From a bacterium (GTDB taxonomy: Bacteria > Patescibacteriota > Patescibacteriia > SG8-24), in the NCBI GenBank assembly GCA_023246195.1, contig JAHFIW010000013.1, positions 1 to 34,673 on the forward strand: DNA of 34,673 nucleotides, written 5' to 3'. Under the pieces are notes generated by a model. The model was given only the letters and a program-made list of their open reading frames with translations. It was not told the DNA's origin and searched no databases. A program made the translations under genes and the position numbers. Below, one piece after another: positions 1-34,673 of this stretch; position 1 is the first letter of the stretch, and the number at the start of each line of letters is the position of its first letter.

Positions 1-728
1 CGACCGAGTTTGTCCAGCCGTTCTTCGAGCGGAGTACGTCCGCGACGGATGCTGACCAGCGAGGCGGCGATCTTCCCGAATGCCGTACGCGCGCCGGTCT
101 CTACCACGATGCCACGCCCTTCACCCGAGACGACCGTCGTTCCCATCCAAGCCATGCACGACCGATCGGGAAGCAATGTCTCACTGCCAACCGGCTCCGC
201 CGACTTCTTGGCATTCGACGATTCGCCGGTCAATGCGGCCTCATTCATGGCCAGCCCCCTGCTTTCGACGATGCGCAAGTCGGCCGTGACGCGGTCACCT
301 TCGGAAAGCAACACGAGATCGCCCGACACGAGCTCCCGCGCGGGCAGCCGGTGCACGCGCCCCTCGCGAATGACCGCCGCTTCTTGCACCACCATCTCGC
401 GCAATCGGCCCAAGGCTCCTTCGGCCCGACGTTCCTGCACGAAGCCGACGACCGAACTGAAGATCACCGCGAGTACGATGCCCGAAACATCGTCCCACTC
501 CCCCGCCACGGCCGAAATGCCGGCAGCCACGAGCAGAATGTAGATCAGCCCGCTGTGAAACTGCTTGAGGAACAGCAACAGCAACGAAACTCTCTTTCCC
601 GCAGGGAGCTCGTTTGCTCCGTATTCCGCAAATCGCCTCTTCGCGACGGCATCGGAAAGACCGTGCTCGATGTCAGTCCCGAGCGAGGCGGCCACTGCGG
701 AAAAAGTGATGGCATGCGTCTGTTCCAT
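1..728 (-). CDS. Cation-transporting P-type ATPase, N-terminal part (truncated by window edge)
   Basis: The reverse strand reads open from an ATG at 728 to the window edge, giving about 242 residues of the N-terminus. The order is a short cation-ATPase N-terminal domain, a first membrane hairpin (LLLLFLKQFHSGLIYILLVA), then the actuator domain ending in the dephosphorylation motif TGES. This is the P-type ATPase order (Ca2+/Mg2+-type by style). The phosphorylation loop DKTGT and the ion-selective helices lie outside the window, so the substrate cannot be called. It begins 21 nt after the PEBP gene and is probably co-transcribed with it. No Shine-Dalgarno is visible. Confidence 0.9.
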   Translation of the reverse strand, partial: MEQTHAITFSAVAASLGTDIEHGLSDAVAKRRFAEYGANELPAGKRVSLLLLFLKQFHSGLIYILLVAAGISAVAGEWDDVSGIVLAVIFSSVVGFVQERRAEGALGRLREMVVQEAAVIREGRVHRLPARELVSGDLVLLSEGDRVTADLRIVESRGLAMNEAALTGESSNAKKSAEPVGSETLLPDRSCMAWMGTTVVSGEGRGIVVETGARTAFGKIAASLVSIRRGRTPLEERLDKLG

Positions 729-749
729 GTCGGTAGGCGCGAAGTGCGG

Positions 750-1340
750 TTACGGCTTTCGGAAGGTTCCCACGAGGACCGCCTGTCCGAGCATGTGCGG
801 AACGATGGCCTGCTGGAGCGCGTGCGAATCAATATCTTCGGAAACCTGCAACGCGGCATCGAGCGCGTACAACTTGAAGAAGTAGCGATGCGCGCCCTGT
901 GGCGGACACGGTCCTCCGTAAGCCTTGTCGCGGCTGCTGTTGGGACCCTGCATGGCGCCATCGGGCACGGCACCCTCCCTGAGCTCCGAAAGATGCGGTG
1001 ACAGGTTCCAGATCGTCCAGTGCGTCCATATGCCGAACGGGGCGTCGGGATCTTCCACTACCAACGCCAACGACTTCGTGCCGGACGGTACTCCGGAGAT
1101 GGACAGCGGAGGACTGACGTTGTCGCCGCCTTCGCTGACGCAGGCAAAACGCACCGGGATTGGCCCGTTTTGCCCGAAGGCCGGACTGGTCAGGCGGAGG
1201 CCGCCTTTTTCAAAACCTTCCAAACCGACGGGAACGGCGTTTCCGTGGCGCATGGAAAAAAACCACAATGCCGAAAAAATCAGAACGACGTCGATGACCG
1301 TGAAGTACGCGAGGACACGTTTGGAAAAATGGACGCGCAT
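750..1340 (-). CDS. YbhB/YbcL-type PEBP (Raf kinase inhibitor-like) protein, membrane-anchored
   Basis: A 196-residue protein with an N-terminal hydrophobic segment (about residues 10-28), then a phosphatidylethanolamine-binding-like fold. Visible family motifs are DPDAP, the following THW, and GPCPPQGAHRYFFKLYALD, which form the anion/ligand pocket. Bacterial members of the family have no settled biochemical role; ligand binding or protease/kinase modulation has been proposed. The anchor puts the domain outside the cytoplasm. It is first in a two-gene unit with the P-type ATPase. The start at 1340 has no Shine-Dalgarno. A likely extended -10 lies at 1455-1463. Confidence 0.88.
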   Translation of the reverse strand: MRVHFSKRVLAYFTVIDVVLIFSALWFFSMRHGNAVPVGLEGFEKGGLRLTSPAFGQNGPIPVRFACVSEGGDNVSPPLSISGVPSGTKSLALVVEDPDAPFGIWTHWTIWNLSPHLSELREGAVPDGAMQGPNSSRDKAYGGPCPPQGAHRYFFKLYALDAALQVSEDIDSHALQQAIVPHMLGQAVLVGTFRKP

Positions 1341-1454
1341 GGAAAAAAGATTAGCGCTTCTGCAGGCGGATCGCGTCGACGCGAGCCGTGACCCTTCCTT
1401 TTTTGACGCGTTTTACCGGCGAAAGGCACGTCCGCGGAATGCCATGATACCGTC

Positions 1455-1463
1455 AGTGTAGCA
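1455..1463 (-). promoter_or_regulatory. Extended -10 promoter for the PEBP gene
   Basis: The minus strand reads TGCTACACT, matching the TGnTAnnnT pattern seen before many genes here. It implies a leader of roughly 105 nt before the PEBP start. Confidence 0.4.
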
Positions 1464-1477
1464 TGCATCCGCCTCGA

Positions 1478-1506
1478 TTGACACGAACCTTCCGTTACGC
1501 CATATT
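1478..1506 (+). promoter_or_regulatory. Promoter for the histidine phosphatase gene
   Basis: A perfect -35 TTGACA (1478-1483) is followed by a 17-nt spacer and a weak -10 CATATT (1501-1506), about 40 nt before the start codon. It is divergent from the PEBP promoter. Confidence 0.45.
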
Positions 1507-1547
1507 CCACATGCGTTCATTACAGGAACCCACTCAAGGAGCGAACC

Positions 1548-2249
1548 ATGGGATGGCCCAAGCTGCTGGTGTTAGTCCGTCATGCCGAGTCGGTCGGCAA
1601 CACCATGTCCGTCGACAAACGCGCGACCTACGAAGTCGCCACGCATGCCTACCCGCTGACCGGACGAGGCCGCCAGCAGGCCGCAGTGACCGGCCAATGG
1701 TTGCGTGAGAGATTCGGCACGTTCGACGTGCGGTACTCGTCCTACTACGCCCGCGCCAAGGAAACGCTGGACATCATCTGCCCGGCCGAACGCGCTTACG
1801 AGGATCCGCGTTTGGCCGAAGCGCAACGCGGTATCTACCACGTGATGACCGAGGGCCAGATCGAACAGCGCTTCCCCGAAGAGCTGTTACGCAAGCAGCG
1901 CGAAGGCCTCTACCACTACCGTCCGTTTGGAGGAGAGAACTGGCCGGACATCGAGCAGCGCATCCACAGCTTTCTCGGCACGCTCTCGCGCGATTGCGCC
2001 GGCCAGAAGGTGCTGATAGTGGCGCACGGCTTCTGGATGATCCTGTTCGACCGTCTCATCTGCCACTTCTCCATCGAAGAGGCGGTCAGGCTCTATCACG
2101 GCCACGTGGCAGAGAACGCCTCGATTACCGTCTATCGCGGCAAGGGACCGTGGTACGCACCGTGGCTGCGGCACCGGCTGGTGCCATGCGAAAAGAACGT
2201 CGTCCCTTGGGACGGCATCATCGGCAAAGCCCGAACCATTCCGGCATAA
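1548..2249 (+). CDS. Histidine phosphatase family protein (phosphoglycerate mutase-like)
   Basis: A 233-residue cytoplasmic protein. The phosphate-accepting motif LVRHAESVGN sits at residues 8-17 and the second catalytic histidine is in the VAHGFWM segment, as in the two-histidine phosphatase superfamily. An Arg/Glu pair in the YARAKETL region matches the usual pocket. The substrate cannot be assigned; the superfamily covers sugar phosphates, alpha-ribazole phosphate and phosphoproteins. The start at 1548 is supported by AAGGAG about 6 nt upstream. The gene stands alone between a promoter at 1478-1506 and a terminator at 2257-2286. Confidence 0.9.
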   Translation: MGWPKLLVLVRHAESVGNTMSVDKRATYEVATHAYPLTGRGRQQAAVTGQWLRERFGTFDVRYSSYYARAKETLDIICPAERAYEDPRLAEAQRGIYHVMTEGQIEQRFPEELLRKQREGLYHYRPFGGENWPDIEQRIHSFLGTLSRDCAGQKVLIVAHGFWMILFDRLICHFSIEEAVRLYHGHVAENASITVYRGKGPWYAPWLRHRLVPCEKNVVPWDGIIGKARTIPA

Positions 2250-2256
2250 TGCGAAA

Positions 2257-2286
2257 AGCGGCCCCCTTACGAGGCCGCTCTTTTTT
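2257..2286. terminator. Bidirectional intrinsic terminator
   Basis: Arms AGCGGCC (2257-2263) and GGCCGCT (2273-2279) are followed by a T run on the plus strand and by T residues on the minus strand. It separates the convergent phosphatase and bcp genes. Confidence 0.85.
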
Positions 2287-2304
2287 ATTCTGGTGCATTC
2301 CGCC

Positions 2305-2784
2305 TTATTCCGGATTCTGCTTCAGTTTTTCGACATCGGCATAGACCTCGTCCGCGTGCATTGCCGGCTTCACGCTGTCATACACTTTGGCGATGTCGCC
2401 TTCGGGATCGATCAGGAACGAGGTGCGGTTAGTGCCCATGTAGTTCCGGCCCAAGAATTTCTTTTCGCCGAACACGCCGTACAGCTCCACGACTTCCTTC
2501 TTTTCGTCGGCCAGCAAGGTGAAGGGCAGCGCATGCTTCTGCACGAACTTGGCATGACTCTTCACCGAGTCGGTGCTGACGCCCAGCACGGTGATGCCGG
2601 CGTCACCGAAATCCTCGAACCTGTCTCGCAGGGCGCATGCTTCGGTGGTGCAGCCCGGCGTGTCATCCTTGGGATAAAAATAGAGCAGTACCCAGTCGCC
2701 TTTGTAATCGGAAAGATGATGAGGGCGCCCCTCTTGGTCAGGCAGCGTGAACTCCGGAGCCTTGTCACCTTGAGTGAGGGTCAT
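2305..2784 (-). CDS. bcp: Peroxiredoxin Q/BCP, thioredoxin-dependent peroxidase
   Basis: A 159-residue AhpC/TSA-fold protein that reduces H2O2 and organic hydroperoxides in the cytoplasm with thioredoxin. The peroxidatic cysteine is Cys45 (DDTPGCTTEAC) and the resolving cysteine is Cys50, five residues later as in classical BCP. The start at 2784 (MTLTQGDKAPEF) fits family length; the longer reading from 2838 adds 18 residues with no homology. No Shine-Dalgarno is present. A possible promoter (GTGACG, 17 nt, TATCAT) lies at 2810-2838 on the minus strand, although read-through from the hydrolase gene is possible. Confidence 0.93.
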   Translation of the reverse strand: MTLTQGDKAPEFTLPDQEGRPHHLSDYKGDWVLLYFYPKDDTPGCTTEACALRDRFEDFGDAGITVLGVSTDSVKSHAKFVQKHALPFTLLADEKKEVVELYGVFGEKKFLGRNYMGTNRTSFLIDPEGDIAKVYDSVKPAMHADEVYADVEKLKQNPE

Positions 2785-2809
2785 ACGTTGCGGATAATGA
2801 TATGCGTGA

Positions 2810-2838
2810 ATGATAGCCGTTCTTACCCGAAACGTCAC
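2810..2838 (-). promoter_or_regulatory. Possible promoter for bcp
   Basis: The minus strand has GTGACG (2838-2833), a 17-nt spacer and TATCAT (2815-2810). A second TATCAT lies at 2802-2797. It overlaps the 3' end of the hydrolase gene. Confidence 0.35.
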
Positions 2839-3845
2839 GGCGAAACATGCGCGGAGGCGGCCAAGTTCTTGCCGAAAAATCCCAACAGCGCCTGCGCAAA
2901 CGCGGTACGCGAGGCCAGGTCGGCGTTACCGTCGGTATACCAGAACTGGACATTGGCATTGTCCTTCATGCGGCTACGGAGAATGTCCGCATGTACGATA
3001 GGCACGCTCGCGTCAGCGCGCGAATGAATGACCAATACGGGCACCTTGATCGACGAAGCTACCGCGGAGGGCGACACGGCATCGACATTCATCCGAAACA
3101 GCAGCTGCACGAACTCCTTGGCGAACCAGGCGAAGGCCGGCCGCGCGGGCCCGAGATAGCCGTACGGATCTCCCGCGACGATGCCGAAGTCGGCATAAGC
3201 GTCCTCAGTCACGACGGCGGTGACGGCCGGATCGCGCGCGGCAGCCATCAATGCCACGGCCCCGCCCATGGTAAATCCGTAGATACCGATGCGTTTCACG
3301 CCTTGTTCCTTCAGGTAACGGACAGCCGTCATGGCATCCTCGACTTCTCGCAGCCCCATGGTCGTATACTTGCCGCTGCTTTCGCCGAACGAGCGGAAGT
3401 CGATGTACAACAACCGGTGAGTCTGCCCGAGGAACGCCGTCCGCGGCAAGATCGAACCCTTGTCGGAAGCGTAGCCAGGCAATACCAGGATGGCATCATC
3501 TGACGCCGTGACCGGAGCCACGTCCCAAGCGGCGATGTCGTAACCGTCGCCGGTGTGCAGCGTCAGCTTTTTGAACGACAGCTTGTACTGGGCGGGAGTA
3601 TCGGCAGAAACGAGATGGTCGGGACAGGCCATCTGCCATAGGCCAAAAGCCTCCATGCACATGAAGGGCAGCATCACCGCCAGCGCGGCTTCGAAAAAGT
3701 AGCGCATGACCGTCCGCCAGGTCAGCGGAGTCCTGTCGGAAACCGCCGACACCTCCTCGAGTCCGGCAGGCGTGCGCATGCCGACTTCCTCAAACCGTCT
3801 CTCAGCATCGGACATCTCTGATTGCGGAGGAAGCTTCTCTGTCAT
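2835..3845 (-). CDS. Membrane-anchored alpha/beta-hydrolase-fold protein with altered catalytic residues
   Basis: A 336-residue protein with a cytoplasmic N-terminus, one membrane segment (about residues 44-68) and an alpha/beta-hydrolase domain. The fold is clear: VLPGYASDKGS (oxyanion region), DFRSFGESSG, the nucleophile elbow and VLVIHSRADASVP with the acid Asp278. The elbow reads GFTMGG, so Thr192 replaces the usual serine. The segment where the catalytic histidine belongs (TDGNADLASR) has none. It may be a non-catalytic or unusual member. The start at 3845 is chosen because the archease gene's terminator (3919-3946) lies just upstream, which excludes the longer reading from 3977. Confidence 0.8.
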   Translation of the reverse strand: MTEKLPPQSEMSDAERRFEEVGMRTPAGLEEVSAVSDRTPLTWRTVMRYFFEAALAVMLPFMCMEAFGLWQMACPDHLVSADTPAQYKLSFKKLTLHTGDGYDIAAWDVAPVTASDDAILVLPGYASDKGSILPRTAFLGQTHRLLYIDFRSFGESSGKYTTMGLREVEDAMTAVRYLKEQGVKRIGIYGFTMGGAVALMAAARDPAVTAVVTEDAYADFGIVAGDPYGYLGPARPAFAWFAKEFVQLLFRMNVDAVSPSAVASSIKVPVLVIHSRADASVPIVHADILRSRMKDNANVQFWYTDGNADLASRTAFAQALLGFFGKNLAASAHVSP

Positions 3846-3918
3846 AAGAAAATCGTATTTCCGAAAAAATGGCATTGCCGTGCCATCGTGCCGCACGTCG
3901 GCTTGCGCTGACTGAATC

Positions 3919-3946
3919 GAAAAAGGCCATCCGTCTTGGATGACCT
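3919..3946 (-). terminator. Intrinsic terminator of the archease-like gene
   Basis: On the minus strand, AGGTCATCC and GGATGGCCT form a 9-bp stem with one G-U pair around AAGAC, followed by TTTTTC. Confidence 0.8.
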
Positions 3947-3949
3947 CTT

Positions 3950-4348
3950 TTATTCCAATGAGATGGTCGTTTCCCATTCCCCCACTTCATTCTTCGCAAC
4001 GTCAATCATGCCCTTGGGTTTGCGAAGCGGATCGTGAAAACTTTTTGCCGGACGGCCCACGAACGTACCTTCGGCCTTCTTGTCGGTGATGAGCGTGAAA
4101 TGGATGTCTTCGTAGGCCTCCTTGTGCTTCTTGGAAGCTTCGGTAGCCGATGCGAGCAGGTCAGCCAACAGCCTGCCGAAATCATCGGCAGAAACCGAGA
4201 AGACACGCTCGGTTTTCTCGTCCATTTCAGAGGTGCGAGGACCGGCCGCGGCCATCAGGCCCTGAACGGCAGCCGTCACGAGTCCGGCACGGGTGGTGGC
4301 CCGTACAAGTAAGGAGTCGCCCTTTCCGATGACTTCAAACTCTTTCAT
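3950..4348 (-). CDS. Archease-like protein
   Basis: A 132-residue soluble protein. The pattern suggests the archease family: a central 'FSVSADDFGRLLADLL' helix, a middle 'GTFVGRPAKSF' strand-turn, and a C-terminal 'KGMIDVAKNEVGEWETTISLE' strand pair. Archease is a cofactor of RtcB RNA ligase in tRNA splicing and RNA repair; no rtcB is seen here. The classical N-terminal His-Thr-Ala-Asp motif and a clear C-terminal metal-binding Asp are not present, so function may differ. The start is supported by an extended -10 only 8 nt upstream, implying a leaderless message. Confidence 0.55.
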   Translation of the reverse strand: MKEFEVIGKGDSLLVRATTRAGLVTAAVQGLMAAAGPRTSEMDEKTERVFSVSADDFGRLLADLLASATEASKKHKEAYEDIHFTLITDKKAEGTFVGRPAKSFHDPLRKPKGMIDVAKNEVGEWETTISLE

Positions 4349-4356
4349 ACCCCATC

Positions 4357-4365
4357 AGTATAGCA
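4357..4365 (-). promoter_or_regulatory. Extended -10 promoter (archease-like gene), leaderless geometry
   Basis: The minus strand reads TGCTATACT, with TTTTCA 17 nt upstream of the hexamer as a weak -35. Only 8 nt separate the hexamer from the ATG at 4348, so transcription should start at or next to the start codon. Confidence 0.6.
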
Positions 4366-4459
4366 TTTTTAAGGCGCGTTGAAAAGGGGTCGGGTCTTAG
4401 GATGTGGAATTTGGACAACAGCTGAACAAATACGCAATACAGCATGCAGCCCCTGTCCA

Positions 4460-4489
4460 CTGTCACTCACCGCCAAAAAAGAGTATGCT
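4460..4489 (+). promoter_or_regulatory. Possible dodecin promoter
   Basis: CTGTCA (4460-4465), an 18-nt spacer and TATGCT (4484-4489) lie about 30 nt before the dodecin start. Confidence 0.4.
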
Positions 4490-4520
4490 GGAAGACGTTA
4501 AGTCACTTCCTCATCAACGC

Positions 4521-4721
4521 ATGGTCGTGAAAATCATCGAAATCGTCGGCGTGTCTACGAAGAACTTCGAAGACGCCATCCAGAGCGGCGTATCGCGCGC
4601 CTCTAAGACCGTCAAGAACATCAACGGCGTCGACGTCATCGGACAGACTGCCAAGGTCCACGAAGGCAAGATTACCGAGTTCCACGTTGACATGAAACTG
4701 GCATTCGTAGTCGAGGATTAG
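4521..4721 (+). CDS. Dodecin family protein
   Basis: A 66-residue protein with the beta-alpha-beta-beta dodecin pattern: KIIEIVGVSTKNFEDAI, then ASKTVKNINGVDV, then a strand ending KLAFVVED. Dodecins form hollow dodecamers that store flavin or other aromatic cofactors. Here position 36 is Gly where flavin dodecins carry a stacking Trp, and position 55 is His where they carry Gln, so flavin storage is doubtful. The start at 4521 fits the family length (65-70 residues); longer in-frame readings add unrelated residues. A strong terminator follows directly, so this is a single-gene unit. Confidence 0.85.
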   Translation: MVVKIIEIVGVSTKNFEDAIQSGVSRASKTVKNINGVDVIGQTAKVHEGKITEFHVDMKLAFVVED

Positions 4722-4735
4722 GCCTCGCAACGCAA

Positions 4736-4770
4736 AACGCGGCCCGACATGATGTCGGGCCGCGTTTTTT
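4736..4770. terminator. Strong bidirectional terminator
   Basis: Long perfect arms run AACGCGGCCCGACAT and back around a short loop at 4750, with T runs in both directions. It serves dodecin and the convergent exported gene ending at 4777. Confidence 0.9.
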
Positions 4771-4776
4771 CTTACG

Positions 4777-5697
4777 TTAGTTGGCTGCGGTAGCCGAGCC
4801 GCTGACGTTGGCATTGATCATGCCGGACGGCTTCTTCGCATTGTCCTTCTTTTCGTCCGGGAAGGCAGCCTTGAGGGCCTTGCGATCGGCTTCCATGGCA
4901 ACTTTGAAAGCGGCAAAGGCCTTGTCGAGCGCGACGCGATGAACGGAGGCCAATGCTTTTGCGGACGTACCGACCTTATCGATGCCGGCGGTATCCGTCT
5001 TGAACTTGGCGCGAGCCGCCTCGATGGTCTTCAGCATCGTGGCGCGGGCATCGGCACTTGCCACGCCAGCGGCACAGTCGGACTTGGCCTTGTCGAGAGC
5101 TGCTTGAATCGCAGCCTGCATCGCAGTCACGGCGGCGTCAATCCTGGTCGCATGGTCGGCGCTGACCTTGTCCATGCCAGCCTTGAAATCGGCATTGGCC
5201 TGTTCGACGGCGGCCCGACGCGTGTCGAGCGCGATCTTGCTATTGGCCTGGAAGGAAACTACCGCCGCCTTTTGCGCATCGGTCGTGGCCCTGCCGCTCA
5301 GCATCGCGACGATCCCGTCGACTCGGACATCCTGCGTATCACGTGTCGTCTTGAGGTTGGCATCGCGCGAAAGCTGACGATCGCGCAAGAGTGCATCGCG
5401 TTTGGCACGGTCACCGTCGATCTTCGACCGCATGCCGTCCACCTGCTCGGCCGTCAGCCGCATGCGGCTGTCGATTAAGGCGCAGAATTGCGCAGCAGTC
5501 GGAACTGTCGCCTTACCGCCGACAGTGACGCCGTCCTGACCAGAGCTTCCGAGATTACCGGTACGCACCCGGACCGTTTCATTGGCACCCGAAGTGCCGG
5601 CTGTCACGCCCGCGTCCGCGGCATTCGCAAAAGGCGCGAACATCGTGGCGGCAAGCGCCACCGTGACGATCGTCGAGACGAGCTTACTTGATTTCAT
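4777..5697 (-). CDS. Exported helical protein of unknown function
   Basis: A 306-residue protein. The N-terminus MKSSKLVSTIVTVALAATMF ends in an Ala-Asn-Ala signal peptidase I site. The rest is Ala/Lys/Asp-rich with repeated 'MDKVSADHATRIDAAVTAMQ'-like helices, probably coiled coil, and a low-complexity C-terminus ending SATAAN. I do not recognise a family. The start at 5697 lies inside the 3' end of the upstream lipoprotein gene (14-nt overlap in another frame), which implies translational coupling. A longer reading from 5829 would overlap that gene by more than 140 nt and bury the signal peptide. Confidence 0.8.
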   Translation of the reverse strand: MKSSKLVSTIVTVALAATMFAPFANAADAGVTAGTSGANETVRVRTGNLGSSGQDGVTVGGKATVPTAAQFCALIDSRMRLTAEQVDGMRSKIDGDRAKRDALLRDRQLSRDANLKTTRDTQDVRVDGIVAMLSGRATTDAQKAAVVSFQANSKIALDTRRAAVEQANADFKAGMDKVSADHATRIDAAVTAMQAAIQAALDKAKSDCAAGVASADARATMLKTIEAARAKFKTDTAGIDKVGTSAKALASVHRVALDKAFAAFKVAMEADRKALKAAFPDEKKDNAKKPSGMINANVSGSATAAN

Positions 5698-6043
5698 TGT
5701 CATAGGAAGCAGTGCCAAAGGCTTTAGCCGACGCCTTGTCGGAATCGACTTCCGAGGCGTCATTTTCGACATCCTTATGCGCGTCAATCTCGGCGCTCCC
5801 GTCCTTGAGGATGGCATCGACCGAGGCATCGATGGTCGCGGGGATGACGACCTTGTCGGCCGCGTTCACGCCAGCGTCAATGCCGGCATTCACGTTTGCG
5901 CCAGCCTGCACGGTGTCAGGCTGCGCATTGTTAACCGGTACCGCGTTCACATCCGTCGAAACCTGCTGGCCAGCCGCGCAGCCTGCCCCCACGAAAAGGA
6001 GCGTGGCAGCGGCCAACGCAAATGACATGCGTTTTCCCATCAT
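5684..6043 (-). CDS. Small lipoprotein of unknown function
   Basis: About 119 residues. It starts MMGKRMSFALAAATLL and has a lipobox-like VGAGC, so it is probably lipid-anchored on the outer face of the membrane. The mature part is rich in Asp, Asn, Ala and Val with no known domain. It overlaps the following exported-protein gene by 14 nt, forming a two-gene unit. ATG codons at 6043 and 6040 are equally plausible. An extended -10 (6093-6101) gives a leader of about 45 nt. Confidence 0.75.
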   Translation of the reverse strand: MMGKRMSFALAAATLLFVGAGCAAGQQVSTDVNAVPVNNAQPDTVQAGANVNAGIDAGVNAADKVVIPATIDASVDAILKDGSAEIDAHKDVENDASEVDSDKASAKAFGTASYDNEIK

Positions 6044-6092
6044 ACAAAATGACTTTACCGCGTATGTTATTTGAAAACCCCTAACCAAATAA

Positions 6093-6101
6093 ACTATAGC
6101 A
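6093..6101 (-). promoter_or_regulatory. Extended -10 promoter of the lipoprotein gene
   Basis: The minus strand reads TGCTATAGT, close to the ideal extended -10, about 50 nt before the start codon. No good -35 is present. Confidence 0.6.
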
Positions 6102-6132
6102 CGACGGCGGTACCCGTGCGACCGAGGGGACG

Positions 6133-6642
6133 TCAAACCTGACGATGTGCGAGCGCTATGGCCTGACGACAGGTGTCCTCGAGCGTGTCACAGAGCGGAA
6201 TCGACGGGGCTTTCTTGCCTATGGTGAACCGCAAGTAACGCGCGTTCGTGAAACCCTTCTCGATCCCCACCACCACCGACGTGCCCCCGTAACGATGCGC
6301 CGTCACTGCCTCGCCCAGCTCGAACCGGGTAGTTTGCGCGTATGATCGGCCGGGAACATGTTCGGCTTCGGCAGCCAGCCAAAAAAGAGTGACGCCGCGC
6401 ATCGCCGCCATGGCGAGATGCTCATGTTCCCAATTCACCTGCTTCATGTACTCGTCCTCGGCGAACTCCCCCTCAGTCACGGTTGGCCGGCGAGGCGAAG
6501 CGATATCGATGTCCGGCGCTTCGGCAGAAATGAACGCGATGGCCTGCTTCTGCCAATCGGGTGCGCCCTGAATCGGCCCGCCGAGGAAAATGAGCGGACG
6601 ACTTACGGGTTGCTGTTCCGGCGGAGTGTGCACGGTGGACAT
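6133..6642 (-). CDS. Nucleoside 2-deoxyribosyltransferase-like protein
   Basis: A 169-residue cytoplasmic protein. IFLGGPIQGAPDWQ near the N-terminus, SPRRPT, VNWEHEHLAMA and TRFELGEA match the nucleoside 2-deoxyribosyltransferase-like family (Rossmann-type fold, catalytic Glu in FELGE). Such enzymes swap or hydrolyse bases on (deoxy)nucleosides or nucleotides in salvage or pool sanitation. The substrate is not known here. It starts 22 nt after the FemAB-like gene and is probably co-transcribed with it. No Shine-Dalgarno is visible. Confidence 0.75.
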   Translation of the reverse strand: MSTVHTPPEQQPVSRPLIFLGGPIQGAPDWQKQAIAFISAEAPDIDIASPRRPTVTEGEFAEDEYMKQVNWEHEHLAMAAMRGVTLFWLAAEAEHVPGRSYAQTTRFELGEAVTAHRYGGTSVVVGIEKGFTNARYLRFTIGKKAPSIPLCDTLEDTCRQAIALAHRQV

Positions 6643-6664
6643 AGCGTTCGAAAAATATTTTTCA

Positions 6665-7552
6665 TCATGCCTTTTTCCAAAACGGTCGGCCGAACCAGCG
6701 CATCAGCGGCTTGGGATAACGGATCAGGCGCATCGCGAACTGCGACTTGAACCGCGAAAACCCCCTCCAATCCGGAGGATCCCCCGGCGCCCAGAAAAAA
6801 CCGAAATCCAGATACGGGATGTTCTCCCTGCGACAGTCCTCGAACCACTGCGCGATCAGCCCGGTGGAAGCCGAATCCTTTTTGCCTTCGCCGGACATGA
6901 AGGCGGAAACATGCGTGGACTGACGCGCTTCGGGAATATGGAGATAGGCAAAGCCCGCATCGATCGGCCCGTTCTTGCGACGAGAGACGATCAGGTGAAA
7001 AAGCGGACCGTGCGCGCGGAGCTTGTCGCGCAGGATGCCGGGAAAAAACTGCTTCATGGTGCGATCCTGATCGGCCCTGGCGTAGGCCGCAAGGTATTCG
7101 TCGATGCCCACGGTCACGATCTCGCGCTCCCCCGCCGCCGCCAGCTTGCGGAAGTGCGCCAGATGCCTCCGCGCATGCGACGACCATTCCCCGCTGTCGG
7201 CAGTTTCCACCTTGGCAAAGCCGGTCATGCGCAATCCCATGCCTTGGGTAGCACGATGCCAGCCTTCGGGCTTGTCGAGACGCGTCATCGGCTGCCAGAT
7301 GCACAGGCGAAACGGTCCCGCGGGGTCATGCTGCGGCTGCGCGTCGGTGACGTACTTCTCAAAATGAAACGGCCCGTGATGCCAACGCGCGCCCGGACAG
7401 GCATCGGTGCCGGTCGGGTGCAGATTCGCCATCGCGCCGGCCTCACGCAAAAAATATTCCTTGCAGGAACGATAAGAGACGTAGCCGTCGGGAAGCGGCA
7501 ATTGCATCCTTTGCATCAGGTCTGGACCGTAAAATTCCTCGATAGTCTTCAT
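6665..7552 (-). CDS. FemAB/GNAT-like acyltransferase (unassigned)
   Basis: A 295-residue protein. The C-terminal half has the GNAT/FemAB pattern: a GPIDAGFAYL strand, an ARQSTHVSAF strand, a helix TGLIAQWFEDCRRENIPYLD, a short strand DFGFFW, and WRGFSRFKSQF, comparable to the 'lDlGg...gl.rFK..f' ending of FemAB-like peptidoglycan-bridge and sugar acyltransferases. Substrate and donor are unknown; an envelope-related role is a guess. The start is ATG 7552; an in-frame GTG at 7567 is possible. An extended -10 lies at 7582-7590. It leads a two-gene unit with the deoxyribosyltransferase-like gene. Confidence 0.65.
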   Translation of the reverse strand: MKTIEEFYGPDLMQRMQLPLPDGYVSYRSCKEYFLREAGAMANLHPTGTDACPGARWHHGPFHFEKYVTDAQPQHDPAGPFRLCIWQPMTRLDKPEGWHRATQGMGLRMTGFAKVETADSGEWSSHARRHLAHFRKLAAAGEREIVTVGIDEYLAAYARADQDRTMKQFFPGILRDKLRAHGPLFHLIVSRRKNGPIDAGFAYLHIPEARQSTHVSAFMSGEGKKDSASTGLIAQWFEDCRRENIPYLDFGFFWAPGDPPDWRGFSRFKSQFAMRLIRYPKPLMRWFGRPFWKKA

Positions 7553-7581
7553 ATCGTAACGCTTCACGGACGAAGGTTAAA

Positions 7582-7590
7582 AGCGTACCA
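7582..7590 (-). promoter_or_regulatory. Extended -10 promoter of the FemAB-like gene
   Basis: The minus strand reads TGGTACGCT, identical to the element in front of the murE-like gene at 32585-32593. Confidence 0.5.
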
Positions 7591-7647
7591 TGACTGAGAG
7601 AAAATCACAGCGAATCACGGAATTTCATTCATCTCAAAAGAGACCCC

Positions 7648-8457
7648 ATGCACCCACGCATTGCCGCCGCCCTCTCTGGCCTGGCCCTTGCTGCCGCAGC
7701 GCTCTCACCGCTGGCCGCGAATGCCGCTGACCTCCACGGAGGAGACCTCATCAAGACCGCAGGAAACACCTCGGTTTATTATTATGGCAGCGACTTCAAG
7801 CGCTACGTCTTCCCCAACGACAAGACCTTTCACACGTGGTACGCCGACTTCAACGCGGTAAAGACGATTACGCTCGACGAGCTCTCCTTCATCCCCATCG
7901 GCGGCAATGTCACCTATAAGCCGGCCGCGCGCCTGGTGAAGGTCACCACCGACCCGAAGGTCTACGCCGTCTCCAAGAACGGCATTCTCCGACCCATGAC
8001 CTCGGAACAGGTCGCCTCGGCGCTCTACGGCGCGCACTGGAACCAGATGGTCGACGACGTGCCGGACGCCTTTTTCACCGACTACCGCGCCGGCTCGCCC
8101 GTCACCATCGCAGCCGACTACAACATGCCCGGCCTGACTGCCGGCGTCCCGAACATTAACGTGGACAAGCGTCTCGTTGATCCGCCGAACGGTTACGTTG
8201 ACGTCATCCAGAATGTCGGATTCTCTCCGAAGAACGTCACCATCGACCGGAACAACGCCGTCACCTGGATTTCGCTCGACAACAGCGCGCCCACGGTCGC
8301 GTCAAACCCGCACCCGACGCATACCGACATCCCCGGCTTCGAGACGACGACGATCCCCATGGGGCAGACATGGTCGTTCGTCTTCACCGCGGTCGGCACG
8401 TGGGGGTATCACAATCACAACTTCCCCGATCAGGGCGGAACGGTGACGGTAAGGTAA
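7648..8457 (+). CDS. Exported wall-domain protein with C-terminal cupredoxin-like domain
   Basis: A 269-residue protein. Residues 1-27 are a signal peptide ending Ala-Asn-Ala. Residues about 32-160 form the patescibacterial surface domain (DLIKTAGNTSVYYYG, KRYVFPND, TWYADFNAV, IPIGGNVTYKPAARLVKV, DVPDAFFTDY). Residues about 185-269 form a cupredoxin-like beta sandwich (VGFSPKNVTI, VTWISLDNSAPTV, GTWGYHNHNFPDQGGTVTV). The usual type-1 copper Cys and Met are absent; His222, His225, His255 and His257 cluster where ligands would be. It probably acts on the cell surface. It may bind copper in a non-blue way or be purely structural. AGAG lies upstream of the ATG. Confidence 0.85.
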   Translation: MHPRIAAALSGLALAAAALSPLAANAADLHGGDLIKTAGNTSVYYYGSDFKRYVFPNDKTFHTWYADFNAVKTITLDELSFIPIGGNVTYKPAARLVKVTTDPKVYAVSKNGILRPMTSEQVASALYGAHWNQMVDDVPDAFFTDYRAGSPVTIAADYNMPGLTAGVPNINVDKRLVDPPNGYVDVIQNVGFSPKNVTIDRNNAVTWISLDNSAPTVASNPHPTHTDIPGFETTTIPMGQTWSFVFTAVGTWGYHNHNFPDQGGTVTVR

Positions 8458-8468
8458 CCGCATCAAAA

Positions 8469-8502
8469 ACGAGGGCCGCAAAATTGCGCCCTCGTTTTCT
8501 TT
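8469..8502. terminator. Bidirectional intrinsic terminator
   Basis: Arms ACGAGGGC (8469-8476) and GCCCTCGT (8488-8495) are followed by a T-rich tract. It separates the cupredoxin gene from the convergent small membrane-protein gene. Confidence 0.85.
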
Positions 8503-8519
8503 TTCCCGTGGAATGCCGC

Positions 8520-8723
8520 CTATTGCAACGCGCCGAGTTGCGACGAATACGTGCTGATGATGCCGGGAATGACGAAGGCCATGCCGATCAGCGGGATCAC
8601 GATCATGGCGACGGTAATGATCATCGTCCACAGAAAATACTTCCGTGTCTTCTCTACCGAGACGAATATCGCGTTCATGCGCGCTTCGAGGCCGTTAAGC
8701 CGCTCGTTAAGTTGGTCGTCCAT
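8520..8723 (-). CDS. Small membrane protein, hypothetical
   Basis: 67 residues: a polar N-terminal helix with leucine spacing (MDDQLNERLNGLEARMNAIF, possible coiled coil), then a basic RKYF segment and one long or two short membrane helices (LWTMIITVAMIVIPLIGMAF). Similar small 'KYFLW' membrane proteins are common in Patescibacteria, with unknown function. It starts 11 nt after the deacetylase gene and is probably the last gene of the msrB-deacetylase unit. No good Shine-Dalgarno. Confidence 0.7.
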   Translation of the reverse strand: MDDQLNERLNGLEARMNAIFVSVEKTRKYFLWTMIITVAMIVIPLIGMAFVIPGIISTYSSQLGALQ

Positions 8724-8734
8724 GGTAAGTGCGG

Positions 8735-9655
8735 TTATTTTTCTCCCGACAAGATTCTTGGAAAATTCCGGATATCACCGGTAGTGATGTACCCAGGCAC
8801 GTTCATGTGATCGGCGGAACCGATGCGCGTGACGTGATTGAGGGTGCGAGCGAACAAGTATCCGGCAGCCTTCGCCGCGGCATCGACGCGAGCGTCATGC
8901 AGGCCGAAGGGATAGGCTACCGCGATCACTTTGGTGCCGAGATTTTTCTCGATGGACGCCTTGCTGCGTTCCATCTCCTTCCTGAGAGTGGCGTCGTCCG
9001 CCTTCGTCAGATAGGGATGATAGACGGTGTGCGATTGCACGTCCATGCCGTTCGCCTGCATCTCCTTGAGCTGTTCCCACGTGAAGTACTTGTCATGCCC
9101 GACGGCATTGGTAAAGACGAAGAAGGTAGCCGTCAAATGATGCCTGAGCAGCGACGGGTAGGCATCCTGCCACTGCGACTCTCGCCCGTCATCGAGAGTG
9201 ATGAGCACGGGCTTCGGCGGCAGATGCTTGCCGCCATCAAGCGCGGACTCAAGATCCCCGAAGGATACCGAGGTGTATCCGTTTTTTTCCAGATACGCCA
9301 TCTGCGCGTCGAATTCCGCAGGCGTGATGTCGTACGGCCGCAACCCGGGAGGTTTTGCCGCCTCCTTGTCACGAACGTTGTGATACACCAGCACCGGCAG
9401 GTTGACTTCGTTCCCCGTGGATTCCCCCGCCCTTGCGGATCCCGCAGCTGCCGAAATCTTTTGACCGGACACGAACAGCTTCAGGGACTTCGCGGCATTC
9501 GCCGGCGCGTGCCACGCCCGCTCGATCAAATGTGGACGGTCAGTCTCATTTCCGCCCCGTACCAGCCCCTCAAAGGCAACCAATGCAAAAGCAGGCACGG
9601 CAAGCGCCAACACCACAATCACCGTTCGCCGCATCCAAACCTGAGACCACCGCAT
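8735..9655 (-). CDS. Polysaccharide deacetylase (NodB/CE4 family), membrane-anchored
   Basis: A 306-residue protein. An N-terminal membrane anchor (about residues 9-28) and a linker are followed by a NodB domain: LPVLVYHNV, the metal motif TLDDG, SHTVYHPYL (metal-binding His pair with His-Pro) and YPFGLHD. CE4 enzymes remove acetyl groups from peptidoglycan or other surface sugars outside the membrane. The metal site appears complete. It starts 10 nt after msrB, so the two are co-transcribed. ATG 9655 is used; ATG 9634 is an alternative. Confidence 0.9.
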   Translation of the reverse strand: MRWSQVWMRRTVIVVLALAVPAFALVAFEGLVRGGNETDRPHLIERAWHAPANAAKSLKLFVSGQKISAAAGSARAGESTGNEVNLPVLVYHNVRDKEAAKPPGLRPYDITPAEFDAQMAYLEKNGYTSVSFGDLESALDGGKHLPPKPVLITLDDGRESQWQDAYPSLLRHHLTATFFVFTNAVGHDKYFTWEQLKEMQANGMDVQSHTVYHPYLTKADDATLRKEMERSKASIEKNLGTKVIAVAYPFGLHDARVDAAAKAAGYLFARTLNHVTRIGSADHMNVPGYITTGDIRNFPRILSGEK

Positions 9656-9665
9656 AGCAAATGAA

Positions 9666-10067
9666 TTATTCTTTCTTCCTGAGTTTCAAAGATGCCGAGT
9701 TGATGCAAAATCGCCGACCGGACTTGTCTTCAGGACCATCCTCGAACACGTGGCCGAGATGCGAACCGCAGCGGCTGCACGTCGCCTCGACACGTTTCAT
9801 GTCGTGGCTCTCATCGATGACCGTCTCAACCCTGTCCCCGGCGACCGGTTCCCAAAAGCTGGGCCAGCCGCTCCCTGATTCGTATTTGGCATCGGATGAA
9901 AACAGTTCCTGTCCGCAGGCGCCGCACAAAAAGACCCCCTTCTCTTTTGAATGGTAGTACTCGCCAGTCCCCGGCGCCTCAGTGCCCTTCTCCCGAAGGA
10001 TACGGTACTGCTCCGGAGTCAGCTCCTTCCTCCATTCTTCGTCGGATTTTTGCATGTTGTCAGGCAT
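9666..10067 (-). CDS. msrB: Peptide-methionine (R)-S-oxide reductase
   Basis: A 133-residue cytoplasmic enzyme that repairs oxidised methionine (R-sulfoxide). The zinc cysteines are the CGAC pair (48, 51) and the CSRC pair (97, 100). The catalytic cysteine is Cys121 in [10 protein letters not shown], near the canonical RYCINSASL. The conserved GWPSFW motif is present. The start is uncertain: ATG 10067, ATG 10055 and GTG 10082 are in frame with no clear Shine-Dalgarno. A TACACT -10 lies at 10100-10105 on the minus strand. It heads a unit with the deacetylase and the small membrane protein. Confidence 0.94.
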
Positions 10068-10150
10068 GGCATGGATTTTCACAGATGCATCATGATGGCA
10101 GTGTAGCGCACTGCGCGCGGTAGCACAAAAAACGTACGGACCGGCGCTCG

Positions 10151-10179
10151 TTGACCGTATCCAGACACGATGTTACGAA
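10151..10179 (+). promoter_or_regulatory. Promoter of the CheR-like gene
   Basis: TTGACC (10151-10156), a 17-nt spacer and TACGAA (10174-10179) lie about 60 nt before the start codon. Confidence 0.5.
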
Positions 10180-10239
10180 TGTCATGAGATCAAACCTGTC
10201 CTTTGCCAAAGTCCTTTTATCCTCACACGGAGGCCTCAC

Positions 10240-11028
10240 ATGAAAACGCTGGACGAAGTCCGTGCCCTCATCGCCTACGAGGCCGCGCGCCTCGACCCCG
10301 ACTCCCGTTACGTGCGGGAACTGACGGCCGTCGTCGATGCGTCGCTGAGCGTCCAAGACCTTGCCGCCCGCCTGAACGCAGGCTGCCGCGGAAAGCACTG
10401 GGCCGGCGATATCGTCTTTGGCAAGATGACGCTGGCCGACGCAATCCGTTCCAACCTCATCACCAGCGAACCTTCGCTGATGCGGTTCGAGGCGCCGGAG
10501 CTCGAGTTCCTGCGCGAGTCCGTGCTGCCGCGCCTGGCGCAACGTCAGGGCGAGGCGCAACTGCTGTCGTTCCCCTGCTCGCATGGAGAAGAAGCCGTCA
10601 ACATCGCGGGCGAATGTCTCGATGCCGGCATGAAGACCTTCATAGTCCACGGCATGGACCTGCAGCGCGCCTGCATCGACTCGGCCCGTTCGGGAATGCT
10701 CCCCTACCGCGACATTCCGCGCCACGTACGTTGCCTGGTCGACGTCAGCGTCATGGATTACCTGCGCTTCCGTACGGCCGATGTCTTCAAGGATCCCATC
10801 GGCGGTCCGTACGACCTGATCGTCTGCCGAAATTTCCTGGGATACTTCACGCCGGGCGTGGCGCACAAGGTGCTGCAAACGCTTTGCGCGTCGCTCCGCA
10901 CGAACAACGCCTTCCTGTTCGTCGACGACTTCATCCTCGGCAAACACCCCGAGATTTTCGACAGGCTGCCGCTACGACGAATCGACGGCGCGCCGGTCTT
11001 CTGCTCGTTTTCGTCCGGCATGCCATGA
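10240..11028 (+). CDS. Stand-alone CheR-type SAM-dependent methyltransferase
   Basis: A 262-residue protein. A helical N-terminal half is followed by a class I methyltransferase domain of CheR style: SFPCSHGEEAVNIAG (residues 110-124, SAM loop), the acidic strand VHGMDLQRA, and DLIVCRNFLGYF (residues 192-203, compare CheR 'CRNvliYF'). CheR methylates glutamates of chemoreceptors, but no chemotaxis genes are here and the receptor-binding beta subdomain is not obvious, so the substrate is unknown. The start is well supported by GGAGG 6 nt upstream. It is a single-gene unit with its own promoter and terminator. Confidence 0.75.
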   Translation: MKTLDEVRALIAYEAARLDPDSRYVRELTAVVDASLSVQDLAARLNAGCRGKHWAGDIVFGKMTLADAIRSNLITSEPSLMRFEAPELEFLRESVLPRLAQRQGEAQLLSFPCSHGEEAVNIAGECLDAGMKTFIVHGMDLQRACIDSARSGMLPYRDIPRHVRCLVDVSVMDYLRFRTADVFKDPIGGPYDLIVCRNFLGYFTPGVAHKVLQTLCASLRTNNAFLFVDDFILGKHPEIFDRLPLRRIDGAPVFCSFSSGMP

Positions 11029-11055
11029 CTCCTCGCGTAAGTGAGGAGTTTTTTT
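11028..11055 (+). terminator. Intrinsic terminator of the CheR-like gene
   Basis: Arms ACTCCTC (11028-11034) and GAGGAGT (11043-11049) overlap the stop codon and are followed by seven T. Confidence 0.85.
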
Positions 11056-11059
11056 ACGC

Positions 11060-11086
11060 AAAAAAAGCACGCCTCTCAGGACGTGA
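11060..11086 (-). terminator. Possible terminator of the Nudix gene
   Basis: On the minus strand, CACG-T-CC pairs with GGCGTG (one bulge), followed by C and seven T. The stem is short. Confidence 0.45.
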
Positions 11087-11107
11087 CGGTGACGATGCTC
11101 AGCGCCA

Positions 11108-11530
11108 TCATGCATGCCCGCACGCCTCTCGCAGCGCTTGCGCCGTGGACTGCAGCATGAAGTACTTGAGATTCGCGGTAAGGAGACGCGGGGCAAACCA
11201 CATGATGCGAAGGTCGTCTCGTCCGACGATGCCATCGGCACCGCCGACGACCTCCGCTCGGAAATGATGCGCCACGACGTGCAGACGACGCGATTGGTTG
11301 ACAGTCTCGGTAACGAGCCATGGACGCATGCCGATCAGATGCAGCGACAGGCCGAAGTCATCGCGGAAAGAACGCCGCATCGCGTCGGACAGTTTCTCGC
11401 CAAAGCGCACGTCGCCGTCCGGCAAGTGCCATTTCCAATGCGGCGAGTGCCTGGTGAGAAGCGCCGCCCCGTCACTGTTGGTGACAAGGGCCGAGACCAA
11501 CAACCTCGGAGTATCATCATTCGATTCCAT
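11108..11530 (-). CDS. Nudix hydrolase-like protein with a degenerate Nudix box
   Basis: A 140-residue protein with the Nudix fold: LLVSALVTNSDGAALLTR, WHLPDGDVRFGE, and a box at residues 39-61. Measured against GX5EX7REUXEEXGU, the Gly39, Glu45, Arg53 and Gly60 positions fit, but the Glu after Arg53 is Ser54 and the metal-binding Glu-Glu pair is Asp57-Asp58. Activity on a nucleoside diphosphate derivative is possible but weakened metal binding is expected; similar boxes occur in GDP-mannose mannosyl hydrolase-like proteins. A strong GGGAGG lies 7 nt before the ATG. An extended -10 sits at 11563-11571. Confidence 0.8.
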   Translation of the reverse strand: MESNDDTPRLLVSALVTNSDGAALLTRHSPHWKWHLPDGDVRFGEKLSDAMRRSFRDDFGLSLHLIGMRPWLVTETVNQSRRLHVVAHHFRAEVVGGADGIVGRDDLRIMWFAPRLLTANLKYFMLQSTAQALREACGHA

Positions 11531-11562
11531 GAATGCCCTCCCCGCAACGACGTCGCGATGAC

Positions 11563-11571
11563 ACGCTACCA
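11563..11571 (-). promoter_or_regulatory. Extended -10 promoter of the Nudix gene
   Basis: The minus strand reads TGGTAGCGT, giving a leader of about 30 nt that carries the Shine-Dalgarno. It lies just beyond the end of the decayed gene at 11595. Confidence 0.4.
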
Positions 11572-11594
11572 GAAAACGCGGTCACTTTCAAGCG

Positions 11595-12066
11595 TCATTC
11601 GGCGCGAAGCACCGCATCACCGACCTTGTAGTTGATGAACGACGCGTCCGAAATATCTTCCACGTGCCTGGCCCGTCATCTTCACGCGTGGACGAGAGGT
11701 CACATTGCCGCCCAGCGGCATCGAGGCCGATGTCTCGTCACTCACCGCGGTCACTCCGGAAAAATCAGCGTACCAGGATTCGGGTTTACCGCGAGGCCGC
11801 GATCAACGTTGATGCTTACGGCTGCCGCCTCGGCCGCGCCTGGAGAAAAGCTCGTGACAAGCGACGCGGCAAGCAGGCTCTGATAGGCCGACAGGATATC
11901 TGGCGCGTAAGCGTGCTCAAGTCCGCCATTCCCGTCGTCCGTTCCGGGGGTGTCGTTGTTGACGTGAAGGCAGCGATACGTCCACGGGAAACGTGATGGG
12001 CCGAACCGTTTGCGCGGAGGCCGGGAACGACGCGAGAAGCGAGGAAACCGAAATGGTTGCCGACCC
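11595..12066 (-). pseudogene. Decayed M23-type peptidase / wall-domain protein gene
   Basis: No single frame is open, but four fragments in different frames line up in order on the minus strand. At 12066-11980 there is a signal-peptide-like end and mature start (SLLASFPASA, QTVRPITFPVD). From 11978 comes HVNNDTPGTDDG followed by EHAYAPDI, the 'HINNDTPGTDDG' signature I associate with patescibacterial M23 peptidases. From about 11780 comes WYADFSGVTAVSDE, then MPLGGNVTSRPRVKMT, from the wall domain that is intact at 7648-8457. At 11666-11598 there is DISDASFINYKVGDAV, the end of that domain. The M23 zinc-ligand region and the middle of the wall domain are deleted. It abuts the MFS stop codon. 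Confidence 0.72.
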
Positions 12067-12070
12067 GTAA

Positions 12071-13567
12071 TCATTCCACGTGCACGACCACGTCTTTTTT
12101 CATTTCCACGTCGGGAATGAGCAGCGCCAGGAAAGCGCCGACGAATACGATGATGGCGCCGACCAGGAAGACAGTGTCGTATGCCTGCACTTGCGCCTTG
12201 AGACCGATGAGCGCCATCACCCTGCCGACGGTGGCCGGATCGTTCACGTTGACGGTGGTGTTGGAAGACAGCACCATGACGTTGTTTTTGAGGGAGTTGG
12301 TGAGGATGGTACCGAAGATGGCGATGCCGAAGGCTCCGGCGATGTTGCGCGCCAATGCCAGGACGGACGATGCCACGCCGATCTCATTCTGCGGCACCGC
12401 CGTCGCGACGATGCTGGTACGCTGCGCCATGCCGAAACCCATGCCGAAAGCCATGATGAACATCGGGATGATGATGTCGATGACGCCCGAACGCACGTCG
12501 AGCCCCCTGAACATGCCGATGCCGACGGCCGCCACGACGGTGCTGGCAAAAATGACATGACGCGCCTGCACCTTTCCGACGAGCTTGCCGCCGATCGGCG
12601 CCGCGAACATCATCGCCGCAGCCATCGGCATGAACAGGATGCCGGTACCGGTGGCGTCAAGGCCGAGAAAGGTCTGCGCGAACACCGGCACCAGGAACAA
12701 TCCGCCCATCATGCCCATGAACACCACGAAGTTGTTGACGAGCGCGCTGACGAAGACGCGATTATGGAAAAATTTGAGATCGACGATGGGTTCGGGATGA
12801 CTGCGCTCGATCAGGATGAAAATGACGACGAAGACGGCGCTTACGGCGTAAGCCGACATGCTGTTAAAAGAGGTCCATCCCCAATCGAGACCCTTGTCGA
12901 GCACCAGCACCACTGACGAGAGCGCGATACCCAACGCGACCGAACCCCACCAGTCGAACCGCAAGGGTTTCCGCTCGGAGACGGACTCCTTGATGTACGC
13001 CTGCGCCATGAACAAGCCGATGATTCCCACCGGCAAGTTCACCAAGAACACCGAACGCCAACCGAAGTTGTCGATCAGCGGACCGCCGAGCAGCGGACCG
13101 AAGACGGATGCCGCCGCAAACGACGACGACCAGATGCCGAGTGCCTGCGCCCGTTCCTTCTGTCCGGGGAACGTCACTGCCAAAATGGCCATGGCCGTAG
13201 GATAGTCGGCCGAACCGGCAATGGCCTGGATCACGCGGAAGACGATCATCGACTGCAGGTTCCAGGCAAATCCGGCGAGCACCGAACCGACGATGAAGAC
13301 GGTAAATCCGATGATGTAGATTCTTTTTCGCCCGAGCGTGTCTCCCAGCTTTCCCCAGATCGGCACGAACACGGCGTTGGCCAAAATGTAGGCGGTCGCG
13401 ATCCAGCCGGCGGAAGTCACGGTGATGCCGAAGTCGTTGATGATCTTAGGCAGTGCCAGGTTGACGATGGTCTGGTCGAGACGGCCCAAAAAGGTGCCCA
13501 CGATGACCGTGAGCAGCACCATCCAGCGGAGGCGTTCGATTTTCGTCTGGGCAGTCGTCGCAGCCAT
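12071..13567 (-). CDS. DHA2-family MFS drug transporter (EmrB/QacA type)
   Basis: A 498-residue integral membrane protein with the 14-helix DHA2 pattern. Visible motifs are FLGRLDQTIVNLALP (motif D1), GKLGDTLGRKR (motif A, loop 2-3) and GPLLGGPLIDNFGWRSVF (motif C, antiporter signature). The family exports lipophilic drugs or metabolites using the proton gradient. It is the last intact gene of the MarR-adaptor-adaptor-MFS operon and begins 1 nt after the HlyD-like gene, so translation is probably coupled. The substrate is unknown. No terminator is seen after it; the decayed gene follows. Confidence 0.93.
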   Translation of the reverse strand: MAATTAQTKIERLRWMVLLTVIVGTFLGRLDQTIVNLALPKIINDFGITVTSAGWIATAYILANAVFVPIWGKLGDTLGRKRIYIIGFTVFIVGSVLAGFAWNLQSMIVFRVIQAIAGSADYPTAMAILAVTFPGQKERAQALGIWSSSFAAASVFGPLLGGPLIDNFGWRSVFLVNLPVGIIGLFMAQAYIKESVSERKPLRFDWWGSVALGIALSSVVLVLDKGLDWGWTSFNSMSAYAVSAVFVVIFILIERSHPEPIVDLKFFHNRVFVSALVNNFVVFMGMMGGLFLVPVFAQTFLGLDATGTGILFMPMAAAMMFAAPIGGKLVGKVQARHVIFASTVVAAVGIGMFRGLDVRSGVIDIIIPMFIMAFGMGFGMAQRTSIVATAVPQNEIGVASSVLALARNIAGAFGIAIFGTILTNSLKNNVMVLSSNTTVNVNDPATVGRVMALIGLKAQVQAYDTVFLVGAIIVFVGAFLALLIPDVEMKKDVVVHVE

Positions 13568-13568
13568 G

Positions 13569-14258
13569 TCAGTCCTTAAAGATGGAAACTTTTGCGGACA
13601 TGCCGTTCTTCAGCTCGGGGTATTGCGCGGCATCGAAGCGAATCTTGACGTCGAACTGCTTGATCTCACGCTTGTCGGAAATCGTGAAGGCCACGTCGGA
13701 ACTGCGCGAGGTGGGGCTGATCTCGTCGACGGTACCGACGTAGCGCTTGGAACCGAAGGCATCCACGGTGAAGGCGGCAAGTTGGCCGATACGAACGTCC
13801 TTCAGGCCCTTATCCTCGTCAATGCGCACGACCACGCGGAGATCGGACGGGTCGATCATGGTCACCACGGCCTCGCCGCGGTTGAAGAGCTTGCCGAGGT
13901 CCTGCTGCGTGGAGATGATTTCACCGGCAATTTTTGCTTTCACCAGCTCATTGCCCACGCGGGCCACCGGCGCATTGGCCGCGACGGTATCGCCGGGATG
14001 CACATAGAGCTCCTCGAGCGGTCCGGGAGTCTCCGGAGCCAAGCCGATGATCGAAGCCCCTATCTGCGCCTTGTCGCTGTCCAGACGTTGCGACGACGAA
14101 CGAAGCGTCATCACCGCGGCGACGGCGGCCGAAACGGCCACCAGCGCGAGGATCGCGACGAGCTTGGTATCGAAGCGCACGACTGACAATATCTTTTTTT
14201 CCTCGGCAAGGATCCTGCGTTCTTCTTCAATGACGTTCTTGGTGTCGTTTTGAGACAT
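13569..14258 (-). CDS. HlyD/EmrA-type membrane-fusion adaptor (short)
   Basis: A 229-residue protein. A polar N-terminus is followed by one membrane helix (about residues 32-50) and a lipoyl/barrel adaptor: LEELYVHPGDTVAANAPVARV, KAKIAGEIISTQQDLGKLFN, then a barrel ending LKNGMSAKVSIF. EmrA-type adaptors work with EmrB-type MFS pumps. This one lacks the long alpha-hairpin used to reach an outer-membrane channel, which fits a cell without a classical outer membrane. It sits 1 nt before the MFS gene and 19 nt after the larger adaptor gene. Confidence 0.87.
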   Translation of the reverse strand: MSQNDTKNVIEEERRILAEEKKILSVVRFDTKLVAILALVAVSAAVAAVMTLRSSSQRLDSDKAQIGASIIGLAPETPGPLEELYVHPGDTVAANAPVARVGNELVKAKIAGEIISTQQDLGKLFNRGEAVVTMIDPSDLRVVVRIDEDKGLKDVRIGQLAAFTVDAFGSKRYVGTVDEISPTSRSSDVAFTISDKREIKQFDVKIRFDAAQYPELKNGMSAKVSIFKD

Positions 14259-14277
14259 AAGTGCGAGATCAATCGGG

Positions 14278-15831
14278 TCAGTTTCCGAAGTTGGCGATGT
14301 GCTCCCCCTCCTTCAGGCCGCCGGTGACTTCCACCGTATCGGCGCCGCGGAGGCCGAGCGTCACCTTGCGCTGCTCGGTGCCGTTGCCGTCCATGACCAG
14401 CACGAAGGCCTGGCCGTCTCGGGAAATGACGGCGCTGCGGGGAACCACGAGCGCGTTCGTGCGCGTACCGGCGATAATGGCGGCGTTTGCCGTCATGCCA
14501 GGCTTGATGCGTTCATCGGCATCGCGGAAGCGCAACGTGACCTTGTAGCCGCTGGCGCCGTTCACCGTGGACTGGGCAGGATCAATGAGCGCGACGCTGG
14601 CAGTGAAAGGCACGCCGGTACCGTACGCGTCGAGCGTAACGGCGGAATCTTCGCCGACCTTGACGTCAGCGATGTCCGCTTCGGGAACAAGCGCTTCGAT
14701 TTCGTAGGTACCGTCACCCATGACGGTGACCAGCGGCACGCCGGGAGTCACGGTCGCTCCCGTCTTGGCGTCCATGCGCGTGACCACTCCGGCAAACGGC
14801 GCACGGAGGGAGGTCTTGCCCAACTGCACGCGGACGGCATCGACCGCGGCGGCAGCTTGCTGCACGGCGGCTTCCTGCACGGCCACGTCTTCAATGGCAG
14901 GCGCGGCAACCTTGAGCGTCTTCTGCGACGAAACGATGTCCAGCGCGGCATTGGCGCCGTGAAGCTTCTCAAGCCCCACAGTTAACGCGGACTGAACTGC
15001 CAGGACGTTAGTGCGCGCCATGGACAAATTCACCTTATAGCCGTCAATGGCTCCCGGAGCAAGCGTCGGATTCGAAGAGGCGTTGACTTTGTCGACTGCG
15101 CCAACGACGCCGTCAAGGAAGGTCTTCACGTAATCGAGGTCGGTCTTGGTGGCGATGACGGCCGCGTCGAGATCGGCGCCGGCGGTAAGCGCGACGTTGC
15201 GCGTCTGCCAGTCGGCCAAACGCTTCTCGATCAGGTAGCGCTGCCAACCGAGATCGTCGGAAAGTCGCTGGTCAGGAATGAAGAAGGAAAAACGCGGGGA
15301 GGCGCCGGTCGGCTCGGTGAAGAGCTGATCGGCCTTTCCGCGGACGGCGTCATCGGCAGCGGCAAACGCGCTCTGCAGCTTGTCGACCAGCCCGGTGCGC
15401 GACTCGGTAACGGAGCCCTGCGCGGCACGGACACCGGCGTCCTGCACGGCGACATCTTCATTGCGAGCGCCGCGCTTCACGGAAGCCAGACGCGCCTCGG
15501 CGGCGGCCTGCGCCGCCTCGGCCTGCGTCAACTGCGCGGCCACGTCGGCAGCGCCGAGCGAAACCACTATTTGGCCGGCAAGCACCTTGTCACCGACCTT
15601 GGCGGCGACACGGGAAACGGAACCGCCGCGTTCAAAGGCGAGGTCCACGTCGACATCGGCCTTCACTTCCCCGGTGACGTTCACGAGGCGCGTGACGTCA
15701 GCGCGACTGACGGCCACGGAAGCAAGGACGGGCTTTTTGGAGATGCTGACCGAGTAGAAGGCCGCGGCGACCGAGGCGATCATGATTGCGGCGGATACGA
15801 GATAGAGGGTGAGACGTTGCGAGCTTTTCAT
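14278..15831 (-). CDS. RND/MacA-type periplasmic adaptor subunit (large)
   Basis: A 517-residue protein. A membrane segment (about residues 8-30) is followed by the adaptor order: barrel strand VTGEVKADVDV, lipoyl half VAAKVGDKVLAGQIVVSLG, a long Ala-rich coiled-coil hairpin, the second lipoyl half LRAPFAGVVTRMDAKTGATV, a barrel with IKPGMTANAAI, and a membrane-proximal end with VVPRSAVISRDG. This is the HlyD/RND-adaptor family. It usually partners an ABC or RND pump, but here the only pump is the MFS protein. Start ATG 15831 is used; the reading from 15885 would overlap the MarR gene. No Shine-Dalgarno. Confidence 0.9.
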   Translation of the reverse strand: MKSSQRLTLYLVSAAIMIASVAAAFYSVSISKKPVLASVAVSRADVTRLVNVTGEVKADVDVDLAFERGGSVSRVAAKVGDKVLAGQIVVSLGAADVAAQLTQAEAAQAAAEARLASVKRGARNEDVAVQDAGVRAAQGSVTESRTGLVDKLQSAFAAADDAVRGKADQLFTEPTGASPRFSFFIPDQRLSDDLGWQRYLIEKRLADWQTRNVALTAGADLDAAVIATKTDLDYVKTFLDGVVGAVDKVNASSNPTLAPGAIDGYKVNLSMARTNVLAVQSALTVGLEKLHGANAALDIVSSQKTLKVAAPAIEDVAVQEAAVQQAAAAVDAVRVQLGKTSLRAPFAGVVTRMDAKTGATVTPGVPLVTVMGDGTYEIEALVPEADIADVKVGEDSAVTLDAYGTGVPFTASVALIDPAQSTVNGASGYKVTLRFRDADERIKPGMTANAAIIAGTRTNALVVPRSAVISRDGQAFVLVMDGNGTEQRKVTLGLRGADTVEVTGGLKEGEHIANFGN

Positions 15832-15853
15832 AACAGTTGGCAAATCAAGAAAA

Positions 15854-16282
15854 TCATTCGGTGAAGGCGACGGACAGCCTGGCAAGAATGAGCGACAAAC
15901 GGGATTGGTCCTCCCTGGAAAGCGTGCCGAGCAACTTGCGCATGCGTGCGAGCATCATTTTCCATCCGCAGTTCAGGACGCGCGTGCCGTGCGGCGTGAT
16001 CCGCAGGCGTACCGAGCGGCGGTCACCCTTATCGACGGCCCGCTTCAGCAGCTTTGCCTTGACCATGCCGTTGATGACGCCAGTGGCCGAAGGCGGGGCC
16101 GCGCGCATGAATGAGGCGACGTCCTTCATGGTGGGGTTCCCGACCTGAGAGATGCGCCACAACAGGCCAAGCTGCACCAGGGTGCAACCCCCTTCAAGCG
16201 CGTCCCTGCCGGTCATGTGCTCCTTGACGCGGCGAATCGTCTCGATGAACGACATCGCCAGCACATCGATGCGTGACGGCAT
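15854..16282 (-). CDS. MarR-family transcriptional regulator
   Basis: A 142-residue winged-helix dimer. CTLVQLGLLWRI and PTMKDVASFMRAAPPSATGVINGMV contain the helix-turn-helix; DKGDRRSVRLRITPHG is the wing with the conserved Asp-Arg-Arg. C-terminal helices give dimerisation. It is first in the efflux operon and is probably its autoregulated repressor, released by a transported compound. The start is ATG 16282; the in-frame GTG at 16294 lies inside the operator palindrome and is less likely. No Shine-Dalgarno precedes it. Confidence 0.9.
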   Translation of the reverse strand: MPSRIDVLAMSFIETIRRVKEHMTGRDALEGGCTLVQLGLLWRISQVGNPTMKDVASFMRAAPPSATGVINGMVKAKLLKRAVDKGDRRSVRLRITPHGTRVLNCGWKMMLARMRKLLGTLSREDQSRLSLILARLSVAFTE

Positions 16283-16290
16283 AGTTTCAG

Positions 16291-16323
16291 GCACTATTAT
16301 TTAGGTAGGCTAAATAATAGTGC
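16291..16323. promoter_or_regulatory. Perfect inverted repeat: probable MarR operator over the efflux promoter
   Basis: Left arm GCACTATTATTTAG (16291-16304) and right arm CTAAATAATAGTGC (16310-16323) are perfect complements around GTAGG. On the minus strand a -35 TTGGCA (16326-16321) is followed after 17 nt by TAAATA, so the palindrome covers the promoter. It ends 8 nt before the MarR start codon. MarR proteins typically bind AT-rich palindromes in this position. Confidence 0.85.
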
Positions 16324-16371
16324 CAAGACGCATTCTCGTCAAGCATCCACGGGCAGCAGGACGGCGCGGAC

Positions 16372-16398
16372 AAAAAAGGCCCGACAAGCGTCGGGCCG
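16372..16398 (-). terminator. Intrinsic terminator of the exported lipocalin-like gene
   Basis: On the minus strand, GGCCCGAC-GCTT-GTCGGGCC is followed by six T. Confidence 0.9.
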
Positions 16399-16405
16399 GA
16401 ATCTC

Positions 16406-17080
16406 CTACCTTCGGGCGTACCAGTTACCCTTGTACCCCTTATAACTGACCCACTGTCCCCGCGCGCGGCCGCTTACCGTCAGGCTGCCGCGAAAGTACG
16501 TCAGCTCGTTGTTCGGGTCATGGAACAGCAACGTGCGTCCGTTGAGCGTGGCAGTAATGGGCTTGTCGGTAATGCCGGAGCACGACAGGTTCCTGCCGTC
16601 CTGCGCGAACCGCAGATTGACCCACTGGCTGCCAAAAGGCGCGTTGGTGACCTCGACGTACACCCTCCAGCTGCCGGAAAGATTGACCGCGCCGTTCACG
16701 CAGACCCAGGCGCACAGCTCGCCGACGCAGGCTCGGATGTTCGTCCACGGCTCGAAACCGTTCGGATCATCGTAGAGGTCCTTGGTCATGGTGACGGTGG
16801 CGCCAGCGGTATCCTTGACCGCGATTCCCGTATCGGCATCCGAGAACCATTGCACGTCAGCATGCATCGGCCGTCCGTCCTGATCGAAAACGCGTGCCGT
16901 GAAGTGCTTTCCGACGCCTTTCTCGGCGACGAACGGCGAGGTCACGACGTTGCCGGAGGCGTCGTAAATGAGGACCTTCGTAGCCACTTGTCCTGCGGCA
17001 GTCGCGTTGCTCCCCCTCAAAATCAAAACGCCGATGACGACGATCGCGATGCACAAGAAACGCTTGGGCAATACTGCCAT
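16406..17080 (-). CDS. Exported protein with possible C-terminal lipocalin-like barrel, function unknown
   Basis: A 224-residue protein. A signal peptide or anchor (LCIAIVVIGVLIL, then SNATAAG) is followed by an Ig-like region (VLIYDASGNVV, KHFTARVFDQDGRPMHADVQW). Residues about 135-224 form a run of short strands (SGSWRVYVEVTNAPFG, VNLRFAQDGRNLSCSGI, ITATLNGRTLLF, GQWVSYKGYKGNWYARR), resembling small lipocalin-like barrels. Four cysteines suggest disulfides outside the cell. No family is certain. A strong AAGGAGAG lies 7 nt before the ATG, and a strong terminator follows. It is a single-gene unit. Confidence 0.75.
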   Translation of the reverse strand: MAVLPKRFLCIAIVVIGVLILRGSNATAAGQVATKVLIYDASGNVVTSPFVAEKGVGKHFTARVFDQDGRPMHADVQWFSDADTGIAVKDTAGATVTMTKDLYDDPNGFEPWTNIRACVGELCAWVCVNGAVNLSGSWRVYVEVTNAPFGSQWVNLRFAQDGRNLSCSGITDKPITATLNGRTLLFHDPNNELTYFRGSLTVSGRARGQWVSYKGYKGNWYARR

Positions 17081-17182
17081 GACACTCTCCTTCGGAAAAA
17101 ATGAACTTTAACCAATCCTACGCGACCGACAACTCCGGCGCAAGCGCGCACACGGGACAAAAACCCAAAATCGGGCCGTACC

Positions 17183-18193
17183 TTACGGCAACCTGCAGAC
17201 CCGCTTCAGTTCTGCGATGTCAGACGCGGTGAGCGTGAGGTTCTTGCCGCTGTTGAGGCGGTACATGACGGCATGGGGATCATCGACGTGCCCAAGACCA
17301 AGCGAATGACCGGTCTCGTGAATCAGCAACCGCAACAGCATGTCGCGATTGTCGAACTCGTAAATGTCGATCTTGCCGCTGCCCTGGGTTCCGGTAAACA
17401 GGCCTTCCTCGAATTCCGCGCCGCGCGACGTAGAGACTCCGTTATATGCCTCGGCAGTCAGGTTGAGCGACGTAGCCAGACGGTTGAGCACTTCGACGTT
17501 GGCATTGATGCGATCGACCATGGCGTTGATCTCATCGCGCTGCGCGTTAAGTTGCGCAGCCTCGGCATCGAGCGCCGCCTTTTCGGCATTGAGCTGCTCA
17601 TACACCGACTGAGGCGCCCCGCCCCGATCATTCCAACTCGTGACCGACTGCTCGTATGCCGCCATGTGACGATCATGCGCCGAAACGGCCGTGTCAAAGG
17701 CCGTTTTCTTCGGCGCAAGTTGCGCGGAAAGAGCGGCGTGCTCGGCCTTCAGCCGGTCATAGCCGGCCTTGTCGGCCGTGATGTTCACGCCGAGATTGCG
17801 CAGCTTGTCGGTGGCCCTCTGCCGGTCATCGTAGATGAGATTGACGACCAGTGCCCCGCCCTTGTCGACCGGCTTGAACAACGGACGTCCTGCGGCGACT
17901 TCCCACACATGCTGGGCCTTCTGCACCGCACCGAGAAAATCAGATTGCGAGATGTTGAACCGCTTGTCGAAGCTGCCAAGATTGTAGGTCTCTGGCACGC
18001 CGCATGGATACGCCTGAGAGTATGCCCCCTCGACGTTCTGTTTAAGCAGGGCCCACTGCGCCGGGAAATACCAATAAAACGCGGTCAGCGCAGAAGCGAC
18101 CACGAGCAGTCCAAGCAGGAATTCCGCGCAACTGCCGCGGCGCCTGGGCCGGATTGACGACACCGGAACCGTAACGTGCTGAATATCTGGCAT
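17183..18193 (-). CDS. Membrane-anchored matrixin-type zinc metalloprotease
   Basis: A 336-residue protein. It has a basic N-terminus, one membrane helix (about residues 22-43), an external region with a long Ala/Leu-rich coiled coil (YEQLNAEKAALDAEAAQLNA onward), and a C-terminal metzincin domain. The zinc site HETGHSLGLGH is at residues 292-302, with the Met-turn AVMYRL after it, as in peptidase family M10. It would cut proteins outside the membrane. The start is ATG 18193; the reading that extends to 18586 runs over the next gene and is spurious. An extended -10 lies at 18220-18228. Confidence 0.88.
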   Translation of the reverse strand: MPDIQHVTVPVSSIRPRRRGSCAEFLLGLLVVASALTAFYWYFPAQWALLKQNVEGAYSQAYPCGVPETYNLGSFDKRFNISQSDFLGAVQKAQHVWEVAAGRPLFKPVDKGGALVVNLIYDDRQRATDKLRNLGVNITADKAGYDRLKAEHAALSAQLAPKKTAFDTAVSAHDRHMAAYEQSVTSWNDRGGAPQSVYEQLNAEKAALDAEAAQLNAQRDEINAMVDRINANVEVLNRLATSLNLTAEAYNGVSTSRGAEFEEGLFTGTQGSGKIDIYEFDNRDMLLRLLIHETGHSLGLGHVDDPHAVMYRLNSGKNLTLTASDIAELKRVCRLP

Positions 18194-18219
18194 GAAGTAA
18201 GGGATACCGTATCCAAACC

Positions 18220-18228
18220 AGTATACCA
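18220..18228 (-). promoter_or_regulatory. Extended -10 promoter of the matrixin gene
   Basis: The minus strand reads TGGTATACT, 26 nt before the start codon. Confidence 0.6.
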
Positions 18229-18252
18229 GCTTTTGACCCGGCAAGCCTCCGA

Positions 18253-18279
18253 CAAAAAAGCCCCGCATCATGCGGGGCG
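18253..18279 (-). terminator. Intrinsic terminator of the lipoprotein gene
   Basis: On the minus strand, a GCCCCGCAT-type stem with a tight loop is followed by six T. Confidence 0.88.
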
Positions 18280-18293
18280 TGAGAACCTGCGCC

Positions 18294-18803
18294 TCAGCCG
18301 GGAGGAACTTCGTAAGCCGTGACGTCGAATTCGCGGGCAAGACGATCGATGTCGATGCTGGCGATGACATCGTTCGATTCGTCCCAAACGCCCAAGAGCA
18401 GGAAGGTCTTGTCGACGTTCGGTCGCCGCACCGCCACCACCTTGCCGCGCTCGTGGCCGTAGGAAAAGACGAAACCGGCATACTCGCCACGCGAGTCCTC
18501 ATAGCGGACGAGCGCGCCCACGTTGTAGCCGGCGCTGCGCATGCGGTCCTGCATGGACATGGTGCTGTACCTCGCCGTCGGCGCACTGCTCGGATCGAGC
18601 ATGACCGTGATGACCGCGCCGGTCTGATCGTTGGTGAGGATGCACTTGACCGGCTGCGTGTCGCGCTCCTTCGGATAGGCCAGCGTCCACGCCTGCTGGT
18701 TGAACGTGGGCGGACTGAAGACGTAGGAAGTGACGGAACGGGCGCAGCCGACGAAAGCGGCCGCGACGATGAGCATGGGAATGAGCGATGAGAGTCGTTT
18801 CAT
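18294..18803 (-). CDS. Lipoprotein of unknown function
   Basis: A 169-residue protein. MKRLSSLIPMLIVAAAFVGC is a lipoprotein signal with a lipobox ending VGC. The mature part is an alpha/beta domain (FNQQAWTLAYPKERDTQPVK, TGAVITVMLDPSSAP, VRYEDSRGEYAGFVFSYGHE, DKTFLLLGVWDESNDVIASI) that looks like a compact exported domain, but I cannot name a family. The start at 18803 is supported by AGGAGG 6-7 nt upstream; the reading from 18908 is too long. It has its own terminator. Confidence 0.78.
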   Translation of the reverse strand: MKRLSSLIPMLIVAAAFVGCARSVTSYVFSPPTFNQQAWTLAYPKERDTQPVKCILTNDQTGAVITVMLDPSSAPTARYSTMSMQDRMRSAGYNVGALVRYEDSRGEYAGFVFSYGHERGKVVAVRRPNVDKTFLLLGVWDESNDVIASIDIDRLAREFDVTAYEVPPG

Positions 18804-18910
18804 TTGTCGCCTCCTGGCAAACGATTGCCACCACGTCTTAACCCAATTCCGACGTTTTGGCAAGGATGCGGGACCGAGAGTTACGACATGCCGCACTTGC
18901 CGGCGCAACC

Positions 18911-18940
18911 AAAAAGCCGTCGCGTGAGCGACGGCTTTTT
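18911..18940. terminator. Bidirectional intrinsic terminator
   Basis: AAAAAGCCGTCGC and its perfect complement GCGACGGCTTTTT flank a GTGA loop. It ends the doxX transcript on the minus strand. Confidence 0.88.
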
Positions 18941-18947
18941 GCGATTC

Positions 18948-19361
18948 CTAGAGACCGAATAACATGCGATCGAGCGCAAATGCCCCCGCACCGGTGAAGT
19001 ACAGCGCGAAGCAGACGAGGAAAAGGATGAAATCGTATCCCCAACCCGGTTTCTCGACCGTGAGGAACGGGGCCTTCCACTTCTTGATCTTGAGGTACAT
19101 GGCGCCGGCCATGATAATGCCGAGACCGAGAACGGCCAGCTGCGTGAGGAACCCCGCGAGCACGGCAAGGCCGCCGAGCGGCTCCGCGACGGAGAGCAGC
19201 TTCATGATACTGATCATCATCTTGGGCATCTGCTCCGAAGGCTGCATCTTCCACATGGCGCGCTTGGCCAAGCCGTGGCCGATGAAGATGGCGGCAAGAG
19301 CGATGCGAAGTGCCAAGAGGGCTACATCGTTGCCCTGATGGAGGGTGGCGAAGAATTGCAT
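18948..19361 (-). CDS. DoxX family membrane protein
   Basis: A 137-residue protein with four membrane helices. LLALRIALAAIFIGHGLAKR at the N-terminus and SVAEPLGGLAVLAGFLTQLA are the usual DoxX signatures, and the C-terminal ALYFTGAGAFALDR fits. DoxX proteins are linked to redox or thiol homeostasis, but the reaction is uncertain. The start at 19361 (MQFFATLHQG) fits family length. An almost ideal extended -10 lies at 19392-19400. Its -10 region overlaps the 3' end of vsr. Confidence 0.88.
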   Translation of the reverse strand: MQFFATLHQGNDVALLALRIALAAIFIGHGLAKRAMWKMQPSEQMPKMMISIMKLLSVAEPLGGLAVLAGFLTQLAVLGLGIIMAGAMYLKIKKWKAPFLTVEKPGWGYDFILFLVCFALYFTGAGAFALDRMLFGL

Positions 19362-19391
19362 GGTATTTAAATGGTCAGGAATAATACCCTC

Positions 19392-19400
19392 ATTATAGCA
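19392..19400 (-). promoter_or_regulatory. Extended -10 promoter of doxX
   Basis: The minus strand reads TGCTATAAT, a perfect extended -10, about 30 nt before the doxX start and overlapping the vsr stop region. Confidence 0.65.
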
Positions 19401-19809
19401 CATCTTTTTCTAAAAACTTTTGTATGCGTACCAGCGCGCAAAAAGGATCTTTCTTGATTTCGTGCTCCCAGACGCGAAGCACCTTCCATCCGCCGCGTCG
19501 CAGAGATGCAAAATGACGCTTGTCCCGAGCGCGATTTCGCTCAATCTTCTCACGCCAAAATCCCCTCTTCATTTTATGCCGCCAAGCCGGATACCGATAC
19601 CCGTGCCAAAAATCCCCGTCCACGAACACCGCCAGCTTACGGCTGGGCACCGCAATGTCCGGAGTCCCGACGCATCCGCGATAATGCTTTTGGAAATACA
19701 CCTGGTGCGCGCGCAAAAACTTGAAGACCGCCAACTCAAGCTTGGTGTTCTTAGAACGGATCTTCGACATGATCTCGCTGCGTTTTTCCTTGGTGAAGAT
19801 GTCAGCCAC
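19393..19809 (-). CDS. vsr: Very short patch repair endonuclease (Vsr family)
   Basis: A 138-residue PD-(D/E)XK nuclease. ADIFTKEKRSEIMSKIRSKN is the N-terminal signature; GTPDIAV carries Asp51 and GDFWHG carries His69, matching the catalytic Asp51/His69 numbering of E. coli Vsr. VLRVWEHEI closes the fold. The E. coli zinc-ligand Cys66 is Asp here. Vsr nicks DNA 5' of a T in T:G mismatches. The start is GTG 19809, which yields the family N-terminus MADIFTK; the reading to 19890 has no homology. It overlaps the tag stop codon by 8 nt, so the two are coupled. No cytosine methylase gene is nearby. Confidence 0.9.
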   Translation of the reverse strand: MADIFTKEKRSEIMSKIRSKNTKLELAVFKFLRAHQVYFQKHYRGCVGTPDIAVPSRKLAVFVDGDFWHGYRYPAWRHKMKRGFWREKIERNRARDKRHFASLRRGGWKVLRVWEHEIKKDPFCALVRIQKFLEKDVL

Positions 19810-20392
19810 GGCGAAGTTTTGCCAATTCCTTTTTACGAAAACAGGCAGTGAGATGATCGTCGACCATGCCCGCGCCCTGCATGTACGCATAGCAGATGGC
19901 CGGACCGCAGAATTTGAAGCCGCGTTTCTTCATGTCCTTGCTCATGGCGATGGCTTCTTTTGACGTCGATGCGATTCCCGAAAGCGCGTCCGGCCCGTTG
20001 ACAACGGTCTTTCCGCCAACGAACCGCCAGACGTACTTGTCGAATGAGCCGAATTCTTCTTGTACGGCCATCAGAGCCTTGGCATTGGCGATCGCCGCCA
20101 ACACCTTCAGCTTGTTCCGAATAATCCCCTTGTCAGCCATCAACCGCCGGATTTCTTTTGCTCCATACTTGGCGACCTTACGGTAGTCAAAATTATCGAG
20201 CGCCCGACGAAAGTTCTCGCGCTTGTGCAAGATGGTCCGCCAAGAGAGACCGGCTTGATTGGCGTCAAGGATGACGGCCTCGAAGTGCGCGCGGTCATCG
20301 TGGACGGGAGTGCCCCACTGGGTATCGTGGTAATGGCGCATCATCTCGTCGACGCCGGGCCATGCGCAGGTTTTACGGTTCTTTTGCGGCAT
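19802..20392 (-). CDS. tag: DNA-3-methyladenine glycosylase I
   Basis: A 196-residue HhH-superfamily glycosylase that removes 3-methyladenine from alkylated DNA. The zinc ligands are Cys9, His22, His180 and Cys184 by comparison with E. coli Tag. Glu38 (HFEAVIL) matches the base-recognition Glu38 of E. coli. GLSWRTILHKRENFR and KRGFKFCGPAICYAYMQ are family signatures. It is the first gene of a tag-vsr repair pair with an 8-nt overlap. An extended -10 lies at 20411-20419; no Shine-Dalgarno is clear. Confidence 0.94.
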   Translation of the reverse strand: MPQKNRKTCAWPGVDEMMRHYHDTQWGTPVHDDRAHFEAVILDANQAGLSWRTILHKRENFRRALDNFDYRKVAKYGAKEIRRLMADKGIIRNKLKVLAAIANAKALMAVQEEFGSFDKYVWRFVGGKTVVNGPDALSGIASTSKEAIAMSKDMKKRGFKFCGPAICYAYMQGAGMVDDHLTACFRKKELAKLRRG

Positions 20393-20410
20393 AGGAGAAA
20401 GGTTCCACCA

Positions 20411-20419
20411 ATGATAGCA
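20411..20419 (-). promoter_or_regulatory. Extended -10 promoter of the tag-vsr unit
   Basis: The minus strand reads TGCTATCAT, 18 nt before the tag start codon. Confidence 0.55.
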
Positions 20420-20429
20420 CGCGCATCAA

Positions 20430-20460
20430 AAAAGCGAGCCTCTCGGCCCGCTTCTTTTTA
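20430..20460. terminator. Intrinsic terminator of the ABC-F gene
   Basis: On the minus strand, AGCGGGCC-GAGA-GGCTCGCT (one G-U pair) is followed by six T. T residues on the plus side could also support the opposite direction. Confidence 0.8.
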
Positions 20461-20472
20461 TCGCCCCACCTT

Positions 20473-21951
20473 CTACAGCAAACTCAAATCCACGGTAGTG
20501 TCAATCCGAATCTGCGAAATGAAATCCGGGATATGCGATACCATGATCATCGCGCCCTGGTACTTATCCAAAGCCTGCGCGATCACGGGAAGATGGCGGA
20601 AGTTGATGTGGTTGGTGGGCTCGTCGAGTACCAGCAGGCCGGGCTTCATCAGCACCAGGCGAGCGAAGGACAACAGTCCCTTCTGGCCCTCGGACATGTA
20701 CTTGATTTGGGTGGACAATACGCGGCCATCCAGTAAAAAACCGGAAGCTATGCTGCGGAGATGCTGCTCGTCCCTTTCGTACATGACGTCCATCAGCGAG
20801 CTGAAGCCGGTCTGCTCAAAATCCAACGTCGAGAAATCTTGACGGTAGTAGCCGACTCGGACGCCTTCACCGAGAACCATGTCTTCGGCAGTGCCATTGT
20901 AGATGCGCTCCAGCAAGGTGCTCTTGCCGATGCCGTTGGGGCCGGCAAGGAGCATGTGCATGTCTTTGCGCAACACGATGTGCACCTCTTTGGTGACGCC
21001 TTCACCGTTCTTGATGATGCCCACCTTGGGCAAATCCAAAATCTTGCCGTTGAAGAAAGCGTCGAAAGTCTGGGCGGGAATGGCGAACTCGCGGATGGTC
21101 TTGTCCTCCACGCGCTCCTCGACCATGCTTTCCTCGGCCTCTTCGGCGGCTTCGCGCATGCGCTTGGCAACGGAGCGGAGCTTGCCGCCCTTGTGGGCGA
21201 AGACTTCGGCCTGTTCCTTCTTGCGGCGGATTTCCGCTTCGGCGCGGGCGTTTTGGGCACGATCGCGCTCAACGCGCTCGGTGATTTCCGTAACCACATT
21301 GTAATAGTTGCCGACGTACTGCTCCACCTTATGGGTGTGCACATCGAGGTACAAGACGCCGTCAGTGAAAGAGTTCAAGAAATCGGCATCATGCGAGATG
21401 ACGATGACCGTCTTCTCGTACATCATCAAAAATCCAGTAAGGTGCTCGATGCCTTCCTGATCCAGGTTGTTGGTGGGCTCATCCAAAAGCAGGATGTCGG
21501 GATCCTGAATGAGCGAGTATGCCAAGAGCAAGCGCGCCTGCTGTCCGCCGGAGTGCTGACGCAGCGTTTTCGTGATGTCAGTCTTGAGGTTCACGGCGTT
21601 AAGGACGTCGGAAATGCGCTTGTCGAGATTGTACGGCACGTCCATGCCGCGGTCGGCGAAGGTCGACGCGAACCAATCGCGAACGGTTACGTCCATCTGG
21701 TCGGCAGGCATGACCTGCTTGGCAACGCCCACGCTGGCGTCATTGGGAGTCTTGAAGATGCCGCCTTCCTTGGGCTTGTACTCGCCGAGAATCAACTTGA
21801 AAAGCGTGCTCTTGCCGGCACCGTTCTGACCCATCAGGGCGATACGGTTGCCGTTGCGCACGCTGAAGCTGGCAGCCTCGAGAATGGGCTTGGTATCTCC
21901 AAAATTGAAGGTCACTTCGCTGAAGCGAAGGACAACGTGGTCATTGGCCAT
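20473..21951 (-). CDS. ABC-F family ATPase (ribosome-associated type)
   Basis: A 492-residue soluble protein with two ABC domains and no membrane part. Domain 1 has Walker A GQNGAGKST (residues 41-49), signature HSGGQQ and Walker B DILLLDEPTNNLD. A charged linker (about residues 225-290, rich in Arg/Glu/Ala) matches the ABC-F P-site tRNA interaction region. Domain 2 has GPNGIGKST, a variant signature MSEGQKG, and LLVLDEPTNHIN. ABC-F proteins act on stalled ribosomes or give resistance to ribosome-targeting antibiotics; the subgroup cannot be told. A promoter lies at 21985-22013. Confidence 0.93.
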   Translation of the reverse strand: MANDHVVLRFSEVTFNFGDTKPILEAASFSVRNGNRIALMGQNGAGKSTLFKLILGEYKPKEGGIFKTPNDASVGVAKQVMPADQMDVTVRDWFASTFADRGMDVPYNLDKRISDVLNAVNLKTDITKTLRQHSGGQQARLLLAYSLIQDPDILLLDEPTNNLDQEGIEHLTGFLMMYEKTVIVISHDADFLNSFTDGVLYLDVHTHKVEQYVGNYYNVVTEITERVERDRAQNARAEAEIRRKKEQAEVFAHKGGKLRSVAKRMREAAEEAEESMVEERVEDKTIREFAIPAQTFDAFFNGKILDLPKVGIIKNGEGVTKEVHIVLRKDMHMLLAGPNGIGKSTLLERIYNGTAEDMVLGEGVRVGYYRQDFSTLDFEQTGFSSLMDVMYERDEQHLRSIASGFLLDGRVLSTQIKYMSEGQKGLLSFARLVLMKPGLLVLDEPTNHINFRHLPVIAQALDKYQGAMIMVSHIPDFISQIRIDTTVDLSLL

Positions 21952-21984
21952 GAGTCGAATACACTAGGTGACGTAACGCGGCCA

Positions 21985-22013
21985 ACGATACGCGAAAATC
22001 GGCTTTTCGTCAA
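21985..22013 (-). promoter_or_regulatory. Promoter of the ABC-F gene
   Basis: On the minus strand, TTGACG (22013-22008), a 17-nt spacer and TATCGT (21990-21985). Confidence 0.55.
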
Positions 22014-22016
22014 TCC

Positions 22017-22409
22017 CTACTGCTGCAGCTGCTTGGTCTGCTGGAGCAAATCGGTGACGTTGATGTTCTGCAGCTGCGCACCGGTGTTGTCCGGCACGCT
22101 CGCAAAGATGGCCTTGCCTATGAGAAAGGTGAGCAGCAGCGTGACGCTGGTGATAATGACGCAATTGACGGCCACCTTCTTGCCATCCGGCTTGTCGCTG
22201 AAGGCGTACCAAAGGGCGAAGAAGTAGCCCAGCGGCGGCAAAAATACCGAGACCATGTAGGCCTTCTTCTTTTTTGATTCCTCGATCTCGTCGCGTTGCG
22301 CCTGTTCGAGCGCGTGAATCATCAGCGAGGCGACATTGACGTCCTTATGTTCCTTGCCGATCTTGGCGTACTCCTCGATGTCCCTGGCGAGTCGTTCTTC
22401 GTTTGCCAT
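22017..22409 (-). CDS. Membrane protein of unknown function
   Basis: A 130-residue protein. The polar N-terminal half is helical (MANEERLARDIEEYAKIGKE, charged, with a KKKK patch near residue 47) and is followed by two membrane helices (AYMVSVFLPPLGYFFALWYAF and VAVNCVIITSVTLLLTFLIG). The external tail is short and Gln-rich. No family is recognised, although small 'LPPLGYFFAL' two-helix proteins are frequent in Patescibacteria. No Shine-Dalgarno. An extended -10 lies 20 nt upstream. Confidence 0.75.
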   Translation of the reverse strand: MANEERLARDIEEYAKIGKEHKDVNVASLMIHALEQAQRDEIEESKKKKAYMVSVFLPPLGYFFALWYAFSDKPDGKKVAVNCVIITSVTLLLTFLIGKAIFASVPDNTGAQLQNINVTDLLQQTKQLQQ

Positions 22410-22429
22410 AAGCGTAGGGTAACGACCTC

Positions 22430-22438
22430 ATGATACCA
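22430..22438 (-). promoter_or_regulatory. Extended -10 promoter of the two-helix membrane-protein gene
   Basis: The minus strand reads TGGTATCAT, 20 nt before the start codon at 22409. Confidence 0.5.
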
Positions 22439-22443
22439 CAAAC

Positions 22444-22473
22444 GAAAAACCGGCCTGCATTTCTGCAGGCCGG
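22444..22473 (-). terminator. Intrinsic terminator of the cold-shock gene
   Basis: On the minus strand, CCGGCCTGCA-GAAA-TGCAGGCCGG has a GNRA-type loop and is followed by a T run. Confidence 0.9.
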
Positions 22474-22491
22474 CTCCCCTATGCGAGCCTA

Positions 22492-22689
22492 TTAGGCGCG
22501 CTGGACGTTGGCAGCGCGGGGGCCCTTCTCGGAGTCCTCGGTGTCAAACGTGACGGCGTCTCCGACCTTGAGGTCGTTGAACATGGTGCCGACGAGGGCC
22601 GAGTTGTGGAAGAAGACGTCCTTCTCGCCACCTTCGGGGGTGATAAAGCCGAACCCCTTCTCGGTAAGAGTCTTGATTGTGCCGTTCAT
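22492..22689 (-). CDS. Cold-shock domain protein
   Basis: A 65-residue OB-fold protein. RNP1 is KGFGFI and RNP2 is DVFFH; the full length and GTIKTLTEKGFGFITPEGG match CspA-family proteins, which bind single-stranded RNA/DNA and melt RNA structure. An extended -10 at 22772-22780 gives a leader of about 75 nt, in line with the long regulatory leaders of many csp genes. It is divergent from greA and ends at its own strong terminator. No clear Shine-Dalgarno. Confidence 0.95.
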   Translation of the reverse strand: MNGTIKTLTEKGFGFITPEGGEKDVFFHNSALVGTMFNDLKVGDAVTFDTEDSEKGPRAANVQRA

Positions 22690-22771
22690 AACGGTTCTGG
22701 TGAAATTTCCGCTATACAGCGGCCTCTGCGTGAAAGTAAGACTTTTCTGCTGAGGGTCTTAGTGACGCCTC

Positions 22772-22780
22772 AACATAGCA
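22772..22780 (-). promoter_or_regulatory. Extended -10 promoter of the cold-shock gene
   Basis: The minus strand reads TGCTATGTT. It predicts a leader of about 75 nt before the start at 22689. Confidence 0.45.
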
Positions 22781-22813
22781 CGAATACGAAAAGTTGTCTA
22801 GTCCCCCCATCGG

Positions 22814-22842
22814 TTGCCCGCCTTTCTGGGCTGAGGTACGAT
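22814..22842 (+). promoter_or_regulatory. Promoter of greA
   Basis: TTGCCC (22814-22819), a 17-nt spacer and TACGAT (22837-22842). The -10 overlaps the upstream ATG at 22841, so transcription should begin after it and translation at 22856. Confidence 0.5.
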
Positions 22843-22855
22843 GATTTTTGCCGAT

Positions 22856-23368
22856 ATGCGCATCCCCAAACGAAAATCCGAAGAGAACCGAAAATACGGA
22901 GGAAATGGCGATAATTTCCTTTCGGCCGAGGCCGTGGAGGAGCTGAAAGAAGACCTTCGCCGTCTCCAAGAAGTCTCGCGCCCGCGCGCGGTGACGGACC
23001 TTTCGCGCGCGCGTGACATGGGCGACCTTTCGGAAAACGCGGCCTACTCCGAAGCCAAGGGACGGCTGTTCGGCATCGACCGGCGGTGCTTTGAGATCAA
23101 GGAACGATTGAAGAATGCCATAGTCATCAAACCGGGCGCGACCGAGGACGGTCGAGTCCGTATCGGCGCACGCGTGGTGATATCGGTAAACGGAAAAGAA
23201 AAGACCTATGCCATCACCGGCGTACAGGAAACGGATCCGTCGTCGGGAAGAATTTCGCACCGATCACCGCTGGGCCTTGCGCTGATGGGGCATAGGGCCG
23301 GCGACTCGGTAGACGTAACCTCGGCGGCCGGCAAGCAGGTACGCTACGAGATCGTGCAAGTTGCGTGA
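22856..23368 (+). CDS. greA: Transcription elongation factor GreA/GreB family
   Basis: A 170-residue protein. An N-terminal coiled coil carries the acidic tip Asp57/Glu60 (DMGDLSENAAY), which enters the RNA polymerase channel and stimulates cleavage of backtracked RNA. The C-terminal FKBP-like domain has GARVVISV, ISHRSPLGLALMGHRAGD and a final strand. The start at 22856 (MRIPKRKSEE) is chosen because the promoter -10 covers the ATG at 22841 and because similar proteins begin this way. The leader would be only about 7 nt. It is convergent with the exported-protein gene that ends at 23415. Confidence 0.92.
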   Translation: MRIPKRKSEENRKYGGNGDNFLSAEAVEELKEDLRRLQEVSRPRAVTDLSRARDMGDLSENAAYSEAKGRLFGIDRRCFEIKERLKNAIVIKPGATEDGRVRIGARVVISVNGKEKTYAITGVQETDPSSGRISHRSPLGLALMGHRAGDSVDVTSAAGKQVRYEIVQVA

Positions 23369-23380
23369 TCCGCGCAAGGC

Positions 23381-23405
23381 AAAACGAGCCGTTGAGGCTC
23401 GTCTT
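23381..23405. terminator. Shared terminator hairpin
   Basis: Arms ACGAGCC (23384-23390) and GGCTCGT (23396-23402). The T tract is better on the minus strand. Confidence 0.65.
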
Positions 23406-23414
23406 ATGTTTCGA

Positions 23415-23879
23415 TCATTTTTTACTCGCCTCCTTGGACACCGTGAACTTTGCCGTGGTGGCAGTCACGTCCTGCAAGTAGACGGTATAGCCGTCTACGC
23501 GTGCCAACCTCGCACGCACCGTACTAAGAGTGACTTCCCGCGGAGTCTCGCCGATGGTGCCGCCGGTCAGCACGGCTCGCAACGTCAACTCGCCAGGATC
23601 GGCGCATTTGGCGTCCTTCGGGCAACGAGTGTCCGTCGAGCTGATCAGCTTCAGTTCGAGGCCGTCATTGAAGTTCAGCTTGCTGTTGAACGACATCGTC
23701 ACATCACCGCCGAACGGGACTGCCGGAGAATTTATGTAATGCCCGACATCCGGCGAGAGGGGGATCTTGTCTGGAGAAGGCGTGTACGCCTGCGTCTTGG
23801 TTTCGATGACGCTACGGCCGAAACCGGCCAACAGCAGGAGAAGGCCGATGCCAAGAATGGCAAGAGGAGATTTTTGCAT
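23415..23879 (-). CDS. Exported protein of the 'RCP...C...GEL' type
   Basis: A 154-residue protein with an N-terminal signal/anchor (LAILGIGLLLLLAGFG). The domain has NDGLELKLISSTDTRCPKDA followed by KCADPGELTLRAVL, with two cysteines about eight residues apart. The same pattern occurs in the neighbouring lipoprotein (23946-24752) and in other bacterial exported proteins, usually as 'DSRCPxGxQCxWxG'. The function is unknown. A TATACT element 12 nt before the ATG may be its promoter. It is probably a divergent paralogue of the middle domain of the neighbour. Confidence 0.78.
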   Translation of the reverse strand: MQKSPLAILGIGLLLLLAGFGRSVIETKTQAYTPSPDKIPLSPDVGHYINSPAVPFGGDVTMSFNSKLNFNDGLELKLISSTDTRCPKDAKCADPGELTLRAVLTGGTIGETPREVTLSTVRARLARVDGYTVYLQDVTATTAKFTVSKEASKK

Positions 23880-23900
23880 ATCATCCTACATAGTATACAC

Positions 23901-23928
23901 AAAAAACGGGCCGAATGCCCGTTTTTTT
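23901..23928. terminator. Bidirectional intrinsic terminator
   Basis: AAAAACGGGC (23902-23911) and GCCCGTTTTT (23917-23926) pair around CGAAT. It ends the lipoprotein transcript on the minus strand. Confidence 0.85.
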
Positions 23929-23945
23929 GGATGAACCCGCTGCGG

Positions 23946-24752
23946 TTACGGCGTGAAATCGACCGGAATGCTGACGGATGCGTCGTTTTGCGGCAAGCCG
24001 GAGGGGTTATCCTTTTTGAGGACGAGGATGCCGGTTGCCGTAGTCGGCGTGGGAAAAATCAACGTGACGGCAAACGGCACGAAGGTATCGGTCATCCAAT
24101 CCCCCTTTGCCTGCGCAGGAGCCCGTGCCAGCACCACGCCGTTGGCATCGAGCAGTTGCACGGGAAATGACGCCTCGAAATACCATGATCCGCGTGCCTC
24201 TCCGCTGACGACGAGCGGGCTTGCTGCCAAGGCTCCGGCTTTTAACGAAGTCACGCGGATACGCTCGTCGAACTGCGCGGCTGAAGCGTCCTTGGTGATG
24301 ACGACCTTGACGGACGTGACGGCGGCCTCCCGCAATGCAAGCGCGTATCCGGCATAGATGGTCTGCAGCGCGCGTACCGAGCCGAGAGTGATGATTTTTA
24401 CGTCCGGACCAGACGTTCCGCCGACGACCTTGAGCACCGGAGCGAGTTCGCCCTGCCAAACGCACTGCGCGCCTGCGGGGCAGCGCGAGTCATTGATCTC
24501 GGTCAGCGTCACGCTAAACCCGTCAGCGAGCGAAACCGTGTCGCCAACTTCCAAGGTGACGTTTTCGCCGAGCGCTGCCGACTTCTTGACGGGCACGTGC
24601 GCCGCATCAGGTACGCCGGAGTTGACCTTGGCATCGGCCGAAACCGGCGAAACCGGAACGTTGGCATTGAGCGACTTCGCGGTATCGCCAACGCATCCGG
24701 CACCGACGAACACGGCGGCCAGAGCGACCGAAATAAGGAGTTTTTTTCGCAT
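23946..24752 (-). CDS. Lipoprotein with 'RCP...C...GEL' domain and Gmad2 domain
   Basis: A 268-residue protein. MRKKLLISVALAAVFVGAGC is a lipoprotein signal with its lipobox. The middle part (about residues 60-155) has DGFSVTLTEINDSRCPAGA then QCVWQGEL, shared with the gene downstream. The C-terminus is a Gmad2 immunoglobulin-like domain: SPLVVSGEARGSWYFEASF, then GDWMTDTFVPF, and KKDNPSGLPQNDAS. Gmad2 occurs in spore-germination and other exported proteins with a likely binding role. The start at 24752 lies 8 nt after a -10 (24761-24766), implying a leaderless message. The longer reading is rejected because it runs into the tRNA-Gln gene. Confidence 0.85.
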   Translation of the reverse strand: MRKKLLISVALAAVFVGAGCVGDTAKSLNANVPVSPVSADAKVNSGVPDAAHVPVKKSAALGENVTLEVGDTVSLADGFSVTLTEINDSRCPAGAQCVWQGELAPVLKVVGGTSGPDVKIITLGSVRALQTIYAGYALALREAAVTSVKVVITKDASAAQFDERIRVTSLKAGALAASPLVVSGEARGSWYFEASFPVQLLDANGVVLARAPAQAKGDWMTDTFVPFAVTLIFPTPTTATGILVLKKDNPSGLPQNDASVSIPVDFTP

Positions 24753-24760
24753 ACCGGAAC

Positions 24761-24788
24761 AGCATACACCATTTACGATGACTCTCAA
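24761..24788 (-). promoter_or_regulatory. Promoter of the Gmad2 lipoprotein gene, leaderless geometry
   Basis: On the minus strand, TTGAGA (24788-24783), a 16-nt spacer and TATGCT (24766-24761), 8 nt before the ATG. Confidence 0.55.
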
Positions 24789-24798
24789 GCCGCGACCA

Positions 24799-24827
24799 TT
24801 GAAAAAATTACAGCCAGGGCGTACATT
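24799..24827 (+). promoter_or_regulatory. Promoter of tRNA-Gln
   Basis: TTGAAA (24799-24804), a 17-nt spacer and TACATT (24822-24827), about 45 nt before the tRNA. Confidence 0.55.
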
Positions 24828-24872
24828 TGGTTGAGCCAATTCCGCCGCCGCGCAGCTCCGTATCAGCATCGT

Positions 24873-24946
24873 TCGGGGATCGTCTAAAGGTAGGACAGCA
24901 GCCTTTGAAGCTGCGTATCTTGGTTCGATTCCAAGTCCCCGAGCCA
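24873..24946 (+). tRNA. tRNA-Gln (anticodon TTG), CCA encoded
   Basis: Acceptor arms TCGGGGA and TCCCCGA pair fully, with discriminator G and an encoded CCA (24944-24946). The anticodon stem GCAGC/GCTGC closes loop CTTTGAA, giving TTG for CAA codons. The T arm has GGTTCGATTCC. A hairpin-rich tail and a terminator follow. Confidence 0.95.
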
Positions 24947-24956
24947 AAAAAATGAA

Positions 24957-25022
24957 AGTTCAGGTGGACCGGAACGTCCGAGCAAGTTGGACGGAGTTCC
25001 GTAGACGAGAACGCCTGAAATT
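24957..25022 (+). other. Hairpin-rich tail between tRNA-Gln and its terminator, possible small RNA
   Basis: TTCAGG (24959-24964) pairs with CCTGAA (25014-25019). Inside, CGGAAC (24970-24975) pairs with GTTCCG (24996-25001) and GTCC (24976-24979) with GGAC (24989-24992). An alternative GGAC/GTCC hairpin (24966-24979) would exclude the inner stem. The segment is non-coding on either strand and is co-transcribed with tRNA-Gln up to the terminator at 25028. Confidence 0.35.
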
Positions 25023-25027
25023 GAACG

Positions 25028-25060
25028 CGAAAACGCCGAGCTCCCTCGGCGTTTTCGTTT
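25028..25060 (+). terminator. Terminator of the tRNA-Gln transcript
   Basis: CGAAAACGCCGAG (25028-25040) and CTCGGCGTTTTCG (25045-25057) form a perfect stem around CTCC. Confidence 0.8.
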
Positions 25061-25103
25061 GGCGAAATCCTTTGTAGGGCATTATCGTACAAAGGGAGAA
25101 ACC

Positions 25104-25255
25104 ATGACGAACAACATTCTAAAACCGGTATCCATTACTGACGAAACGCCAGATTCTCCGGAAGCGCGCGTCCTCACCGCACGTCTCAACGAGGAGCTCT
25201 GCTTTCGATCCGGACATGCGAGGACGCGGGGCCGGACCGCTTCAACCGCAGTTCA
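25104..25255 (+). pseudogene. Remnant of a GNAT-family acetyltransferase gene
   Basis: A good Shine-Dalgarno (AGGGAG) precedes ATG 25104. The first 34 codons read like a GNAT N-terminus (KPVSITDETPDSPEARVL, then TARLNEEL). The next homologous piece, FDPDMRGRGAG at about 25204-25236, resembles the GNAT acetyl-CoA loop 'RGRGxG' but is in the +1 frame, so the middle of the gene is missing. The remainder is cut off by the 3' end of the convergent glycosidase gene. The formal open frame runs to 25310 as a 68-codon ORF. It may still be translated as a short peptide, but looks like a decay product. Confidence 0.5.
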
Positions 25256-26098
25256 GCGCGTCTTTCGCGTCACCACGATCACGTTCGGCACCACGTCGAA
25301 GCTGTCGTAGGCGTCGGTCGTGCCGCCGAACGACGACACTATTCCCGTGGAAGGGCCTCCATCGAGGTTGAGCACGTTTTTCCAGTCGATGCCGGTGTCG
25401 GTGAGCACGCGCATCAGCTCGTAGAGGGATACGAAATCGTCGGAGACTGCGCCCACGTAGGTTCTCCCCTCTTGGTCCTGACCGATGAAGCTGCGGCGCG
25501 ATGTCTGGCCGCTGTCTTGGCTGATGGCCGGCTGGCCGCCGACGACATAGAACGGATAGCTCTGCGCGGCGTTGGACAGCTTTGCCGCATCGAGTTCGGT
25601 CTTCTCCTGCCTGGTGTCGACGATGCGCAGATCGGGGGTGAAGAGCAGCAGGCCGCTCTTGTCGAGGTCGAACTTGCGCGTCCCCACGCGCTTGCCGCCG
25701 ACCGCCACGAAACCAGACGGTGAATTATCGACATTGAAATAGGTGCCGTTGACCACCATGGACTCGCCGTCGACGGTCTTGGCCCAGTCGGTCACGGACT
25801 TCGGCGATTGCGGCGAAGACACCAGTCGCGCAGAAAAATCTCCGGACGCGAACCGAAACAGGACCACGCCGACATTCGATGTCTTGTCGACGATGACCGT
25901 TTTTTCGACGCCGTCGGCAACCGAGTGCCACGGTTCGCCGGACTGCTTCAATGCCGCAGGTTTTAACGGTTCAGCCCGCACTCCGTCGGAGTGCGCAAGC
26001 GGTCGCTGCTGCGGCAAAACGGGCGCGACAATGCAGCCCGCTCCGCACAGGATAAGCATCGATACGACGGCGCTAAAAGCTACACGTTTGGCCTGCAT
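25253..26098 (-). CDS. Phosphodiester glycosidase (NAGPA) family lipoprotein
   Basis: A 281-residue protein. The N-terminus MQAKRVAFSAVVSMLILCGA ends in a Gly-Cys lipobox. The catalytic fold of the NAGPA/YngK family follows: VVNGTYFNVDNSPSGFVAVG, then DKSGLLLFTPD, YVVGGQPAI and NVLNLDGGPSTGIV. The family cleaves phosphodiester-linked sugars (human uncovering enzyme, bacterial exopolysaccharide proteins), so a surface-polymer substrate is likely. The start at 26098 is chosen by the lipoprotein signal; longer frames overlap the upstream gene. It is probably the last gene of the ftsE-ftsX unit (59-nt gap). Confidence 0.86.
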   Translation of the reverse strand: MQAKRVAFSAVVSMLILCGAGCIVAPVLPQQRPLAHSDGVRAEPLKPAALKQSGEPWHSVADGVEKTVIVDKTSNVGVVLFRFASGDFSARLVSSPQSPKSVTDWAKTVDGESMVVNGTYFNVDNSPSGFVAVGGKRVGTRKFDLDKSGLLLFTPDLRIVDTRQEKTELDAAKLSNAAQSYPFYVVGGQPAISQDSGQTSRRSFIGQDQEGRTYVGAVSDDFVSLYELMRVLTDTGIDWKNVLNLDGGPSTGIVSSFGGTTDAYDSFDVVPNVIVVTRKTR

Positions 26099-26157
26099 AA
26101 AAAAGAAAATCGTCACGGCTTCGTTGGCCGCGACGATGTCACGATAGCCGTACTGCG

Positions 26158-26931
26158 TCAAGGCGTCGCGGGCGGCGCGACCGGTTCCGGGAAGACCCGT
26201 TCGCTGGTGGTAAGCGTCCAAGAAAGGTCCTTGTCGTAGCGGAAGGCGCCGTTGATCCAGGCAAAGACGCTGACGGACTTTGTCGTTGGGACGGTAACGA
26301 CCGCATCCTTGCTGCCATCGCCGTTCACGTCCTGAAACGCGACGGTCTCGACATTCTTGGCCGATTGAAAATACGCAGGACCGGCAACGCCGTCCTGACC
26401 GATCTTGGTGGCAATCACATACGCGTCCCCCCTGGGAACGAGTACCAACATGGCGTCAGTAGCGGCGTCCGAGGCATGCGCCGCCACGGCATCGGGTGCG
26501 CCCGTGCCGAGCAGCAGCGCGCTGAAGGTCGGCTGACCGTGCAGGCGGACGGCACCGGCAGTCAGAGGCAGCGAGGAGACCATGGCGTACTTGCCGGAAG
26601 CGCGATTCCACTTCAGGTAGGCGGCAAACGGCGTACCGTCACCGATCACGTAACCCACGAGATAGCTTGATTGCGGGACATCGACGATTTCCAACCATCC
26701 GGCTGGAGACATCTGCGCGCCCGCAGGAAGAAGGGCGGCCATGTCGGACGGCTGCAGACGTTCGTTCACGGAGACGCGTCGCGGCAAGGTCTCCTGAAGC
26801 AAAATGACGACCAGCAGCAACGCCAGCGTGACGATCACGACAGTCACGAACGAAGGAACCTTTTTGGCGCTCTTCTTTTTTCCGCGGCGTCGCGGACGAC
26901 GTATTTTTCCGGAAAATACGGGCAAGATCAT
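26158..26931 (-). CDS. Membrane-anchored protein with FG-GAP-like motif, unknown function
   Basis: A 257-residue protein. A very basic cytoplasmic N-terminus (RRPRRRGKKKSAKK) is followed by one membrane helix (about residues 28-46) and an external beta-rich domain. The segment FQDVNGDGSKDAVVTV near the C-terminus is an FG-GAP/VCBS-like calcium-loop motif. The start overlaps the ftsX stop codon as ATGA, so translation is coupled to ftsX. That position makes it a candidate external partner of FtsEX, but this is inferred only from gene order. Confidence 0.8.
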   Translation of the reverse strand: MILPVFSGKIRRPRRRGKKKSAKKVPSFVTVVIVTLALLLVVILLQETLPRRVSVNERLQPSDMAALLPAGAQMSPAGWLEIVDVPQSSYLVGYVIGDGTPFAAYLKWNRASGKYAMVSSLPLTAGAVRLHGQPTFSALLLGTGAPDAVAAHASDAATDAMLVLVPRGDAYVIATKIGQDGVAGPAYFQSAKNVETVAFQDVNGDGSKDAVVTVPTTKSVSVFAWINGAFRYDKDLSWTLTTSERVFPEPVAPPATP

Positions 26932-27845
26932 ACCTTCAAGTACTTTGCCGTGGCCATCTTCGTGGTAATGCAGGACATGAGCAGCGTAGCCCCAAACTCC
27001 GCACCGACGATGAGCGCGGCGTTGGCGGCATAAAAGCCGAGCAAGTCAACGGAGTCCGTGCCGAAGAAGTCGCTCAAATACGGCTGGCTGAACATGAAGG
27101 CCGGCAGCACTATCATTGCGCACACCGCCAGTGCCACCACGCTCCACAGCACGGCCTCCACGTAAAACGGCATGCGGATGAAACCCGAGGACGCACCCAC
27201 CAGACGCATGATGGCGATTTCTTCCTTACGGGCGAAAATGGAAACGCGGATGGTGTTAAGCACGATGAGCAGCGCGATGAAACCGAAGGCGGCACTGACC
27301 GCCAAGGCAAACAGCTCGAGCTTCTTGGAGACGGCCTCCACGCGGGCAATCATCGCCTGACGGTCGTCAAAGTCCTTCGCCTCGATCACATCCGCATAGA
27401 GCGGGTCATCCAGCGCGGCCATGATCTTAGGGTAGTCCTCCAGATTGTGGGCCGAAATGATCAGCGTGGCGCCGAAGGGGTTCTGGCCGACTTCGCCGAG
27501 CGCCTCGATGATTCCGGCATCGGCATGGTAGGTCTGATTAAACTGGGTCAGCGCGTCTGCCTGCGACAAGTAGGTCACGTCCTTCACTTCAGGCAAGCTC
27601 AGTAGGAAAATCTTGACCGTCTGCACGCGATTATCGTCAACGTCCGGCCGGAAATGCACGCTGACGTCGATCTTGGAACGAACGGCGGAGAGCGCCACTT
27701 TACCAAGCACGTTCATGGCCACCAGCATGTTGAGCGAAACCAGCGTGAGCACCAAAACGGAAACCGTTGCCACGGTCATCCAAGAATTGCGGACGAAGTT
27801 CTGAAAGGCGAATTTTATGACGCGTATCGTGGAAACGAAGGACAT
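26928..27845 (-). CDS. ftsX: Cell-division ABC transporter permease FtsX
   Basis: A 305-residue protein with the FtsX layout: N-terminal membrane helix (SWMTVATVSVLVLTLVSLNM), an external domain with VDVSVHFRPDV-like strands, then three membrane helices including FALAVSAAFGFIALLIVLNT and the family motif ARKEEIAIMRLVGAS. FtsEX couples ATP hydrolysis at the division ring to activation of peptidoglycan hydrolases outside. It begins 1 nt after ftsE and overlaps the next gene by 4 nt. Confidence 0.95.
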   Translation of the reverse strand: MSFVSTIRVIKFAFQNFVRNSWMTVATVSVLVLTLVSLNMLVAMNVLGKVALSAVRSKIDVSVHFRPDVDDNRVQTVKIFLLSLPEVKDVTYLSQADALTQFNQTYHADAGIIEALGEVGQNPFGATLIISAHNLEDYPKIMAALDDPLYADVIEAKDFDDRQAMIARVEAVSKKLELFALAVSAAFGFIALLIVLNTIRVSIFARKEEIAIMRLVGASSGFIRMPFYVEAVLWSVVALAVCAMIVLPAFMFSQPYLSDFFGTDSVDLLGFYAANAALIVGAEFGATLLMSCITTKMATAKYLKV

Positions 27846-27846
27846 A

Positions 27847-28527
27847 TTACAAAAGATATCTCCCCTCTTCTTGATCAGAGACGATCATGCCGCGATCGAT
27901 GGTGATGACACGGCGACGCAGCTCGTTGACGACGTCACGGTTATGAGTGACCAACACCACGGTGGTGCCGAACTCGTTGATCTTCTTGAGCAGGTCGATG
28001 ATCTCGCGGGTGTTGAGCGAATCCAGATTACCGGTAGGTTCGTCGGCGACGATGATCTTGGGACGATGTATCAACGAACGCGCGATGACCACGCGCTGCT
28101 GCTCGCCGCCGGACATCTGCCTGGGGTAACGATCGGCCTTGCCGGTGAGCCCGACGATCTTGAGCGCCTGCGGCACGACCGAAGTGATCTTCTTTGCCGA
28201 CGCGCCGCAAACCTCCAGGGCGAAGGCCACGTTCTCGTAAACCGTCTTGCGCGGCAACAGCTTGAAGTCCTGAAAGACCACGCCGATCTGCCGGCGCAGC
28301 AAAGGAACCTCGGAAGGCTTGATGGCCGAGATGTCCCAACCGCCGACGACGATCTGGCCCTTGCTCGGCCGTTCCTCGGCAATGAGCATCTTGGCAAACG
28401 TGGTCTTGCCGGTACCGCTCTGCCCCACGATGGAGACGAACTCGCCCGGACGGATGTGCACGTTGACGTTCTGCAGGCCGATGACGTCCGGCGGATACGT
28501 TTTTGACACGTTCTTGAAACGAATCAT
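27847..28527 (-). CDS. ftsE: Cell-division ATP-binding protein FtsE
   Basis: A 226-residue ABC ATPase. Walker A is GQSGTGKTT (residues 35-43), the Q loop is [10 protein letters not shown], the signature is MSGGEQQR, Walker B is [12 protein letters not shown] and the H loop is VLVTHN. The [12 protein letters not shown] strand and the length are typical of FtsE. The start at 28527 ([13 protein letters not shown]) is chosen because the longer frame runs through both tRNA genes. It forms an operon with ftsX and two exported-protein genes. No Shine-Dalgarno; a weak TTATAC lies about 13 nt upstream. Confidence 0.95.
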
Positions 28528-28588
28528 GGGAACGGGTATAACCTTATGTACGAGATTCGACTGGGGATAGCTCCGGCGATGCCGCCCC

Positions 28589-28617
28589 TTGGCAGCATTT
28601 CTCCTAAAGTATATAGT
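28589..28617 (+). promoter_or_regulatory. Promoter of the tRNA-Gly/tRNA-Thr transcript
   Basis: TTGGCA (28589-28594), a 17-nt spacer and TATAGT (28612-28617), about 40 nt before tRNA-Gly. It is one of the best promoter matches in the window. Confidence 0.7.
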
Positions 28618-28656
28618 AGTCCGGTCATTTACAAAAGGTGCAAACGAATCCTGCGG

Positions 28657-28730
28657 GCGGGTATAGTACATCGGTAGTATGCGACCTTCCCAAGGTTGAG
28701 AGACGGGTTCGACTCCCGTTACCCGCTCCA
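28657..28730 (+). tRNA. tRNA-Gly (anticodon CCC), CCA encoded
   Basis: Acceptor arms GCGGGTA and TACCCGC pair, with discriminator T and encoded CCA (28728-28730). The anticodon stem closes loop TTCCCAA, giving CCC for GGG codons. The T arm has GGTTCGACTCC. It lies 11 nt before tRNA-Thr. Confidence 0.95.
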
Positions 28731-28741
28731 TCAAAAAACAG

Positions 28742-28817
28742 GCCATCTTAGCTCAGCTGGTAGAGCAATGCTTTCGTAAAGCAGAGGTCCCGGGTTCGAT
28801 CCCCGGAGATGGCTCCA
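28742..28817 (+). tRNA. tRNA-Thr (anticodon CGT), CCA encoded
   Basis: Acceptor arms GCCATCT and AGATGGC pair, with discriminator T and encoded CCA (28815-28817). The loop TTCGTAA gives CGT for ACG codons. The first pair of the anticodon stem is A-G, a mismatch; the other four pairs are good. It is co-transcribed with tRNA-Gly. Confidence 0.94.
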
Positions 28818-28820
28818 CGA

Positions 28821-28850
28821 AAAAGCGCCCGAGAATATCGGGCGCTTTTT
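28821..28850. terminator. Bidirectional terminator (tRNA operon and foldase gene)
   Basis: AAAAGCGCCCGA and its complement TCGGGCGCTTTT flank GAATA, with T runs on both strands. Confidence 0.9.
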
Positions 28851-28866
28851 CGTTTCTCCGCCGCTT

Positions 28867-29973
28867 TTACTTGGTGGCGGGCGGAGTCGCGGGCTCGACG
28901 GCGGGCGAAGCGCCGGCATCATCGATCTTCACGTACTTGGTAACCTTGGCCTCTTTCATCTTTTGGTCGAGGTATTCCTGCAGGCTGGGACCGGCAATGA
29001 GGATGTGGCTGGCCTTGACCTCGGTGATCTTGCCGGCCTTGTCCTTTTTGACATCTTCGAGACGGATAATGTGGAAACCGTACTGCGTCTTCACGACGTC
29101 GCTCGTTTCGCCGACCTTGAGGGCAAAGGCGGCCTTCTCGAATTCGGGAACCATGACGCCGGCAGCGAACCAGCCGAGCTCGCCGCCTTGCGATGCGGAA
29201 CCGGGGTCGGCGCTATTATCCTTGGCCAGTTGGGCGAAGTCGCCGCCGGCCTTCAGCTTGCTGAGAATGTCCTTGGCCTTGGCTTCCGCCGTGGCGTTCA
29301 GCGAAGGGTCCGCGCTCAACGCATCGGACAGCTTCTGCTGGAGCAGGTACGGGAGCATCACCTTTTCCTTGAACTGCGCCAGCGTCCAGCCGTACATCTC
29401 GAGAATCTTCGCCGACGGATCGGTACCGCCGCCGCTCTTTTGAAAGCTGGCGAATTCATCATCGATTTCCTTTTGAGTGACCGTGATGTTGCGGCGGGCA
29501 GCTTCCTCCTTGAGGATTTCCATCTGCACGAGGCGATCGATGACGCCCTTGCGGAGGTCGGCGTCCGTGGGAGCCTGGGCGGCCGCACCGCCCTGCTCCT
29601 GCTGTTTGGCAAAGTAGCGTTTCACTGTAGCGACGTCGTCCTGATAGGCGGCGTAGGTGATGGCATTGCCGTTGACCATGGCAGCCGGAAGCGGCAGGGA
29701 ATGCGTCAGGATATCCGTTGCGGAATTGCGCCAGCCCAGCTTGTAGACTCCGTAGACGAGCACGCCGCCGGCAATCAAAACGAGCGCGACGACGCCAAGC
29801 ACCGCACCGAGTACCATGGTACGCATGGCGGCGGGGCTCTTTTTATTTGGAGCAGGTGCGGCCTGGGACCCTTCGGCATGAGCCTCACCTGCATGGGGAT
29901 GAGGGTGGGCGTGCGAGTCGGCGTGGGCTGACTCATGCGACTTCGTCGGTTCGTGTTCCTCGTGCGTACTCAT
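28867..29973 (-). CDS. Membrane-anchored parvulin-type peptidyl-prolyl isomerase (SurA/PrsA-like)
   Basis: A 368-residue protein. The cytoplasmic N-terminus holds nine histidines in its first 32 residues. A membrane helix (about residues 52-76) is followed by a SurA_N-like helical chaperone region and a parvulin domain with FAQLAKDNSADPGSASQGGE, LGWFAAGVMVPEFEKAAFAL and TQYGFHIIRLEDV. It should help fold exported proteins outside the membrane. Start ATG 29973 is used; the frame can be extended only by a TTG at 29985. It is last in the murE-like/PH/ftsB-like series, about 65 nt after the ftsB-like gene, and ends at a strong terminator. Confidence 0.9.
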   Translation of the reverse strand: MSTHEEHEPTKSHESAHADSHAHPHPHAGEAHAEGSQAAPAPNKKSPAAMRTMVLGAVLGVVALVLIAGGVLVYGVYKLGWRNSATDILTHSLPLPAAMVNGNAITYAAYQDDVATVKRYFAKQQEQGGAAAQAPTDADLRKGVIDRLVQMEILKEEAARRNITVTQKEIDDEFASFQKSGGGTDPSAKILEMYGWTLAQFKEKVMLPYLLQQKLSDALSADPSLNATAEAKAKDILSKLKAGGDFAQLAKDNSADPGSASQGGELGWFAAGVMVPEFEKAAFALKVGETSDVVKTQYGFHIIRLEDVKKDKAGKITEVKASHILIAGPSLQEYLDQKMKEAKVTKYVKIDDAGASPAVEPATPPATK

Positions 29974-30037
29974 GCGGATGAACAAAAAATGGATAAAACG
30001 ACACGCGATAGTGTGCCGCGGATACCTTATGTATATA

Positions 30038-30451
30038 CTACCGGAAGAAATAATGCCACCACTTCTGCGGGTTTGACTGCCCCGAACCGTCCTGGCCGAG
30101 AGCTGTCGCGACGACGCCCGTCACGGGCTGCGAGGAGTCACTTATGCCGTTGACCACCACGACCTCTTCGCCCGGCTTGCGCAAATTAAGCTTAAGGCGA
30201 GCCTGGCGCTCCAGTTCCTGCGGATCGGACATGCGCTTGCCGAAGTCCGCCAGCTCCGAATTTTTGGCGGAGAGCTGATCGGCCTGGGACTGCAAACGAT
30301 CGACTTCGTCCTGCATGTCACGATTACGCAACAGTTCACCGGAAAATCCCCAAGCGACCATCACGAAAAGCGCGATGTTCAAAACCAGCACACGCTTGAG
30401 CCCCAGCAACTGCCGCAACTTATACGTTTTCTTCGGATGAGTGACGGACAT
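30038..30451 (-). CDS. FtsB/DivIC-type septum-formation protein
   Basis: A 137-residue bitopic protein. One membrane helix (about residues 20-38, VLVLNIALFVMVAWGF) is followed by a coiled coil (MQDEVDRLQSQADQLSAKNS) and the family ending LERQARLKLNLRKPGEEVVVV. FtsB/DivIC proteins join FtsL and FtsQ/DivIB in the divisome. The C-terminal tail is longer than usual and polar. It follows the PH-domain gene by 21 nt and fits the cell-wall/division theme of this unit. Confidence 0.87.
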   Translation of the reverse strand: MSVTHPKKTYKLRQLLGLKRVLVLNIALFVMVAWGFSGELLRNRDMQDEVDRLQSQADQLSAKNSELADFGKRMSDPQELERQARLKLNLRKPGEEVVVVNGISDSSQPVTGVVATALGQDGSGQSNPQKWWHYFFR

Positions 30452-30472
30452 CTTCTTCGCGGATGACCGAAA

Positions 30473-31165
30473 TTATCTTTCGTCGTCTTCCTTGCCCTTG
30501 AACCACCCCAAGTCCTTTTCCAAGTCCTGGCGTTCGCCGGTATGGTGGCCGACACTGCCCTTGGAGATGGCCTGCTGCAACGACTGCATGAAAGCGCGGG
30601 CCTCGCTCTCGCTCAAGTCGTTGGCCGCGTCGAGAAGCGAGGCGATTTTTTCTTCGCGGTTGCTGCCGGCATGTCCACGCTGCTTGGCCATTGCCTCGGC
30701 GATGAGGTGATGGAGCGTCTTGGGGTCGCGCACGTTCATGAGGTCGAGCGTGGCGCTGGCACCGGCGGTGCGCAGGCAGACGGTGCCATAGTTGAAGACG
30801 GTGCCGAGAACGCCGCGCACCGAATACGAGATATCCTGAATCCTGTCGAAAGACGCCTCAGAAACCAGGCGACTGAAGAATCCCCGCTGATCGATGTCCA
30901 CCACGCGCAGGTTGGTGATGATGAACGCGTTCCAATAATGGCGCACCAGCGTGCGCAGCGCCAGCCATACGCCCACGGCGTTCAGCGCGGAAAAAAGCAC
31001 GATGCCCCAAATGCCTCGCTGGAACAGCGGGTACATGAGAAAAAAAGCCAGCAGTATGAAAAAAAACGCGATGAGCCACTGCGGCACGTACGTGAACCAA
31101 AAGTTTCGCGCTACTCGCAGCACGCGCTCCCCCTGTTTCATTTCGATGATCTTGGCGACATTCAT
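30473..31165 (-). CDS. PH-domain (bPH2/YdbS-like) membrane protein
   Basis: A 230-residue protein. A membrane hairpin (YVPQWLIAFFFILLAFFLM and WGIVLFSALNAVGVWLAL) is followed by a bacterial PH-like domain with NAFIITNLRVVDIDQRGFFS, ASFDRIQDISYSV and LGTVFNYGTVCLRTAG, the usual signatures. The C-terminal tail is helical and charged. The role of bPH2 proteins is largely unknown (membrane stress or envelope functions are suggested). It begins 39 nt after the murE-like gene, with an inverted repeat between them. Confidence 0.85.
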   Translation of the reverse strand: MNVAKIIEMKQGERVLRVARNFWFTYVPQWLIAFFFILLAFFLMYPLFQRGIWGIVLFSALNAVGVWLALRTLVRHYWNAFIITNLRVVDIDQRGFFSRLVSEASFDRIQDISYSVRGVLGTVFNYGTVCLRTAGASATLDLMNVRDPKTLHHLIAEAMAKQRGHAGSNREEKIASLLDAANDLSESEARAFMQSLQQAISKGSVGHHTGERQDLEKDLGWFKGKEDDER

Positions 31166-31176
31166 AGGAAAAATGC

Positions 31177-31219
31177 GGAGTCAGGAGCCGCGTAAATAAG
31201 CCGTTTAACTCCTGACTCC
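31177..31219 (-). terminator. Inverted repeat at the murE-like 3' end, possible attenuator
   Basis: GGAGTCAGGAG (31177-31187) and CTCCTGACTCC (31209-31219) are perfect 11-nt complements around 21 nt. On the minus strand the stem is followed by GCATTTTTCC. The repeat includes the last codons of the murE-like gene. It resembles a partial terminator or mRNA-processing hairpin. Confidence 0.5.
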
Positions 31220-32578
31220 AAGCTTCGCTTCGATGGCCTTGCGCATTTCCACGCGCTCGTCCCAGGCGACCTTCTTTCCGTCGGCGACGCAAATCCATTG
31301 CTCCGCGCCCTTGCCGGTGGCCACGACGATGTCGCCTTTTTGCGCCATCCCGACCGCTTTTGCCAAGGCCTCGCGCCGGTCCTGAACCACGAACAGGTTC
31401 TCGCCGTCGCGCTTGCCCGCCTCACGCGCGCCCGCGGCAACGGCGGCGATGATGGCGCCGGGGTCCTCGTCGTACGGATCCTCGTTGGTGACGATGACCA
31501 CGTCCGCTTTTTGCGCGGAGAGAGTACCGAGCACGGTGCGTCGAGCCTTGTCGCGGCCGCCGCCGGCAGAGCCTATCACTTGAATGATGCGACGCTTAGG
31601 CAGCAGGCCGATGAGCTCATACAGCTTGCGGAACGATTCCGGCTCATGCGCGTAATCGACGACGGCCAAAAAGTCCTGCCCCGCCCTGATGAATTCCTGT
31701 CGTCCGGGCACGCCCTTGAATTCGGCGAGGGCCTTGGACATGGCCGGGATACCGATACCCTGCGAGAGGCCGACGGCCACTGCCGCCAGGGCATTCTCCA
31801 CGTTGATGATGCCGAGCATCTGCAGGCGAAAGGGCGCGTCACGCACGGTGAACCGCGCGCCGTCGGCGGCGTATTCCGTACCGAGGGCCTTCACTACGGC
31901 GATGGGCCATTCTACCAGGCGGGCCGGAAGTGCAGCGCCGGAAGCAGCTCGTTCGGCGGAACGTTCCACCGAGTAGCCGTACTTCTTGTTGGCGGCGAAG
32001 CCGAGAAAGAACGACCCGTGCGGCGAGTCGAGATTGCTGACGATGACCTTGGGAACATCCTTGCCGTCAAAATTCTTACGCAAGTCGGTTGCCAGCTTGG
32101 CGAACAGCTTGGCCTTGGCGGCCTTGTAGTTCTCGAAGCTGCCGTGCGACTCGATGTGCTCCGGTGTCAGGTTGGTGAACACCGCCACGTCATAGGCGAT
32201 GCCCGCATGACGATATTGCGCGATCCCCTCGGAAGAAGTTTCCACGACCGCGTACCGGCATCCGGCATCGCGCATTCGCGCCAGCAGTTTCTGCAGCTGA
32301 AAGCGCCCGAGCATCGTCATCTTGGTGTCGTTGAGCCACTCCTTGCCGGCAATGCGAAAATTGCAGGTGGTGGCCAAACCGACGCGAAAACCGGCGCCTT
32401 CGAGTACCGCGGCGATCATGTTGGCGGTAGTCGATTTGCCATTGGTCCCCGTGACCCCGATGACGATCATCGATGCCGAGGGGTTGCCGTAGCGCAGCGA
32501 CGCAGCGCCGGCCATGACGCGATGATAGGTGCCGACGGCCCCCTTGGGCAGGATGGATTTGAGCATTCTTTTCAGCAT
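31205..32578 (-). CDS. MurE-like Mur ligase (UDP-N-acetylmuramyl peptide synthetase family)
   Basis: A 457-residue protein with the Mur ligase central and C-terminal domains: P-loop GVTGTNGKSTT (residues 41-51), ETSSEGIAQ, TNLTPEHIESHGSFENYKAA (with the probable carbamylated Lys region), and C-terminal VIGSAGGGRDKARR and TNEDPYDEDP. MurE adds the third amino acid of the peptidoglycan stem peptide. The usual N-terminal UDP-sugar domain of about 90 residues is missing, and the specificity motif (DNPR in DAP enzymes) reads EDPYDEDP, so the amino acid added cannot be called. An extended -10 lies 6 nt before the ATG. Confidence 0.88.
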   Translation of the reverse strand: MLKRMLKSILPKGAVGTYHRVMAGAASLRYGNPSASMIVIGVTGTNGKSTTANMIAAVLEGAGFRVGLATTCNFRIAGKEWLNDTKMTMLGRFQLQKLLARMRDAGCRYAVVETSSEGIAQYRHAGIAYDVAVFTNLTPEHIESHGSFENYKAAKAKLFAKLATDLRKNFDGKDVPKVIVSNLDSPHGSFFLGFAANKKYGYSVERSAERAASGAALPARLVEWPIAVVKALGTEYAADGARFTVRDAPFRLQMLGIINVENALAAVAVGLSQGIGIPAMSKALAEFKGVPGRQEFIRAGQDFLAVVDYAHEPESFRKLYELIGLLPKRRIIQVIGSAGGGRDKARRTVLGTLSAQKADVVIVTNEDPYDEDPGAIIAAVAAGAREAGKRDGENLFVVQDRREALAKAVGMAQKGDIVVATGKGAEQWICVADGKKVAWDERVEMRKAIEAKLGVRS

Positions 32579-32584
32579 GCCATG

Positions 32585-32593
32585 AGCGTACCA
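32585..32593 (-). promoter_or_regulatory. Extended -10 promoter of the murE-like unit, leaderless geometry
   Basis: The minus strand reads TGGTACGCT, with TTTTCA 17 nt upstream of the hexamer. Only 6 nt separate the hexamer from the start codon. Confidence 0.55.
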
Positions 32594-32634
32594 CGTGCGT
32601 TTTTGCTTGAAAATGGCGACGCGGCGCGACCATC

Positions 32635-32663
32635 TTGATTCTTTGGCAGGAATGCGCTAGGGT
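32635..32663 (+). promoter_or_regulatory. Promoter of the trypsin-like protease gene
   Basis: TTGATT (32635-32640), a 17-nt spacer and TAGGGT (32658-32663), about 30 nt before the start codon. Confidence 0.5.
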
Positions 32664-32694
32664 CGACCAAGTCCTTTCCGCAAAAGGAGGCTCC

Positions 32695-33609
32695 ATGTCC
32701 GACGATAACCGTTCCCGCAAGGACGACGAGGTCGAGTCGTTCGTTCGGTCGCTGCGACCGACCAGGATGCGCTCGATTGCGACCCTGGTGGCAATCGCGG
32801 CGACATCCGTAGGCAGCATCACGGCAACCGTCTCTCACCATCTCTCCCGCGTGAACGGAGGCCGTCCGACAGGACAACAGCCTCCGATGCCGGCACAGCG
32901 CATGGCTCCGCGTGACCGATCCGCAATCACGCCGCAGAAAACGACAGCCGACCGCCGCAAAGTATCGACATCCGCCGTGGCACGTCAGGCCGTGGCCATC
33001 CGCACGGGCACGCATGACGAAGACGGCTACTACGATGTCGGTTCCGGATTCCTCATAGCCGACGGCTTCCTCGTTTCGGCCGCGCACATCTTCACCGACA
33101 TTCCGGGCAGCGAAAACGCCCCGGTGCACGTGTTGTGCGACGACGTCGAACGAAACGGCACGGTCACGGTCATCGATCCGATTCGTGACGTGGTGGCCAT
33201 CTCGGCACCCGAATGTCACGCAGGGACCTTGACCTTCCACAATGCGGAAATCACGGCTTCCGAAGGATTGCACGTATCGGGCTACGATTTTTCCAGAATT
33301 GACGGCCTGACGGCGTGGTTCCGCAATGACACCTCGATGATCCCCGGTGTCCGCATTGATCCGTCCAGCGACGGCGTCGAGGGCGCGCTTCAGAAGCAGC
33401 TGATCGGCATGAAGCGGGAACACGTCGTGCCGTTCGTCGCAATTGCGGGAGCGTTCGCGCAGGGCAATTCCGGCTCCGCCGTCTATGACGACGGTGACCG
33501 CGTCGTGGGAATGTTGGTAGTCATCGATCCGCGATTCAATCGCTCCTATATCGTGACCGCAGGCACGATCATGGACGTGCTCTTAAAGGACAAGCATCTT
33601 GTCCATTAA
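32695..33609 (+). CDS. Membrane-anchored trypsin-like serine protease
   Basis: A 304-residue protein. A charged cytoplasmic N-terminus, one membrane helix (about residues 27-46) and a basic/Pro-rich linker lead to a chymotrypsin-fold domain. The triad appears intact: His131 (VSAAHIF), Asp165 (DPIRDVVAI) and Ser259 in GNSGSAVYDD. VGSGFLIADGFLVSAAH is the family entry motif. It should act outside the membrane, perhaps in protein quality control; no PDZ domain follows. The start at 32695 is supported by AAAGGAGG. It has its own promoter and terminator. Confidence 0.9.
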   Translation: MSDDNRSRKDDEVESFVRSLRPTRMRSIATLVAIAATSVGSITATVSHHLSRVNGGRPTGQQPPMPAQRMAPRDRSAITPQKTTADRRKVSTSAVARQAVAIRTGTHDEDGYYDVGSGFLIADGFLVSAAHIFTDIPGSENAPVHVLCDDVERNGTVTVIDPIRDVVAISAPECHAGTLTFHNAEITASEGLHVSGYDFSRIDGLTAWFRNDTSMIPGVRIDPSSDGVEGALQKQLIGMKREHVVPFVAIAGAFAQGNSGSAVYDDGDRVVGMLVVIDPRFNRSYIVTAGTIMDVLLKDKHLVH

Positions 33610-33613
33610 GCTG

Positions 33614-33640
33614 TCCCCTTCACCACGAAGGGGATTTTTA
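33614..33640 (+). terminator. Intrinsic terminator of the protease gene
   Basis: TCCCCTTC (33614-33621) and GAAGGGGA (33627-33634) pair around ACCAC, followed by a T-rich tract. Confidence 0.88.
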
Positions 33641-33664
33641 TTTGAGACGCGTGGGGTGTATCTC

Positions 33665-33693
33665 TTGTAAAAGTCCCCGTTTTCCGCTACGGT
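33665..33693 (+). promoter_or_regulatory. Promoter of the CDP-alcohol phosphatidyltransferase gene
   Basis: TTGTAA (33665-33670), a 17-nt spacer and TACGGT (33688-33693), about 40 nt before the start codon. Confidence 0.5.
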
Positions 33694-33735
33694 CACGTCA
33701 TTGTTCATTCATTACAGCGCCAAAAAGGAGGCCGC

Positions 33736-34374
33736 ATGGCCGACGATGACGAAAATAAGGATGATCAGCACGACTACGCCGCGCCGCTTCTGAAGCTGAA
33801 GTCGCGCTCGACACTCATTCGGCAGGTCATGCTGGCGTTCCCCTCATGGATTACGCCCAATGGCGTCACGGTCTTCCGGGCGCTGCTGGTGCTTCCGGCT
33901 ATCGCACTGCTGGTCACCTTCCATTACTGGCCGGCCATCGCGTTACTCGCCACTGCCATGTTCCTCGATTTCGTCGATGGCGCACTGGCCACGGCACGTA
34001 GCGCACAGTCCGAGCTCGGAGCCTTTCTGGACCCGCTGGCCGACAAAATCATCATCTGCGGATCGCTGCTGGCCATCATGAGCAGGATGTCGTGGTATTT
34101 CGCCGCAGTGACCGTCTGCATCTGCGCCATCGCCGCGTCACTGACGCTGGCACGCATGCCGCGAATGATCCGAGCCTCACGGGGACTGAAGGCCCCCTCA
34201 ATGGCCGCATCTTCCGCCGGCAAGCTCAAAATGGTCGCGGAAACCGTCGGTCTCCTCACGGCTCTCGTGGCGCTGGCGATTCCTGCAAGCGCGCTGTCCT
34301 GGATCGCGCTGGCTGCCCTGCTGATCGCCCTGCGGTACGGCGCCAGTTCGCTCTTGAGCCAAATCCGCGCATGA
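33736..34374 (+). CDS. CDP-alcohol phosphatidyltransferase family protein
   Basis: A 212-residue integral membrane protein with about six helices. The catalytic motif starts at Asp78 (DFVDGALAT), with Gly95, Asp99 and Asp103 in GAFLDPLADK. The family makes phospholipids such as phosphatidylglycerol phosphate from CDP-diacylglycerol. The arginine of the DGxxAR core is Thr86 here; an Ala-Arg pair occurs two residues later. The acidic N-terminus is unusual. The start at 33736 is supported by AAAAAGGAGG. It lies between its own promoter and terminator. PgsA-like activity is the best guess. Confidence 0.87.
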   Translation: MADDDENKDDQHDYAAPLLKLKSRSTLIRQVMLAFPSWITPNGVTVFRALLVLPAIALLVTFHYWPAIALLATAMFLDFVDGALATARSAQSELGAFLDPLADKIIICGSLLAIMSRMSWYFAAVTVCICAIAASLTLARMPRMIRASRGLKAPSMAASSAGKLKMVAETVGLLTALVALAIPASALSWIALAALLIALRYGASSLLSQIRA

Positions 34375-34377
34375 ATC

Positions 34378-34403
34378 AAAAACCTCGCTTTTCGCGAGGT
34401 TTT
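34378..34403 (+). terminator. Intrinsic terminator after the phosphatidyltransferase gene
   Basis: AAAACCTCGC and GCGAGGTTTT pair around TTTTC. The plus-strand T tract is short. Confidence 0.75.
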
Positions 34404-34438
34404 CTATATGACGGCGATAATTTCTCTGCCGCCGCGCG

Positions 34439-34673
34439 TCAGGCATTTTTGGCATTGTCCCAAAGCGCGTAGAACATCGCCTTGAGCGTCTCGACCACGA
34501 GCTTGTCCTGAAGATGCATGGAAAAACGGCGGCCTTCCGGATTGGAAACGTAAGCCCTGTCACCGGCAATCACGATTTCGCTCTTCACCGGGAATTTTTC
34601 CAACGGCAAGATGCGACGATCGGCCGGCCCGCCCTTTTGCGGAGGCTTCTGCGCCCCGCGAACGGCAGCGAAC
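34439..34673 (-). CDS. C-terminus of a probable TrmB-like transcriptional regulator (truncated by window edge)
   Basis: The minus strand is open from the window edge to a TGA at 34439, giving 77 residues of C-terminus: a linker rich in Gln/Lys/Pro, then KSEIVIAGDRAYVSNPEGRR and LVVETLKAMFYALWDNAKNA. The pattern 'EI.I.GD.....' followed by a helix ending 'F..lW..Ak' resembles the C-terminal effector part of TrmB-like regulators common in Patescibacteria. The DNA-binding N-terminus lies outside the window, so the call rests on about 50 residues. Confidence 0.5.
   Translation of the reverse strand, partial: FAAVRGAQKPPQKGGPADRRILPLEKFPVKSEIVIAGDRAYVSNPEGRRFSMHLQDKLVVETLKAMFYALWDNAKNA

What the first reader, a model, noticed from the sequence alone, without database searches (positions are those of the whole stretch)
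2835..3845. Alpha/beta-hydrolase with a Thr nucleophile position and no catalytic histidine
The elbow reads GFTMGG (Thr192 from codon ACC) where the family has Ser, and the C-terminal loop that should carry His reads TDGNADLASR. Fold motifs and acid Asp278 are kept. Two of three triad positions changed in an otherwise well-preserved protein suggests a membrane-anchored pseudo-hydrolase or a different chemistry.
Basis: partly seen in the sequence, partly recalled or inferred. Interest (0 to 1): 0.6.

Follow-up and report, generated by a model that had tools for sequence, protein, structure and literature searches.

The report
Patescibacterial esterase lacking its catalytic residues
This gene encodes a membrane-anchored, esterase-like protein that keeps its shape but has lost two of the three residues such enzymes use for chemistry, in a small bacterial family where every other surviving copy found is also altered at or near the active site or frame-broken and most species have no copy, so it is probably a dead enzyme kept only as a folded protein or on its way out.

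Summary
The 336-aa protein at 2835-3845 (-) is an alpha/beta-hydrolase (Pfam DLH/S9/S15 hits; AlphaFold pLDDT 87; best PDB match the Pyrococcus furiosus esterase Pf2001). Thr192 sits at the nucleophile elbow, Asp309 at the catalytic-His position, and Pro123 replaces the His of the oxyanion "HG" motif; acid Asp278 is kept. None of this is normal for the family. In 43 homologues from outside the window's GTDB family, the nucleophile is Ser in 43/43, HG-His is present in 43/43 and the catalytic His in 42/42. Within the family, all four surviving orthologues are altered, each differently: the window (T192/D309/P123), G008 (Gly nucleophile), G005 (His moved or replaced) and G004 (residues intact, reading frame broken). 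Six of ten family genomes have no copy, two of them with the gene cleanly absent from the syntenic site. The window copy has the longest end branch in the tree, yet its frame is open and 19 of 20 non-catalytic invariant columns are kept. Best reading: a fold-retaining, catalytically dead pseudo-hydrolase in a lineage that is losing the gene. Whether it is still useful or only recently dead cannot be decided here.

The parts
2835..3845 (-). alpha/beta-hydrolase-fold protein, 336 aa from Met1 (314 aa if started at Met23), catalytically incomplete
3627..3719 (-). N-terminal membrane-anchor helix (residues 43-73; predicted helix, peak Kyte-Doolittle 1.6)
3477..3479 (-). Pro123, where 43/43 homologues outside the family have the His of the HG oxyanion-hole motif
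3270..3272 (-). Thr192 (ACC) at the nucleophile elbow, where 43/43 have Ser
3201..3203 (-). Asp215 after strand beta6 (Ser in 40/43 homologues outside the family; Ala in the other three family members)
3012..3014 (-). Asp278, the catalytic acid position, kept
2919..2921 (-). Asp309 (GAC) at the catalytic His position, where 42/42 have His

Best explanation
The gene encodes a single-pass membrane-anchored protein descended from an active Pf2001-like serine esterase. In this genome it has lost the nucleophile Ser, the catalytic His and the HG oxyanion motif, so it cannot carry out the normal Ser-His-Asp acyl-enzyme mechanism. The fold has been kept under weakened selection, so the product is most likely a folded pseudo-hydrolase on the membrane that at most binds a ligand or a partner protein, in a bacterial family where the gene is dispensable and repeatedly lost. 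Shown: residue changes, their absence outside the family, retained fold motifs and open frame, fast evolution, absence in sister genomes. Inferred: lack of activity, membrane orientation, residual binding role.
For: Outside the family the HG-His is 43/43, Ser 43/43, Asp 42/43 and His 42/42; the window changes three of these four. Of 24 columns >=95% conserved, the window departs at 4; 3 of these are catalytic or HG, against 1 of 20 other columns (Fisher p 0.008). AlphaFold gives a confident fold (pLDDT 87.1, pTM 0.82) with Pf2001 as best PDB match (E 9e-22). The window has the longest end branch of 47 (1.83 against a median of 0.43), yet no stop; in neutral simulation only 4.5% of runs stayed open at 80% identity and 1% at 70%. 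Codon-position GC (0.61/0.46/0.75) matches neighbouring genes. Other family members: G008 has Gly at the nucleophile and HG->HD, G005 lacks His at the aligned position, G004 is frameshifted. No orthologue in 6 of 10 family genomes. In G002 the archease and bcp genes are directly adjacent with no room for the gene, and the equivalent G006 interval also lacks it.
Against: No expression or activity data. No second genome of the same genus was held, so conservation of the dead state, the hallmark of a useful pseudoenzyme, could not be tested. Family-wide loss also fits a gene that is simply dying. G005 keeps Ser and has a His four residues upstream, so it may be active; the G004 frameshift could be an assembly error.
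Confidence: 0.62

Rival explanations
1. Recently dead gene: the esterase became unneeded, took hits in the active site, and has not yet collected a stop or frameshift; no function at all.
For: 4 of 10 family genomes hold the gene and all four copies are altered; 6 of 10 lack it, two with a clean syntenic gap; the sister-lineage copy G004 is frameshifted.
Against: Very long end branch with an open frame and coding-like codon-position GC, so selection acted during most of that branch; the changes concentrate on catalytic columns rather than being spread over invariant structural ones.
Confidence: 0.27
2. A different chemistry at a remodelled site, e.g. a carboxylate-rich pocket formed by Asp215, Asp278 and Asp309 next to Thr192 at the ends of adjacent strands (acid catalysis or metal binding).
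For: All four positions follow strands beta5 to beta8, where active-site residues sit; S215D and H309D both add acids and are found only in the window copy.
Confidence: 0.06
3. Still a hydrolase: Thr192 acts as nucleophile with another base.
For: Thr has a hydroxyl group; Asp278 is kept.
Against: No His elsewhere after residue 192 except ordinary family residues 274 and 285 and H333 in the low-confidence tail; the HG motif is also changed; a review consulted names Ser, Cys or Asp nucleophiles and describes the His as totally conserved (PMC11878206).
Confidence: 0.03
4. Sequencing or assembly error.
For: Draft genome in 47 contigs.
Against: Three separate in-frame codon changes plus surrounding changes (HGE -> DLA); sister copies altered too.
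Confidence: 0.02

Closest known systems
Pyrococcus furiosus esterase Pf2001 (PDB 5g59/5g5c/5g5m/5lcn)
   Same: Best sequence match (phmmer E 7e-20, residues 70-306) and best fold match (Foldseek E 9e-22, TM 0.84 by target length); shares the DFR-x-x-G-x-S-x-GKYTT motif.
   Different: Pf2001 has GFSMG at the elbow; the window protein has Thr, no catalytic His and PG in place of HG.
Uncharacterised membrane-anchored alpha/beta-hydrolases of Patescibacteria, Nitrospirota and DPANN (43 homologues gathered here)
   Same: N-terminal membrane helix, domain order and motifs; the window is nested in a Patescibacteria-dominated clade (100/99 support).
   Different: All 43 keep the nucleophile Ser and all 42 complete ones keep the catalytic His.
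DPP10/DPP6 (inactive S9B alpha/beta-hydrolases)
   Same: Single-pass membrane proteins with an alpha/beta-hydrolase domain whose catalytic Ser is replaced (Gly in DPP10, Asp in DPP6), inactive as peptidases but functional (PMC4350108); G008 has the same Ser->Gly change.
   Different: Animal proteins with a beta-propeller, a known ion-channel partner and a conserved dead state; His kept in DPP10.
DUF687 (PF05095) of Chlamydia
   Same: Bacterial alpha/beta-hydrolase-fold family lacking catalytic residues, proposed to act at the membrane as inactive homologues (PMC11878206).
   Different: A whole conserved family with a C-terminal six-helix membrane bundle; the window case is one lineage of an otherwise active family.

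Membership tests
alpha/beta-hydrolase fold superfamily | Alternating beta-alpha core with G-x-Nuc-x-G elbow | tested here: met
   elbow G-F-T-M-G
Active serine esterase (Pf2001-like) | Nucleophile Ser at the elbow | tested here: not met
   Thr192; 43/43 homologues outside the family have Ser
Active serine esterase (Pf2001-like) | Acid after strand beta7 | tested here: met
   Asp278
Active serine esterase (Pf2001-like) | His after strand beta8 | tested here: not met
   Asp309; no His between residues 286 and 332
Active serine esterase (Pf2001-like) | HG oxyanion-hole motif | tested here: not met
   Pro123-Gly124
Pseudoenzyme | Fold kept, catalytic residues lost | tested here: met
Pseudoenzyme | Dead state conserved among close relatives | tested here: inconclusive
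   No congeneric genome held; other family members differ from it and from each other
Pseudoenzyme | No catalytic activity but a cellular role | not testable with these tools
   needs expression, assay and deletion

The most novel reading that the evidence does not exclude
The window protein has a rebuilt site in which Asp215, Asp278 and Asp309 surround Thr192, giving an alpha/beta-hydrolase-fold protein with a carboxylate (metal or acid) centre instead of a Ser-His-Asp triad.
Probability: 0.05. Interest if true: 0.7.

Novelty: new variant of a known kind. Interest (0 to 1): 0.34.

Why it matters
It is a small, clear example of how an enzyme ends: within one family of reduced-genome bacteria the same gene is found with different catalytic residues changed, frame-broken, or cleanly missing, while relatives outside keep the full triad. 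It also warns against annotating such proteins as active esterases. If the dead copy proved useful to its host, it would be a bacterial parallel to DPP10-type pseudo-hydrolases.

Tried and rejected
A protein query against genome contigs found nothing; an alignment query was needed. Viral contigs held no relatives and plasmids only distant ones below 30% identity among the rows shown, so a phage or plasmid origin is not supported. Full neutral decay was rejected by the long open branch. A conserved Thr-type subfamily was looked for in the order, class and phylum samples; no aligned homologue has Thr at the elbow. Another His near Thr192 could be judged only by sequence and secondary structure because model coordinates are not released. 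dN/dS was not attempted: the nearest orthologue is only about 36-40% identical and synonymous sites would be saturated. Literature searches for natural Thr nucleophiles at a GXSXG elbow found nothing relevant.

Full report
What is there. The ORF at 2835-3845 (-) gives a 336-aa protein with an N-terminal membrane helix (residues 43-73) and an alpha/beta-hydrolase domain. Pfam finds DLH, Peptidase_S15 and Peptidase_S9 above their cut-offs. No NCBIfam model reaches its cut-off. The nearest solved structure by sequence and by fold is the P. furiosus esterase Pf2001. AlphaFold2 with 29 sequences gives mean pLDDT 87.1 and pTM 0.82. Basic residues just before the helix suggest that the domain lies outside the membrane (inference). 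The true start may be Met23 (3779), which has a Shine-Dalgarno-like sequence that Met1 lacks.

The residues. Thr192 (ACC) is at the elbow, Asp278 at the acid position, Asp309 (GAC) at the His position, and Pro123 (CCT) at the first position of the HG motif. I gathered 43 homologues outside the window's GTDB family from Patescibacteria, Nitrospirota, DPANN archaea and a few other MAGs. They show Ser 43/43, HG-His 43/43, Asp 42/43 and catalytic His 42/42, the remaining row being cut short near its end. Three further homologues from the phylum sample also have Ser and a His in the C-terminal loop (by eye). The window changes three positions that are otherwise practically invariant. Each needs one base change from a Ser or His codon (TCC>ACC, CAC>GAC, CAT>CCT; read from the sequence).

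The rest of the fold is kept. Of 24 columns conserved at 95% or more, the window departs at four: H123P, S192T, H309D and P237A. The last is also changed in G004 and G008. Catalytic or HG columns 3/4 against others 1/20 gives Fisher p = 0.008. This is one lineage and a small table, so it is suggestive rather than proof.

The window's family. Ten genomes of the family are held. Four carry the gene and they form one clade (97/98 support). Neighbourhoods overlap: archease and PEBP flank it in the window and in G008, PEBP lies downstream in G004, and a sodium/calcium exchanger-like gene is adjacent in G005 and nearby in G004 (gene names by eye from the translations). All four copies are altered, each differently. 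The window has T192/D309/P123. G008 has Gly at the nucleophile and HG->HD but keeps His. G005 keeps Ser, but its His sits four residues upstream of the usual column and Gln stands in its place, so its state is ambiguous. G004 (Parcubacteria bacterium SG8_24) keeps the residues in two reading frames, i.e. a frameshift, which could be an assembly error. Six genomes have no orthologue; their only profile hits belong to a separate short hydrolase of about 230 aa and to still weaker matches. In G002, archease is followed directly by bcp, the two genes that flank the hydrolase in the window. In G006 the G004-like gene order is present without it.

Rate. The window has the longest end branch of 47 rows (1.83); G008, the other copy without a Ser, is third (1.65). 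G004 and G005 have 0.91 and 0.95, against a median of 0.43 for all rows. The hydrolase is less conserved than its neighbour PEBP in the same genome pairs: window-G008 33-34% against 48%, and G004-G008 43-48% against 63%. Neutral drift alone would have closed the frame: at 80% identity to the start 4.5% of simulated ORFs had no stop, at 70% 1%. Codon-position GC matches neighbouring genes. So the protein was under some selection for most of its history, with catalysis the part given up.

Mechanism. In these enzymes Ser attacks the carbonyl with His as base and Asp orienting it; a review describes the nucleophile as mostly Ser (Cys or Asp in some) and the His as totally conserved (PMC11878206). 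Without Ser, His and the HG motif this route is not available. I therefore take the product to be a folded but catalytically dead membrane protein, perhaps with a binding role, in a lineage where the gene is being lost. DPP10 is a precedent for a membrane-anchored alpha/beta-hydrolase that lost its Ser and has a non-enzymatic role (PMC4350108), and DUF687 for a bacterial family without catalytic residues (PMC11878206). A completely useless, recently dead gene is the main rival.

Limits. No coordinates of the model were available, so spatial closeness of Asp215, Asp278, Asp309 and Thr192 is inferred from topology only. No congeneric genome was held. The GTDB names of the handles are hidden; organism names come only from genome contigs titles.

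Noticed in passing
window 3779-3845: The start at 3845 has no Shine-Dalgarno-like sequence, while Met23 (3779) is preceded by GAGGAAG; homologues also start near the membrane helix, so the N-terminal 22 residues may not be translated.
   Followed up: partly
L064/L076 (G004, Parcubacteria bacterium SG8_24): The orthologous hydrolase gene is split over two frames although its triad residues are intact: pseudogene or assembly error.
   Followed up: partly
L054, L055, L056: Homologues in MAGs labelled Gammaproteobacteria and Deltaproteobacteria nest inside the Patescibacteria clade: horizontal transfer or binning contamination.
   Followed up: no
G000:C4:23937-24374 and similar in seven sister genomes: A second, shorter (about 230 aa) alpha/beta-hydrolase is present in most genomes of the family.
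   Followed up: no
window 7648-8457: Probably secreted protein whose C-terminal part looks like a cupredoxin-like domain (HPTHTD...GYHNHNFPDQGG), by eye only.
   Followed up: no
window 4777-5829: Ala-rich, probably secreted protein with a weakly similar counterpart (24% identity) near the hydrolase in G005.
   Followed up: no
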